DNA of 37,689 nucleotides from Verrucomicrobiota bacterium. Lineage in GTDB: Bacteria; Verrucomicrobiota; Verrucomicrobiia; Chthoniobacterales; UBA10450. The first letter of the stretch is position 1. Every line of letters starts with the position of its first letter. This document shows positions 1 to 37,689 of the stretch, piece after piece. Position numbers and translations under genes: made by a program. A model generated the notes under the pieces. The model saw nothing but the letters and a program-made list of their open reading frames with translations. It did no database searches and had not been told where the DNA came from. The stretch lies in contig QHNJ01000160.1 of NCBI GenBank assembly GCA_003218395.1, positions 1-37,689 on the forward strand, given 5' to 3'.

Positions 1-974
1 TGAAGCGCAGCATCTCCGACTTTCGCGCGCAACTCATCGATTCGCTTCTTGGCCCGGTCACTTTCCGCCGATCCCGGCTGCTGACGGATCACTTCGTTGT
101 AGTAGATGACGGCGGCGCGATAATATTTTTGCTTATCGTAAAATTTCGCCACTTCGTAGGAACCACTCGTTTGTTTACGCTCAAGAAGCTCAAGGTTAGC
201 GCGTGCCTGCGCGGCTTTCTCGCTGTTTGGATAGTGAAAGAGGAAATCTTGGAAGGCAGTTCTGGCATTGCTCACTGCCGCAATGTCCTTAGTGCCCGTT
301 CGCGCGGCCGTGAACCAGATGTAACCGATCTGATACTGCGCATCCACCGCGACCGGCTCGTTCGGAAACTTGTCCACTACTGCCTGGTAAGCTTGAAGAG
401 CAGCGTCATTAGCGCCCTGCTTCTCGCGCGCGAGGCCAATGTCAAACTGCGCACGAGCGGTGTACTTCCCGTACGGCGCTGTCCGAACAACGTTCGCAAA
501 AATCGTAACGGCGCGGTCCAAGGAGGATGCATAAGGGATACCTAGGAACCTCAACTTTTTACCCGTCAGATAAATTTCGCCGATGCGAAACTGCGCCTCG
601 ATTGCTTCATCAAAATGCGCGCTATTGGGATATTTTTCCACCAGCTGGCTAAATGAACCCGCCGCTGCGACATAGAGATGCAGCTGTTCCTGCAACTCAG
701 CCGTCCGATAGAGCGCACCGGCCGCAAGGGCATCTTTGGGATGGCGCCGCACAAGCGTCTTGTAGACGCGGATCGCTCGTTTCGTGTCGCCCTCTTTTTC
801 CGCAGTCTGCCCGATCTGGAACAGCTCCGCTGCGTTCCCACTTATTTCTTCGTCACCGGGCGCTACGAACTTCGCTTTTTCACCCGGCTGAAAGACCACG
901 GCGGCCACACCTGGTTCGGGCAAAACCAGGATAACGGCGGCGAAAAGTAAAACGGCCCGAATCACGAAATGCAT
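1..974 (-). CDS. bamD: BamD-like outer membrane assembly factor with TPR repeats (partial, runs off left edge)
   Basis: Translating the minus strand from the ATG at 974 gives about 324 residues without a stop; the gene continues past base 1. The N-terminus (MHFVIRAVLLFAAVILVLP) is a signal peptide. TPR-like helices follow, for example AELFQIGQTAEKEGDTKRAI and FRIGEIYLTGKK. The C-terminal part (FLFHYPNSEKAAQARANLE, then YEVAKFYDKQKYYRAAVIYY) matches the BamD/YfiO pattern. BamD proteins are periplasmic partners of the BAM complex that inserts beta-barrel proteins into the outer membrane. No lipobox cysteine follows the signal sequence, unlike E. coli BamD, so a general periplasmic TPR protein is the alternative. 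The next gene to the right is divergent. Confidence 0.75.
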   Translation of the reverse strand, partial: MHFVIRAVLLFAAVILVLPEPGVAAVVFQPGEKAKFVAPGDEEISGNAAELFQIGQTAEKEGDTKRAIRVYKTLVRRHPKDALAAGALYRTAELQEQLHLYVAAAGSFSQLVEKYPNSAHFDEAIEAQFRIGEIYLTGKKLRFLGIPYASSLDRAVTIFANVVRTAPYGKYTARAQFDIGLAREKQGANDAALQAYQAVVDKFPNEPVAVDAQYQIGYIWFTAARTGTKDIAAVSNARTAFQDFLFHYPNSEKAAQARANLELLERKQTSGSYEVAKFYDKQKYYRAAVIYYNEVIRQQPGSAESDRAKKRIDELRAKVGDAAL

Positions 975-1119
975 GAGGTGTCGCAGACTAGTTAAGTTAT
1001 CCATTCCGTCAAGTTGAACAGCCGGCCTTTGCGAATGCGCTTTGGCCGCAGTATTAATCGACATTCGGTTAGATCGACATCTTTTCGGCGGCGCAAAACC
1101 GATTAATCTCCTGACTTCT

Positions 1120-1998
1120 TTGAATCTAACTGATCAGCAAAAAATACGCATCGGTGCATGCGCATGGAGTTTTGAAGACTGGCGCGGCCCCTTTTATCCA
1201 CCGGATTTGCCGGACTCTCAATCGCTCGAATTCTATGCGCGCTATTTCCCGGCCGTTGAAGTGGATTCAACCTTTTACGGCGCTCCAGCCGAAAACACCG
1301 TCCGCCGTTGGGTCGAGATGACTTCCACCGTTTTTCGCTTCTCTTGTAAGCTTCCGCGCGAGATCACGCATACCCGCCGGCTGCGCGATTGCGCCGCCGA
1401 GTTGAATTCGTTTCTCCGCGCCATGGAGCCGCTCGCGCCAAAACTCCAGGTCATTCTCATCCAACTCCCCCCATCCTTTGCACTAAAAGATGGCAAGCAG
1501 GCACTTCACAAATTTCTCGAACAGCTGCCGCGGGATTTTCGTTTCGCGATTGAATTTCGTCATGCGGGATGGCATCGGCCGCAGATCATCCGACTTCTGG
1601 AAAAATATCGCATTTGCTGGGTTTGGGCCGATACGACTCCACTCAACGAACGAAACCTTGCTCCGTTCGAATTCCTGCCGCGCACCGCAGATTTTCTCTA
1701 TCTGCGTTTGCTCGGCGATTACGCAACGAAATACGATGTCGATGGTGGGCATGTCCATCGTTATGAAAAACTGCTGTGGAAACGCGAGGCAGCGCTCGAA
1801 AGCTGGTCGCTTAAAATTGAGCGGCATCTTTCGGAGGTGCGCAGTGTTTGGGCATTCGTGAGCAATCACTTCGAAGGCTTTGCGCCTGAAACGTGCCAAC
1901 GACTCGCCAGGCGTCTCGGGTTTGATTTGCCCCTGCCTTCCGAAACCGAAAAGGCATTATCGGAGCACAGACGATCGCAGCTCGATCTTCAGTTGTAG
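1120..1998 (+). CDS. DUF72 (YecE-like) family protein
   Basis: The protein opens with the DUF72 signature IRIGACAWSFEDWRGPFYPP, followed by YFPAVEVDSTFYGAP and FRFSCKLPREITH. It ends with the family's WAFVSNHFEGFAPETC segment. The fold is a TIM barrel; the biochemical role of the family is not established. No ATG precedes the conserved start. TTG at 1120 gives a 292-residue protein of normal family length, and TTG at 1042 would add 26 unconserved residues, so the start is uncertain. The stop TAG (1996-1998) coincides with the left end of a palindromic repeat. The gene is convergent with the PHP phosphatase gene. Confidence 0.85.
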   Translation: MNLTDQQKIRIGACAWSFEDWRGPFYPPDLPDSQSLEFYARYFPAVEVDSTFYGAPAENTVRRWVEMTSTVFRFSCKLPREITHTRRLRDCAAELNSFLRAMEPLAPKLQVILIQLPPSFALKDGKQALHKFLEQLPRDFRFAIEFRHAGWHRPQIIRLLEKYRICWVWADTTPLNERNLAPFEFLPRTADFLYLRLLGDYATKYDVDGGHVHRYEKLLWKREAALESWSLKIERHLSEVRSVWAFVSNHFEGFAPETCQRLARRLGFDLPLPSETEKALSEHRRSQLDLQL

Positions 1999-2061
1999 GC
2001 GCACTTTAACCAAAGTGGCTCAAATACACCTGCCACTTGTGTCGTTATATCGCCCATACAA
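1993..2061. repeat. Palindromic element P1 between DUF72 and PHP genes
   Basis: The left end TTGTAGGCG contains the TAG stop of the DUF72 gene. The right end reads CGCCCATACAA, an imperfect inverted copy. An inner hairpin CACTTT-aacc-AAAGTG lies at 2002-2017. The right end overlaps the last codons of the opposite PHP gene. The ends resemble those of the elements at 5852 and 16115, but P1 is more decayed, so membership is tentative. Confidence 0.4.
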
Positions 2062-2881
2062 CGCGCACGTTGCGTTTGTGTTTTTCGAAAACGCATACCT
2101 CGCGAATCTTCAAAATCGACATCTTCCGGGCGAGGCGCGGAAAATTATCGCCAAGCTGCACGTGCGAGTGCGCGTCGGAGGCAGTTGTAAATGGAATCTG
2201 TTTTTCTAGTGCGAGTTCGATGATCCGGTCGGCGGGGTAAAGTTCGTTGATCGGCTTCCGCCATCCAGCCGTCGAAAGCTCAACCGCAAGATCTTGCGAA
2301 CCAACAAAATCGAGCGTCTCGCCGACGATCGCGGCGATCTCTGCATTTGGCCGATGACCGTGGATTTTGACAAGATCGAGATGCGCAAGACAATCGACCA
2401 ACCCAGTCGCGGCCATTTCGCGAATCCGGCGAAAATAATCGGTGTAGATCGCATCGATATCGCGTCCCTCGAACTGCTCGGCGCCAGCTGGGACGCTGTC
2501 GAACATTTGATCAGCGCGATTGAGGAAATGGACCGAACCCAAAACAAAATCGAGTCTATTCCAATGCTGCTCAATCCATTTTCGCCCGGCAGCTGAGTGA
2601 ATTGGATCGTTATCAAGCTCGATCCCGGCGCGGATTTTTAGATTGGGATTTTTCTCCCGCAGACGATCAATTTCATCAAAATTGACCCCAGCGTAATAAC
2701 GATCGTGGTCGGTGAAAGCGATGTCCCTCAGTCCGAGCTCACGCGCCGAATCCGCCCACGGTTGAAGCAACGCTTGCGTGTAAGGCTGCAACCGATGTCC
2801 CTGTGGATGCGTGTGATAATCGGAAAACAGGAGCGACGGACCGGCAGACTGATGAAGTGGCAGGGTTGCGCGAGAAATCAT
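2045..2881 (-). CDS. PHP-domain phosphoesterase, histidinol-phosphatase (HisJ/HisK) type
   Basis: This 278-residue protein has the metal-binding motifs of the PHP superfamily: DYHTHPQGH near residue 22, FTDHD, GIELD, an inner GSVHFL, AHLDLVK and the final TASDAHSH. The spacing and length fit the HisJ/HisK branch, which dephosphorylates L-histidinol phosphate in histidine synthesis. No other his gene is nearby, so the substrate is inferred from family only. The ATG at 2881 is the first in frame before the PHP motif. It lies 27 bp after the stop of the BsuPI-like gene on the same strand, which suggests co-transcription. Confidence 0.8.
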   Translation of the reverse strand: MISRATLPLHQSAGPSLLFSDYHTHPQGHRLQPYTQALLQPWADSARELGLRDIAFTDHDRYYAGVNFDEIDRLREKNPNLKIRAGIELDNDPIHSAAGRKWIEQHWNRLDFVLGSVHFLNRADQMFDSVPAGAEQFEGRDIDAIYTDYFRRIREMAATGLVDCLAHLDLVKIHGHRPNAEIAAIVGETLDFVGSQDLAVELSTAGWRKPINELYPADRIIELALEKQIPFTTASDAHSHVQLGDNFPRLARKMSILKIREVCVFEKHKRNVRVVWAI

Positions 2882-2908
2882 TAACCCATTGCTCCATGCC
2901 TTCAGGCA

Positions 2909-3439
2909 TTAAGGCACAGCCAGGAATTTTTGCCGGACTCGTAACTCCGGGTATGCGGGAAAGAAAACTTCGGCGACAAAGACTTTATTGGGAGTGAGAT
3001 CGCGCGTCGCGATCATTTCGTTATACTCAACGTGCTCCTGAGGGTTAATCAAGACTGTGGCAGATTTTTCTGTGATGGCGTGATTATCGGACCACTTTGT
3101 CAGGATATCTCCGGCAGAGTTCCTCAAATAAATCTCGACCCGCTGGTTCGTTGTAAAGTCGAGGGAAACGGAACGCTTGGACACATTCGTCAACGTCATT
3201 TTGATCTCAAGTTGGCGGACCTCGGACAGCTTTACGGTCTGCGGCGCGATCTGGAGGTCGAGCGCGAGGCCACGCAATCTTGGATCTTTGTATTGCGGAA
3301 CTACTTCGGGAGAAAAGGGATGCAGAATGCGGCCCAACCAACTCCGTCTGTGTGGTGTTGCTGTAGGCGCAGGTTCCTGGCCGAGGGTGCGCCCGACGAT
3401 CGCGGAAATCAGAAGGAGCAAAACAACGTGTCGCCTCAT
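2909..3439 (-). CDS. Secreted protein with BsuPI-like (proteinase inhibitor) domain
   Basis: The 176-residue product starts with a clear signal peptide (MRRHVVLLLLISAIVG, cleavage near TLGQEP). A Pro/Ser/Arg linker follows, then a beta-rich domain whose LTNVSKRSVSLDFTTNQRVE and LRNSAGDILTKWSDN segments resemble BsuPI, a fold named for an intracellular proteinase inhibitor of Bacillus. It probably acts in the periplasm; no target can be named. I chose ATG at 3439 because it puts the signal peptide at the N-terminus; a TTG start at 3466 would add nine residues. It is divergent from the next gene, with only 54 bp between the two starts. Confidence 0.6.
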   Translation of the reverse strand: MRRHVVLLLLISAIVGRTLGQEPAPTATPHRRSWLGRILHPFSPEVVPQYKDPRLRGLALDLQIAPQTVKLSEVRQLEIKMTLTNVSKRSVSLDFTTNQRVEIYLRNSAGDILTKWSDNHAITEKSATVLINPQEHVEYNEMIATRDLTPNKVFVAEVFFPAYPELRVRQKFLAVP

Positions 3440-3493
3440 GAGCGGGTTAAACAGCAAACGTTGCAAATCCTGTCAAACCCTTTATCAATCGGC

Positions 3494-3961
3494 ATGAAGA
3501 GTCTCTGGGTATTCGCGCTTTGGCTACTTTTCGTAGCACCCGGAGGCGTCGCGAAACAACGACATTGCATGTTCCGGGTGCACGCACAAGCGAACTCTCA
3601 GGATACCGCAGTATTCGCTACATCTGTTCACGCACAACTCTCCGGAAAAGATGTGGCAATCGAAAAAATCCCGCGAATTTCGGAACAGGACGTCATAGCG
3701 TTTTATCCTTATGCAGCTGCGAACGGAACCTACGGCGTGCTGTTTCAACTCGATGAGCACGGGCGCATCGCGCTCGATGCCTTAAGCATTGAGCGCCGGG
3801 GCAGTCTGCTTTTTGTATTCATCAATGGCCGCCCGATCACCGAACTCGCAATCGACAAGCGTGTTTCCGACGGAAAGATCTACATCGCTTCCGGACTGAC
3901 CGCGGCGGACATTGACTTGATGAAAAAAGATTGGCGATTAATCGGACAAAAGAAACGTTGA
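3494..3961 (+). CDS. Small exported protein resembling the SecD/SecDF periplasmic P1 head
   Basis: The ATG at 3494 gives 155 residues with a signal peptide (MKSLWVFALWLLFVAPGGVA). The mature part contains YGVLFQLDEHGRIALDALS, LLFVFINGRPITEL and GKIYIASGLTAADIDLMKK. This order (a strand pair, a GRPI turn, then an 'ascending' G-x-T-x-x-(D/E)-A-like end) resembles the P1 head subdomain of SecD. There are no membrane segments, so it is not a translocase subunit. The open frame extends upstream to 3032, but that part is antisense to the BsuPI-like gene. The domain call is by eye and moderate at best; the existence of the gene is more secure. Confidence 0.6.
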   Translation: MKSLWVFALWLLFVAPGGVAKQRHCMFRVHAQANSQDTAVFATSVHAQLSGKDVAIEKIPRISEQDVIAFYPYAAANGTYGVLFQLDEHGRIALDALSIERRGSLLFVFINGRPITELAIDKRVSDGKIYIASGLTAADIDLMKKDWRLIGQKKR

Positions 3962-3984
3962 CTATTTCATGGGAATTCACTGGC

Positions 3985-4294
3985 GTTTCTTGCGTGGCGA
4001 CCGCTTGCCAATGTCCATGGCGATAAAGCATGACATTGGTGAATCGAATTCGCATCATGATCCGCCTGTTTTGATCGCTCATCATATTGAGGCCTCGCGC
4101 CACCGCTACGTCCTGATAAAGAAATCATCGGCCAGGATTCGGTCTAGAGCTACTCGGTCGCGCACGACCAATGCGCGCAGCCAATCGTGTTCGATACGAA
4201 GAACGGCACGTTCATTGCGGTCTTGGACAGGTATTTCGCGACCGAACGCGAGCGCCGGGAATATGGACAATGTAATCGTGACCCGGCAGAGCAT
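3985..4294 (-). pseudogene. Remnant of a DUF4440/SnoaL-like (NTF2 fold) secreted protein
   Basis: The intact 5' end has a perfect AGGAGG ribosome-binding site (4302-4307), an ATG at 4294, a signal peptide (MLCRVTITLSIFPALAFG) and the DUF4440 first helix (ERAVLRIEHDWLRALVVRD, then ILADDFFIRT). A TAG at 4106-4108 stops this frame. The family's last strands (IRFTNVMLYRHGHWQAVATQ and ETPV) reappear just downstream in a different frame. About 45 central residues expected for the fold are missing. This is best explained by an internal deletion with frameshift in a once-functional gene. The left boundary is approximate. Confidence 0.7.
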
Positions 4295-4342
4295 ACCTCT
4301 TCCTCCTTTCATAAAGACGTTCGTTTCTCAAACTGACGGCGC

Positions 4343-5266
4343 ATGAAAATTCGTTTCGCCACTGCGTGTCTGGCATTTCAGTTCGTTCGTTTTACGATGG
4401 CCGCACAAAATCAAATTGTCGATCTTGTCCTCCCCACGGACAATGACGCTCTTTTCTCAGGAGACGGTCCGGCATTTTACCAATACATCGACCGCAATTA
4501 CAAGGGACTGAAATCGACACCGTGGGAAGGTGGTCAGTACGGCTTTGTGCGTGATCCCGTGGAGACATCGGCAGGCACTGTTTACACTCGCTTTCATGAA
4601 GGAATCGACATTCGCGCCTTGCGCCGCGATGCGCGTGGCGAACCGCTCGATGAAGTGCGCGCCATTGCGGATGGAAAAGTCGTACACACTAATCCCGTGC
4701 CGGGCTACTCGAACTACGGGAAGTACATCGTGATCGAGCACCGCTGGGATGATTCAAATTACTACAGCTTGTACGGACATCTGAGTTCGATCGCGGTACA
4801 GCCCGGTAACGGGGTGAAACGCGGCCAAACCATCGCGGCGATGGGCTACACCGGGGCCGGATTGAACCAGGCACGGGCGCATCTTCATTTGGAATTGAAC
4901 GTGATGCTCAGTCATCGGTTCGAAGCCTGGTACAATGCATTCTTCAAAAATGATCCAAATCACAATGGCATCTACAATGGAATGAATCTCGCCGGTCTCG
5001 ATATCGCGCGGCTCTATCTCGCGCTCCGCAAAAATCCATCACTCAGCATTCCCCAGTTTCTCAGTGACGAAGAGATATTCTACAAAGTGACCCTGCCTAA
5101 ATCACGGCATTTCGAGTTGCCAAGACTTTACCCCTGGATGCTTGCCGCGGATGTTCGCCATGAGAAATCTTCGTTGGAAGTCTCTTTCGCGCGCTCCGGT
5201 CTACCCCTAAAAATAGAACCAAGCGACAAACATGTGATCCAGCCGGAGTTAGGTTACGTTAATTAA
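4343..5266 (+). CDS. M23-family (LytM) zinc metallopeptidase, exported
   Basis: The 307-residue product has a short signal peptide and a complete LytM/M23 metal site: HEGID (His85, Asp89), YGHLSS (His146) and HLHLEL (His180, His182). M23 enzymes cut peptide cross-links or bridges in peptidoglycan in the periplasm. The catalytic domain occupies about residues 75-190. The C-terminal 110 residues (from NGMNLAGLDIARLYLAL) are not a recognised domain. The ATG at 4343 directly precedes the signal peptide. The gene is convergent with mogA, and a palindromic repeat lies between them. All metal ligands are present, so it should be active rather than a LytM activator. Confidence 0.85.
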   Translation: MKIRFATACLAFQFVRFTMAAQNQIVDLVLPTDNDALFSGDGPAFYQYIDRNYKGLKSTPWEGGQYGFVRDPVETSAGTVYTRFHEGIDIRALRRDARGEPLDEVRAIADGKVVHTNPVPGYSNYGKYIVIEHRWDDSNYYSLYGHLSSIAVQPGNGVKRGQTIAAMGYTGAGLNQARAHLHLELNVMLSHRFEAWYNAFFKNDPNHNGIYNGMNLAGLDIARLYLALRKNPSLSIPQFLSDEEIFYKVTLPKSRHFELPRLYPWMLAADVRHEKSSLEVSFARSGLPLKIEPSDKHVIQPELGYVN

Positions 5267-5293
5267 TGCGACTGTTTATCTACCCGGACTGAG

Positions 5294-5364
5294 TTGTAGC
5301 TCCTCCGCTGTGCAAAGCGCTCACAGTGCTTATTCGTTGCGTCGTCCACAGGCCGGTGTCTACA
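5294..5364. repeat. Palindromic element P2 between M23 peptidase and mogA
   Basis: The ends are TTGTAG (5294-5299) and CTACA (5360-5364), with an inner inverted pair CTGTG/CACAG around 5308-5326. The element fills most of the 102-bp convergent gap. Its ends are like those of P3, but the interior differs. No T-rich run follows the hairpin, so a classical terminator is not shown. Confidence 0.45.
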
Positions 5365-5368
5365 CGTT

Positions 5369-5851
5369 TCAGCACGAAGTCGGCACGCGCTGTGCGAGGG
5401 CGACTCCGTGCGGAATTGCGCCTTGCACAAAGCCGAGACATTCGACAGCACCGCTCGGTTTTCCTGGAAGGGCGATCACGAGGGAAGAATCAACGATCGC
5501 CGCCAGGTTGCGTGACAGGATTGAGTTGAGCGTGATTTTCATCGATTCAGCGCGCATCACCTCCCCAAAACCGGGTAGCTCGACGCGCATGATCGCGCGA
5601 ATTGCTTCTGGCGTGACGTCGCGCGGGCCAATGCCGGTCCCGCCAGTGGTCAAAATCAAGCCGCAACCTTGTTGAGAAAATGACCGAATCGTCTCCCGAA
5701 TACGTTCCGCGTCGTCTGGCACAATCGCTTCCGAAAGGACCTGCCATCCATTTTTCTGCGCTGCATCCTTCAATGCCGGTCCACCAAGATCGTCATATTT
5801 GCCAGAACTGGCGCGATCGGAAACCGTGATGATGCCAACCTGTATTTGCAT
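5369..5851 (-). CDS. mogA: Molybdopterin adenylyltransferase (MogA/MoaB family)
   Basis: The 160-residue protein shows the family motifs ITVSDRASSGKYDDLGGP at the N-terminus, LTTGGTGIGPRDVTPEA in the centre and IALPGKPSGAVECL near the C-terminus. The enzyme adenylylates molybdopterin before molybdate insertion in the cytoplasm. It is the third gene of moaA-moaC-mogA. A short palindromic element (P3) occupies the whole 69-bp gap after moaC and abuts this ATG, so no Shine-Dalgarno sequence of its own is visible. MoaB and MogA cannot be separated by sequence alone here. Confidence 0.88.
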   Translation of the reverse strand: MQIQVGIITVSDRASSGKYDDLGGPALKDAAQKNGWQVLSEAIVPDDAERIRETIRSFSQQGCGLILTTGGTGIGPRDVTPEAIRAIMRVELPGFGEVMRAESMKITLNSILSRNLAAIVDSSLVIALPGKPSGAVECLGFVQGAIPHGVALAQRVPTSC

Positions 5852-5926
5852 TTGTAGTGTGGCGCTCTAGTAGGGTCGCACCATTTTGCTGCCAATCCGA
5901 GCGACGGTTACAGACCGCTGCTACAA
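5852..5926 (-). repeat. Palindromic element P3 filling the moaC-mogA junction
   Basis: Read on the minus strand, this 75-bp element begins TTGTAGCAGCGGTCTG and ends GAGCGCCACACTACAA, so TTGTAG and CTACAA form its ends. The first TAG is the stop codon of moaC, and the last base directly precedes the ATG of mogA. An inner hairpin CGGT-ctgta-ACCG is present. It is homologous to the element at 16115-16174: 23 of the first 28 bases match, and both share AGAGCGCCAC near the right end. Confidence 0.75.
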
Positions 5927-6373
5927 CTGATGTTTTGATTTTTCAACCAAACGCACATCCGAAATCTGCATCTCTTTGTCAACGGCTTTGCACATGTCGT
6001 AGACGGTAAGCAACGAGACAGTGACCCCAGTGAGGGCTTCCATCTCGACACCGGTCTGCGCGATCGTCCGGGCAGTGCAAGTTGCTTCGGCGCTATCCCG
6101 CGACATGACAAGATCGATCTTAACTTCGCCGAGCGGCAGTGTGTGACAAAGTGGAATCAGCAGCGCGGTTTGTTTCGCAGCTTGAATACCGGCAATCCGG
6201 GCGGTCGCGAAGACGTTGCCTTTCGCGATTCCATCTGTGGAAATCAGTTCGAGCGTTTTGGGTTGAAGTTTGATTTTACCTTTCGCGATTGCGCTGCGCG
6301 CGCTAAGTGGTTTGGCCGAAACATCGACCATTTGCGCGCGGCCATCGACGCCAATATGCGTGAAGCGCTTCAT
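5921..6373 (-). CDS. moaC: Cyclic pyranopterin monophosphate synthase MoaC
   Basis: The 150 residues cover the whole family. They include LIPLCHTLPLGEVKID (the LCH-x-LPL substrate motif) and MEALTGVTVSLLTVYDMCKA with the catalytic Lys and Asp region (DMCKAVDKEM). MoaC turns the MoaA product into cyclic pyranopterin monophosphate in molybdenum cofactor synthesis. The ATG at 6373 follows the moaA stop by three bases, consistent with translational coupling. Its stop TAG is formed by the end of palindromic element P3, so the last residue before the stop (Leu, TTG) may also come from that element. Confidence 0.95.
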   Translation of the reverse strand: MKRFTHIGVDGRAQMVDVSAKPLSARSAIAKGKIKLQPKTLELISTDGIAKGNVFATARIAGIQAAKQTALLIPLCHTLPLGEVKIDLVMSRDSAEATCTARTIAQTGVEMEALTGVTVSLLTVYDMCKAVDKEMQISDVRLVEKSKHQL

Positions 6374-6376
6374 CGT

Positions 6377-7378
6377 TCAGCCGCCAATCGCGATCATTTT
6401 GCGGTCCGGCTTGTAATTATTGCGAAAGTCATGCTGCTCAGGCTTTCGATCGACAACATCGAGAAAGAACTGCTTGAGCTCTTCATCACTCGCGCCGGCG
6501 CGAAGTGGTTTCATAATATCAAATTCGAGGTAACTGCCGAGACAAGGACGCAGTTTCCCGTCACACGTGAGGCGAAGCTTGTTACAGCTCTCGCAGAAAT
6601 GAAGGTTCGTCATCGCGCCAATAAACCCGATGCGCTGCCGGCGGCCGGGGATCTGGCAATAGGTAGCCGGCCCATTCGTTCGAAACTCCGGCTCCGCGAT
6701 CAAATTGCCATAATGCAATTCGATCATCCGTTTCGCCTCAAGGATCGCTATAAAATTTTCGTGGTTCAAAACTTCGCTCGTGCTGACAGGCATCATCTCG
6801 ATAAAACGCAGTATCAAATTGCGCGCGGCGGCGAACTCTATCAGCGCAATTAATTGATCTTCATTTCGGCCGCGCATCAGGACTGTGTTTAATTTGATTT
6901 GATCGAACCCAGCGGCGATCGCCGCATCAATCCCCTCAAGCACTTGTGCATACAGATCGCGCCCGGTGATGTCTGAGTAAACCTGTCGATCCAATGTGTC
7001 GAGCGAGATGTTCACCGATCGGACGCCAGCGTCTCGTAAACTGCGCGCCATTGTCATGCCCGGCTCAACGTCACGCGCCAGAAGCGTCCCATTTGTCGAA
7101 AGACCGATGTCGTGAACTCCTCGGACTTTCGGAACTTCGCGAACGAGATTAAGCACTCCCCGACGGGTAAGCGGCTCGCCGCCCGTAATCCTCACCTTCG
7201 ACACACCGAGTTCCGCCGCGATGCGAATAAGGCGCAGCGTCTCTTCGAAAGTCAGGATTTCCTCGCGTGGCAACCACTCCTGCAATTCGCGTGGCATGCA
7301 ATATGTACAGCGCTCATTGCAACGGTCGGTGATCGAGACGCGCAGATAAGAAATCCGATGGCCGTAGCGATCCTGCAT
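6377..7378 (-). CDS. moaA: GTP 3',8-cyclase MoaA (radical SAM)
   Basis: The 333-residue protein carries the N-terminal radical SAM cluster motif CNERCTYC (Cys20, Cys24, Cys27). It also has GGEPLTR for SAM binding and the C-terminal cluster ligands CESCNKLRLTCDGKLRPC. It ends in Gly-Gly, as active MoaA proteins do. It catalyses the first step of molybdopterin synthesis from GTP. It is the first gene of the moaA-moaC-mogA operon. The 90-bp gap to the divergent lipoprotein gene should hold its promoter. No Moco riboswitch was recognised there. Confidence 0.96.
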   Translation of the reverse strand: MQDRYGHRISYLRVSITDRCNERCTYCMPRELQEWLPREEILTFEETLRLIRIAAELGVSKVRITGGEPLTRRGVLNLVREVPKVRGVHDIGLSTNGTLLARDVEPGMTMARSLRDAGVRSVNISLDTLDRQVYSDITGRDLYAQVLEGIDAAIAAGFDQIKLNTVLMRGRNEDQLIALIEFAAARNLILRFIEMMPVSTSEVLNHENFIAILEAKRMIELHYGNLIAEPEFRTNGPATYCQIPGRRQRIGFIGAMTNLHFCESCNKLRLTCDGKLRPCLGSYLEFDIMKPLRAGASDEELKQFFLDVVDRKPEQHDFRNNYKPDRKMIAIGG

Positions 7379-7428
7379 TTAACCGTAACGTTACCGGCAA
7401 GGTCGTGTTGAAGCAAGAAGTGCACGGT

Positions 7429-7456
7429 TTGACTCGCAACTCTATGACGCTATGAT
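7429..7456 (+). promoter_or_regulatory. Candidate sigma70-type promoter of the lipoprotein gene
   Basis: TTGACT (7429-7434) and TATGAT (7451-7456) are separated by 16 bp. Transcription would start near 7463, only a few bases before the ATG at 7469, and no Shine-Dalgarno sequence is present. The mRNA may therefore be leaderless or nearly so. Confidence 0.45.
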
Positions 7457-7468
7457 TCTTATTATATT

Positions 7469-8002
7469 ATGAAGCGTCGATCCTTCCTTCGGGTGCTGAC
7501 GTTCGGCGCCGCAGCCGGCGCCTTGATTTTCACCAGTTGTTCCACTACCGAGACGCGAATTTCTGGACATCCCGAAATTTACCAGAGCCTTTCTCCCAGC
7601 GACCAAGCGCTGGTAAGCCAGGGGCAAATTCGCACTGGAATGTCACCAAATGCAGTGTGGCTGGCATGGGGCTCGCCCGATCAGAAAATTGCCGGTAACA
7701 TGCGCGGGCGTTCGACCGAAACTTGGATTTATATAAATTACACGACTTACCCGTATTCTTATCCTTACCCGTACTATGGTCCTGGCTTTGGCTATGGGTT
7801 CGGACTCACCAGCGTCGGCGTGGCAGGAGGGAGCCACCATCATCACGGCGGCCGTACTTTCGTTTTCTTTGGTAGTCCCTTTTACGATCCGTTCTATTAT
7901 TCATACATCCCACCAAGCATCCCGTATCCTTACAAGACAGCTACTTTCGCCAATGGCAGGGCCGTATCCTTCCAGTACCTGGTGCCGCCGTATCGCTATT
8001 AA
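7469..8002 (+). CDS. Predicted lipoprotein with Tyr/Pro/Gly-rich C-terminus
   Basis: The 177-residue product starts with a lipoprotein signal (MKRRSFLRVLTFGAAAGALI) and a lipobox-like FTSC, with the cysteine at residue 24. The segment LVSQGQIRTGMSPNAVWLAW and GSPDQ resembles the start of SmpA/OmlA (BamE-like) folds, in which a G-M-(S/T) turn precedes a helix ending in W-G-x-P. The second half is rich in Tyr, Pro and Gly with a HHHHGG stretch and no recognised domain. It is likely anchored in the outer membrane. The gene is divergent from moaA, with a good promoter directly upstream. Its function is unknown. Confidence 0.75.
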   Translation: MKRRSFLRVLTFGAAAGALIFTSCSTTETRISGHPEIYQSLSPSDQALVSQGQIRTGMSPNAVWLAWGSPDQKIAGNMRGRSTETWIYINYTTYPYSYPYPYYGPGFGYGFGLTSVGVAGGSHHHHGGRTFVFFGSPFYDPFYYSYIPPSIPYPYKTATFANGRAVSFQYLVPPYRY

Positions 8003-8057
8003 AAAATTCTGTCGCTTTCTGCCACGGAATTAATCAGAGTCGCGGCACGCCTCGCAA

Positions 8058-9527
8058 ATGGCTTACCGCTCCTTTCGAAAGTTCCTCGACGCTCTTGAAC
8101 AAGCGGGCGAGCTGAAACGCGTTGCTGTCCCGGTCGATACCGACCTGCTCATCGCAGAATGGGCAGATCGCGAGATGAAGTCGCCCGGCGGGGGGAAAGC
8201 GCTTTTTTTCGAGCAACCGATTATCGACGGGGAAAGATCGGAATTCCCTCTCGCAATCAACACAATGGGATCGCACCACCGGATGGCGCTTGCCTTGCAA
8301 GTCTCGGACATCGGAGACATCGCTCAGGAAATTCAACTCATCCTGAAAGCAAGACCGCCAACCGACCTTCGCGGGGGTTGGAGTTTGCTCAAGCAAGGAA
8401 TTAATCTGCTCCACGCGCGTCCGAAACAGGTGAATGAAGGAGTTTGCCAGGGAATTGTGCACAAGATCGATAATGGAAATAATTTCACCTTGCACGATCT
8501 GCCGATTCTCAAATGTTGGCCGAAAGATGGCGGACGCTTTATCACCCTGGCGAATGTACACACCCGCGATCCGGAGACAGGCGCGCGAAATGTCGGTATT
8601 TATCGCATGCAAATTTACGACGAGCGCACGACCGGAATGCATTGGCAGATCCACAAGGTCGGTGCGCGCCACGGCAAGCGCTATTATGAGCGCGGCGAGC
8701 GCATGCCGGTCGCGGTGACTCTTGGCGGCGATCCTGTCTATACATTCGCGGCGACCGCGCCGCTGCCGGATGGTTTAGATGAACTCCTTTTTGCTGGTTT
8801 TCTGCGGAAGAAATCAATCGAGCTTGTTCGCTGCAAAACGATTGATGTCGATGTTCCGGCGGACGTCGACTTCGTTCTGGAAGGTTATGTTCAACCCGGT
8901 GAAATGCGCCAGGAGGGTCCCTTCGGCGATCACACCGGCTTTTACACCGCAGTCGAAGATTATCCCGTTTTCCATTTGACCGCGATCACCCATCGCCGTG
9001 ACGCAGCTTATCCGACAACGATCGTAGGCATCCCGCCCATGGAAGATTACTATATCGGCGACGCCTGTGTGCGGATCTTTCTGCCGGTATTCAAAATGAA
9101 TTTCCCAGAAATCGTGGAAATGACGCTGCCAGCGGAAGGCGTTTTTCACAATCTGGTCTTCGTCAGCATCCGGAAACAGTATCCTTATCAAGCCTTCAAG
9201 GTGATGCACGGCCTATGGGGCATGGGTCAGATGATGTTCAGCAAATATATTGTGGCAGTTGACGAAGATTGCGACGTTCACAATACGAGCGAGGTGCTTT
9301 TCCGATTGTGCGCGAATACCGATCCTGCTCGCGACACAACCATTATCAAGAATCCAAGTGACTCGCTGGACCATGCGCCGACCAATCAGAACGTAGGCTC
9401 CCACATGGGATTTGACGCCACGCGCAAATTGCCAGGCGAGAATTACCACCGCCCGTGGCCAGAACTGCTGAAAATGACTGAAGAAGCGCAGGCGCTCGTG
9501 GACGCACTCCAAGCACAAGCGCACTGA
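8058..9527 (+). CDS. UbiD-family prenylated-FMN decarboxylase
   Basis: The 489 residues align along the whole UbiD family. They include the N-terminal FRKFLDALEQAGELKRV, the prFMN/metal-binding IYRMQIYDERTTGMHWQ region, the signature EGPFGDHTGFYT, and the C-terminal SDSLDHAPTNQN and GSHMGFDATRKLPGE segments. UbiD enzymes decarboxylate aromatic acids, most often 4-hydroxy-3-polyprenylbenzoate in ubiquinone synthesis or the menaquinone equivalent. They need prenyl-FMN made by UbiX, which is not in this window. The quinone role is an inference, supported only loosely by the polyprenyl synthase further right. The ATG at 8058 starts at the conserved N-terminus. Confidence 0.92.
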   Translation: MAYRSFRKFLDALEQAGELKRVAVPVDTDLLIAEWADREMKSPGGGKALFFEQPIIDGERSEFPLAINTMGSHHRMALALQVSDIGDIAQEIQLILKARPPTDLRGGWSLLKQGINLLHARPKQVNEGVCQGIVHKIDNGNNFTLHDLPILKCWPKDGGRFITLANVHTRDPETGARNVGIYRMQIYDERTTGMHWQIHKVGARHGKRYYERGERMPVAVTLGGDPVYTFAATAPLPDGLDELLFAGFLRKKSIELVRCKTIDVDVPADVDFVLEGYVQPGEMRQEGPFGDHTGFYTAVEDYPVFHLTAITHRRDAAYPTTIVGIPPMEDYYIGDACVRIFLPVFKMNFPEIVEMTLPAEGVFHNLVFVSIRKQYPYQAFKVMHGLWGMGQMMFSKYIVAVDEDCDVHNTSEVLFRLCANTDPARDTTIIKNPSDSLDHAPTNQNVGSHMGFDATRKLPGENYHRPWPELLKMTEEAQALVDALQAQAH

Positions 9528-9562
9528 TCAGTCGAACGCGATCTCGAACTAAATACGCTCGC

Positions 9563-9952
9563 CTACGGTTTTCGGAAAAGCCGGCCTGTGTCGACATCGC
9601 GAGTCAGCCCACCCGGGGGGACTCCGCGAAGATCGTAGACGCGCCCGGTATAAGGGCTGTGATAAAAACCAGGCGTTCCGGCCCAGCGCGCATATGGATA
9701 ACCTCCGGGCGGCGGCGGACCATAACGTGCAGCTTGATCTTCTTGGATTGCTGCGCCCATTAAAGCGCCAGCCGCTGCGCCTGCGGCTGCGCCAATCGCC
9801 GCGCCCCGAACATGACCCGTCGCAGCGCCACCAATGATCGCACCCGTCGCAGCACCCCACCCGGCACCCTGACCAACCGGGGTTTCACACGAATTCAGAA
9901 CGACCGAACAAAGTGCAACGACGAAGGTAACTGCAAAAATCTTCTCTTTCAT
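9563..9952 (-). CDS. Glycine-zipper lipoprotein with conserved C-terminal motif
   Basis: The ATG at 9952 is preceded by AAAAGG and starts a lipoprotein signal, MKEKIFAVTFVVALCSVVLNSC. Upstream in-frame codons to 10009 look non-coding. After ETPVGQG comes an alanine/glycine helix pair (ATGAIIGGAATGHVRGAAIG, then AAAGAAAGALMGAAI) typical of YMGG-like Gly-zipper domains that insert in membranes. A Pro/Tyr-rich segment and a C-terminal VPPGGLTRDVDTGRLFRKP follow. The same C-terminal pattern occurs in the next gene. It is probably a small envelope protein; its function is unknown. Confidence 0.75.
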   Translation of the reverse strand: MKEKIFAVTFVVALCSVVLNSCETPVGQGAGWGAATGAIIGGAATGHVRGAAIGAAAGAAAGALMGAAIQEDQAARYGPPPPGGYPYARWAGTPGFYHSPYTGRVYDLRGVPPGGLTRDVDTGRLFRKP

Positions 9953-10034
9953 ACCTTTTACGGCAGCGGGATTGAACCACGTGCCTCCACGCAGGTTGCG
10001 CAGTTTCAAGAAATCGCTGGTATGTGAGATGCCG

Positions 10035-10361
10035 CTAAGGTCTCACGAATACCTTGTTTAGATGTGTATCGAGCACAAGCCCACCATGCGGGACTTTGGA
10101 ACAGTCGAACTTCTGGTGCGGCGGATATGGGCTGCTAACGATACCGGAGGCTTGATGTGGATCTCTTTCCCCGGTCGGGTATCCTGAACTTGGTGGCGGA
10201 TATTTTTTCTCAGCTTCTGTTTTGGTGATCTGCTTGGCTTCGATCACTTGGCCGCTTCCACCGCCTGCCGTGGAAGGACCAGTCTGGGCGCAAACAGTTG
10301 TGCCTAGGACAAAAAGCCCAAGCACTGTTACTGACATGACTTTCAGAGAACTTGTTTTCAT
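10035..10361 (-). CDS. Small exported protein sharing the C-terminal motif of its neighbour
   Basis: The 108-residue product has a signal peptide (MKTSSLKVMSVTVLGLFVLG, with likely cleavage after VCA). A Gly/Ser linker and a Pro/Tyr-rich part (YPPPSSGYPTGERDP) come next. It ends in VPHGGLVLDTHLNKVFVRP, which matches the end of the adjacent Gly-zipper protein in pattern: SPY, then V-P-x-G-G-L-x-x-D and a final F-x-x-P. It has one cysteine (FDCSKV). I do not recognise the family. It lies 82 bp upstream of the Gly-zipper gene on the same strand and is probably related to it in role. Confidence 0.65.
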   Translation of the reverse strand: MKTSSLKVMSVTVLGLFVLGTTVCAQTGPSTAGGGSGQVIEAKQITKTEAEKKYPPPSSGYPTGERDPHQASGIVSSPYPPHQKFDCSKVPHGGLVLDTHLNKVFVRP

Positions 10362-10418
10362 ATTTCGTTTCTAACACTTCGCAACAGAGGAGTCAGACGG
10401 ATGCGTGCTGCAGGGAAT

Positions 10419-11276
10419 TCAGAGATTTTTCAGTAGCTGCGCTGCGATCTGGCCGACTTTCTCCATTTTGCTAAGCCGGTATTCTTTTTCGAAAACGCGA
10501 AACTTGTCCAGCTCCATTTGACGAAGCAGACCGCGGTAAATGGAGCTCATGATCTGGGCGGGCACCATTGCTCGGCGGTCTTCAGACGGAAGGGCCGCCG
10601 CCGCGAGAGAGAAGAACTCCTGCGCGCGTGTCGCTTCGAATTCCATCAGACGAACGAAACGTTCGTTATATTGCCGATCTTGCAGCTCCGCTTCCGAATA
10701 ATTTAAACGCGCCAAATCCTCCTGTGGCAGATAGATGCGGCCGTACCGCAAATCTCTCCCGACGTCACGAATAATATTCGTCATCTGCAAGGCCAACCCG
10801 AGCTCAAGCGCATACTCTTTACAGCGCGGATTGCGATATCCAAAAATCTCGATACTCACGAGGCCGACCGCACTGGCGACCCGATAGCAATAAACACGGA
10901 GCTCCTCGAAGGTGGCATATCGTGAGATGCTCAAGTCCATCTCGACTCCGGCGATAATTTCCTCGAGCATGGCGGTGGATAGCGAGTACTTGTCGATCAA
11001 ACTCCGTACGTCATGAGCAAGCGGGACCTCATCCGCATCCGCAGTGCGGAGCATTTTGCGCCACGCCTCTAGCCGCACTCGCTTCTCCGCGACGCTGAGC
11101 TCCGAAGAATCGGCAATGTCGTCGATCACGCGGCAAAACGCGTAGAAAATAGTGATGTCGCGCTTACGCTCGCGTCCTAGTGAAATAAATGCCAGCGCCA
11201 GATTCGATTTGCTCTGGCGCGTAATTTTCGCCGCATTCACATGCGTCTTCACGGCGGCACTCAATAGCGGATCCAT
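10419..11276 (-). CDS. Squalene/phytoene synthase family prenyltransferase (HpnC/HpnD/CrtB-like)
   Basis: The 285-residue protein has the two aspartate motifs of head-to-head prenyl synthases, DDIAD and DVGRD within MTNIIRDVGRDLRYGRIYLP. It also has FYAFCRVIDD and VASAVGLVSIEIFG. Such enzymes condense two C15 or C20 diphosphates to presqualene diphosphate, squalene or phytoene. DVGRDLRYGRIYLP looks like HpnD (presqualene diphosphate synthase, hopanoid route), but no HpnC/HpnE partner or desaturase is present, so the product is open. Its start overlaps the end of the upstream membrane-protein gene by 16 bp, with an AGGAG just before the ATG, so it is co-translated with it. Confidence 0.85.
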   Translation of the reverse strand: MDPLLSAAVKTHVNAAKITRQSKSNLALAFISLGRERKRDITIFYAFCRVIDDIADSSELSVAEKRVRLEAWRKMLRTADADEVPLAHDVRSLIDKYSLSTAMLEEIIAGVEMDLSISRYATFEELRVYCYRVASAVGLVSIEIFGYRNPRCKEYALELGLALQMTNIIRDVGRDLRYGRIYLPQEDLARLNYSEAELQDRQYNERFVRLMEFEATRAQEFFSLAAAALPSEDRRAMVPAQIMSSIYRGLLRQMELDKFRVFEKEYRLSKMEKVGQIAAQLLKNL

Positions 11277-12439
11277 CTCTCCTGATTAACGCGGCCGGTT
11301 TCGCATTGGCGAAATAAACAGACCCATGAAGCCAGAAGCCAACCGGTGATAATCCCACGGAGACAAGCGAAGATGAATTTCCATAGGAAGAGTGCAGCCA
11401 ACCGATCAGCGATTGCGCTCCGCACGATGGCGTCGCAAATCATGATGCAGAAAAAATGCATTCCGCAAATGATCAGAAACCACCCCAGAAGGCTGCCATT
11501 TTGTCGGACGAACTGGCTGTGCGCGTGAATGGCTTTGCCCAGGCTCTCATTATGCAACGCGAGCGAGATTTGGACCGAGCAGAAAGCGATGACTAAACCG
11601 CTCATGAGCGCGCGCTCCATCGGCAGGTAATCGAGCACACCGGGAATGTTGGTGAAGTAGGCAAGGAGGAGTGGCAGCCGGACGATCAACATGCTGACAA
11701 AGACGACGATGCCAGCCCACTTGAGAACATAACTGAAGCGGCGCATGGCGAAGCGAAAGAGTTCTCCTTCTTCAAAACTCACGCCCTTTATCCAGGCCAA
11801 ACATACGGTGATCAGATACACCTGGATGTAAACTCCAAAGAGGTATTCGAAAATGAATGCGACCGCATCCACTGTGGCCGAAATTCGCAGCAGCCCGGCG
11901 GCCGGCACGAGACCACCCCACTCAGGTAATCGCCAGAATACAATCGGCTTCAAAAGCGACGCCAAGGCGCTCAGCAGCAGAATCAAGTAGATGAAATAAC
12001 TCCACAAACGATATCGCTTCCGCAGGGCGCGAAGCAATGCGCCATGCAGCCCACGCCAGTTGGTAATCATGAGCACAGCAGCCACGACCGAGAGCGGATA
12101 GGTGGTAGTTGCGTTATCGAAAATTCCCGCGACCCCTTCCAGAGCCGGCAACGGCGTTTCCCTCCATATCTCTACAAATCGGGGCCAATGCCAGGTCGGT
12201 AGTGAAATGACCTGATTTAGATCGAGATCGCCGAAATTTCGGATAGGCGTGAAGGTGACAAATTGGAAAAGGAAGTAACCGAACCCAAGAAGGGCAAAAG
12301 TGAGCCAGATGCGTTTATAGCGGCCGATACAACGAAAACCGTCCCCGAGCGCTTGGTGCACCGGATTAAAAAGCATCACCAGCACATATCCGCTGCAGAG
12401 CCCAAGCAGAGGATATACTCGCGGGAGGCTCGATAGCAT
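11261..12439 (-). CDS. Polytopic inner-membrane protein of unknown function
   Basis: The 392-residue protein is mostly hydrophobic, with about eight or nine predicted membrane spans, for example LLGLCSGYVLVMLF, IWLTFALLGFGYFLFQFV, FIYLILLLSALASLL, WAGIVVFVSMLIV and LGWFLIICGMHFFCIMIC. I do not recognise a family. It lies 18 bp downstream of lepB and overlaps the phytoene/squalene synthase gene by 16 bp, so the three are probably one transcript. A role near the terpenoid product or in the envelope can be guessed only from position. Confidence 0.75.
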   Translation of the reverse strand: MLSSLPRVYPLLGLCSGYVLVMLFNPVHQALGDGFRCIGRYKRIWLTFALLGFGYFLFQFVTFTPIRNFGDLDLNQVISLPTWHWPRFVEIWRETPLPALEGVAGIFDNATTTYPLSVVAAVLMITNWRGLHGALLRALRKRYRLWSYFIYLILLLSALASLLKPIVFWRLPEWGGLVPAAGLLRISATVDAVAFIFEYLFGVYIQVYLITVCLAWIKGVSFEEGELFRFAMRRFSYVLKWAGIVVFVSMLIVRLPLLLAYFTNIPGVLDYLPMERALMSGLVIAFCSVQISLALHNESLGKAIHAHSQFVRQNGSLLGWFLIICGMHFFCIMICDAIVRSAIADRLAALFLWKFIFACLRGIITGWLLASWVCLFRQCETGRVNQERWIRY

Positions 12440-12457
12440 GCGGCAGAAATTATCCGT

Positions 12458-13549
12458 CTACCGAATCAAGCCCCAGTGCCGATTGAACGGCCAGTAAACA
12501 AACAAGCCACGCCCAACGAGGTTTTCTTCCGGCACCGGTCCCCAATAACGGCTGTCGTAGCTGTTGTAGCTGTTATCGCCCAGGGCAAAATAACCATGCC
12601 GTGGCACGGTGAACGAACGATTAGGTTGTGCGAGATAGTCACGGCCCAAGGCATAGCCACGATAGGGAGGCTTGGCCGCCATGACGCGCTTGAATCCAAA
12701 GCCTTCCGCTTTCTCTTCATTGATGTAAAGAAACGGTGGGTCGATGCGTAAACGATCTCCGGGCAGGCCGGCTAGCCGCTTAATGTAAAACGGCGACCCG
12801 GTTCCCGGATCCTCCCGAATGCCGAAGATATGATTCGTCCGGAAAACAAAAACGTCGCCGCGATGCGGTTTAACGAAGTTGTAGCTAAATTTGTCCACAA
12901 AGACCTGGTCGCCTGTGTCTATTGTGCCTCTCGCAATAATGTCGCCGCGGCGATAAGTCCGACCGGGGAAAACGTTGAAATCACGAGTGAGCGTCTCGGG
13001 TGGCGCGTAGACAAGAAAATTTTGGTGCTCGCAGACCAGCCGCGAAAACGTGAAGAAGAAGAGAAGTTTTTTTTGCTCGATTTCAAAAACTTGATCATCC
13101 TCACGCGAGACAACGTTGATGTAATTGCGACCGAGGATAATGAATTCGCTGATCTGTCTCAGGATGTTCGGCGCTGGCGCGCTGCTGGATTGCCCAATGA
13201 TCCCATTTAGAGTCGGTTGCATCGAGCCGGTCGGAATTTTGAACGGCTGCAAGAAATAGGAGCGAATCCCCACTGCCACCACGATCGCCACCAAAATCAC
13301 CTCACAATTTTCCCGCCAATGCGATTCCCAATTTACCGGCGTCAACCTGTGTAACGTTTTATCGAGCGCGTCGGCTGTGCTGTGCACCCTCTCGTGATCG
13401 CGCCGATGTAAGGCATCGCGGAGATTTTCTATTCCAGCGACGATCTCTTCGCGGTCCGAGCTACTAAGCAGATCATTCTTGTAGCGCAGATACTTGCGGG
13501 CATGCCGCAAAAGCAGTCTGCTGTGCTTGACGTGACGGGGCGTGAACAT
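12458..13549 (-). CDS. lepB: Signal peptidase I with N-terminal extension
   Basis: The 363-residue protein has the type I signal peptidase boxes: PTGSMQPTL with nucleophile Ser109, GDQVFVDKFSYNF with general base Lys220, RGDVFVFR, IKRLAGLPGDRL and the final GDNSYNSYDSRYWGPV. It cleaves signal peptides on the outer face of the inner membrane. A single span (EVILVAIVVAVGIRSYFL) precedes Ser109. About 80 charged, helical residues come before that span, an extension absent from short LepB proteins, and roughly 110 residues separate Ser and Lys (55 in E. coli). It lies 52 bp downstream of lepA, the common bacterial lepA-lepB order. Confidence 0.93.
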   Translation of the reverse strand: MFTPRHVKHSRLLLRHARKYLRYKNDLLSSSDREEIVAGIENLRDALHRRDHERVHSTADALDKTLHRLTPVNWESHWRENCEVILVAIVVAVGIRSYFLQPFKIPTGSMQPTLNGIIGQSSSAPAPNILRQISEFIILGRNYINVVSREDDQVFEIEQKKLLFFFTFSRLVCEHQNFLVYAPPETLTRDFNVFPGRTYRRGDIIARGTIDTGDQVFVDKFSYNFVKPHRGDVFVFRTNHIFGIREDPGTGSPFYIKRLAGLPGDRLRIDPPFLYINEEKAEGFGFKRVMAAKPPYRGYALGRDYLAQPNRSFTVPRHGYFALGDNSYNSYDSRYWGPVPEENLVGRGLFVYWPFNRHWGLIR

Positions 13550-13566
13550 AATTCAGGATGCTAGAT

Positions 13567-13592
13567 GATTCCTCGACTTCGCTCGGAATGAC
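13567..13592 (-). repeat. Interspersed repeat R1 in the lepA-lepB gap
   Basis: The plus strand reads CCTCGACTTCGCTCGGAATG followed by ACAAAAA. It matches the family seen at 15575, 16225 and 19034 (consensus roughly TCGACTYCGCTCGRMATG then ACAAA). It fills most of the 52-bp space between lepA and lepB. Confidence 0.6.
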
Positions 13593-13601
13593 AAAAACAA
13601 A

Positions 13602-15398
13602 TCATTGCGCCTTTAACACCTCGATAAACGCTTCCTGGGGAATGTTGATCTTCCCGATGCTCTTCATCCGTTTCTTTCCCTCTTTTTGCTTCTCAAGCAG
13701 TTTCCGCTTGCGCGTGATATCGCCGCCGTAGCATTTCGCGGTTACGTTTTTTCGCAATGCCGAAACACTCTCGCGCGCAATAATTTTCCCGCTAATGGCG
13801 GCCTGAATTGCCACCTGGTAAAGCTGTCGCGGGATTACTTCCTTCAATTTGGCTGCTAGCTGACGTCCCCTCGCCTCCGCGCGGTCTTTGTGCACGATCG
13901 TCGAAAACGCATCGACCGGCTCGCCATTTACGAGCAGGTCGAGTTTTACCAGTTTCGCCTGGCGATAACCGGCATGCTCGTAATCCATCGAGCCGTAGCC
14001 GCGCGTAATGCTTTTAATCTTGTCATTAAAATCGACGAGAATTTCGTTCAGTGGCAGTGCGCAATGCAACATCACACGACGCGTATCGAGGGACTCCGTA
14101 TGTTCCATCTGGCCGCGCTTCTCGAGAATTAATTGCAGGATATCACCGATGTTTTCATTCGGACAAAGCACGTACGCCCTTACAACCGGCTCTCGAATTT
14201 CCTGGATCATGCTCGGATTCGGCAAGTGCGCGGGGTTATCGATCAAGAGTTTTCCCCCGCGCGTGGTCAACACTTCATAGACGACGCTCGGACTCGTCGC
14301 GATGATGTCCATGTTGTATTCGCGCCGGAGCCGTTCCTGGATGATTTCCATGTGAAGCAAACCCAGAAATCCGCAGCGAAATCCGAATCCGAGCGCGACG
14401 GAGCTTTCCGGTTGATAGACGAACGCAGCGTCGTTCAAGCGCAGTTTTCCGATGGCTACTTTCAAATGTTCGAAGTCGCCGGTGTTAATCGGATAAATCC
14501 CGCTGAATACCATCGGATGAATTTCCTGAAAACCTGGCAGCGGCTCACTCGCCGGATGACGCTGGTCCGTGATGGTGTCGCCGATCTTTATGTCGGCAGT
14601 CGTCTTGATGTTCGCGATGAAATAACCGACGTCCCCGGGATTTAGCTTCGGCCGTACGAGCATCTTCGGCGTAAACACGCCCACCTCCTTGATCTCGTAG
14701 CGCGCGTTGTTGTTCATCAATGTAATCGCGTGGTTCGCTTCCATTGTTCCGGAAACCACGCGCACGTAACCCACCACGCCGCGATAAACGTCAAATACGG
14801 AATCAAAAACCAGAGCGCGCAAAGTTTCATCCGCCGGTTTTTGCGGCGGCGGAATTCGCTTCACAATTGCCTCAAGAATTTCCTCAATACCGATCCCCGC
14901 CTTCGCGCTCGCCTCGATCGCTTCCTCCGAAGGGATTGCGAGGATTTCTTCCAGTTGTCGATGGACCGAGGCCACATCGGCGTTTGGCAGATCGATCTTG
15001 TTGATGATCGGGACTATCGTAAGCCCCTGTTTGTGTGCGAGATGAACGTTGGCCACCGTTTGCGCTTCAACGCCTTGCGCGGCGTCGACTACCAACAGCG
15101 AGCCTTCGCATGCGGCGAGACTACGCGAAACTTCATAGGCAAAATCGACATGCCCTGGGGTATCGAGCAGGTTCAGTTGATAAGTTTCGCCCGACTTGCT
15201 GGTGTAACGCATTGTCACCGGATGCGCTTTGATCGTGATGCCTCGCTCCCGCTCCAAGTCCATTGAGTCGAGAAGCTGGTCCTGCTTCTCTCGCTCGTGG
15301 ATCGTGCCCGTGCACTCGAGCAATCGATCGGACAAAGTCGTCTTGCCGTGATCGATGTGCGCGATGATGCAAAAATTCCGCGTCAACTCAATCGCCAT
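13602..15398 (-). CDS. lepA: Elongation factor 4 (LepA), back-translocating GTPase
   Basis: The 598-residue, full-length protein has GTPase motifs AHIDHGKTTL (P-loop), RGITIKAH (G2), DTPGHVDF (G3) and NKIDLPNA (G4). It also has the EF4-specific C-terminal domain, including VNGEPVDAFSTIVHKDRA and LKKNVTAKCYGGDITRKRKL-like sequence (here LRKNVTAKCYGGD and ITRKRKLLEKQKEGKK). LepA binds the ribosome and aids translation fidelity or initiation under stress. It starts the lepA-lepB-membrane protein-synthase run. The 230-bp region upstream, divergent to the FHA gene, carries two interspersed repeats and must hold the promoters. Confidence 0.97.
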   Translation of the reverse strand: MAIELTRNFCIIAHIDHGKTTLSDRLLECTGTIHEREKQDQLLDSMDLERERGITIKAHPVTMRYTSKSGETYQLNLLDTPGHVDFAYEVSRSLAACEGSLLVVDAAQGVEAQTVANVHLAHKQGLTIVPIINKIDLPNADVASVHRQLEEILAIPSEEAIEASAKAGIGIEEILEAIVKRIPPPQKPADETLRALVFDSVFDVYRGVVGYVRVVSGTMEANHAITLMNNNARYEIKEVGVFTPKMLVRPKLNPGDVGYFIANIKTTADIKIGDTITDQRHPASEPLPGFQEIHPMVFSGIYPINTGDFEHLKVAIGKLRLNDAAFVYQPESSVALGFGFRCGFLGLLHMEIIQERLRREYNMDIIATSPSVVYEVLTTRGGKLLIDNPAHLPNPSMIQEIREPVVRAYVLCPNENIGDILQLILEKRGQMEHTESLDTRRVMLHCALPLNEILVDFNDKIKSITRGYGSMDYEHAGYRQAKLVKLDLLVNGEPVDAFSTIVHKDRAEARGRQLAAKLKEVIPRQLYQVAIQAAISGKIIARESVSALRKNVTAKCYGGDITRKRKLLEKQKEGKKRMKSIGKINIPQEAFIEVLKAQ

Positions 15399-15447
15399 GG
15401 AAGCGCCACTATGCGAGCGCGGCCATGCGCGGTCAATTCAGCCCGCC

Positions 15448-15484
15448 TGTCATTTCGAGCGCAACGAAGCGAAGTCGAGAATGG
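15448..15484 (+). repeat. Interspersed repeat R2 in the lepA-FHA divergent region
   Basis: This copy reads TGTCATTTCGAGCGCAACGA then AGCGAAGTCGAGAATGG, the reverse-oriented form of the R family (CATTCCGAGCGAAGTCGAG). It has a short internal duplication (GCGCAACGAAGCGAAG). Apart from R2 and R3, nothing coding is seen in the 230-bp region 15399-15628. Confidence 0.55.
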
Positions 15485-15574
15485 AACGGTATAGCAAACC
15501 GCGACATAGACGGGCGGACCGTGAGGCCGGGTTGAGCGGGAAGCCAACGGCTCAAATCTGTTCCGATTAACAAT

Positions 15575-15612
15575 GAGATATGTCTCGACTCCGCTCGACA
15601 TGCCTCGATTCT
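15575..15612 (+). repeat. Interspersed repeat R3 upstream of the FHA gene
   Basis: It reads GAGATATGTCTCGACTCCGC then TCGACATGCCTCGATTC. It is nearly identical in order to R4 at 16225 (GAGATGTCTC...CACTCGACATGAC), which defines the family's two halves. It lies 17 bp before the FHA start codon, so the FHA promoter or leader overlaps it. Confidence 0.6.
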
Positions 15613-15628
15613 ACATTAGATCGACAAT

Positions 15629-16120
15629 ATGCCGAAGTTAGTCATCAGCGGGACTGCGTATGAGCTCGTCGAAGATCTGATCACGATCGGACGTGGCCCG
15701 GACAACACCATAATTATTAATGATCCATCGGTCTCGACTAATCACGCGCAGCTGCAGCTGACCGGCGAAACTTACCGGTTGAAGGATCTCGCTTCAACCA
15801 ATGGCACACGCGTCAACGGTATTCCGGTCACGGAAACGGTGCTCCACCTTGATGACCGGATTCGCTTTGGCGCGACCGACGCCCGCTACGAACCGGACAC
15901 GAGCGGGTCGCAATCATTGCCTCAGCTTGAGGAGATCAAATCCACACCGGCGGAATTGAGCTCGGTACCGGTCGATTTTGCCAATGCATCCCCGTTCTCG
16001 CGCCATAAAGACGAGCAGGACCCCATCCGCACAGCCTTTCTTGTCGGCCTGGCGATTGTGCTGCTCGTATTTCTTGGCAGTATGATCGCGGTGCTTATGA
16101 TGCATGCGCCCAGCTTATAG
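15629..16120 (+). CDS. FHA-domain protein with C-terminal membrane anchor
   Basis: Residues 1-90 form a forkhead-associated domain, with IGRGPDNTIIINDPSVSTNH (GR, S and H phosphothreonine-contact residues) and LKDLASTNGTRVNG (the N-G-T motif). After a disordered linker, one membrane span (TAFLVGLAIVLLVFLGSMIA) ends the 163-residue protein. It probably recruits Thr-phosphorylated partners to the inner face of the membrane; no kinase gene is in the window. The stop codon TAG and the preceding TTA are the first bases of palindromic element P4, so the original C-terminus may have been altered. Confidence 0.88.
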   Translation: MPKLVISGTAYELVEDLITIGRGPDNTIIINDPSVSTNHAQLQLTGETYRLKDLASTNGTRVNGIPVTETVLHLDDRIRFGATDARYEPDTSGSQSLPQLEEIKSTPAELSSVPVDFANASPFSRHKDEQDPIRTAFLVGLAIVLLVFLGSMIAVLMMHAPSL

Positions 16121-16174
16121 CGGCGGTCTATGACCGTTGCTCGATTAATGTGACGCTCAGAGAGCGCCACTACA
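16115..16174 (+). repeat. Palindromic element P4 after the FHA gene
   Basis: It begins TTATAGCGGCGGTCTATG and ends AGAGCGCCACTACA. Inner hairpins are CGGTC-tat-GACCG and GCTC-aga-GAGC. It is homologous to P3 at 5852-5926. Its first TAG is the stop codon of the FHA gene, just as the P3 copy stops moaC. A separate hairpin (CCGCG-caaaa-CGCGG, 16198-16212) follows before the HAD gene. Confidence 0.7.
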
Positions 16175-16224
16175 GGAGACATTCCGCAGTTGCCAGTCCG
16201 CGCAAAACGCGGGGCTGACTTGGC

Positions 16225-16257
16225 GAGATGTCTCTATCCCCACTCGACATGACAAAA
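16225..16257 (+). repeat. Interspersed repeat R4 overlapping the HAD gene start
   Basis: GAGATGTCTC is followed by TATCCCCACTCGACATGACA. It aligns with R3 (GAGATATGTCTCGACTCCGC, then TCGACATG). The ATG used by the HAD gene (16249) lies inside the repeat's CGACATGACAAAA end. Confidence 0.6.
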
Positions 16258-16941
16258 GTGCAAAGGCGGCTCCTTCTTTTCGATATCGATGGCACGCTCA
16301 TCCATTCCGGCGGCGCCGGCGTGCACGCGCTCAAATCCGCGTTTAGAGAGCGTTTCGGCATTGCCGATGACCTGCACGGCATCGAAATCGCGGGTATGAC
16401 CGATTCGGGCATCGTCGTCAGCATATTAAACAAGCATAAAATTCCTGCGACGAACGAAAACATCAGTGCGTTTCTGGACAGCTATGTGCATTTTCTTTCG
16501 CTGGAATTGCCACGCCGCAGAGGCAAACTGCTTCCCGGCGTGCTCGAGTTGCTTCAGAGACTAAAGTCGCGGCGACATCTCGTGCTCGCGCTTCTCACTG
16601 GGAATGTCTCTCGCGGCGCGCAGCTCAAGCTTGAACACTATGGCGTCTGGCATTTTTTTGAGTTCGGCGCCTTTGCCGACGATCATCACGACCGCAACCG
16701 GCTCGGATCATTCGCGCGCGCGCGCGCAAAGGAAAAGCACGGCCGCGGATTTTCTGCATCCGAGATCGACGTGATCGGCGACACACCGCGCGATATTGCC
16801 TGTGGCAAAGCGCTTGGCGCACGCACGATTGCCGTTGCAACCGGCATATGGAGTCGCGACCAGCTTGCAAAATACCAGCCCGATTTCTTGATCGGTGATC
16901 TGTCGAATGTAAAAGGCATAATCGATACGCTCGGATGGTGA
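16249..16941 (+). CDS. HAD-family phosphatase (phosphoglycolate phosphatase-like)
   Basis: The 230-residue protein has HAD motif I (LLFDIDGTLI, nucleophile Asp12 and Asp14), motif II (LALLTGN) and motifs III/IV (RAKEKHGRG and IDVIGDTPRDIACGKALGA). A helical cap lies between motifs I and II. It resembles phosphoglycolate phosphatase and related small-molecule phosphatases; the substrate is not determined by sequence. I chose ATG 16249 (MTKVQRRLLLFD). An ATG at 16228 would add seven residues encoded only by the interspersed repeat R4. No Shine-Dalgarno sequence is visible before either. Confidence 0.85.
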   Translation: MTKVQRRLLLFDIDGTLIHSGGAGVHALKSAFRERFGIADDLHGIEIAGMTDSGIVVSILNKHKIPATNENISAFLDSYVHFLSLELPRRRGKLLPGVLELLQRLKSRRHLVLALLTGNVSRGAQLKLEHYGVWHFFEFGAFADDHHDRNRLGSFARARAKEKHGRGFSASEIDVIGDTPRDIACGKALGARTIAVATGIWSRDQLAKYQPDFLIGDLSNVKGIIDTLGW

Positions 16942-16964
16942 TTCATCGACGATTGAAGATTTGA

Positions 16965-17315
16965 ATGAAAAAATCCGCTTCGCCCGGCGTTCCAACGCCC
17001 CGTAAAGACTGGCCAAATGTGCTGCCGCTCGAAGGGGAAATCGATCTGCACGTTTCACCCACCGTCACGGCGTCCCTCAACAGAATGGTCGAGAAAAAAC
17101 CGAAACAGTTGGTTGTCGATCTTTGCCGCGTAACTTACATCGACAGCGCGGGGCTGGCGGCACTTATCGAAGCAATGCAGAAGGTTGAAGCCTACGGCGG
17201 CAAATTCGCGCTGGCTGGTTTGCAAGAGACGGTTCGCTCGATCTTCGAAATCTCGCGGCTTGATCAGGTATTTCAGATTTTCCCGGATGTGGATGCCGCG
17301 TTAGCCACGGCCTGA
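16965..17315 (+). CDS. STAS-domain anti-sigma factor antagonist
   Basis: The 116 residues form one STAS domain: LEGEIDLHVSPTVTASLNRM, LVVDLCRVTYIDSAGLAALI with the phosphorylatable Ser61, and FALAGLQETVRSIFEISRLD. Such SpoIIAA-like proteins bind anti-sigma kinases or act in partner-switching signalling in the cytoplasm. No kinase (RsbW-like) or sigma factor gene is adjacent. It starts 23 bp after the HAD gene and may be co-transcribed with it. Confidence 0.88.
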   Translation: MKKSASPGVPTPRKDWPNVLPLEGEIDLHVSPTVTASLNRMVEKKPKQLVVDLCRVTYIDSAGLAALIEAMQKVEAYGGKFALAGLQETVRSIFEISRLDQVFQIFPDVDAALATA

Positions 17316-17360
17316 AACGAAACCCGCCGGCGATTCGAATCAATGTCTTTCACAAAGACA

Positions 17361-17367
17361 AAGGAGA
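17361..17367 (+). promoter_or_regulatory. Strong ribosome-binding site of the broken cupin gene
   Basis: AAGGAGA lies 8 bases before the ATG at 17376. It shows that translation originally began there, in front of a signal peptide, rather than at the GTG (17464) of the intact cupin frame. Confidence 0.7.
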
Positions 17368-17375
17368 CACACGGC

Positions 17376-17865
17376 ATGTCACGCAAGTGTTTAGTTTCGA
17401 CAGGGACCGCCTTAATAGCTTTACTCGTTAGTCGTGTAGGCTTGGAGCCAGGTCGACGTCAAAGTGACTCCGCTGATCCAGACGACAAAGACAGACGTTA
17501 GTCAGGATATTCGCTACCCGAGTGCTCACGCTCAAATTACCACGCTTCTCCTAGAGATTGCCCCGGGAGGACAAACAGGTCGCCATATGCATCCGGTCCC
17601 CAGCGCGAGCTATGTGTTGGAAGGAGAAGTAACCATAGAGCTTGACAACCACAGACAGCTGACGTACCGGGCGGGACAGGCGTTTGTTGGGGCTGTGCAG
17701 GCGTGGCGCAATGCCTTCAACCGAGGTACGATCTGGGCCAAAGTGCTCGTCATGTTTGTTGGGCGGGAGGGACAACCAAGGACCATCTTTCCGCAGGTGG
17801 TACATTTGGGCCGAGGACAAAGGGGCATTCCGCGCTCCGAAAGTCGCGAGCATACAGGCTACTAA
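17376..17865 (+). pseudogene. Secreted cupin-domain protein with frameshifted signal peptide
   Basis: From the ATG at 17376 the frame encodes a signal-peptide start (MSRKCLVSTGTALIALLVSR), then goes out of phase and stops at 17499. The cupin frame can be read back through AWSQVDVKVTPLIQTTK to a TAG at 17437, so mature protein and signal are joined by a frameshift near 17437. The cupin barrel itself is intact: RHMHPVPSASYVLEGEVTIE with metal-binding histidines, then GQAFVGAVQAWRNAFNRG. A cytoplasmic 133-residue product could still be made from GTG 17464. Such single-domain cupins are often periplasmic proteins of unknown substrate. A sequencing error is possible. Confidence 0.7.
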
Positions 17866-17931
17866 CGCCTGACCTCTGAGTCTGATCTCTCACCATATGA
17901 ACCCTGTTTATCGCTCTGCAACGTAAGCGGC

Positions 17932-19041
17932 CTACGATGTACGCGGAGCCGCAACTTGAAGTAAAATCTTGAGCGTTTGGTCGACGCTTTTGGAAATGTC
18001 GAACTGCGCCGCCAGCTGGATGTTTGCCGATCTTGCAGCGGCGCTGCGCGAAGGATCAGACCAGAAGCGAATAGCGTCACGCAAACCAACTAGATCTCCT
18101 GCGTGATCGACGATCGATCCGTGTACGCCATCCTCAATTATCTCGCTGAAACCATTGTCACAAGTTGTGATCACCGGAAGTCCGCAAGCGAGAGCTTCCA
18201 GGCAGGCGTTAGAAAATGGATCATAAATCGTTGGCAGAATGAAAATGTCCGCCGTCGAGTAAATGCGCACAATATCCGCAAGTTCGCCAAGAAACTGGAC
18301 GCGCTTTGATTTGTAAGACCGCTCGCTTCCCCGACCGGCGACAAGCAAACGCATTTGTCGATTGTGGCAGAGCGCCATCGCCGCGATCGCGAACCGCAAA
18401 CCCTTGCGTTCCCAACCCGAGCCCGCGAAAAACAGCGCAATTTCGCCCGGCTTAACCTTCAACTCGTCACGGGATCTTTCCCGCAGCTTAGGGTCGAAGC
18501 GAAATTGCTCGAGCGGAACGCCATTGCGGACGATATCGATCTTCTCCGCGGGATAGCCATACAGATCGACAATCTCGCTTTTGATCATTTGCGAATTGAC
18601 GATAACTCTGCGCGCGCCGCGATTTACGAAGAGAGCTTTTTCGAGTTGCAAAATGTCGCGATGCTTGTGATTCAGCCCTCGAACAAATCGCTCCAGCGGC
18701 ATTTCGAATGTTCTTTTGCGAGCCAACCAGGCACGATGGACACCGTCGCCGGCACGGTAAACGTCACAACCCCAGAGGCGCTCGAGGCTCACCAAGAGAT
18801 CGCAGCGAAGCTGCGGTCGCATTTGCTCGAACTCGTCGGCAAACCCGATTGCCGATGCGGACTGCATGCGGCGGATTGCACCGAATGGCCACTCGGTCCG
18901 CGGCCATTTGTTCGTCGTAATGAGTTGTACATCGTGTCCGGCTTCCACTATTCCGCGCGCGAGCCGTTTTAAGTACGATTCCGCGCCGCCGGTCTGCGAA
19001 TAGCCGCGCCGAACAAAACCGATGCTGAGTTTTTTTGTCAT
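17932..19041 (-). CDS. Glycosyltransferase family 4 (WaaG-like, LPS core type)
   Basis: The 369-residue GT-B fold protein has IGFVRRGYSQTGGAESYLKR at the N-terminus (acceptor-side Gly loop) and VRNGVPLEQF. It also has LFFAGSGWERKGLRFAIAAM and the nucleotide-sugar motif DPFSNACLEALACGLPVIT with E-x7-E. The ERKGL and WGCDVYRAGDGVHRAWL segments are typical of WaaG/RfaG, which adds a hexose to the LPS inner core. I chose ATG 19041; an ATG at 19065 would add eight residues that look repeat-derived. It is divergent from a second GT4 gene and belongs to the envelope glycan block. Confidence 0.85.
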   Translation of the reverse strand: MTKKLSIGFVRRGYSQTGGAESYLKRLARGIVEAGHDVQLITTNKWPRTEWPFGAIRRMQSASAIGFADEFEQMRPQLRCDLLVSLERLWGCDVYRAGDGVHRAWLARKRTFEMPLERFVRGLNHKHRDILQLEKALFVNRGARRVIVNSQMIKSEIVDLYGYPAEKIDIVRNGVPLEQFRFDPKLRERSRDELKVKPGEIALFFAGSGWERKGLRFAIAAMALCHNRQMRLLVAGRGSERSYKSKRVQFLGELADIVRIYSTADIFILPTIYDPFSNACLEALACGLPVITTCDNGFSEIIEDGVHGSIVDHAGDLVGLRDAIRFWSDPSRSAAARSANIQLAAQFDISKSVDQTLKILLQVAAPRTS

Positions 19042-19053
19042 ATCGAGCGGACC
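19034..19053 (-). repeat. Interspersed repeat R5 overlapping the GT4 gene start
   Basis: On the minus strand, GGTCCGCTCGATATGACAAA matches the repeat family end CCGCTCGACATGACAAA. The ATG of the WaaG-like gene lies within it, as for the HAD gene at 16249. Only half of the repeat is recognisable. Confidence 0.45.
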
Positions 19054-19230
19054 TTTTAAATGCATCTTGTTATTTCAACCAGAGCGGAACGCAGCGGAAA
19101 ATCTCTTTCTGTTTAGAAGAACCGCTGCGTCGCAAACTAAACGATGATCCCGCAGGAGCAGGAGCTCCGCTGGAGACGACACAGAACGACACTTTACTTG
19201 CTCCACGTTCGCCAGAATAGTTGTAACCGG

Positions 19231-20454
19231 ATGCCTGGTGAAACTTTAAACGCTCCTCCACCAGTACGGTCTGCCTCATCCCCGACGCGTACGTTGCCGA
19301 AACATTTGCTCTACTCGATCTTCGCGCGCATCGGTGGGTCGGGTCTCGACACCGACGCATTTGAAACCCTGCGCGCGTCGTATCGGGGGGGGTTTCTGGC
19401 AAAAGCAATCGCTTACGACAACCGGCAGAAGGAAATTCCCGGGTCGCTGATCCATTCTCTACGCTGGCATCCGGTGCGTCTCATCTCGTTTTTCGATCGG
19501 CCTTACTATTACGGCGCGAAAAAGAAATATCTTGATTGGATCGCATCCCGGCACTTGGCGACCGGACGTTACGATTTATTTCACAGTTGGTCGGGTGACT
19601 GTTTGCGCTCGCTTCAAGTTGCCAAACAATGCCGCATCCCTTCAATCCTCGAGATTCCAACTTGGCATCGCGATGGTGGGAAAGCGAAAGTTGGTCGGCC
19701 AGAAATTGCTAAATCGACAAGCAGTGCTTCGGGGTTCCAAAAGTGGAAACAGGGATTGCTGCTCAATCGAAAGCGTTTCGTCGAAGAATACAAACTAGCC
19801 GATCTGCTGCTCGTTTTATCGGAGATAGCAGCTGACACGTTTCGAGCACGCGGGTTCCCGAAGGAAAAACTATTTTACCTCCCGCGCGGAGTGGATGGGG
19901 GGCGCTTCAAGCCGGGCCAGCGCCCAGCAAAATTCCGGGCGGTTTTTGCCGGCGCATTAATTAAACGCAAGGGCATTCACCATGTGCTCGAAGCATGGCA
20001 TCGCCTGAATCTGCCAGACGCCCAGTTGTGGCTTGTCGGTTACGTCCACGATGAAGCGAAGCCGTATCTCAAGCAATTCTGGCGCGATGACATTCGCGTT
20101 GTGGGATTTGTGCACGATCCGGAAAATTATCTCAGCCAAAGCACGGTTCATGTTTTTCCGTCGCAATGGGAGGGTAGCGCCAAAGTCACATATGAAGCAG
20201 CCGCCTGCGGGTTGCCGCAAATCACCACGCGCGAGGCGGGCGATGTTGTGCGCGATGGCATGGATGGAATTATCGTCCAACCGGGAGATGTTGAGGCGAT
20301 CGCCGCAGCGCTCAAGCATCTATATCGACATCCTGAAATCGTCGAGCGGATGGGCAGCGCAGCAAGGCGCCGCGTAGTTGAAAATTTCACTTGGGATCAT
20401 TTTCGAACGCGATTGTTGGACGCTTACGAAATTGCGATGCAGAAAGCGACGTAA
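19231..20454 (+). CDS. Glycosyltransferase family 4
   Basis: The 407-residue protein has a C-terminal GT-B domain: LPRGVDGGRFKPGQ, AVFAGALIKRKGIHHVLEAW, LWLVGYVHDE, VHVFPSQWEGSAKVTYEAAA and CGLPQITTREAGDV. The WEGS and E-x7-E elements bind the nucleotide sugar. The N-terminal domain (SIFARIGGSGLDTDAFETLR) is less conserved. It likely adds a sugar to LPS or another envelope glycan on the cytoplasmic face. I chose ATG 19231, near the first conserved segment; an ATG at 19144 would add 29 poorly structured residues. A 71-bp gap follows before the GT9 gene on the same strand. Confidence 0.82.
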   Translation: MPGETLNAPPPVRSASSPTRTLPKHLLYSIFARIGGSGLDTDAFETLRASYRGGFLAKAIAYDNRQKEIPGSLIHSLRWHPVRLISFFDRPYYYGAKKKYLDWIASRHLATGRYDLFHSWSGDCLRSLQVAKQCRIPSILEIPTWHRDGGKAKVGRPEIAKSTSSASGFQKWKQGLLLNRKRFVEEYKLADLLLVLSEIAADTFRARGFPKEKLFYLPRGVDGGRFKPGQRPAKFRAVFAGALIKRKGIHHVLEAWHRLNLPDAQLWLVGYVHDEAKPYLKQFWRDDIRVVGFVHDPENYLSQSTVHVFPSQWEGSAKVTYEAAACGLPQITTREAGDVVRDGMDGIIVQPGDVEAIAAALKHLYRHPEIVERMGSAARRRVVENFTWDHFRTRLLDAYEIAMQKAT

Positions 20455-20525
20455 ACCTCCGGTCTACCTCGCAACTACAGTCGCAGGCAGAACGCTTGTG
20501 CTAGTCTAGCAGCGCAATCTTATTC

Positions 20526-21548
20526 GTGAATATTCTGCTCCTTCAACTCAAACGGATCGGCGATCTGATCCTGACAATCCCAGCCATTGCGACTTTGCGC
20601 GAAAATTTTCCTGACGCGCGCGTGACGCTCGTCGTTTCCAATGAATGCGCTGCCTTGCTACCGGCCATCTCGAATGTGGACCGAGTCTTGCTAGCGCGGC
20701 GTAATTTGCACGACCTTGCCCTGTTTCTTGCCATCGCCCGTGAGAAATTTGATTGCTGCATCGATTTCACACGGAACGATCGCTCCGCGTTTCTTGCGTT
20801 TTTATCCGGCGCGCGAAAACGCATCGTGTCCTACCGGGTACGCGATCAGTCAAAAAGACGGGCCCATGTTTACAACAATTTTGTAGCCGTCCGCATGCGG
20901 GACATGCACACCGTCGAATATCATCTCGCTTTACTTGGGCCACTCGGCATCCGCGGGGCTTCCCGCGCGCTGCATCTGGAATTGCCACGGACAGCATGCG
21001 AAAAAGCGAATGCGCTTCGGCGCGATTCGAAGATCAATGAACCCTATGTCATTTTTCATCCAGGGTCTGCGCGCGTAGAGAAATTTTGGGAACCGCAACG
21101 TTGGGCGGATGCAATCGATCATGCTCAATCCAATTCGCGCATTAGCGCTGTGCTTACTGGAGGAGGTTCAAAACTCGAACAGGAACATCTTGGTGAAATC
21201 AAAAACAGATTACGGCAACCGGCTGTCGATCTTTCCGGAAAGACAGATTTACTCACTCTGGCTGCGCTGATCGCCCAGGCACGTCTTCTCGTCACGGTCG
21301 ATTCCGCCTCGACGCATCTCGCGGCAGCAACGCAAACACCGCAAGTAATCCTTTTCGGCCCCACCAATCCGTTTCACTGGCGACCTCGCGGGAGCCCTGC
21401 ACTGATTTTACAAGGAGAATCCAGGGCTCCACTGACCGAGTTTTCAGCCGTCCGACCACGTTTGCCAATGCGCCAAATCTCGACGGAAGCGGTAATCGAT
21501 GCTATGGATTCGCTGCTGTCGGCTCATGCGGCGGCGCAAGGTTCATGA
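20526..21548 (+). CDS. Glycosyltransferase family 9 (heptosyltransferase-like)
   Basis: The 340-residue protein begins MNILLLQLKRIGDLILTIPA, the family-9 signature with the conserved acid after G. It contains FHPGSARVEKFWEPQRWADA, VLTGGGSKLEQEH and VDSASTHLAAATQTPQVILF followed by GPTNPFHWRP. GT9 enzymes such as WaaC/WaaF transfer heptose from ADP-heptose to the LPS inner core. Sugar specificity is inferred from family only. The start is a GTG at 20526 because no ATG precedes the conserved N-terminus. The stop overlaps the msbA start by four bases (ATGA), so the two are translationally coupled. Confidence 0.88.
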   Translation: MNILLLQLKRIGDLILTIPAIATLRENFPDARVTLVVSNECAALLPAISNVDRVLLARRNLHDLALFLAIAREKFDCCIDFTRNDRSAFLAFLSGARKRIVSYRVRDQSKRRAHVYNNFVAVRMRDMHTVEYHLALLGPLGIRGASRALHLELPRTACEKANALRRDSKINEPYVIFHPGSARVEKFWEPQRWADAIDHAQSNSRISAVLTGGGSKLEQEHLGEIKNRLRQPAVDLSGKTDLLTLAALIAQARLLVTVDSASTHLAAATQTPQVILFGPTNPFHWRPRGSPALILQGESRAPLTEFSAVRPRLPMRQISTEAVIDAMDSLLSAHAAAQGS

Positions 21549-23335
21549 GCAAGCGCAAAACTACAAAGAAAAGGCTATCATTTTGGCAAACCCTTCAGGC
21601 GGCCTCGGGTCCGTACCGCCGCCTGTATGGCTACGTCAAACCGTACAAGGCGCGTTTTATCCTGGGCCTCTCATTGGGTCTCGCCTACGGCGGGGTCAGT
21701 TCGCTTTTCCCGCTAGCGATTGCCCGCGTGACAAGCACCATCTTTCACGGGGTCGCTCCCAACCCGATGGCCTTGCGCTCAAATCTGGAAGTTTTGGACA
21801 CTGGCCCCAAAATCAATTCGATCGTTCTGATCTGCCTCGCCATTCCAGCGATCATGACTGTCCGCAGCCTTTGTTCCTACGGAAATACCTATTGCATGCA
21901 ATGGGTGAGCAACAAGGTCGTCACCGATATTCGCACTCAGCTTTTTAGCAAAATGGTTCGGCATTCGATGGATTTTTTTAACAAGGCGCGTTCCGGCTTT
22001 TTGATGTCCCGCATCACGAACGATACCCGCATCATGCAGATGGCTTTGACCAGCGTCAGTAGCGATGTTTTCAAGCAACCGATCACCATTGTCGGCGCAA
22101 TCAGTGTTCTCCTCCTCATGGATTGGAAATTTACCGTCGTAGCGCTGATTCTTTTCCCGACCTGCTTGCTACCGATTCGCATTTATAGCCGCCGCGCACG
22201 TAAAGCCGTGCAAAGCGAGCAGGCAGGCATGGGCGAAATGGTCGTTACCATGCAGGAAACCTTCGCAGGCATTCGCGTAGTCAAGTCGTTCGCCCGTGAG
22301 ACACATCAGGAGAAGGCATTCAAGCGGAGCAACCAATTGCAGTTCTCAAACATGATGCGCCTGATCAGGTCGATGGAAGCGGTCGGCCCACTGGTCGAGA
22401 CAATCGCTGCCATCGGCGTGGGTATGGCACTGGTTTACGTTTATGCCGCTAATCTAAGCGCCGGCCGATTTTTTGGACTGATCTCAGGAATTTTCATTCT
22501 CTACGATCCGGTCAAAACGCTTGGCAAGATCCACATCGTGATGCAGCGATCAATTGCTGCGACAACTGGGATCTTTTCGATCCTTGATTCCAAGCCGGCT
22601 GTGAGCGATGCGCCAAACGCCGTCGCGCTGACTTCGTCGTCGGGCCGGATCGATCTTGAAAACGTAACGTTCCGCTATGCGAACACAGTCACGAATGCCG
22701 TCAGCAATCTGACCTTGCGGATCCAACCGGGGAAAACCTACGCGCTAGTCGGCGCCAGCGGAGCCGGCAAAAGCACGATTCTCTCGCTGATCTTGCGCCT
22801 GTACGATCCTACATCTGGAGCCGTTAAGATTGATGGCCACGACCTGCGCTCGATCACCCAGAAATCATTGCGCGAACAGATCGGTCTTGTCACTCAGGAG
22901 ACGTTTTTGTTTCACGATACGATCTTCAAGAATATCCAGTTCGGCCATCTCGAAGCCACGCCGGAAGAAATTTATGAAGCGGCGAGAGCCGCGTATGCGC
23001 ACGATTTCATCATGGCCCAGCCAAAGGACTATCAAACGGTGATCGGTGACAAGGGCTGTCTTCTCTCCGGTGGCCAGCAGCAGCGCCTCGCGATTGCGCG
23101 CGCTGTCCTGAAAAGTGCGCCGATCCTTCTGCTCGACGAGGCGACATCATCGCTCGATTCCGAATCGGAAAAGCAAATTCAAAAGGCGCTCGAAAAACTC
23201 ACTGCAGGACGCACGGTAATCGCAATTGCTCACCGGCTCTCCACAGTTTTATCGGCCGACCAAATCGTGGTGATGGATTGCGGCCGCATCAAAGAAATCG
23301 GCACACACTCCGAGCTGCTGGAGAAATCCGGTTAG
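21545..23335 (+). CDS. msbA: MsbA-like ABC exporter (lipid A/LPS flippase type), last 29 codons cut by a stop
   Basis: The 596 residues hold a six-span ABC exporter domain (for example FILGLSLGLAYGGVSSLFPL and ITIVGAISVLLLMDWKF) and a nucleotide-binding domain. The latter has Walker A GASGAGKST, signature LSGGQQQR, Walker B ILLLDEATS and the switch His in AIAHRLSTV. It follows glycosyltransferase genes, which fits flipping of lipid A-core or a glycolipid. The frame stops at TAG 23333-23335 after LLEKSG, but an in-frame continuation of 28 codons (HRRLYDHQFNRIQAE and onward) ends at TAA 23420. This is the normal C-terminal tail of the family. The catalytic site is complete without it. Confidence 0.9.
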   Translation: MSKRKTTKKRLSFWQTLQAASGPYRRLYGYVKPYKARFILGLSLGLAYGGVSSLFPLAIARVTSTIFHGVAPNPMALRSNLEVLDTGPKINSIVLICLAIPAIMTVRSLCSYGNTYCMQWVSNKVVTDIRTQLFSKMVRHSMDFFNKARSGFLMSRITNDTRIMQMALTSVSSDVFKQPITIVGAISVLLLMDWKFTVVALILFPTCLLPIRIYSRRARKAVQSEQAGMGEMVVTMQETFAGIRVVKSFARETHQEKAFKRSNQLQFSNMMRLIRSMEAVGPLVETIAAIGVGMALVYVYAANLSAGRFFGLISGIFILYDPVKTLGKIHIVMQRSIAATTGIFSILDSKPAVSDAPNAVALTSSSGRIDLENVTFRYANTVTNAVSNLTLRIQPGKTYALVGASGAGKSTILSLILRLYDPTSGAVKIDGHDLRSITQKSLREQIGLVTQETFLFHDTIFKNIQFGHLEATPEEIYEAARAAYAHDFIMAQPKDYQTVIGDKGCLLSGGQQQRLAIARAVLKSAPILLLDEATSSLDSESEKQIQKALEKLTAGRTVIAIAHRLSTVLSADQIVVMDCGRIKEIGTHSELLEKSG

Positions 23336-23418
23336 CATCGCCGGCTGTACGACCACCAGTTCAATCGCATTCAGGCAGAAAGCACGGCCGAGCAACGTCT
23401 TCTCGTCGAAGAGCTGGT

Positions 23419-24027
23419 TTAACCGCATGCTGCGAATGCTTCTGCGCGCTGAATAATCTCATTAAATTCATTCCGGCGCCTCGCGTGTTCGGCGTTATCC
23501 AAAACCAGCTCGAAACGCAGTTCCCCTGCCGGTTCCGGCAATTTCACCCAGGATCGACAACCGCCGTACGATTTTTGATTTGGAAACGTCCAGGGCGGTA
23601 CGACCCGAAAAACGCGAACAAAACCGACCTTTAGCCCCGACACCTTATCATATTCGAAGCGCTCTCGAACCACTTCTCGTTTCAAAATGTGCAGCGGCTC
23701 CAGGGCCTGCGCCGTTTCCCGAGAAGTGATCGTTTTTACAAGCTCGAGCTTAGCGAAAAAGCCGATGTCGATTTTGTCGTGCGATCCCGCTGGAAACTCA
23801 ATGTCGGTCCCGCAACGGGACGAGTCCGTGCTACCGCGCCGACCGGCCGCGCGGACTTTCGCTGGTTGCTCGTGGAAGAACGTCGGGAATAGAAAAAATT
23901 CGTGTTGCCGAAAACTGAATCCGCCCCGGCCTTCAGCGATTCCGCCCTTGCGCAGAATGATACTTTGCCTGCCGCGTCCCAGCGCCTCGCAAACTATGCC
24001 CCATTCCTTGAAACCAACGCTTTCCAT
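23419..24027 (-). CDS. DUF1802 family protein
   Basis: The 202-residue protein begins GFKEWGIVCEALGRGRQSII, followed by LRKGGIAEGRGGF and FFLFPTFFHEQPAKVR. This is the order of DUF1802, a cyanobacterial and general bacterial family of unknown function. The ATG at 24027 has a Shine-Dalgarno GGAGG seven bases upstream (24035-24039). Its stop overlaps the stop of the read-through msbA frame by a few bases. It is divergent from the PHP gene, with 29 bp between starts. Cytoplasmic location is likely, since there is no signal or span. Confidence 0.8.
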   Translation of the reverse strand: MESVGFKEWGIVCEALGRGRQSIILRKGGIAEGRGGFSFRQHEFFLFPTFFHEQPAKVRAAGRRGSTDSSRCGTDIEFPAGSHDKIDIGFFAKLELVKTITSRETAQALEPLHILKREVVRERFEYDKVSGLKVGFVRVFRVVPPWTFPNQKSYGGCRSWVKLPEPAGELRFELVLDNAEHARRRNEFNEIIQRAEAFAACG

Positions 24028-24056
24028 TTTGCGTCCTCCAAATTAGCCTCCTGACA

Positions 24057-24788
24057 ATGCCGTTCAATATCGACCTGCACACGCATTCCTTTTTTTCCGG
24101 GGACGGTATTTCCAGTCCGGAAGACTTGATCGCCGCCGCGCGCGCCAAAGGGTTGCACGGGATCGCGATCACCGATCACAACACGTGTGACGCCATCAAT
24201 TACCTCCTTCAGAAAGGCCTGATGCGGCTGGACGGTTTGCCAGTCGATGATTTCCTCGTTCTCCCCGGAGTCGAGGTAACGACCGCCGACGGTCACCTTC
24301 TTTGCATCGGCGCGGAGCTTCCGTATTTGAAAGGAAAACCGGCGCGCGAAGTCTGCGACATCATTCGCGAGCGCGGCGGGCTGGCGATTCCTCCGCATCC
24401 CTACGATTTATTTCGCGCAGGCATCCGTTTTTCTACTCTGGAGACTCTGCCGGTTGATGCCATTGAAGTTTTCAATGCTGCAACGACGTTGCGCCGCTAC
24501 AACCGTTACGCGTTCAAGTACGCGCAAATTCGCGGCTTGCCGATGACCGCGGCGAGCGACGCACATCACGCCGCTGCCGTCGGGACTGCTTACACGATTG
24601 TGAACACTGACGATTTTTCCGTGAAAGGCATTCTCGCGCAGATCCTCAAGAGCAACGAACTAAACCAAAAATACCAGACGCCGCGCGATAGCCTCCGTAA
24701 AACCTGGAACAACTGGCTGCGACTCCGGCGGCGGAAAAGAATTCCCGAGCTAGCCGCGAAAGACCGTACTAGCAGAAACGGACGCTGA
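24057..24788 (+). CDS. PHP-domain metal-dependent phosphoesterase
   Basis: The 243-residue protein has the four PHP metal motifs: DLHTHSFFSGDG (residues 6-17), AITDHNTCDAI, LPGVEVTTADGH with AIPPHPYD, and MTAASDAHHAAAVGTAY. It resembles small stand-alone PHP proteins (YciV/TrpH-like) that act on nucleotides or phosphoesters. The basic C-terminal tail (RLRRRKRIPEL) could bind nucleic acid. Its specific substrate is unknown. It is unrelated in subfamily to the HisJ-type PHP gene at 2045-2881. Confidence 0.82.
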   Translation: MPFNIDLHTHSFFSGDGISSPEDLIAAARAKGLHGIAITDHNTCDAINYLLQKGLMRLDGLPVDDFLVLPGVEVTTADGHLLCIGAELPYLKGKPAREVCDIIRERGGLAIPPHPYDLFRAGIRFSTLETLPVDAIEVFNAATTLRRYNRYAFKYAQIRGLPMTAASDAHHAAAVGTAYTIVNTDDFSVKGILAQILKSNELNQKYQTPRDSLRKTWNNWLRLRRRKRIPELAAKDRTSRNGR

Positions 24789-24832
24789 TCTGTTACGTTT
24801 CAATTTTTCTTTCTTACTTCTCACTTCCTAAG

Positions 24833-25120
24833 ATGTCTGCATATGTGATCGTTGAAATCGACATTCTGGATCCGGCCGGTTACGAGGAATACAAGAAACT
24901 CGCAGGCGCGACCGTCGAGAAGTACGGCGGCAAATACATCGTCCGCGGCGGTGCTACTGAAGTGCTTGAAGGCGATTGGGAACCGAAGCGCATCGTTGTG
25001 CTTGAGTTTGAATCCATGCAGCGCGCAAAGGAGTGGTTGAATTGCGAGGAGTACCGCGAACCGCGCAAAATGCGCCATCGCAGCGCAAAGACAAATATGA
25101 TCGGCGTTGAAGGTGTGTAG
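24833..25120 (+). CDS. DUF1330 family protein
   Basis: The 95-residue protein matches DUF1330, a dimeric alpha/beta ferredoxin-like barrel family: SAYVIVEIDILDPAGYEEYK, GGKYIVRGGATEVLEGDWEP, RIVVLEFESMQRAKEWLN and a final SAKTNMIGVEGV. The function of the family is unknown. The stop TAG is immediately followed by a hairpin-bearing repeat, P5. There is a 44-bp gap from the PHP gene on the same strand. Confidence 0.9.
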   Translation: MSAYVIVEIDILDPAGYEEYKKLAGATVEKYGGKYIVRGGATEVLEGDWEPKRIVVLEFESMQRAKEWLNCEEYREPRKMRHRSAKTNMIGVEGV

Positions 25121-25200
25121 CCGGTGGGGCTCGACTCTGTCGAGCCGACAAACAAAAACGAACCGCGACAATCCAGAGCGTTCTTGACGCTCCCAGCGGC
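25121..25200 (+). repeat. Palindromic element P5 after DUF1330
   Basis: The imperfect outer arms are CCGGTGGGG and CTCCCAGCGG. The inner perfect hairpin GGCTCGAC-tct-GTCGAGCC lies at 25128-25146, and a second one, GAGCGT-tcttg-ACGCTC, lies near 25176-25192. The element begins directly after the TAG of DUF1330. The first hairpin could also act in termination, but no T-run follows. Confidence 0.5.
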
Positions 25201-25250
25201 GTCCATAATCTCAAATCCACGCGCCGTTCGCCAGGGCGTACAAATCCAGC

Positions 25251-25946
25251 GTGAACATTTTAGCGGCCTTTTATCGCTCCTCGGTTGGGAAAAAAATGAT
25301 CGTTGCGATCACCGGAATCATTCTAATCATCTTTGTCATCGGACATCTGCTCGGTAATTTGCAAATTTTCCTAGGACCAGATTGGATTAATGGTTACTCG
25401 CAACACCTGCGCGATCTCGGCCCGTTGCTGTGGGCGATCCGCATTTTCTTGCTCCTGACTGTCATCATTCACATTTATGTAACGATCCAACTGGCGATCG
25501 AAAATCGTCGCGCCCGACCCGAGCCGTACATCGACAGGCAATACGCGAAAGCAACGTTCGCCTCTCGTCACATGGTGATGAGCGGGCTGATTGTGCTGGC
25601 ATTTATCGCTTATCACCTCGCACATTTTACCGTGCGAATCACCGACGCACGCTTTGCGCTGCTTAAGCCTGATCCGCTCGGCCATTACGATGTCTATTCG
25701 ATGATGGTTTACGGTTTCAAAAGTTATCTTGTGTCGGGCTTTTATGTTCTTGGGCTCTTTTTGCTCACCCTCCACTTGAGCCATGGATCCTCCAGCTTTT
25801 TTCAATCGCTCGGACTGAACGACAAGAAGCTCACGCCGCGTCTCGCGCTGGGTGGTCGAATTTTTGCTTGGCTCGTGTTCGTTGGCTACACGTCGATCCC
25901 GGTCGCCATCCTGCTTGGACTGGTCAAAGCGGCACAACAGTTATGA
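25251..25946 (+). CDS. sdhC: Succinate dehydrogenase cytochrome b558 subunit (SdhC, b558 family)
   Basis: The 231-residue protein has five hydrophobic spans, including [20 protein letters not shown] with a haem-ligand candidate His and [38 protein letters not shown] and [20 protein letters not shown] also carry candidate haem-ligand histidines. Pattern and size match the single-subunit cytochrome b558 anchor found in Bacillus- and Bacteroidetes-type complex II, where no SdhD is needed. It anchors SdhAB and passes electrons to the quinone pool. The GTG start at 25251 fits the family N-terminus. The stop overlaps the sdhA ATG (ATGA, 25943-25946). Confidence 0.93.
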
Positions 25947-27871
25947 TTGGATCGCTGGACGCCAAAATTCCCCACGGACCGCTGGACCAAAAATGGCGGA
26001 GCCATCGTGACCACTCACGACTGGTTAGTCCAAATAATCGGCGAAAGTTCGAAATCATCGTCGTTGGGAGCGGTCTGGCCGGAGGCTCGGCGGCGGCGAC
26101 CCTGGGCGAACTGGGTTATCGAGTAAGATGCTTTTGCTTTCAAGACTCGCCGCGGCGCGCGCACTCGATTGCGGCCCAGGGCGGAATCAATGCGGCGAAA
26201 AATTATCAGAACGATGGTGACAGCCTTTACCGGTTGTTCCACGACACGATCAAGGGCGGCGATTTTCGTTCCCGCGAGGCGAATGTTTATCGGCTGGCTG
26301 AAGTCAGTAATCAGATCATCGATCAATGCGTCGAACAAGGGGTACCGTTCGCGCGTGAGTACGGCGGACTGCTCGCTAACCGCTCTTTCGGTGGCGCGCA
26401 AGTATCACGGACCTTTTACGCGCGTGGGCAGACTGGCCAACAGCTTTTGCTCGGCTGTTACCAGGCGCTCTGCCGTCAAATCGCCGCGGGCACAGTGCAG
26501 ATGTTTCCGCACACGGAGATGCTTGATTTAGTGATTGTCGATGGAAACGCGAAAGGAATCATCACGCGCAGCCTGCGCTCAGGAAAGATTCACAAGCATA
26601 CCGGCGACGCTGTCGTGCTCGCGACCGGCGGGTATGGGAATGTTTTTTATCTTTCGACTAACGCGCGCGGTTGCAATGTCACGGCCACTTATCGCGCTTA
26701 CAAAAAAGGCGCGCTCTTTGCAAATCCCTCCTTCACGCAGATTCATCCGACGTGCATCCCGCAAAGCGGTGAGCATCAGTCGAAGCTGACTCTCATGTCT
26801 GAGTCGCTCCGCAATGACGGACGCGTGTGGGTTCCAAAACGAAAGGAAGATCGTAGCAAGCCGCCTGGCCAAATCTCAGAAACCGAACGCGATTACTACC
26901 TCGAGCGAAAATATCCGAGCTATGGCAATCTTGCTCCACGCGATATTTCATCACGTGCAGCGAAGGAAGTTTGCGACGAAGGCCGCGGCGTGGGTCCCGG
27001 CGGACGCGGTGTTTACCTCGATTTTGCGGATGCGATCAAACGGCTTGGGGAAAACGTAATTCGCGAGCGCTACGGCAATCTGTTCGAGGTTTACGAAAAA
27101 ATAACCGGCGAAGATGCCTACAAAGTGCCAATGCGGATTTACCCAGCGGTGCACTACACCATGGGCGGGCTCTGGGTGGATTATAATTTGATGAGCAACG
27201 TGCCCGGTCTGTTTGTGATCGGGGAAGCAAATTTCTCGGATCATGGTGCCAACCGGCTCGGCGCGAGCGCCCTCATGCAAGGTCTGGCCGATGGTTATTT
27301 CATTTTGCCGTACACATTGCCGAATTATCTCGCCGGCCAGATGAACAAGCGTCCGTCAGCCGACTCTCCAGAATTTCAGAAGGCAGAGAGTGAAGTGCGC
27401 GCGCGGATTAAGAAAATGCTCGATATCGATGGCAAACGTTCGCTCGATTCCATCCATCGCGAACTTGGCCTTCTTCTTTGGGACAAATGTGGAATGTCTC
27501 GCCACGCCAAGGGACTCCGCGAAGCGCTCCAAAAACTCTCTGAGTTGCGAGAAGCATTCTGGCGCGAGGTGCGCGTCCCGGGGAACGATGAAGATTTTAA
27601 TCAATCCCTCGAGCGCGCTGGACGAGTGGCTGATTTTCTCGAGTTTGCCGATCTGATGTGCACCGACGCGCTCGCGCGGAACGAATCTTGCGGGGCACAT
27701 TTTCGCGAAGAACATCAAACCCCGGAAGGAGAAGCGCTGCGCGACGACGAAAAACATGCCGCGGTGTTCGCGTGGGAATTCCAAGGTGATGGGCAGCTCG
27801 CATCCCCGAAATTGCATCGCGAACCGCTTCATTTCGAAACCGTCCATTTAACGCAAAGGAGCTATAAGTGA
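25943..27871 (+). CDS. sdhA: Succinate dehydrogenase flavoprotein subunit
   Basis: The 642-residue flavoprotein starts [20 protein letters not shown], the N-terminus typical of the Bacillus-type SdhA. It has the FAD dinucleotide fold [20 protein letters not shown], the covalent FAD site [13 protein letters not shown], the catalytic region [11 protein letters not shown] and the Arg loop [16 protein letters not shown]. It oxidises succinate to fumarate in the TCA cycle. I chose ATG 25943, which gives the four-base overlap with sdhC; the open frame extends upstream to 25868 without conservation. AAAGGAG at 27855-27861, in its last codons, probably served as the ribosome-binding site of the ancestral next gene, sdhB. 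Confidence 0.96.
27855..27861 (+). promoter_or_regulatory. Orphaned ribosome-binding site (probably the former sdhB Shine-Dalgarno)
   Basis: AAAGGAG lies ten bases before the end of sdhA. In an uninterrupted operon it would sit at the right distance for a start codon at or just after the sdhA stop. The sdhB ATG is now about 470 bp away, beyond the inserted four-helix-bundle cassette. Confidence 0.45.
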
Positions 27872-27872
27872 A

Positions 27873-27901
27873 GTTGAGAGTTGTTAGTTGAGAGTTGAGA
27901 G
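27873..27901 (+). repeat. Left flank of the four-helix-bundle cassette (GTTGAGAG repeats)
   Basis: Three direct copies of GTTGAGAG start at 27873, 27887 and 27894, just after the sdhA stop. Inverted copies flank the other side of the inserted gene, at 28307 and 28321. Confidence 0.75.
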
Positions 27902-27927
27902 ATGAAAGACAAAACAAGAAGAAGAAT

Positions 27928-28287
27928 ATGTTTAACTTTGAAAAATTAGACGTCTGGCAAAAGGCGATTGAATTCGCCGAGCTCATTTATACCGATACTC
28001 GCAGCTTTCCGACCGAAGAGCGGTTCGGTCTAGCGACTCAACTGCGTCGTGCTGCGGTCTCAATTTCCTCGAACATTGCGGAGGAATCCTCACGAAGTTC
28101 CAAAGTTGACTTTGCGCGCTTTATCGAAATCGCGGGTGGCTCTGTCTTCGAAGTCGTTTCTGAATGTTCTGTCGCGCGTCGCCAGAATTTTCTCAGCGAT
28201 GACAATTTCCGAAAAATCTACGCGGCAGCGGAGGAGGAGAGCCGAATGCTTAGCGGCTTACGGAGATCCCTCTTGGCCGCGAAGTAA
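27928..28287 (+). CDS. Four-helix-bundle protein (S23 / 23S rRNA intervening-sequence family)
   Basis: The 119-residue protein shows the complete TIGR02436-type pattern: NFEKLDVWQKAIEFAELIYT, FPTEERFGLATQLRRAAVSI, SSNIAEESSRSSKVDFARFI, EIAGGSVFEVVSE and a final helix. Members were first found in insertions within 23S rRNA genes and are related to the Avd accessory protein of diversity-generating retroelements; their role is unknown. The ATG at 27928 follows a GAAGAAG stretch. The gene is inserted between sdhA and sdhB and flanked by inverted GTTGAGAG repeats, so it looks like a cargo gene of a small mobile cassette. Confidence 0.88.
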   Translation: MFNFEKLDVWQKAIEFAELIYTDTRSFPTEERFGLATQLRRAAVSISSNIAEESSRSSKVDFARFIEIAGGSVFEVVSECSVARRQNFLSDDNFRKIYAAAEEESRMLSGLRRSLLAAK

Positions 28288-28306
28288 TTGCATGCGGAGT
28301 TTCCCT

Positions 28307-28328
28307 CTCTCAACACTCGACTCTCAAC
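28307..28328 (-). repeat. Right flank of the four-helix-bundle cassette (inverted GTTGAGAG repeats)
   Basis: CTCTCAAC occurs at 28307-28314 and 28321-28328, inverted relative to the left flank. The second copy, extended to GACTCTCAAC (28319-28328), pairs perfectly with GTTGAGAGTC inside sdhB (28341-28350). Confidence 0.75.
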
Positions 28329-28350
28329 TATGAACTTTCTGTTGAGAGTC
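28319..28350 (+). promoter_or_regulatory. Hairpin presenting the sdhB start codon in its loop
   Basis: GACTCTCAAC and GTTGAGAGTC form a perfect 10-bp stem around a 12-base loop, TATGAACTTTCT, that contains the sdhB ATG (28330-28332). The right arm is sdhB coding sequence and the left arm is the cassette flank. No Shine-Dalgarno sequence is seen just upstream. The hairpin may affect sdhB translation. Confidence 0.5.
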
Positions 28351-29085
28351 TGGCGGCAGCCGAACGCGAAAGCCCGCGGCAAACTTGTGGATTACGAAGC
28401 GCGCGACATTTCGCCGAATACCTCCTTTCTCGAAATGCTCGACATTCTAAACGACAATTTGCTCGGACGAGGCGAGGAGCCAATCGCATTCGATTCCGAC
28501 TGCCGCGAAGGCATCTGCGGCACCTGTTCGCTCACCATCAACGGCGAAGCACACGGGCCCGATCATCCCGCTGCGGTCTGTGAACTTTACATGAGAAAGT
28601 TCCGCGACAGGGCAACGATCACAATCGAGCCCTTTCGGGTCAGATCGTTCCCGATCGTCAAAGATCTGGTAATCGATCGACGCGCGCTGGACCGCATTGT
28701 GCAGGCCGGCGGATTCATCTCCGCCCGCGCAGGCTCGGCACCGGAAGCAAACTCGATTCCGGTTCCCAAGCACGATGCGGATCTTGCAATGGAAGCGGCG
28801 GCCTGTATTGGCTGTGGCGCGTGCGCAGCGGCTTGTCCAAACGGGTCGGCCATGCTCTTCACCGCCGCGAAAGTCTCACATCTGTCGCTATTGCCCCAGG
28901 GAAATCCAGAACGGGTCACGCGCGTTCTGAAAATGGTGCAGGTAATGGATGCGGAAGGTTTTGGGAATTGCACGAACACATACGAATGCGAAGCGGTCTG
29001 TCCCGCGGAGATCAGCGCCAGTTTTATTGCAAAACTGAATCGCGAATATGCACGGGCGAGCCTGCGCCGCAGCGCAGGCGAATAG
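28330..29085 (+). CDS. sdhB: Succinate dehydrogenase iron-sulfur subunit
   Basis: The 251-residue protein has the 2Fe-2S ligands in SDCREGICGTCSLTINGEAH plus AVCELYM. The 4Fe-4S and 3Fe-4S motifs are ACIGCGACAAACP, with GNCTNTYECEAVCP near the C-terminus. The form is that of the Bacteroidetes/Actinobacteria-like SdhB partner of b558 SdhC. It moves electrons from FAD to the membrane subunit. I chose ATG 28330 because MNFLLRVWRQPN is the conserved start. The gene is separated from sdhA by a four-helix-bundle cassette, and its own start sits in a hairpin. Its TAG stop is the start of palindromic element P6. Confidence 0.95.
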   Translation: MNFLLRVWRQPNAKARGKLVDYEARDISPNTSFLEMLDILNDNLLGRGEEPIAFDSDCREGICGTCSLTINGEAHGPDHPAAVCELYMRKFRDRATITIEPFRVRSFPIVKDLVIDRRALDRIVQAGGFISARAGSAPEANSIPVPKHDADLAMEAAACIGCGACAAACPNGSAMLFTAAKVSHLSLLPQGNPERVTRVLKMVQVMDAEGFGNCTNTYECEAVCPAEISASFIAKLNREYARASLRRSAGE

Positions 29086-29112
29086 GTGGATCGCGATCTC
29101 CGAGCGCGATGT
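29083..29112 (+). repeat. Palindromic element P6 at the sdhB stop
   Basis: TAGGTGGATCGCGATCTCCG continues to CGATG, with an inner stem ATCGCG/CGCGAT (29090-29110). It is about 20/24 identical to the left part of P12 (TAGGTAGAGCTCGATCCCCG, 34566). The TAG is the sdhB stop codon. Confidence 0.5.
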
Positions 29113-29136
29113 TAATCATTGCGCCGCAGAATAATT

Positions 29137-29191
29137 AGGTAGGGGCGATTGATCTCAATCGCCCAGGCGGTTCGGTGAACCGCCCCTACCT
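29137..29191. repeat. Palindromic element P7 (55 bp, two-stem) between sdhB and ispE
   Basis: The ends AGGTAGGGGCG (29137-29147) and CGCCCCTACCT (29181-29191) are a perfect 11-bp inverted repeat. Inside are two perfect hairpins: GGGCGATTG-atct-CAATCGCCC and GGCGGTTC-ggt-GAACCGCC. The ends and layout are the same as in P8, which is embedded in lplA. It lies between convergent genes. Confidence 0.85.
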
Positions 29192-29196
29192 GAGCA

Positions 29197-30027
29197 TCAC
29201 ATCGTTTCGCAAGCATAGGTCCACAATTCTGGGTCGAGCTGATCCCTCGCACGCATGGCGAGAAGGTCGATATCTACATTTGGACGCAGCACAGCAAACA
29301 CTGTTGAACCGGAACCGGACATCAGGGCTGCGACTACTTCAGGCTGGTCCAGCAACCACATTTTGAGTCGGGCAAGAAAAACAAATTTCTGGAAAACCGG
29401 ACGCTCGAGATCGTTCACGAAAGTTTGGCCGGCGAATTCCTGAGTCGCGTAATACACGCCCGGGATTTCGCGCGAATCCTGCCAACGTGAGTACGCCCAC
29501 TCTGTTGACACACGAAAATCTGGTTTTAAGAGCAAAATCGATAATGGACGTTCCAAATTTATCGGAGTGACCAAGTCGCCGCGTCCTTTACAGATCGCGG
29601 CTGATTCGAAGATGAAGAGAGGAATGTCCGATCCAATTGTCGATCCAAGCTTGGCCAATTCATCACGCGTCAACTTCGTTTCAAAAATTTGATTGAGCGC
29701 GAGGAGCGTCGAAGCGGCGTCGCTGCTTCCTCCGCCCAGACCCGCACCATGCGGAATTTTCTTTTTGAGCTCGATTGAAACACCGTTCTTCAGTTTTGTT
29801 TCTTCGAAAAGAGCCTTCGTCGCGCGAACGACGAGATTGTCATCGCCGGTCGGAACCGAGGGATCATCACAGCGAAACTCGATCCTTTCCCTATCGCTCT
29901 TGTGGACTTCAATCTCGTCGCAAAGCGTAATTGGCGCGATAAGCGTCTCGATTTCGTGAAAGCCGTCGTCACGCCGACCTAAGATTTTCAGCGAAGGATT
30001 GATCTTCGCGGGAGAGAGGACTTGCAT
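29197..30027 (-). CDS. ispE: 4-diphosphocytidyl-2-C-methyl-D-erythritol kinase IspE
   Basis: The 276-residue GHMP kinase begins MQVLSPAKINPSLKILGRRD. It has the ATP-binding loop IPHGAGLGGGSSDAASTL, the GSDIPLF motif and the C-terminal ALMSGSGSTVFAVL. It phosphorylates CDP-methylerythritol in the MEP isoprenoid pathway, in the cytoplasm. I chose ATG 30027 at the conserved start; a TTG at 30048 would add seven residues. It is divergent from pyrF and shares with it a promoter region that is largely occupied by repeat P10. Confidence 0.94.
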   Translation of the reverse strand: MQVLSPAKINPSLKILGRRDDGFHEIETLIAPITLCDEIEVHKSDRERIEFRCDDPSVPTGDDNLVVRATKALFEETKLKNGVSIELKKKIPHGAGLGGGSSDAASTLLALNQIFETKLTRDELAKLGSTIGSDIPLFIFESAAICKGRGDLVTPINLERPLSILLLKPDFRVSTEWAYSRWQDSREIPGVYYATQEFAGQTFVNDLERPVFQKFVFLARLKMWLLDQPEVVAALMSGSGSTVFAVLRPNVDIDLLAMRARDQLDPELWTYACETM

Positions 30028-30086
30028 CCCTTGCAATTTGTCCAGCAAAACCGAAAGAGAACAGGATGAAATCGTTTGTTAAAAGG

Positions 30087-30187
30087 GGCACAGCCATCTT
30101 GGCTGCGGGGCCGACGGGCATCTTGCCTGTCGAATCAAAGACGGCAGGCGAGACGCCCGCCTGCCCCACAGGCTGGAAGCCTGTGCC
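30087..30187. repeat. Multi-hairpin element P10 between ispE and pyrF
   Basis: The outer arms are GGCACAG (30087-30093) and CTGTGCC (30181-30187). Between them are four successive hairpins: CAGCC-atctt-GGCTG, GACGGGC-atctt-GCCTGTC (one mismatch), GGCAGGC...GCCTGCC, and ACAGGCT-gga-AGCCTGT. On the minus strand it can be translated as GTGFQPVGQAGVSPAVFD, a phrase seen in spurious proteins of repeat-rich genomes. It ends six bases before the pyrF ATG. Confidence 0.85.
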
Positions 30188-30193
30188 ACGATA

Positions 30194-30886
30194 ATGACAA
30201 CAATCGCTGACAAAATCATCCTGGCGCTGGACGTCCCGACGAAAAAGGAAGCGCTCGCTCTTGTCGATCAACTGCGGGAGCAAATTTCATTTTTCAAAAT
30301 CGGTCTGCAACTTTACACGGCCGAAGGCCCTGAAATTGTGCGCGCGGTTTTGTCCAAGGACGCCAAAGTCTGGCTCGATCTCAAGCTGCACGATATTCCG
30401 AACACGGTCGCAAGAGCAGTCGAATCTGCGAGTAATCTTGGTGTGAATATGCTCACCATTCATTTGAGCGGCGGGAGCGAAATGATCCGCGCCGCGACTG
30501 CAGCTCGCACAAATAACATAACGATCTTGGGTGTGACTGTTTTAACAAGCGCGAATGAACAAACGCTGCGCGAAATTGGAATCGCCGATAGAGTTGCCGA
30601 TCAGGTCTTGCGCTTGGCGAAATTAGGTGTCGAAGCAGAAATCGATGGAATTGTGGCAAGCCCGCGTGAAATCAAAAAGTTGCGTACGGAATTTGGGAAC
30701 AAAATCAAAATTGCGGTTCAGGGAATTCGCCCGAGCTGGGCGGAGCCGGGCGATCAAAAACGATTCATGACGCCGCGTCAAGCAGCCGAAGCTGGCGCAG
30801 ATTATCTCGGCATTGGTCGACCGATTACTACTCATCCGCGTCCGCGCGAAGCTCTCGCAAAAATTTTGGCGGAGGTTACCACCTGA
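30194..30886 (+). CDS. pyrF: Orotidine 5'-phosphate decarboxylase
   Basis: The 230-residue TIM-barrel protein starts with KIILALDVPTKKEALALVDQ. It has the catalytic signature VWLDLKLHDIPNTVARAV (the D-x-K-x-x-D tetrad) and the phosphate-binding end VQGIRPSW...YLGIGRPIT. It makes UMP in pyrimidine synthesis. The ATG at 30194 lies six bases after the end of a four-hairpin repeat, and no Shine-Dalgarno sequence is visible. The promoter must be inside or beyond that repeat. The lplA-like gene follows after eight bases on the same strand. Confidence 0.96.
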   Translation: MTTIADKIILALDVPTKKEALALVDQLREQISFFKIGLQLYTAEGPEIVRAVLSKDAKVWLDLKLHDIPNTVARAVESASNLGVNMLTIHLSGGSEMIRAATAARTNNITILGVTVLTSANEQTLREIGIADRVADQVLRLAKLGVEAEIDGIVASPREIKKLRTEFGNKIKIAVQGIRPSWAEPGDQKRFMTPRQAAEAGADYLGIGRPITTHPRPREALAKILAEVTT

Positions 30887-30894
30887 CAAGGCAA

Positions 30895-31662
30895 GTGTCG
30901 ATTACGCCGCCATCGCGAACAGCAGTCCCGCAGCAGCGCGAGACTTCGCTCGAAACAAGAAGAGGGCTCTTCGCTGCCCTCGATATTTATTCGGATAACG
31001 CGCCGCGCTCGGCAGCGATGAACATGGCGGTCGATGAAGCTTTGCTCGAAACAGCCAGGGCTGTGTCGATTCGTTTCTATCGATGGCAGTCCCCTGCTCT
31101 GTCGTTTGGATATTTTGGAAGATTCGCCGATGTCGCTCATTATGCATTGCAGCGCGATTTGGTCCGGCGATGGACGGGCGGCGGAATCGTTTTTCACGGT
31201 GAAGATCTCACTTATTCGATTATTATTCCGGCAACTGAACCGGCCTTCGGCGAATCGCCGAAGTCGATCTACGAAAAAATTCACTGCGCTCTGCGCGATG
31301 CTTTGACTGCGAATGACGCACGCGTGGAATTGGCAGCGATGGGTAGGGACGCCGCGCTACGGCGTCCGCGGACAGCGCAGCGCGCTGTCCCTACCAATGT
31401 ATGTTTCGCTAATCCTGTGTCGGCAGATGTAATGGTGAATGGCCAAAAAGTTGCCGGCGCGGCCCAGCGCCGCACGCGCAGCGGTTTGCTGCATCAGGGC
31501 AGCATTCAGCATGTCGATCTTGGGAATGGTTTCGCGGAACGATTTGCAAAAGAGTTGTCGAACAATTGCGAGACGGGGGCTTTGCCAGAGGCAGTTCACG
31601 ATCGGGCGCAGGAAATCGCAGCGGAAAAGTACGCAACCAATGCGTGGTTGCGTAAGCGCTAA
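30895..31662 (+). CDS. Lipoate-protein ligase A family protein with an in-frame palindromic insertion
   Basis: The 255-residue protein belongs to the BPL/LplA/LipB fold family. It has NMAVDEALLE, the adenylate-binding VRRWTGGGIVFHGEDLTYSI and the conserved-lysine segment NGQKVAGAAQRRTRSGLLHQ and GSI. Such proteins attach lipoate or octanoate to E2/H proteins, or transfer a related acyl group; the exact reaction is not certain. Between Met149 and Asn168, the 18 residues GRDAALRRPRTAQRAVPT are encoded by a 54-bp palindromic element, exactly codon-aligned. It sits in the linker before the CFANP motif, where family members vary in length, so activity may persist. The start is GTG, eight bases after pyrF. 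Confidence 0.88.
   Translation: MSITPPSRTAVPQQRETSLETRRGLFAALDIYSDNAPRSAAMNMAVDEALLETARAVSIRFYRWQSPALSFGYFGRFADVAHYALQRDLVRRWTGGGIVFHGEDLTYSIIIPATEPAFGESPKSIYEKIHCALRDALTANDARVELAAMGRDAALRRPRTAQRAVPTNVCFANPVSADVMVNGQKVAGAAQRRTRSGLLHQGSIQHVDLGNGFAERFAKELSNNCETGALPEAVHDRAQEIAAEKYATNAWLRKR
31342..31395. repeat. Palindromic element P8 (54 bp) inside the lplA-like coding sequence
   Basis: The ends GGTAGGGAC (31342-31350) and GTCCCTACC (31387-31395) are perfect inverted repeats. Two inner hairpins are GGACGCCG-cgcta-CGGCGTCC and GGACAGCGC-agc-GCGCTGTCC. The length is a multiple of three and the element is in codon register, encoding 18 residues without a stop. It is an architectural twin of the intergenic P7. 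Confidence 0.9.
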
Positions 31663-31666
31663 CAAC

Positions 31667-31724
31667 TGTAGGGCGGCTGTATCAGGCGCTGTCTCCTTTC
31701 GGCGCTTCGCAGAAACGCCCTACA
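31667..31724. repeat. Palindromic element P9 after the lplA-like gene
   Basis: The ends TGTAGGGCG (31667-31675) and CGCCCTACA (31716-31724) are a perfect 9-bp inverted repeat. An imperfect inner stem GGCGCTT...AAACGCC is visible near the right side. It starts five bases after the TAA of the lplA-like gene and precedes the promoter of the polyprenyl synthase gene. Confidence 0.75.
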
Positions 31725-31751
31725 ATATTTGCCGACTCTTGTTATGTTGCT

Positions 31752-31781
31752 TTGACAACACACAAGCCGCCCCGCTATTCT
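31752..31781 (+). promoter_or_regulatory. Candidate sigma70-type promoter of the polyprenyl synthase gene
   Basis: TTGACA (31752-31757) and TATTCT (31776-31781) are separated by 18 bp. Transcription would begin near the GTG at 31788, which suggests a leaderless mRNA. The TTG of the -35 box would otherwise be read as an upstream start codon. Confidence 0.5.
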
Positions 31782-31787
31782 CGGCTC

Positions 31788-32831
31788 GTGGAATTCTCCG
31801 CGCGCTCACGGCCGAAGCGGACTGCTCTTACGGCGATCGCTTCGCCTGCCAGTTCGCTCGCTCAAGTCGCGCGGCTGGTTCAGCCGCATCTTGAAGAGGT
31901 AGAGACGCGCATTGCACAACAGGCGGCGGCTTTTGATCCGGCGCTTGAAGGCTATGTTGTATATGCAGTCGGCAGTCGCGGCAAACGCCTTCGCCCGCTT
32001 CTGGCTCTTCTCGCAGGCGGCGCTACCGGCAAGATCAGCTCGAATCATGTCGATCTTGCCGTAATCGTGGAGCTCATCCACATCGCCACGCTCGTGCACG
32101 ACGACGTGATGGATGAAGCGGAACGGCGGCGCGCTCAGCCCACCGCGAACGCGCGCTGGGGAAATTCGCTTAGCGTTTTGCTGGGCGACTGTCTGTTCGC
32201 ACACGCGCTCACGTTATCGACGAATTTCCAAAACGCAGACATCGGTCGCGCCATCGCGCGCACGGCCGCGACGGTTTGCTCAGGCGAGATGATCCAGACG
32301 CAACGCCGGTTCGATCTCACTCTGACCGTCCAGGATTATTTGCGCATCGTTGAAATGAAAACTGGATCGCTTTTCTCCACTGCAGCGGAATTGGCCGCGC
32401 TCATTAGCGAGGCCGATCCCAACGTGATCGAAACATTCAAAAATTTCGGGTTTCAAATCGGGACGGCGTATCAGATTTACGATGATTGCGTCGATCTTGC
32501 CGGCAGCGAGAGCGCGACTGGCAAAACGCTCGGCACCGATTTGCGAAAGGGCAAATTTACGCTGCCGATTTTGATTTTCCTGCGTTCCGCCTCGGAGTTC
32601 GAGCGGGAACGCTGTTGCCAGCTTGTGCTTGAAGAACAGGTCGACGAAATGATTGAGCTCTTGAAGAATGGCGCGAACGACGGAGCGCTCAACGAATCCA
32701 TCGACGCGGGTAGCGATCTGATTCGCGGAGCGCAAATCGCATTGGATGGAATCGAGTCCAATCCTTACGCCGATGCACTGTTCTCTCTCGGCGATGCATT
32801 GTGCGAACTGTTCGATCAACTTCGCGTCTGA
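31788..32831 (+). CDS. Trans-polyprenyl diphosphate synthase (long-chain type)
   Basis: The 347-residue, all-alpha prenyltransferase has GSRGKRLRPLLALLAGG, the first aspartate-rich motif LVHDDVMDEAERRR, GDCLFAHAL, MKTGSLFSTAAELAAL and the second aspartate-rich motif AYQIYDDCVDLAG, followed by GTDLRKGKFTLPILI. It makes the polyprenyl chain for quinones, or possibly another long-chain prenyl diphosphate. Small residues before the first DD motif fit a long-chain product. I prefer the GTG start at 31788; a TTG at 31752 coincides with a -35 box. Element P11 follows the stop by four bases. Confidence 0.9.
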   Translation: MEFSARSRPKRTALTAIASPASSLAQVARLVQPHLEEVETRIAQQAAAFDPALEGYVVYAVGSRGKRLRPLLALLAGGATGKISSNHVDLAVIVELIHIATLVHDDVMDEAERRRAQPTANARWGNSLSVLLGDCLFAHALTLSTNFQNADIGRAIARTAATVCSGEMIQTQRRFDLTLTVQDYLRIVEMKTGSLFSTAAELAALISEADPNVIETFKNFGFQIGTAYQIYDDCVDLAGSESATGKTLGTDLRKGKFTLPILIFLRSASEFERERCCQLVLEEQVDEMIELLKNGANDGALNESIDAGSDLIRGAQIALDGIESNPYADALFSLGDALCELFDQLRV

Positions 32832-32835
32832 TGAA

Positions 32836-32906
32836 AATGTGGGAGGGACCCTGGTGTCCCGACTCTTAGCAACCTCCAATCACGGCACTGAGGCCGTTCC
32901 CACATT
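32836..32906. repeat. Palindromic element P11 abutting the radC start
   Basis: The perfect 9-bp ends are AATGTGGGA (32836-32844) and TCCCACATT (32898-32906). Inner hairpins are GGGAC-cctgg-tGTCCC and CGGC-actgag-GCCG. It starts four bases after the polyprenyl synthase stop, and its last base directly precedes the radC ATG. Confidence 0.85.
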
Positions 32907-33602
32907 ATGTCGCAGCTCAAAATCCGCGAGATGCCGCAGGATGAGCGGCCGCGAGAAAAGTTACTCGCACGAGGTCCCGATGCTCTGACCAACGCGGAAT
33001 TGATCGCAATTCTACTGCGCACCGGCAGGCGTGGAATGAATGTGGTAGAGGTAGCGCGCGAGCTGCTCAACAAATACAAATCGTTTGCGGAGTTGAGCCG
33101 ATGTTCGGTCAAGGAACTTCGCGAAATCAAGGGAATCGGTCCGGCTAAAGCGTTGGAACTAGTGGCGGCGTTTAATCTCGGAAAGCGTTTCGCCCAGGAG
33201 CCATTGTCCCAGCAAAAACTTGATTCGCCGGAATTGATCCACCAATTACTGGGCGGTGAAATGCGAATGCTGCGAACCGAATCGCTTCGCGTTGTGTTGC
33301 TCGACACTCGTTATCGTTTAATGCGCATCGAAGCTGTTTCGACTGGAAGTATGAATGAGAGCATCGCGCATCCGCGCGAAATTTTTCGGCCCGCCATTAC
33401 TTACTCGGCTTATGCCGTGATCGTCGTTCACAATCACCCCTCTGGCGACGCCTCACCAAGTCAGACAGACCACAGTCTGACGAGACGTTTGGCTGAGGCC
33501 GCCGAATTATTGCAGATCAAATTGCTGGATCACATCATCATCGGCGCGCCCTCGGACGGGAATCCCGGTTACTTCAGCTTCAAGGAGGCAGGTGTGTTAT
33601 GA
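32907..33602 (+). CDS. radC: RadC family JAB/MPN-domain protein
   Basis: The 231-residue protein has an N-terminal helix-hairpin-helix region (LREIKGIGPAKALELVAAFN). The C-terminal JAMM metalloprotease-like domain has VIVVHNHPSGDASPSQTD, where two His and one Asp bind zinc. RadC was named for DNA repair, but its cellular role is unsettled. MSQLKIREMPQDERPREKLL is the canonical N-terminus. The ATG at 32907 touches the end of palindromic element P11 and has no Shine-Dalgarno sequence of its own. It may be leaderless or depend on read-through from the polyprenyl synthase gene. Confidence 0.95.
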   Translation: MSQLKIREMPQDERPREKLLARGPDALTNAELIAILLRTGRRGMNVVEVARELLNKYKSFAELSRCSVKELREIKGIGPAKALELVAAFNLGKRFAQEPLSQQKLDSPELIHQLLGGEMRMLRTESLRVVLLDTRYRLMRIEAVSTGSMNESIAHPREIFRPAITYSAYAVIVVHNHPSGDASPSQTDHSLTRRLAEAAELLQIKLLDHIIIGAPSDGNPGYFSFKEAGVL

Positions 33603-33620
33603 ATAGGCTCTGTGTTTCTC

Positions 33621-33720
33621 GTCTCTCCCCTTGCTCAAGGGTAGAGGGGTTTCATGCAGCGCATCCCAAATCAACCCTCACCCTCCCCTCTCCATTTCGT
33701 AGGGAGAGGGGACTGCATGC
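33621..33720. repeat. Compound hairpin element P13 between radC and lpxA
   Basis: It contains CCCTTG-ct-CAAGGG (33628-33641) and a perfect 10-bp stem TCCCCTCTCC...GGAGAGGGGA (33684-33712). A separate CATGCAG/CTGCATG pair (33653-33659, 33713-33719) encloses the second stem. It fills most of the 153-bp gap between radC and the lpxA start. An open frame beginning at 33654 runs through it but is not lpxA coding sequence. Confidence 0.65.
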
Positions 33721-33755
33721 ACGCGCACAGCTGCTTCATACTTCCTACGGTTAGT

Positions 33756-34562
33756 ATGAGGGACGTAAAGATTCATCCGACGGCTCTTGTCGATCCAGGC
33801 GCGCGAATCGGCGCCGATGTCGAGGTCGGTCCGTTTTCGATGATCGGCCCACAGGCGGTAATCGGTAATAGCACGATCGTGCAATCGCACGTTGTCATTG
33901 AAGGCGATGTGACGATCGCCACAGGCAATTTTATCGGACACGGCGCGATTATCGGCGCGCGGCCCCAAGATCTTTCCTTTTCGCCGGACCGGAAAACGAA
34001 GGTCGTGATCGGCAACGACAATGTCATTCGCGAGTATTGCACGATCCATCGTGGGAGTCCCAACGGCAGCGTCACTAGAATTGGCAACAACAATTTTCTG
34101 ATGGCGGGCGCGCACATCGGGCACAATTGCCTCATTGGAAACAATGTCATCATCGCGAACAATTGTTTATTGGCTGGACATGTGCGCGTGGACGACGGCG
34201 CGTTTCTCGGCGGCGGATCGACATTTCACCAGTTCATGCACATCGGGCGACTGGTGATGGTGCAGGGCAGCTCCGCCTTTGGTAAGGACCTGCCACCGTT
34301 CGTCATTGCGGCAGAACGCAATTCTGTCTTTGGAGTAAACGTGGTTGGGCTGCGGCGCGCTGGCTTCAGCGTACAAGATCGAGATGAACTTAAAGCCGCC
34401 TTCAAATTACTTTACATGAGCGGGCTGAATATCTCGCAGGCACTGGAGAAAGCCGCTGCGATGGAATTTGGCGCTGCCGCGCGAGAATTTTTCGCATTCG
34501 TCGCGCCAGCAAGGAAACGCGGAATCTGCCCTTACAAGAGCGGCGCGACCGAAGAGATGTAA
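33756..34562 (+). CDS. lpxA: Acyl-ACP--UDP-N-acetylglucosamine O-acyltransferase LpxA
   Basis: The 268-residue protein is a left-handed beta-helix of hexapeptide repeats starting at VKIHPTALVDPGARIGADVE. It has the LpxA-specific IHRGSPNGSVTRIGNNN and the catalytic His region FLMAGAHIGHNCLIGNN (His123). The C-terminal helical domain contains NVVGLRRAGFS. It starts lipid A synthesis by acylating UDP-GlcNAc in the cytoplasm. I chose ATG 33756 because MRDVKIHP is the family start; the longer frame from 33654 translates repeat P13. No lpxD, fabZ or lpxB is adjacent. Confidence 0.96.
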   Translation: MRDVKIHPTALVDPGARIGADVEVGPFSMIGPQAVIGNSTIVQSHVVIEGDVTIATGNFIGHGAIIGARPQDLSFSPDRKTKVVIGNDNVIREYCTIHRGSPNGSVTRIGNNNFLMAGAHIGHNCLIGNNVIIANNCLLAGHVRVDDGAFLGGGSTFHQFMHIGRLVMVQGSSAFGKDLPPFVIAAERNSVFGVNVVGLRRAGFSVQDRDELKAAFKLLYMSGLNISQALEKAAAMEFGAAAREFFAFVAPARKRGICPYKSGATEEM

Positions 34563-34565
34563 ATC

Positions 34566-34629
34566 TAGGTAGAGCTCGATCCCCGAGCGAATCGACGAGT
34601 TCGACTGACGGCTCGGAGAGCCATTCCTA
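34566..34629. repeat. Palindromic element P12 between lpxA and pgeF
   Basis: The ends are TAGG (34566) and CCTA (34629), with hairpins GCTCG-atccc-CGAGC and GGCTC-gga-GAGCC, plus CGAA/TTCG in the middle. The right end, read on the minus strand as TAGG, provides the stop codon of pgeF. Its left part is similar to P6. Confidence 0.65.
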
Positions 34630-35286
34630 CGTGAGACCGAGCAAAGCGAGCATGCGACCGGTTTTTCCTTTCTCGGCCCGGTAGGAATAGTAGCGATCGA
34701 CATCACATGCCGTGCAGAGACCGCTATCGTGAATTTGGGAAACGCCTTTAGATCGGCACTGGCGAATAATCTCGGCGGCGAAATCGGTCTCGTAATGCGG
34801 TGGACGAATACAGGGGCTGAGTTGCACGATCATGTCGGGCGGAGTCGATCCGAATCTTTTCTTCATTTGCTCAATCGCTTTAGCGACGATCGCAATCTCA
34901 GTTCCCTTTCTTCCAGAATGCACCAGGCCGATCGCGGGCGTTTTTGGATCGACGATATAAACCGCGCAGCAATCCGCGACGTGAATGCCAAGCAGCACTC
35001 CGCGTTGATTGGTGATGAGCGCATCGCATGCCGTGAAATGTCTGTCCGATTCAATCGGTTCATCCACGATTGCTATTTTATCGCCGTGAACTTGCTCGGC
35101 GATCAGCAGCGGCCAATCGCCGAATCCACTAGCATGACGAATCTGCCAGTGTGCCCTCTCAAGCCGCGCTAATGCTTTCGCTTTATTGTGCGAAACATCG
35201 ATCCCAGCGATTCGCCGCGTAAAAACATGGCGACAATTCGGCAGCCGTGCCAATGCAGCGAAATGTTCAACAGGCAGCAGCTGCAC
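34627..35286 (-). CDS. pgeF: Polyphenol oxidase/laccase-domain protein (PgeF, YfiH family)
   Basis: The 219-residue protein has the family zinc-site motifs LLIAEQVHGDKI, GIHVADCCAVYIVD and GLVHSGRKGTEI. Its C-terminal segment LSPCIRPPHYETDF and LCTACDVDRYYSYR also fits. Family members act as purine nucleoside phosphorylase/adenosine deaminase and in peptidoglycan quality control, and were formerly called multicopper oxidases. The usual His-x-Gly-Trp-Arg is HSGRKG here. The stop TAG (34627-34629) is formed by the end of palindromic element P12, so the last residues may be element-derived. The start is at 35286, before a 79-bp gap from the TolC-like gene. Confidence 0.85.
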   Translation of the reverse strand: MQLLPVEHFAALARLPNCRHVFTRRIAGIDVSHNKAKALARLERAHWQIRHASGFGDWPLLIAEQVHGDKIAIVDEPIESDRHFTACDALITNQRGVLLGIHVADCCAVYIVDPKTPAIGLVHSGRKGTEIAIVAKAIEQMKKRFGSTPPDMIVQLSPCIRPPHYETDFAAEIIRQCRSKGVSQIHDSGLCTACDVDRYYSYRAEKGKTGRMLALLGLT

Positions 35287-35305
35287 TAAATCGATTAACT
35301 GGAAT

Positions 35306-35340
35306 AGATGTCTCGACCCATTTGCCTTCGCTCAAGGCAA
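35306..35340 (-). repeat. Interspersed repeat R6 plus hairpin between the TolC-like gene and pgeF
   Basis: AGATGTCTCGACCC resembles the first half of R3/R4. It is followed by a perfect 7-bp hairpin TTGCCTT-cgctc-AAGGCAA (35322-35340). It lies downstream of the TolC-like gene on its strand. A terminator is possible, but no T-run is present. Confidence 0.4.
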
Positions 35341-35365
35341 GCTCTTGCTCGAGAAGACAATGGAT

Positions 35366-37033
35366 CTACCGCGATAAGCTGGACTTTGGCTTTCCCGTGG
35401 CATCGACATCGCTCCCCGTATAGTACGTTTTCGTTCGCGTCGCCCGCGGCGTGAGGTTGGCGAACGATTCGGTGTAGGTACTCTGCGCTCCGGTGGCCCG
35501 GTCAAAATCCGCGAGGGATGAATTGTATCCGACAAGCGCTTGCAAACGCGTCGATTGCGCAGTGAGCAACTGCACCTGTGCGTTGAGGACATCTAACTGC
35601 ACGCCTGCGCCGGCGTCGAGCCGGGCTTTGGCCAGGCGTAGCGCTTCCTCGGCCTGCTCCACATTTTTTTCCTGGCTCTTAATAAGCTCGCGGTTCTGCT
35701 GCAAATTTGAATACGCGGTCTGCACTTCCAACTCAACCTGCCGAACATCATCGTCGTAAGTGATCTTGGTTTCCGAAAGAAGCGCGCGCTGTTGTTGGAC
35801 CTGGCCATAAATTGCGCCGCTGTCCCAAATCGGCATGCTGCCCTGTACCTGTGCGATCCAACCCTTGGAAATATCGTGCCAGCTTGAGTTAGTTGGTGAA
35901 CTGACCCATTCGCCGCCCCCGGTTGTGGTGATGGTTGGGAGAAGCTGGCCCGCTGTCGCACGCACTTGCTGGAGTTGGTTCAAGACGTTTGCACGCGCCT
36001 GTTTGAGAAACGGCCGTCTTTGCTTCCCGATCTCGATCGCGTCGGCCAGGTTGATGGTGCGCGGGATGTATGGCATTTCACCTACAACTTCCAAGGGCGG
36101 GTTTTCACCGCGTCGTGGCTGAAAATCGAGGCCGATAGTCTTGGCCAGAGTAAGGTTCGATATTCGATAGTTGTTTTGCGCGGTGATCAGCTGCGGAAGC
36201 TGATTGTAGAGTGCCACTTCCGCCTGTAGCACGTTAAACCGCGGAACTGTTCCCGCTTCAAAGCGGTTCTGCTGGTCCTTCAACTGAGTTTCCAGCAAGT
36301 GCACCGATTGCTCCTGAACTTTGATGAGCTCTCGATTGACCACTACCTGGTAGAACTGCGTCTTCACGGTCGCGAGGAGTTGGTCCAGAACATTGCGGAA
36401 CGCGAAGTAGGCGCTGTCTCTTTGAAAAAACGTGCCGCGAATCGACGGCCAGGTTGTGCCGTTAAAAACCAGCTGCGTTCCAAGGACGGAAATGTTGTAG
36501 GATATATCGCTTAGTTCAGTGCTCTTGACGGTTGGCGTCGGTGATGGGTCGGCCGGGGGTTGGACATTGCTCACTTGCGATGGGGGCGAGTCAATAAGGG
36601 ACGAGGATAGCGTCGTTCCCGTGGTCGTCGCAGCCGTGGCCGTCGCAGCCGTGGCCGTCGCACCCGTGATCGTCGCACCCGTGGTCGTCGGACCGGTGGT
36701 CGTCGTACCCGTACCTCCCAATATCCGGGCGCCAATCAGGTTCGGATCAGTCCATTCAAAAGTCCCGTTTACACTGATGTTCGGCAGCGCCTGCGCGCGG
36801 ACTTGAATGATGACGCCTTTCGTTCGTTTGATCTCCTGTTCGGCGTTGAGGAGAGTCGGGTTGCGCTGCAGCGCCGTCAGGATCGCTTGATCAAGAGTAA
36901 AAGTGGGGACCTTGCGGGCCAAAGATGTTTCGCTGCTTGCCGATGTCGATCCCTCGCCTGTGCCGGCGCGCGCCGCTGAGCTTGCAGCAATCACCGCAGC
37001 GGCGAACCGGGATATTACAAGATATTTTCGCAT
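35366..37033 (-). CDS. TolC-family outer membrane efflux protein with Thr-rich pentapeptide repeats
   Basis: The 555-residue protein has a signal peptide (MRKYLVISRFAAAVIAASSA). It then has two TolC-type repeats of long coiled-coil helices, each ending near the family patterns VEQAEEALRLAKARLDAGAG and LLETQLKDQQNRFEAGTVPR. It forms the outer membrane channel of a tripartite efflux or type I export system. A tract around residues 105-145 (for example TTTTGPTTTGATITGATATA) is an insertion made of 15-bp repeats, probably in an exposed loop. Upstream on the same strand is a MarR regulator. No adaptor or inner-membrane pump gene lies downstream in the window. Confidence 0.9.
   Translation of the reverse strand: MRKYLVISRFAAAVIAASSAARAGTGEGSTSASSETSLARKVPTFTLDQAILTALQRNPTLLNAEQEIKRTKGVIIQVRAQALPNISVNGTFEWTDPNLIGARILGGTGTTTTGPTTTGATITGATATAATATAATTTGTTLSSSLIDSPPSQVSNVQPPADPSPTPTVKSTELSDISYNISVLGTQLVFNGTTWPSIRGTFFQRDSAYFAFRNVLDQLLATVKTQFYQVVVNRELIKVQEQSVHLLETQLKDQQNRFEAGTVPRFNVLQAEVALYNQLPQLITAQNNYRISNLTLAKTIGLDFQPRRGENPPLEVVGEMPYIPRTINLADAIEIGKQRRPFLKQARANVLNQLQQVRATAGQLLPTITTTGGGEWVSSPTNSSWHDISKGWIAQVQGSMPIWDSGAIYGQVQQQRALLSETKITYDDDVRQVELEVQTAYSNLQQNRELIKSQEKNVEQAEEALRLAKARLDAGAGVQLDVLNAQVQLLTAQSTRLQALVGYNSSLADFDRATGAQSTYTESFANLTPRATRTKTYYTGSDVDATGKPKSSLSR
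36620..36715 (-). repeat. 15-bp tandem repeat within the TolC-like gene
   Basis: Six full units of a 15-bp motif (CGTGGTCGTCGCAGC on the plus strand, with one to three changes per copy) and a partial seventh run from 36620 to 36715. The units encode pentapeptides of the form (G/A)-x-T-x-T. As the unit length is a multiple of three, copy-number change would keep the frame. Confidence 0.85.
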
Positions 37034-37100
37034 AAAGAAGATTTAGCCCGAGAGATTAGCCGCGTAATCGTGAGCGCGTAGATTCAAGCTGCGCGCTTTT

Positions 37101-37121
37101 CACTGTGGTGTGATAACACTG
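37101..37121. promoter_or_regulatory. Candidate operator between marR-like and TolC-like genes
   Basis: GTGT-gata-ACAC is a perfect short palindrome (37108-37119) within CACTGTGGTGTGATAACACT. MarR proteins bind palindromes of about this size, and the site lies just upstream of the TolC-like gene. This is a guess from one short palindrome. Confidence 0.25.
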
Positions 37122-37139
37122 CCGGCCAATAGATGAAAA

Positions 37140-37652
37140 TCATTTCGATTGGCAGTAATCATAAATTTTACTGTAAATCTCCAACCATGCCTTTTGTTCG
37201 TCGGGGCTGAGGTGTTCCAAGATTTTTATCAGATTGCCAACCATTTCCTCGCGAATGCGGCGGACGAGAGCCGAACCCTTTGGCGTGATGCAGACCATTA
37301 CCTTGCGACGGTCTTCGCGCGCGACCGAGCGCATGACGTAACCGAGATTTTCTAGCCGCGCGACCAGACCGCTCGCCGCCGCCGTGGTGTGCCCCATTTT
37401 CTGTGCGATCGCGGACATGGTGAGGACTTCTTTCTGGTCGAGAAAAGCGAGAAGAAAAAATTGCGGAAAGGAAACGTTGCCCGGCGCAAGCTCCTTGCAC
37501 AGATGCAGCACGAAACAGCGCTGCATTTCCAAAACAATATGCGAAAGCCGTTCCGCATCCGCACGAATTTGATCGGTCGGACTTCGTGCAAACGCGGTGA
37601 CGATTCCGGTATTCAAGGCGATTAAGCTAAAAATGGGCGCATAGCCTGTCAA
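37140..37652 (-). CDS. MarR-family transcriptional regulator
   Basis: The protein of up to 170 residues has a MarR winged helix: VSFPQFFLLAFLDQKEVLTM, SAIAQKMGHTTAAASGLVAR with LENLGYVMRS (recognition helix) and REDRRKVMVCITPKG (wing). A C-terminal dimerisation helix follows. It probably represses the TolC-like gene 106 bp downstream on the same strand. The start is uncertain. The longest frame begins at a TTG (37652) that also reads as a -35 box TTGACA with a weak TAGCTT 17 bp later, so the true start may be the TTG at 37616. Only three dozen bases remain to the right edge. Confidence 0.88.
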   Translation of the reverse strand: MTGYAPIFSLIALNTGIVTAFARSPTDQIRADAERLSHIVLEMQRCFVLHLCKELAPGNVSFPQFFLLAFLDQKEVLTMSAIAQKMGHTTAAASGLVARLENLGYVMRSVAREDRRKVMVCITPKGSALVRRIREEMVGNLIKILEHLSPDEQKAWLEIYSKIYDYCQSK

Positions 37653-37689
37653 ACCCCTTAGCCGAAAGAATTGGCTAATCCCAAAGCTG

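Follow-up and report, generated by a model that had tools for sequence, protein, structure and literature searches.

Repeats of the GTAG class known as REPs consist of the tetranucleotide GTAG beside a short stem-loop, and two inverted REPs that form one hairpin unit are called a REPIN. As far as the available text of two studies goes (PMC3116915, PMC3733652), these elements recur in genomes as head-to-head dimers, together with a REP-associated tyrosine transposase (RAYT) that has the same elements on its flanks. For other species, it has been published that RAYT cleaves single-stranded REPs tagged with GTAG (PMC8266576, in the portion consulted). GTAG REPs and their dimers also lie inside open reading frames: in the excerpts of PMC3733652, their number is highest in the verrucomicrobium Opitutus terrae, dimers or groups make up more than half of the in-gene inserts and encode 20-30 residues, and many in-gene REPs fall in replication and repair genes. 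The same excerpts give one case of different REPs at about one site, in recB of two Xanthomonas species. Palindromic repeats that sit in frame within conserved genes are known as well from Rickettsia, under the name of Rickettsia palindromic elements (RPEs), and a Rickettsia guanylate kinase with an RPE insert is translated and active, according to the consulted parts of PMC2229807 and PMC3733652. In-frame palindromic inserts are thus an established phenomenon in Rickettsia and in REP-rich genomes.

We describe such an insert in a stretch of 37,689 nucleotides, called here the window. On its plus strand, the open reading frame 30895..31662 is a lipoate/octanoate ligase-like gene (Pfam LplA-B_cat, residues 40-204), and at 31342..31395 this gene carries a REPIN of 54 bp, a head-to-head pair of GTAG REPs that reads in frame as GRDAALRRPRTAQRAVPT, residues 150-167. 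A first-pass annotation had described a codon-aligned palindrome with perfect inverted ends and two perfect inner hairpins at this place, exactly as a second reading of the sequence finds it. The outer inverted ends GGTAGGGAC and GTCCCTACC, 9 nt long and perfect, close the whole unit. Within it, two inverted REP halves are linked by GC, each of them GTAG followed by a perfect hairpin: the first REP (31343..31367, plus strand) has the hairpin GGACGCCG-CGCTA-CGGCGTCC, with an 8-bp stem and a 5-nt loop, and the second, inverted one (31370..31394, minus strand), the hairpin GGACAGCGC-GCT-GCGCTGTCC, with a 9-bp stem and a 3-nt loop. This layout matches the definition of a REPIN.

Folded as single-stranded DNA, the element reaches -23.4 kcal/mol, with a z-score of -4.86, and none of 200 dinucleotide shuffles is as stable; it is also the longest among the six inverted-repeat pairs of the window at the settings used. 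A pattern for the half-element, with up to two mismatches, matches the window exactly twice, at the two arms of the element, and finds nothing in 100 shuffles. A generic scan for GTAG hairpins has more background, with nine in the window against 0-5 in ten mononucleotide shuffles, and the window contains no match to a curated RNA family of Rfam. That the length is a multiple of three, as the annotation had pointed out, is true of the window copy, whose GTAG-to-CTAC span is 52 nt (54 with the outer G and C), and fails as a trait of the family: 39 of 61 dimers with both ends exact have a span of 50 nt (52 with the outer G and C). The base that precedes GTAG is a G in 94% of 180 ends.

The window belongs to the genome of an uncultured soil bacterium, assembled as 2.95 Mb in 335 contigs and 87.8% complete. 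One REP arm, with at most three mismatches, is present at 11 places of this genome, the window's included, and the reversed pattern at none; a looser arm pattern is found at 23 places versus 5 in the control. Complete GTAGGGNC..GNCCCTAC elements number 13, against 0 in the control, and sorting them by eye assigns nine to the family of the window REPIN and four to a GTAGGGGC family. Arm matches with at most one mismatch occur in 13 of 15 sampled genomes of the genus (0-25 per genome, 176 in total, reversed control 0). The search for further copies, which the annotation had proposed, is therefore positive in both the genome and its relatives. This low copy number of 0-25 arm matches per genome, and the sizeable minority of in-frame copies reported below, set the family apart from the GTAG REPs and REPINs described in the available text of PMC3116915 and PMC3733652, which it resembles in its GTAG and short hairpin, its head-to-head dimers, its repetition in the genome and a RAYT flanked by the same elements.

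The probable cognate transposase of the REPIN family is a RAYT, of the HUH/Y1 type. On contig C154 of the window's own genome, a REPIN stands 5 bp ahead of a decayed RAYT gene that begins MKLPTRRRLPHRVPLWVDPSKAHYFITIS; the same gene start lies 5 bp from a REPIN in relative G013, where the contig ends within the gene. In G004, two REPINs of the window family enclose an intact RAYT gene, whose stop codon is the TAG of the downstream GTAG; in G014, a RAYT gene is followed by a downstream REPIN, the upstream side being masked. The G004 protein passes the NCBIfam model NF047646 for REP-associated tyrosine transposases with 104.6 bits, for a cut-off of 80, and matches the TnpArep structure PDB 4er8 with an E-value of 2.7e-11; its translation contains DHVHL, the HUH motif, and DYILANP, with the tyrosine. 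Its score against Pfam Y1_Tnp, 19.8 bits, is under the cut-off of 23. The IS200-type genes that match PF01797 were also considered as the source of the transposase: they are present in 50 of 58 genomes, including the window's own, where they occupy eight places, and no REP of the window family was close by at the 22 loci examined (20 from the search and two from the own genome). This line led nowhere, and the RAYT was found through the REPs instead.

The annotation had taken the Rickettsia elements as its precedent, and they hold good as a model of insertion. As a class they do not fit: because the window element is tied to a RAYT transposase, it is of RAYT type, a GTAG REP dimer. In the consulted parts of PMC2229807 and PMC3733652, RPEs resemble it as palindromic repeats in frame within conserved genes, and differ in being 105-146 bp long, in being found in Rickettsia and in having no known transposase, whereas the window element has 54 bp, GTAG ends, a link to RAYT and a verrucomicrobial host. 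Moreover, the same portion of PMC3733652 identifies RPE-4 and RPE-6 as repeats of the CGTC type, which had no transposase in that study, and not of the GTAG type. Membership among the RPEs is thus rejected on length, ends and RAYT link. The annotation also knew of no coding element in this kind of bacterium; the coding GTAG REPs that PMC3733652 reports in its available text, most of them in Opitutus terrae, overturn that remark. Like the in-gene REPs of Opitutus terrae and others in that text, those described here occur in frame, in the same phylum, and with DnaE2 among their targets. Neither a RAYT-linked REPIN in frame within a gene nor its occurrence in this phylum is thus new.

The host protein matches the LplA-B catalytic domain PF21948 (E-value 7.5e-19) and, among solved lipoate ligases, its profile matches 2ars, 8cri and 1x2g; all its NCBIfam matches are far under their cut-offs. 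The insert lies in the linker directly before the conserved CFANP segment, and the junction peptide of the window protein is AVPTNVCFANPVSADVMVNGQK. In an AlphaFold model built with 38 sequences, the mean pLDDT is 90 and falls to 54 in block 151-160 and 70 in block 161-170, the remaining blocks from residue 21 onward being at 83 or more and the first 20 residues low too; the low values at the insert are consistent with a predicted flexible loop. Three residues past the insert stands Cys170 (codon 31402..31404, plus strand), invariant in the 38-sequence alignment; in some octanoyltransferases, a cysteine at such a position is catalytic. Owing to this proximity, the insert may not be neutral. 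In G002, G009 and G004 (L027, L038, L048), the lipoate-ligase-like protein has a further insertion, 11-13 residues long, that follows GSIQ.

Homologues give the size of the gain. From ELA, or its equivalent, up to CF, the linker of the window protein measures 22 residues, while in each of eight near homologues, namely L083-L089 and that of Chthoniobacter flavus (L092), it measures 10. With insert-free near homologues at 10 residues, the net gain is about 12 residues and not 18, so that the alignment proposed by the annotation, in which exactly 18 residues were to be missing, gives a different answer, and an exact 18-residue insertion is rejected. Longer linkers, unrelated to this one, are found in a number of distant homologues, such as L116, L123 and L127. 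Of 80 loci found, those of relatives with named records come from Verrucomicrobia of soil (the AV series) and from Candidatus Udaeobacter. Among the 46 homologues that were aligned, the 18-residue insert was seen by eye only in L075 (AV49), which is the decayed copy of G002. This copy and the one in the LplA-like protein of G007 both belong to the genus of the window genome; unrelated genomes carrying the same 18 residues, which would have spoken against an insertion, did not turn up in these comparisons.

How often does the family sit in genes? In the window's own genome, four of the 13 complete elements are in frame within genes: the LplA-like gene, a cyclase-TPR gene, a PMT-like transferase and a DnaE2-type polymerase. 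On a wider scale, a codon-usage classifier was applied to 125 element sites, of which 17 come from the own genome (the window and 20 fetched stretches) and 108 from 11 relatives. These sites were drawn from the listed matches, leaving aside the 15 of G011, part of those of G014, and six places (G009:C150, G013:C1, G004:C21, G004:C41, G014:C81 and G014:C194). At least 19 of the 125 lie in frame inside an open reading frame, a lower bound because the classifier misses the known DnaE2 case of the own genome; of 721 random positions taken from these loci, 448 do. These 19 are divided into three in the own genome and 16 in relatives, two further sites being too close to the end of a contig; of the 19 calls, at least those in MutL (L299) and in a halogenase-like frame (L294) are probably 5' of the true start.

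The in-frame share is under that of random positions, and yet in-frame copies are present: the family appears depleted in genes but regularly tolerated there. According to Pfam, inserts fall within matches to the LeuRS editing domain (L255), a halogenase-like domain (L327) and a laccase-like domain (L333); in RNase R, LigD, Lhr and other proteins, they are located between domains or at the side of one. A less sensitive classifier, which missed the window's own element, gave nine sites with both flanks coding-like on one strand and not in one frame; on rough inspection, one of the nine, L270, is a REPIN beside a RAYT gene, and none was established as a gene broken by out-of-frame insertion. The in-frame count that the annotation had called for is thus available, and its central proposal, a repeated palindromic element inserted in frame, agrees with the further copies, with the near homologues that have no insert and with the in-frame copies in other genes.

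We then read the corresponding loop across relatives in six genes, chosen for the presence of the window family in at least one genome and not for loop reuse. The assignment of families and loop states was made by eye and is difficult for decayed inserts. Exact-end patterns could be read in 28 of 29 LplA loops, 13 of 13 DnaE2, 20 of 20 RNase R, 20 of 22 LeuRS, 18 of 23 PMT and 13 of 17 Lhr. In the LplA-like loop, the GGTAGGG type is found in G000 and G007 and, decayed, in G002 and G010, and most other genomes have GTAGCC or GTAGCCGC types, or remains, where G008 and G012 were set as GTAGCC family despite decay; the loop holds two elements in G021 (L029) and is shortened in G001. Exact GTAG..CTAC pairs occur in 18 of the 28 LplA loops and in none of 560 control stretches of the same genes.

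The DnaE2 loop, in 13 genomes, has GTAGGGAC in G000 and, decayed, in G001, GTAGCCGGGATC in G004 and G009, and GTAGCGGCGTTT in G006 and G010, the seven remaining genomes having other elements with GGGGAGC or GGTAGCGC ends; six of the 13 loops have exact pairs, against 0 of 244 controls, and in one of the six (L196) the GTAG concerned is not part of the element. In RNase R, the loop is empty in seven of 19 typed genomes (G000, G002-G005, G007, G009) and filled or decayed in the other 12, with at least three families, several of which share one junction and codon phase; in G013, RNase R is found on two contigs whose inserts differ. Exact pairs are present in 5 of 20 RNase R loops (control 0 of 400). 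Of 20 typed genomes, 12 have no such insert in the LeuRS loop, G008 has one that is decayed, and seven, among them the own genome with a GTAGCCGG type, have inserts that represent two families or more. The insert of G007 looks like a hybrid, its left end resembling a decayed GTAGCC element and its right end being CCCTACC. Only two of the 20 LeuRS loops read have exact pairs (control 0 of 400).

Among 18 typed PMT-like loops, seven have GTAGGG types, five a GTAGCCACGGC type, some decayed (G005, G010, G021, G022, G001), four are empty and two unclear; exact pairs occur in 8 of 18, versus 10 of 360 control stretches, so the test has background here. It has background in Lhr as well, with 2 of 13 against 2 of 250, where the window family is present in G007 and G010 and no such insert in the 11 others typed. 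Counting LplA, DnaE2, RNase R, LeuRS and PMT, five of the six genes thus show more than one family. In other genera of the same taxonomic family, the DnaE2 loop of G098, G151 and G066 holds unrelated palindromes without GTAG ends; in G151 and G066 (L453, L457), it is a long inverted repeat read as HPERSE.., at the place of the genus's REPIN. In more distant lineages, several DnaE2 loops are short and two are long, of no clear origin. This survey covered 21 loci, of which two were unread and five clipped by the pattern.

What is new here is that different REPIN families repeatedly occupy the same coding loops within one genus. In the available text of PMC3733652, apart from recB, genes of one functional category are hit at different sites; here, different families share the same loop, in five genes of one genus, followed on trees. 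Searches of the open-licence PMC literature for in-frame or intragenic REPINs, and for repeats of Udaeobacter or Verrucomicrobia, gave no report of such loop reuse across a genus.

A careful lplA tree, computed without the loop on 27 rows (excluding L052, L053 and L054), requires four changes of the window family, all forced by the starred branches, with a bootstrap range of 4-4. Among the starred branches are three sister pairs with unlike families, whose lplA DNA outside the loop is 92.1% (G010/G032), 85.3% (G002/G009) and 78.8% (G007/G008) identical. In three sister pairs with unlike inserts, the lplA flanks are under purifying selection, with dN/dS of about 0.18, 0.27 and 0.17. Constraining G000, G002 and G007 to a single clade is rejected (p-AU 1.5e-4), as it is when G010 is added (4.5e-65). 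Since G000, G002 and G007 share the order of their inner arms, their copies may go back to an old insertion that was overwritten in their sisters. On a concatenated tree of five genes without loops, made with a quick method on 36 rows after eight of 44 genomes were dropped for too little data, the hand-typed states require 7 changes for LplA, 7 for DnaE2, 8 for RNase R, 7 for LeuRS, 8 for PMT and 2 for Lhr, counted over 21, 13, 19, 20, 18 and 13 typable genomes respectively, RNase R being taken without G018. Some forks of the gene trees conflict with the concatenated tree, for example in the place of G000.

We consider it highly probable that a REPIN of the GTAG class, of a family with a RAYT as its transposase, landed in the lplA linker, and that such selfish insertions are tolerated in flexible loops, with turnover. 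The REPIN would be non-autonomous, moved by the RAYT, and would have come down just ahead of the CFANP segment. Since the insert reads through without a stop codon, the gene stays open, and the insert would be translated as an added flexible loop with a presumably near-neutral effect on the enzyme. A few loops in conserved genes would be hit repeatedly by different families, older inserts being eroded, deleted or overwritten, a turnover made of new insertions and deletions. In these genomes, which are fragmented, no species showed a filled/empty pair, and neither transposition nor excision was seen.

An unlikely alternative is directed exchange, in which the RAYT would cut a resident REPIN at the shared GTAG/CTAC ends and swap another in, the coding loop acting as a docking site. 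Independent insertion does not predict that several RNase R families share one junction and phase, nor the hybrid-looking LeuRS insert of G007, and these keep the idea alive; none of the genus's lplA loops, moreover, looks clearly empty by eye, and the shortest, that of G001, has an end resembling the right half of the insert found in its relative G023. However, junction and codon phase vary by family in two genes, lplA and DnaE2, and the DnaE2 loop of other genera is also occupied by palindromes without GTAG ends, which is why we favour tolerance and turnover. Were docking true, single-strand mobile elements would keep rewriting short segments of the LeuRS editing domain, RNase R, DnaE2 and lipoate ligase.

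The inserts might also be kept because the extra loop, or an mRNA hairpin, benefits the cell. The presence of inserts or insert remains in most of the lplA loops read, and in 13 of 13 DnaE2 loops, would suit this idea, as would the many in-gene REPs in replication and repair genes noted in the consulted part of PMC3733652; but the inserted family differs between species, two lplA copies of the window family (G002, G010) are decayed and the loop has low predicted order, and we regard such domestication as very improbable. About as little weight can be given to the transfer of whole alleles between species, or to chimaeric bins, as the source of the loop differences in lieu of replacement in place: the genomes are fragmented, G013 has its two RNase R contigs, and some forks disagree, such as that of G000, yet flanks as similar as those of the three starred pairs accompany unlike families, and a single clade of the window family's lplA rows is rejected. 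A chance palindrome in ordinary coding sequence has a practically negligible probability and is rejected on the repeated copies, with none in the reversed controls, on the shuffles, with the fold at z -4.86, and on its absence from the insert-free near homologues.

With tolerance and turnover as the preferred reading, some protein loops look like parking places reused by such DNA, because related species carry unrelated palindromes in the same loop. Different REPIN families in the same enzyme loops across one genus amount to many natural replicates, and this genus could be used to learn which loops of a protein accommodate selfish DNA, at what rate REPINs are turned over, and whether a RAYT places its element next to a resident REP, within it or in its stead. 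They also call for caution: a variable protein linker may be the scar of a mobile element and not an adaptation.

The window has other palindromes. A second REPIN, of GTAGGGGC type, at 29137-29191 (complete element 29139-29189), adjoins the end of an ispE-like frame (29197-30048, minus strand), and a third, imperfect GTAG..CTAC palindrome at 31668-31723 starts 6 nt past the host gene's stop codon. A palindromic element at 30085-30190, which separates the ispE-like gene from the pyrF-like one, has GGCACAGCC/..TGTGCC ends, and its minus strand reads GTGFQPVGQAGVSPA..TGKMPV in a probably spurious frame. Finally, an inverted repeat at 13928-13983 has 25-nt arms, 72% complementary and spaced by 6 nt.
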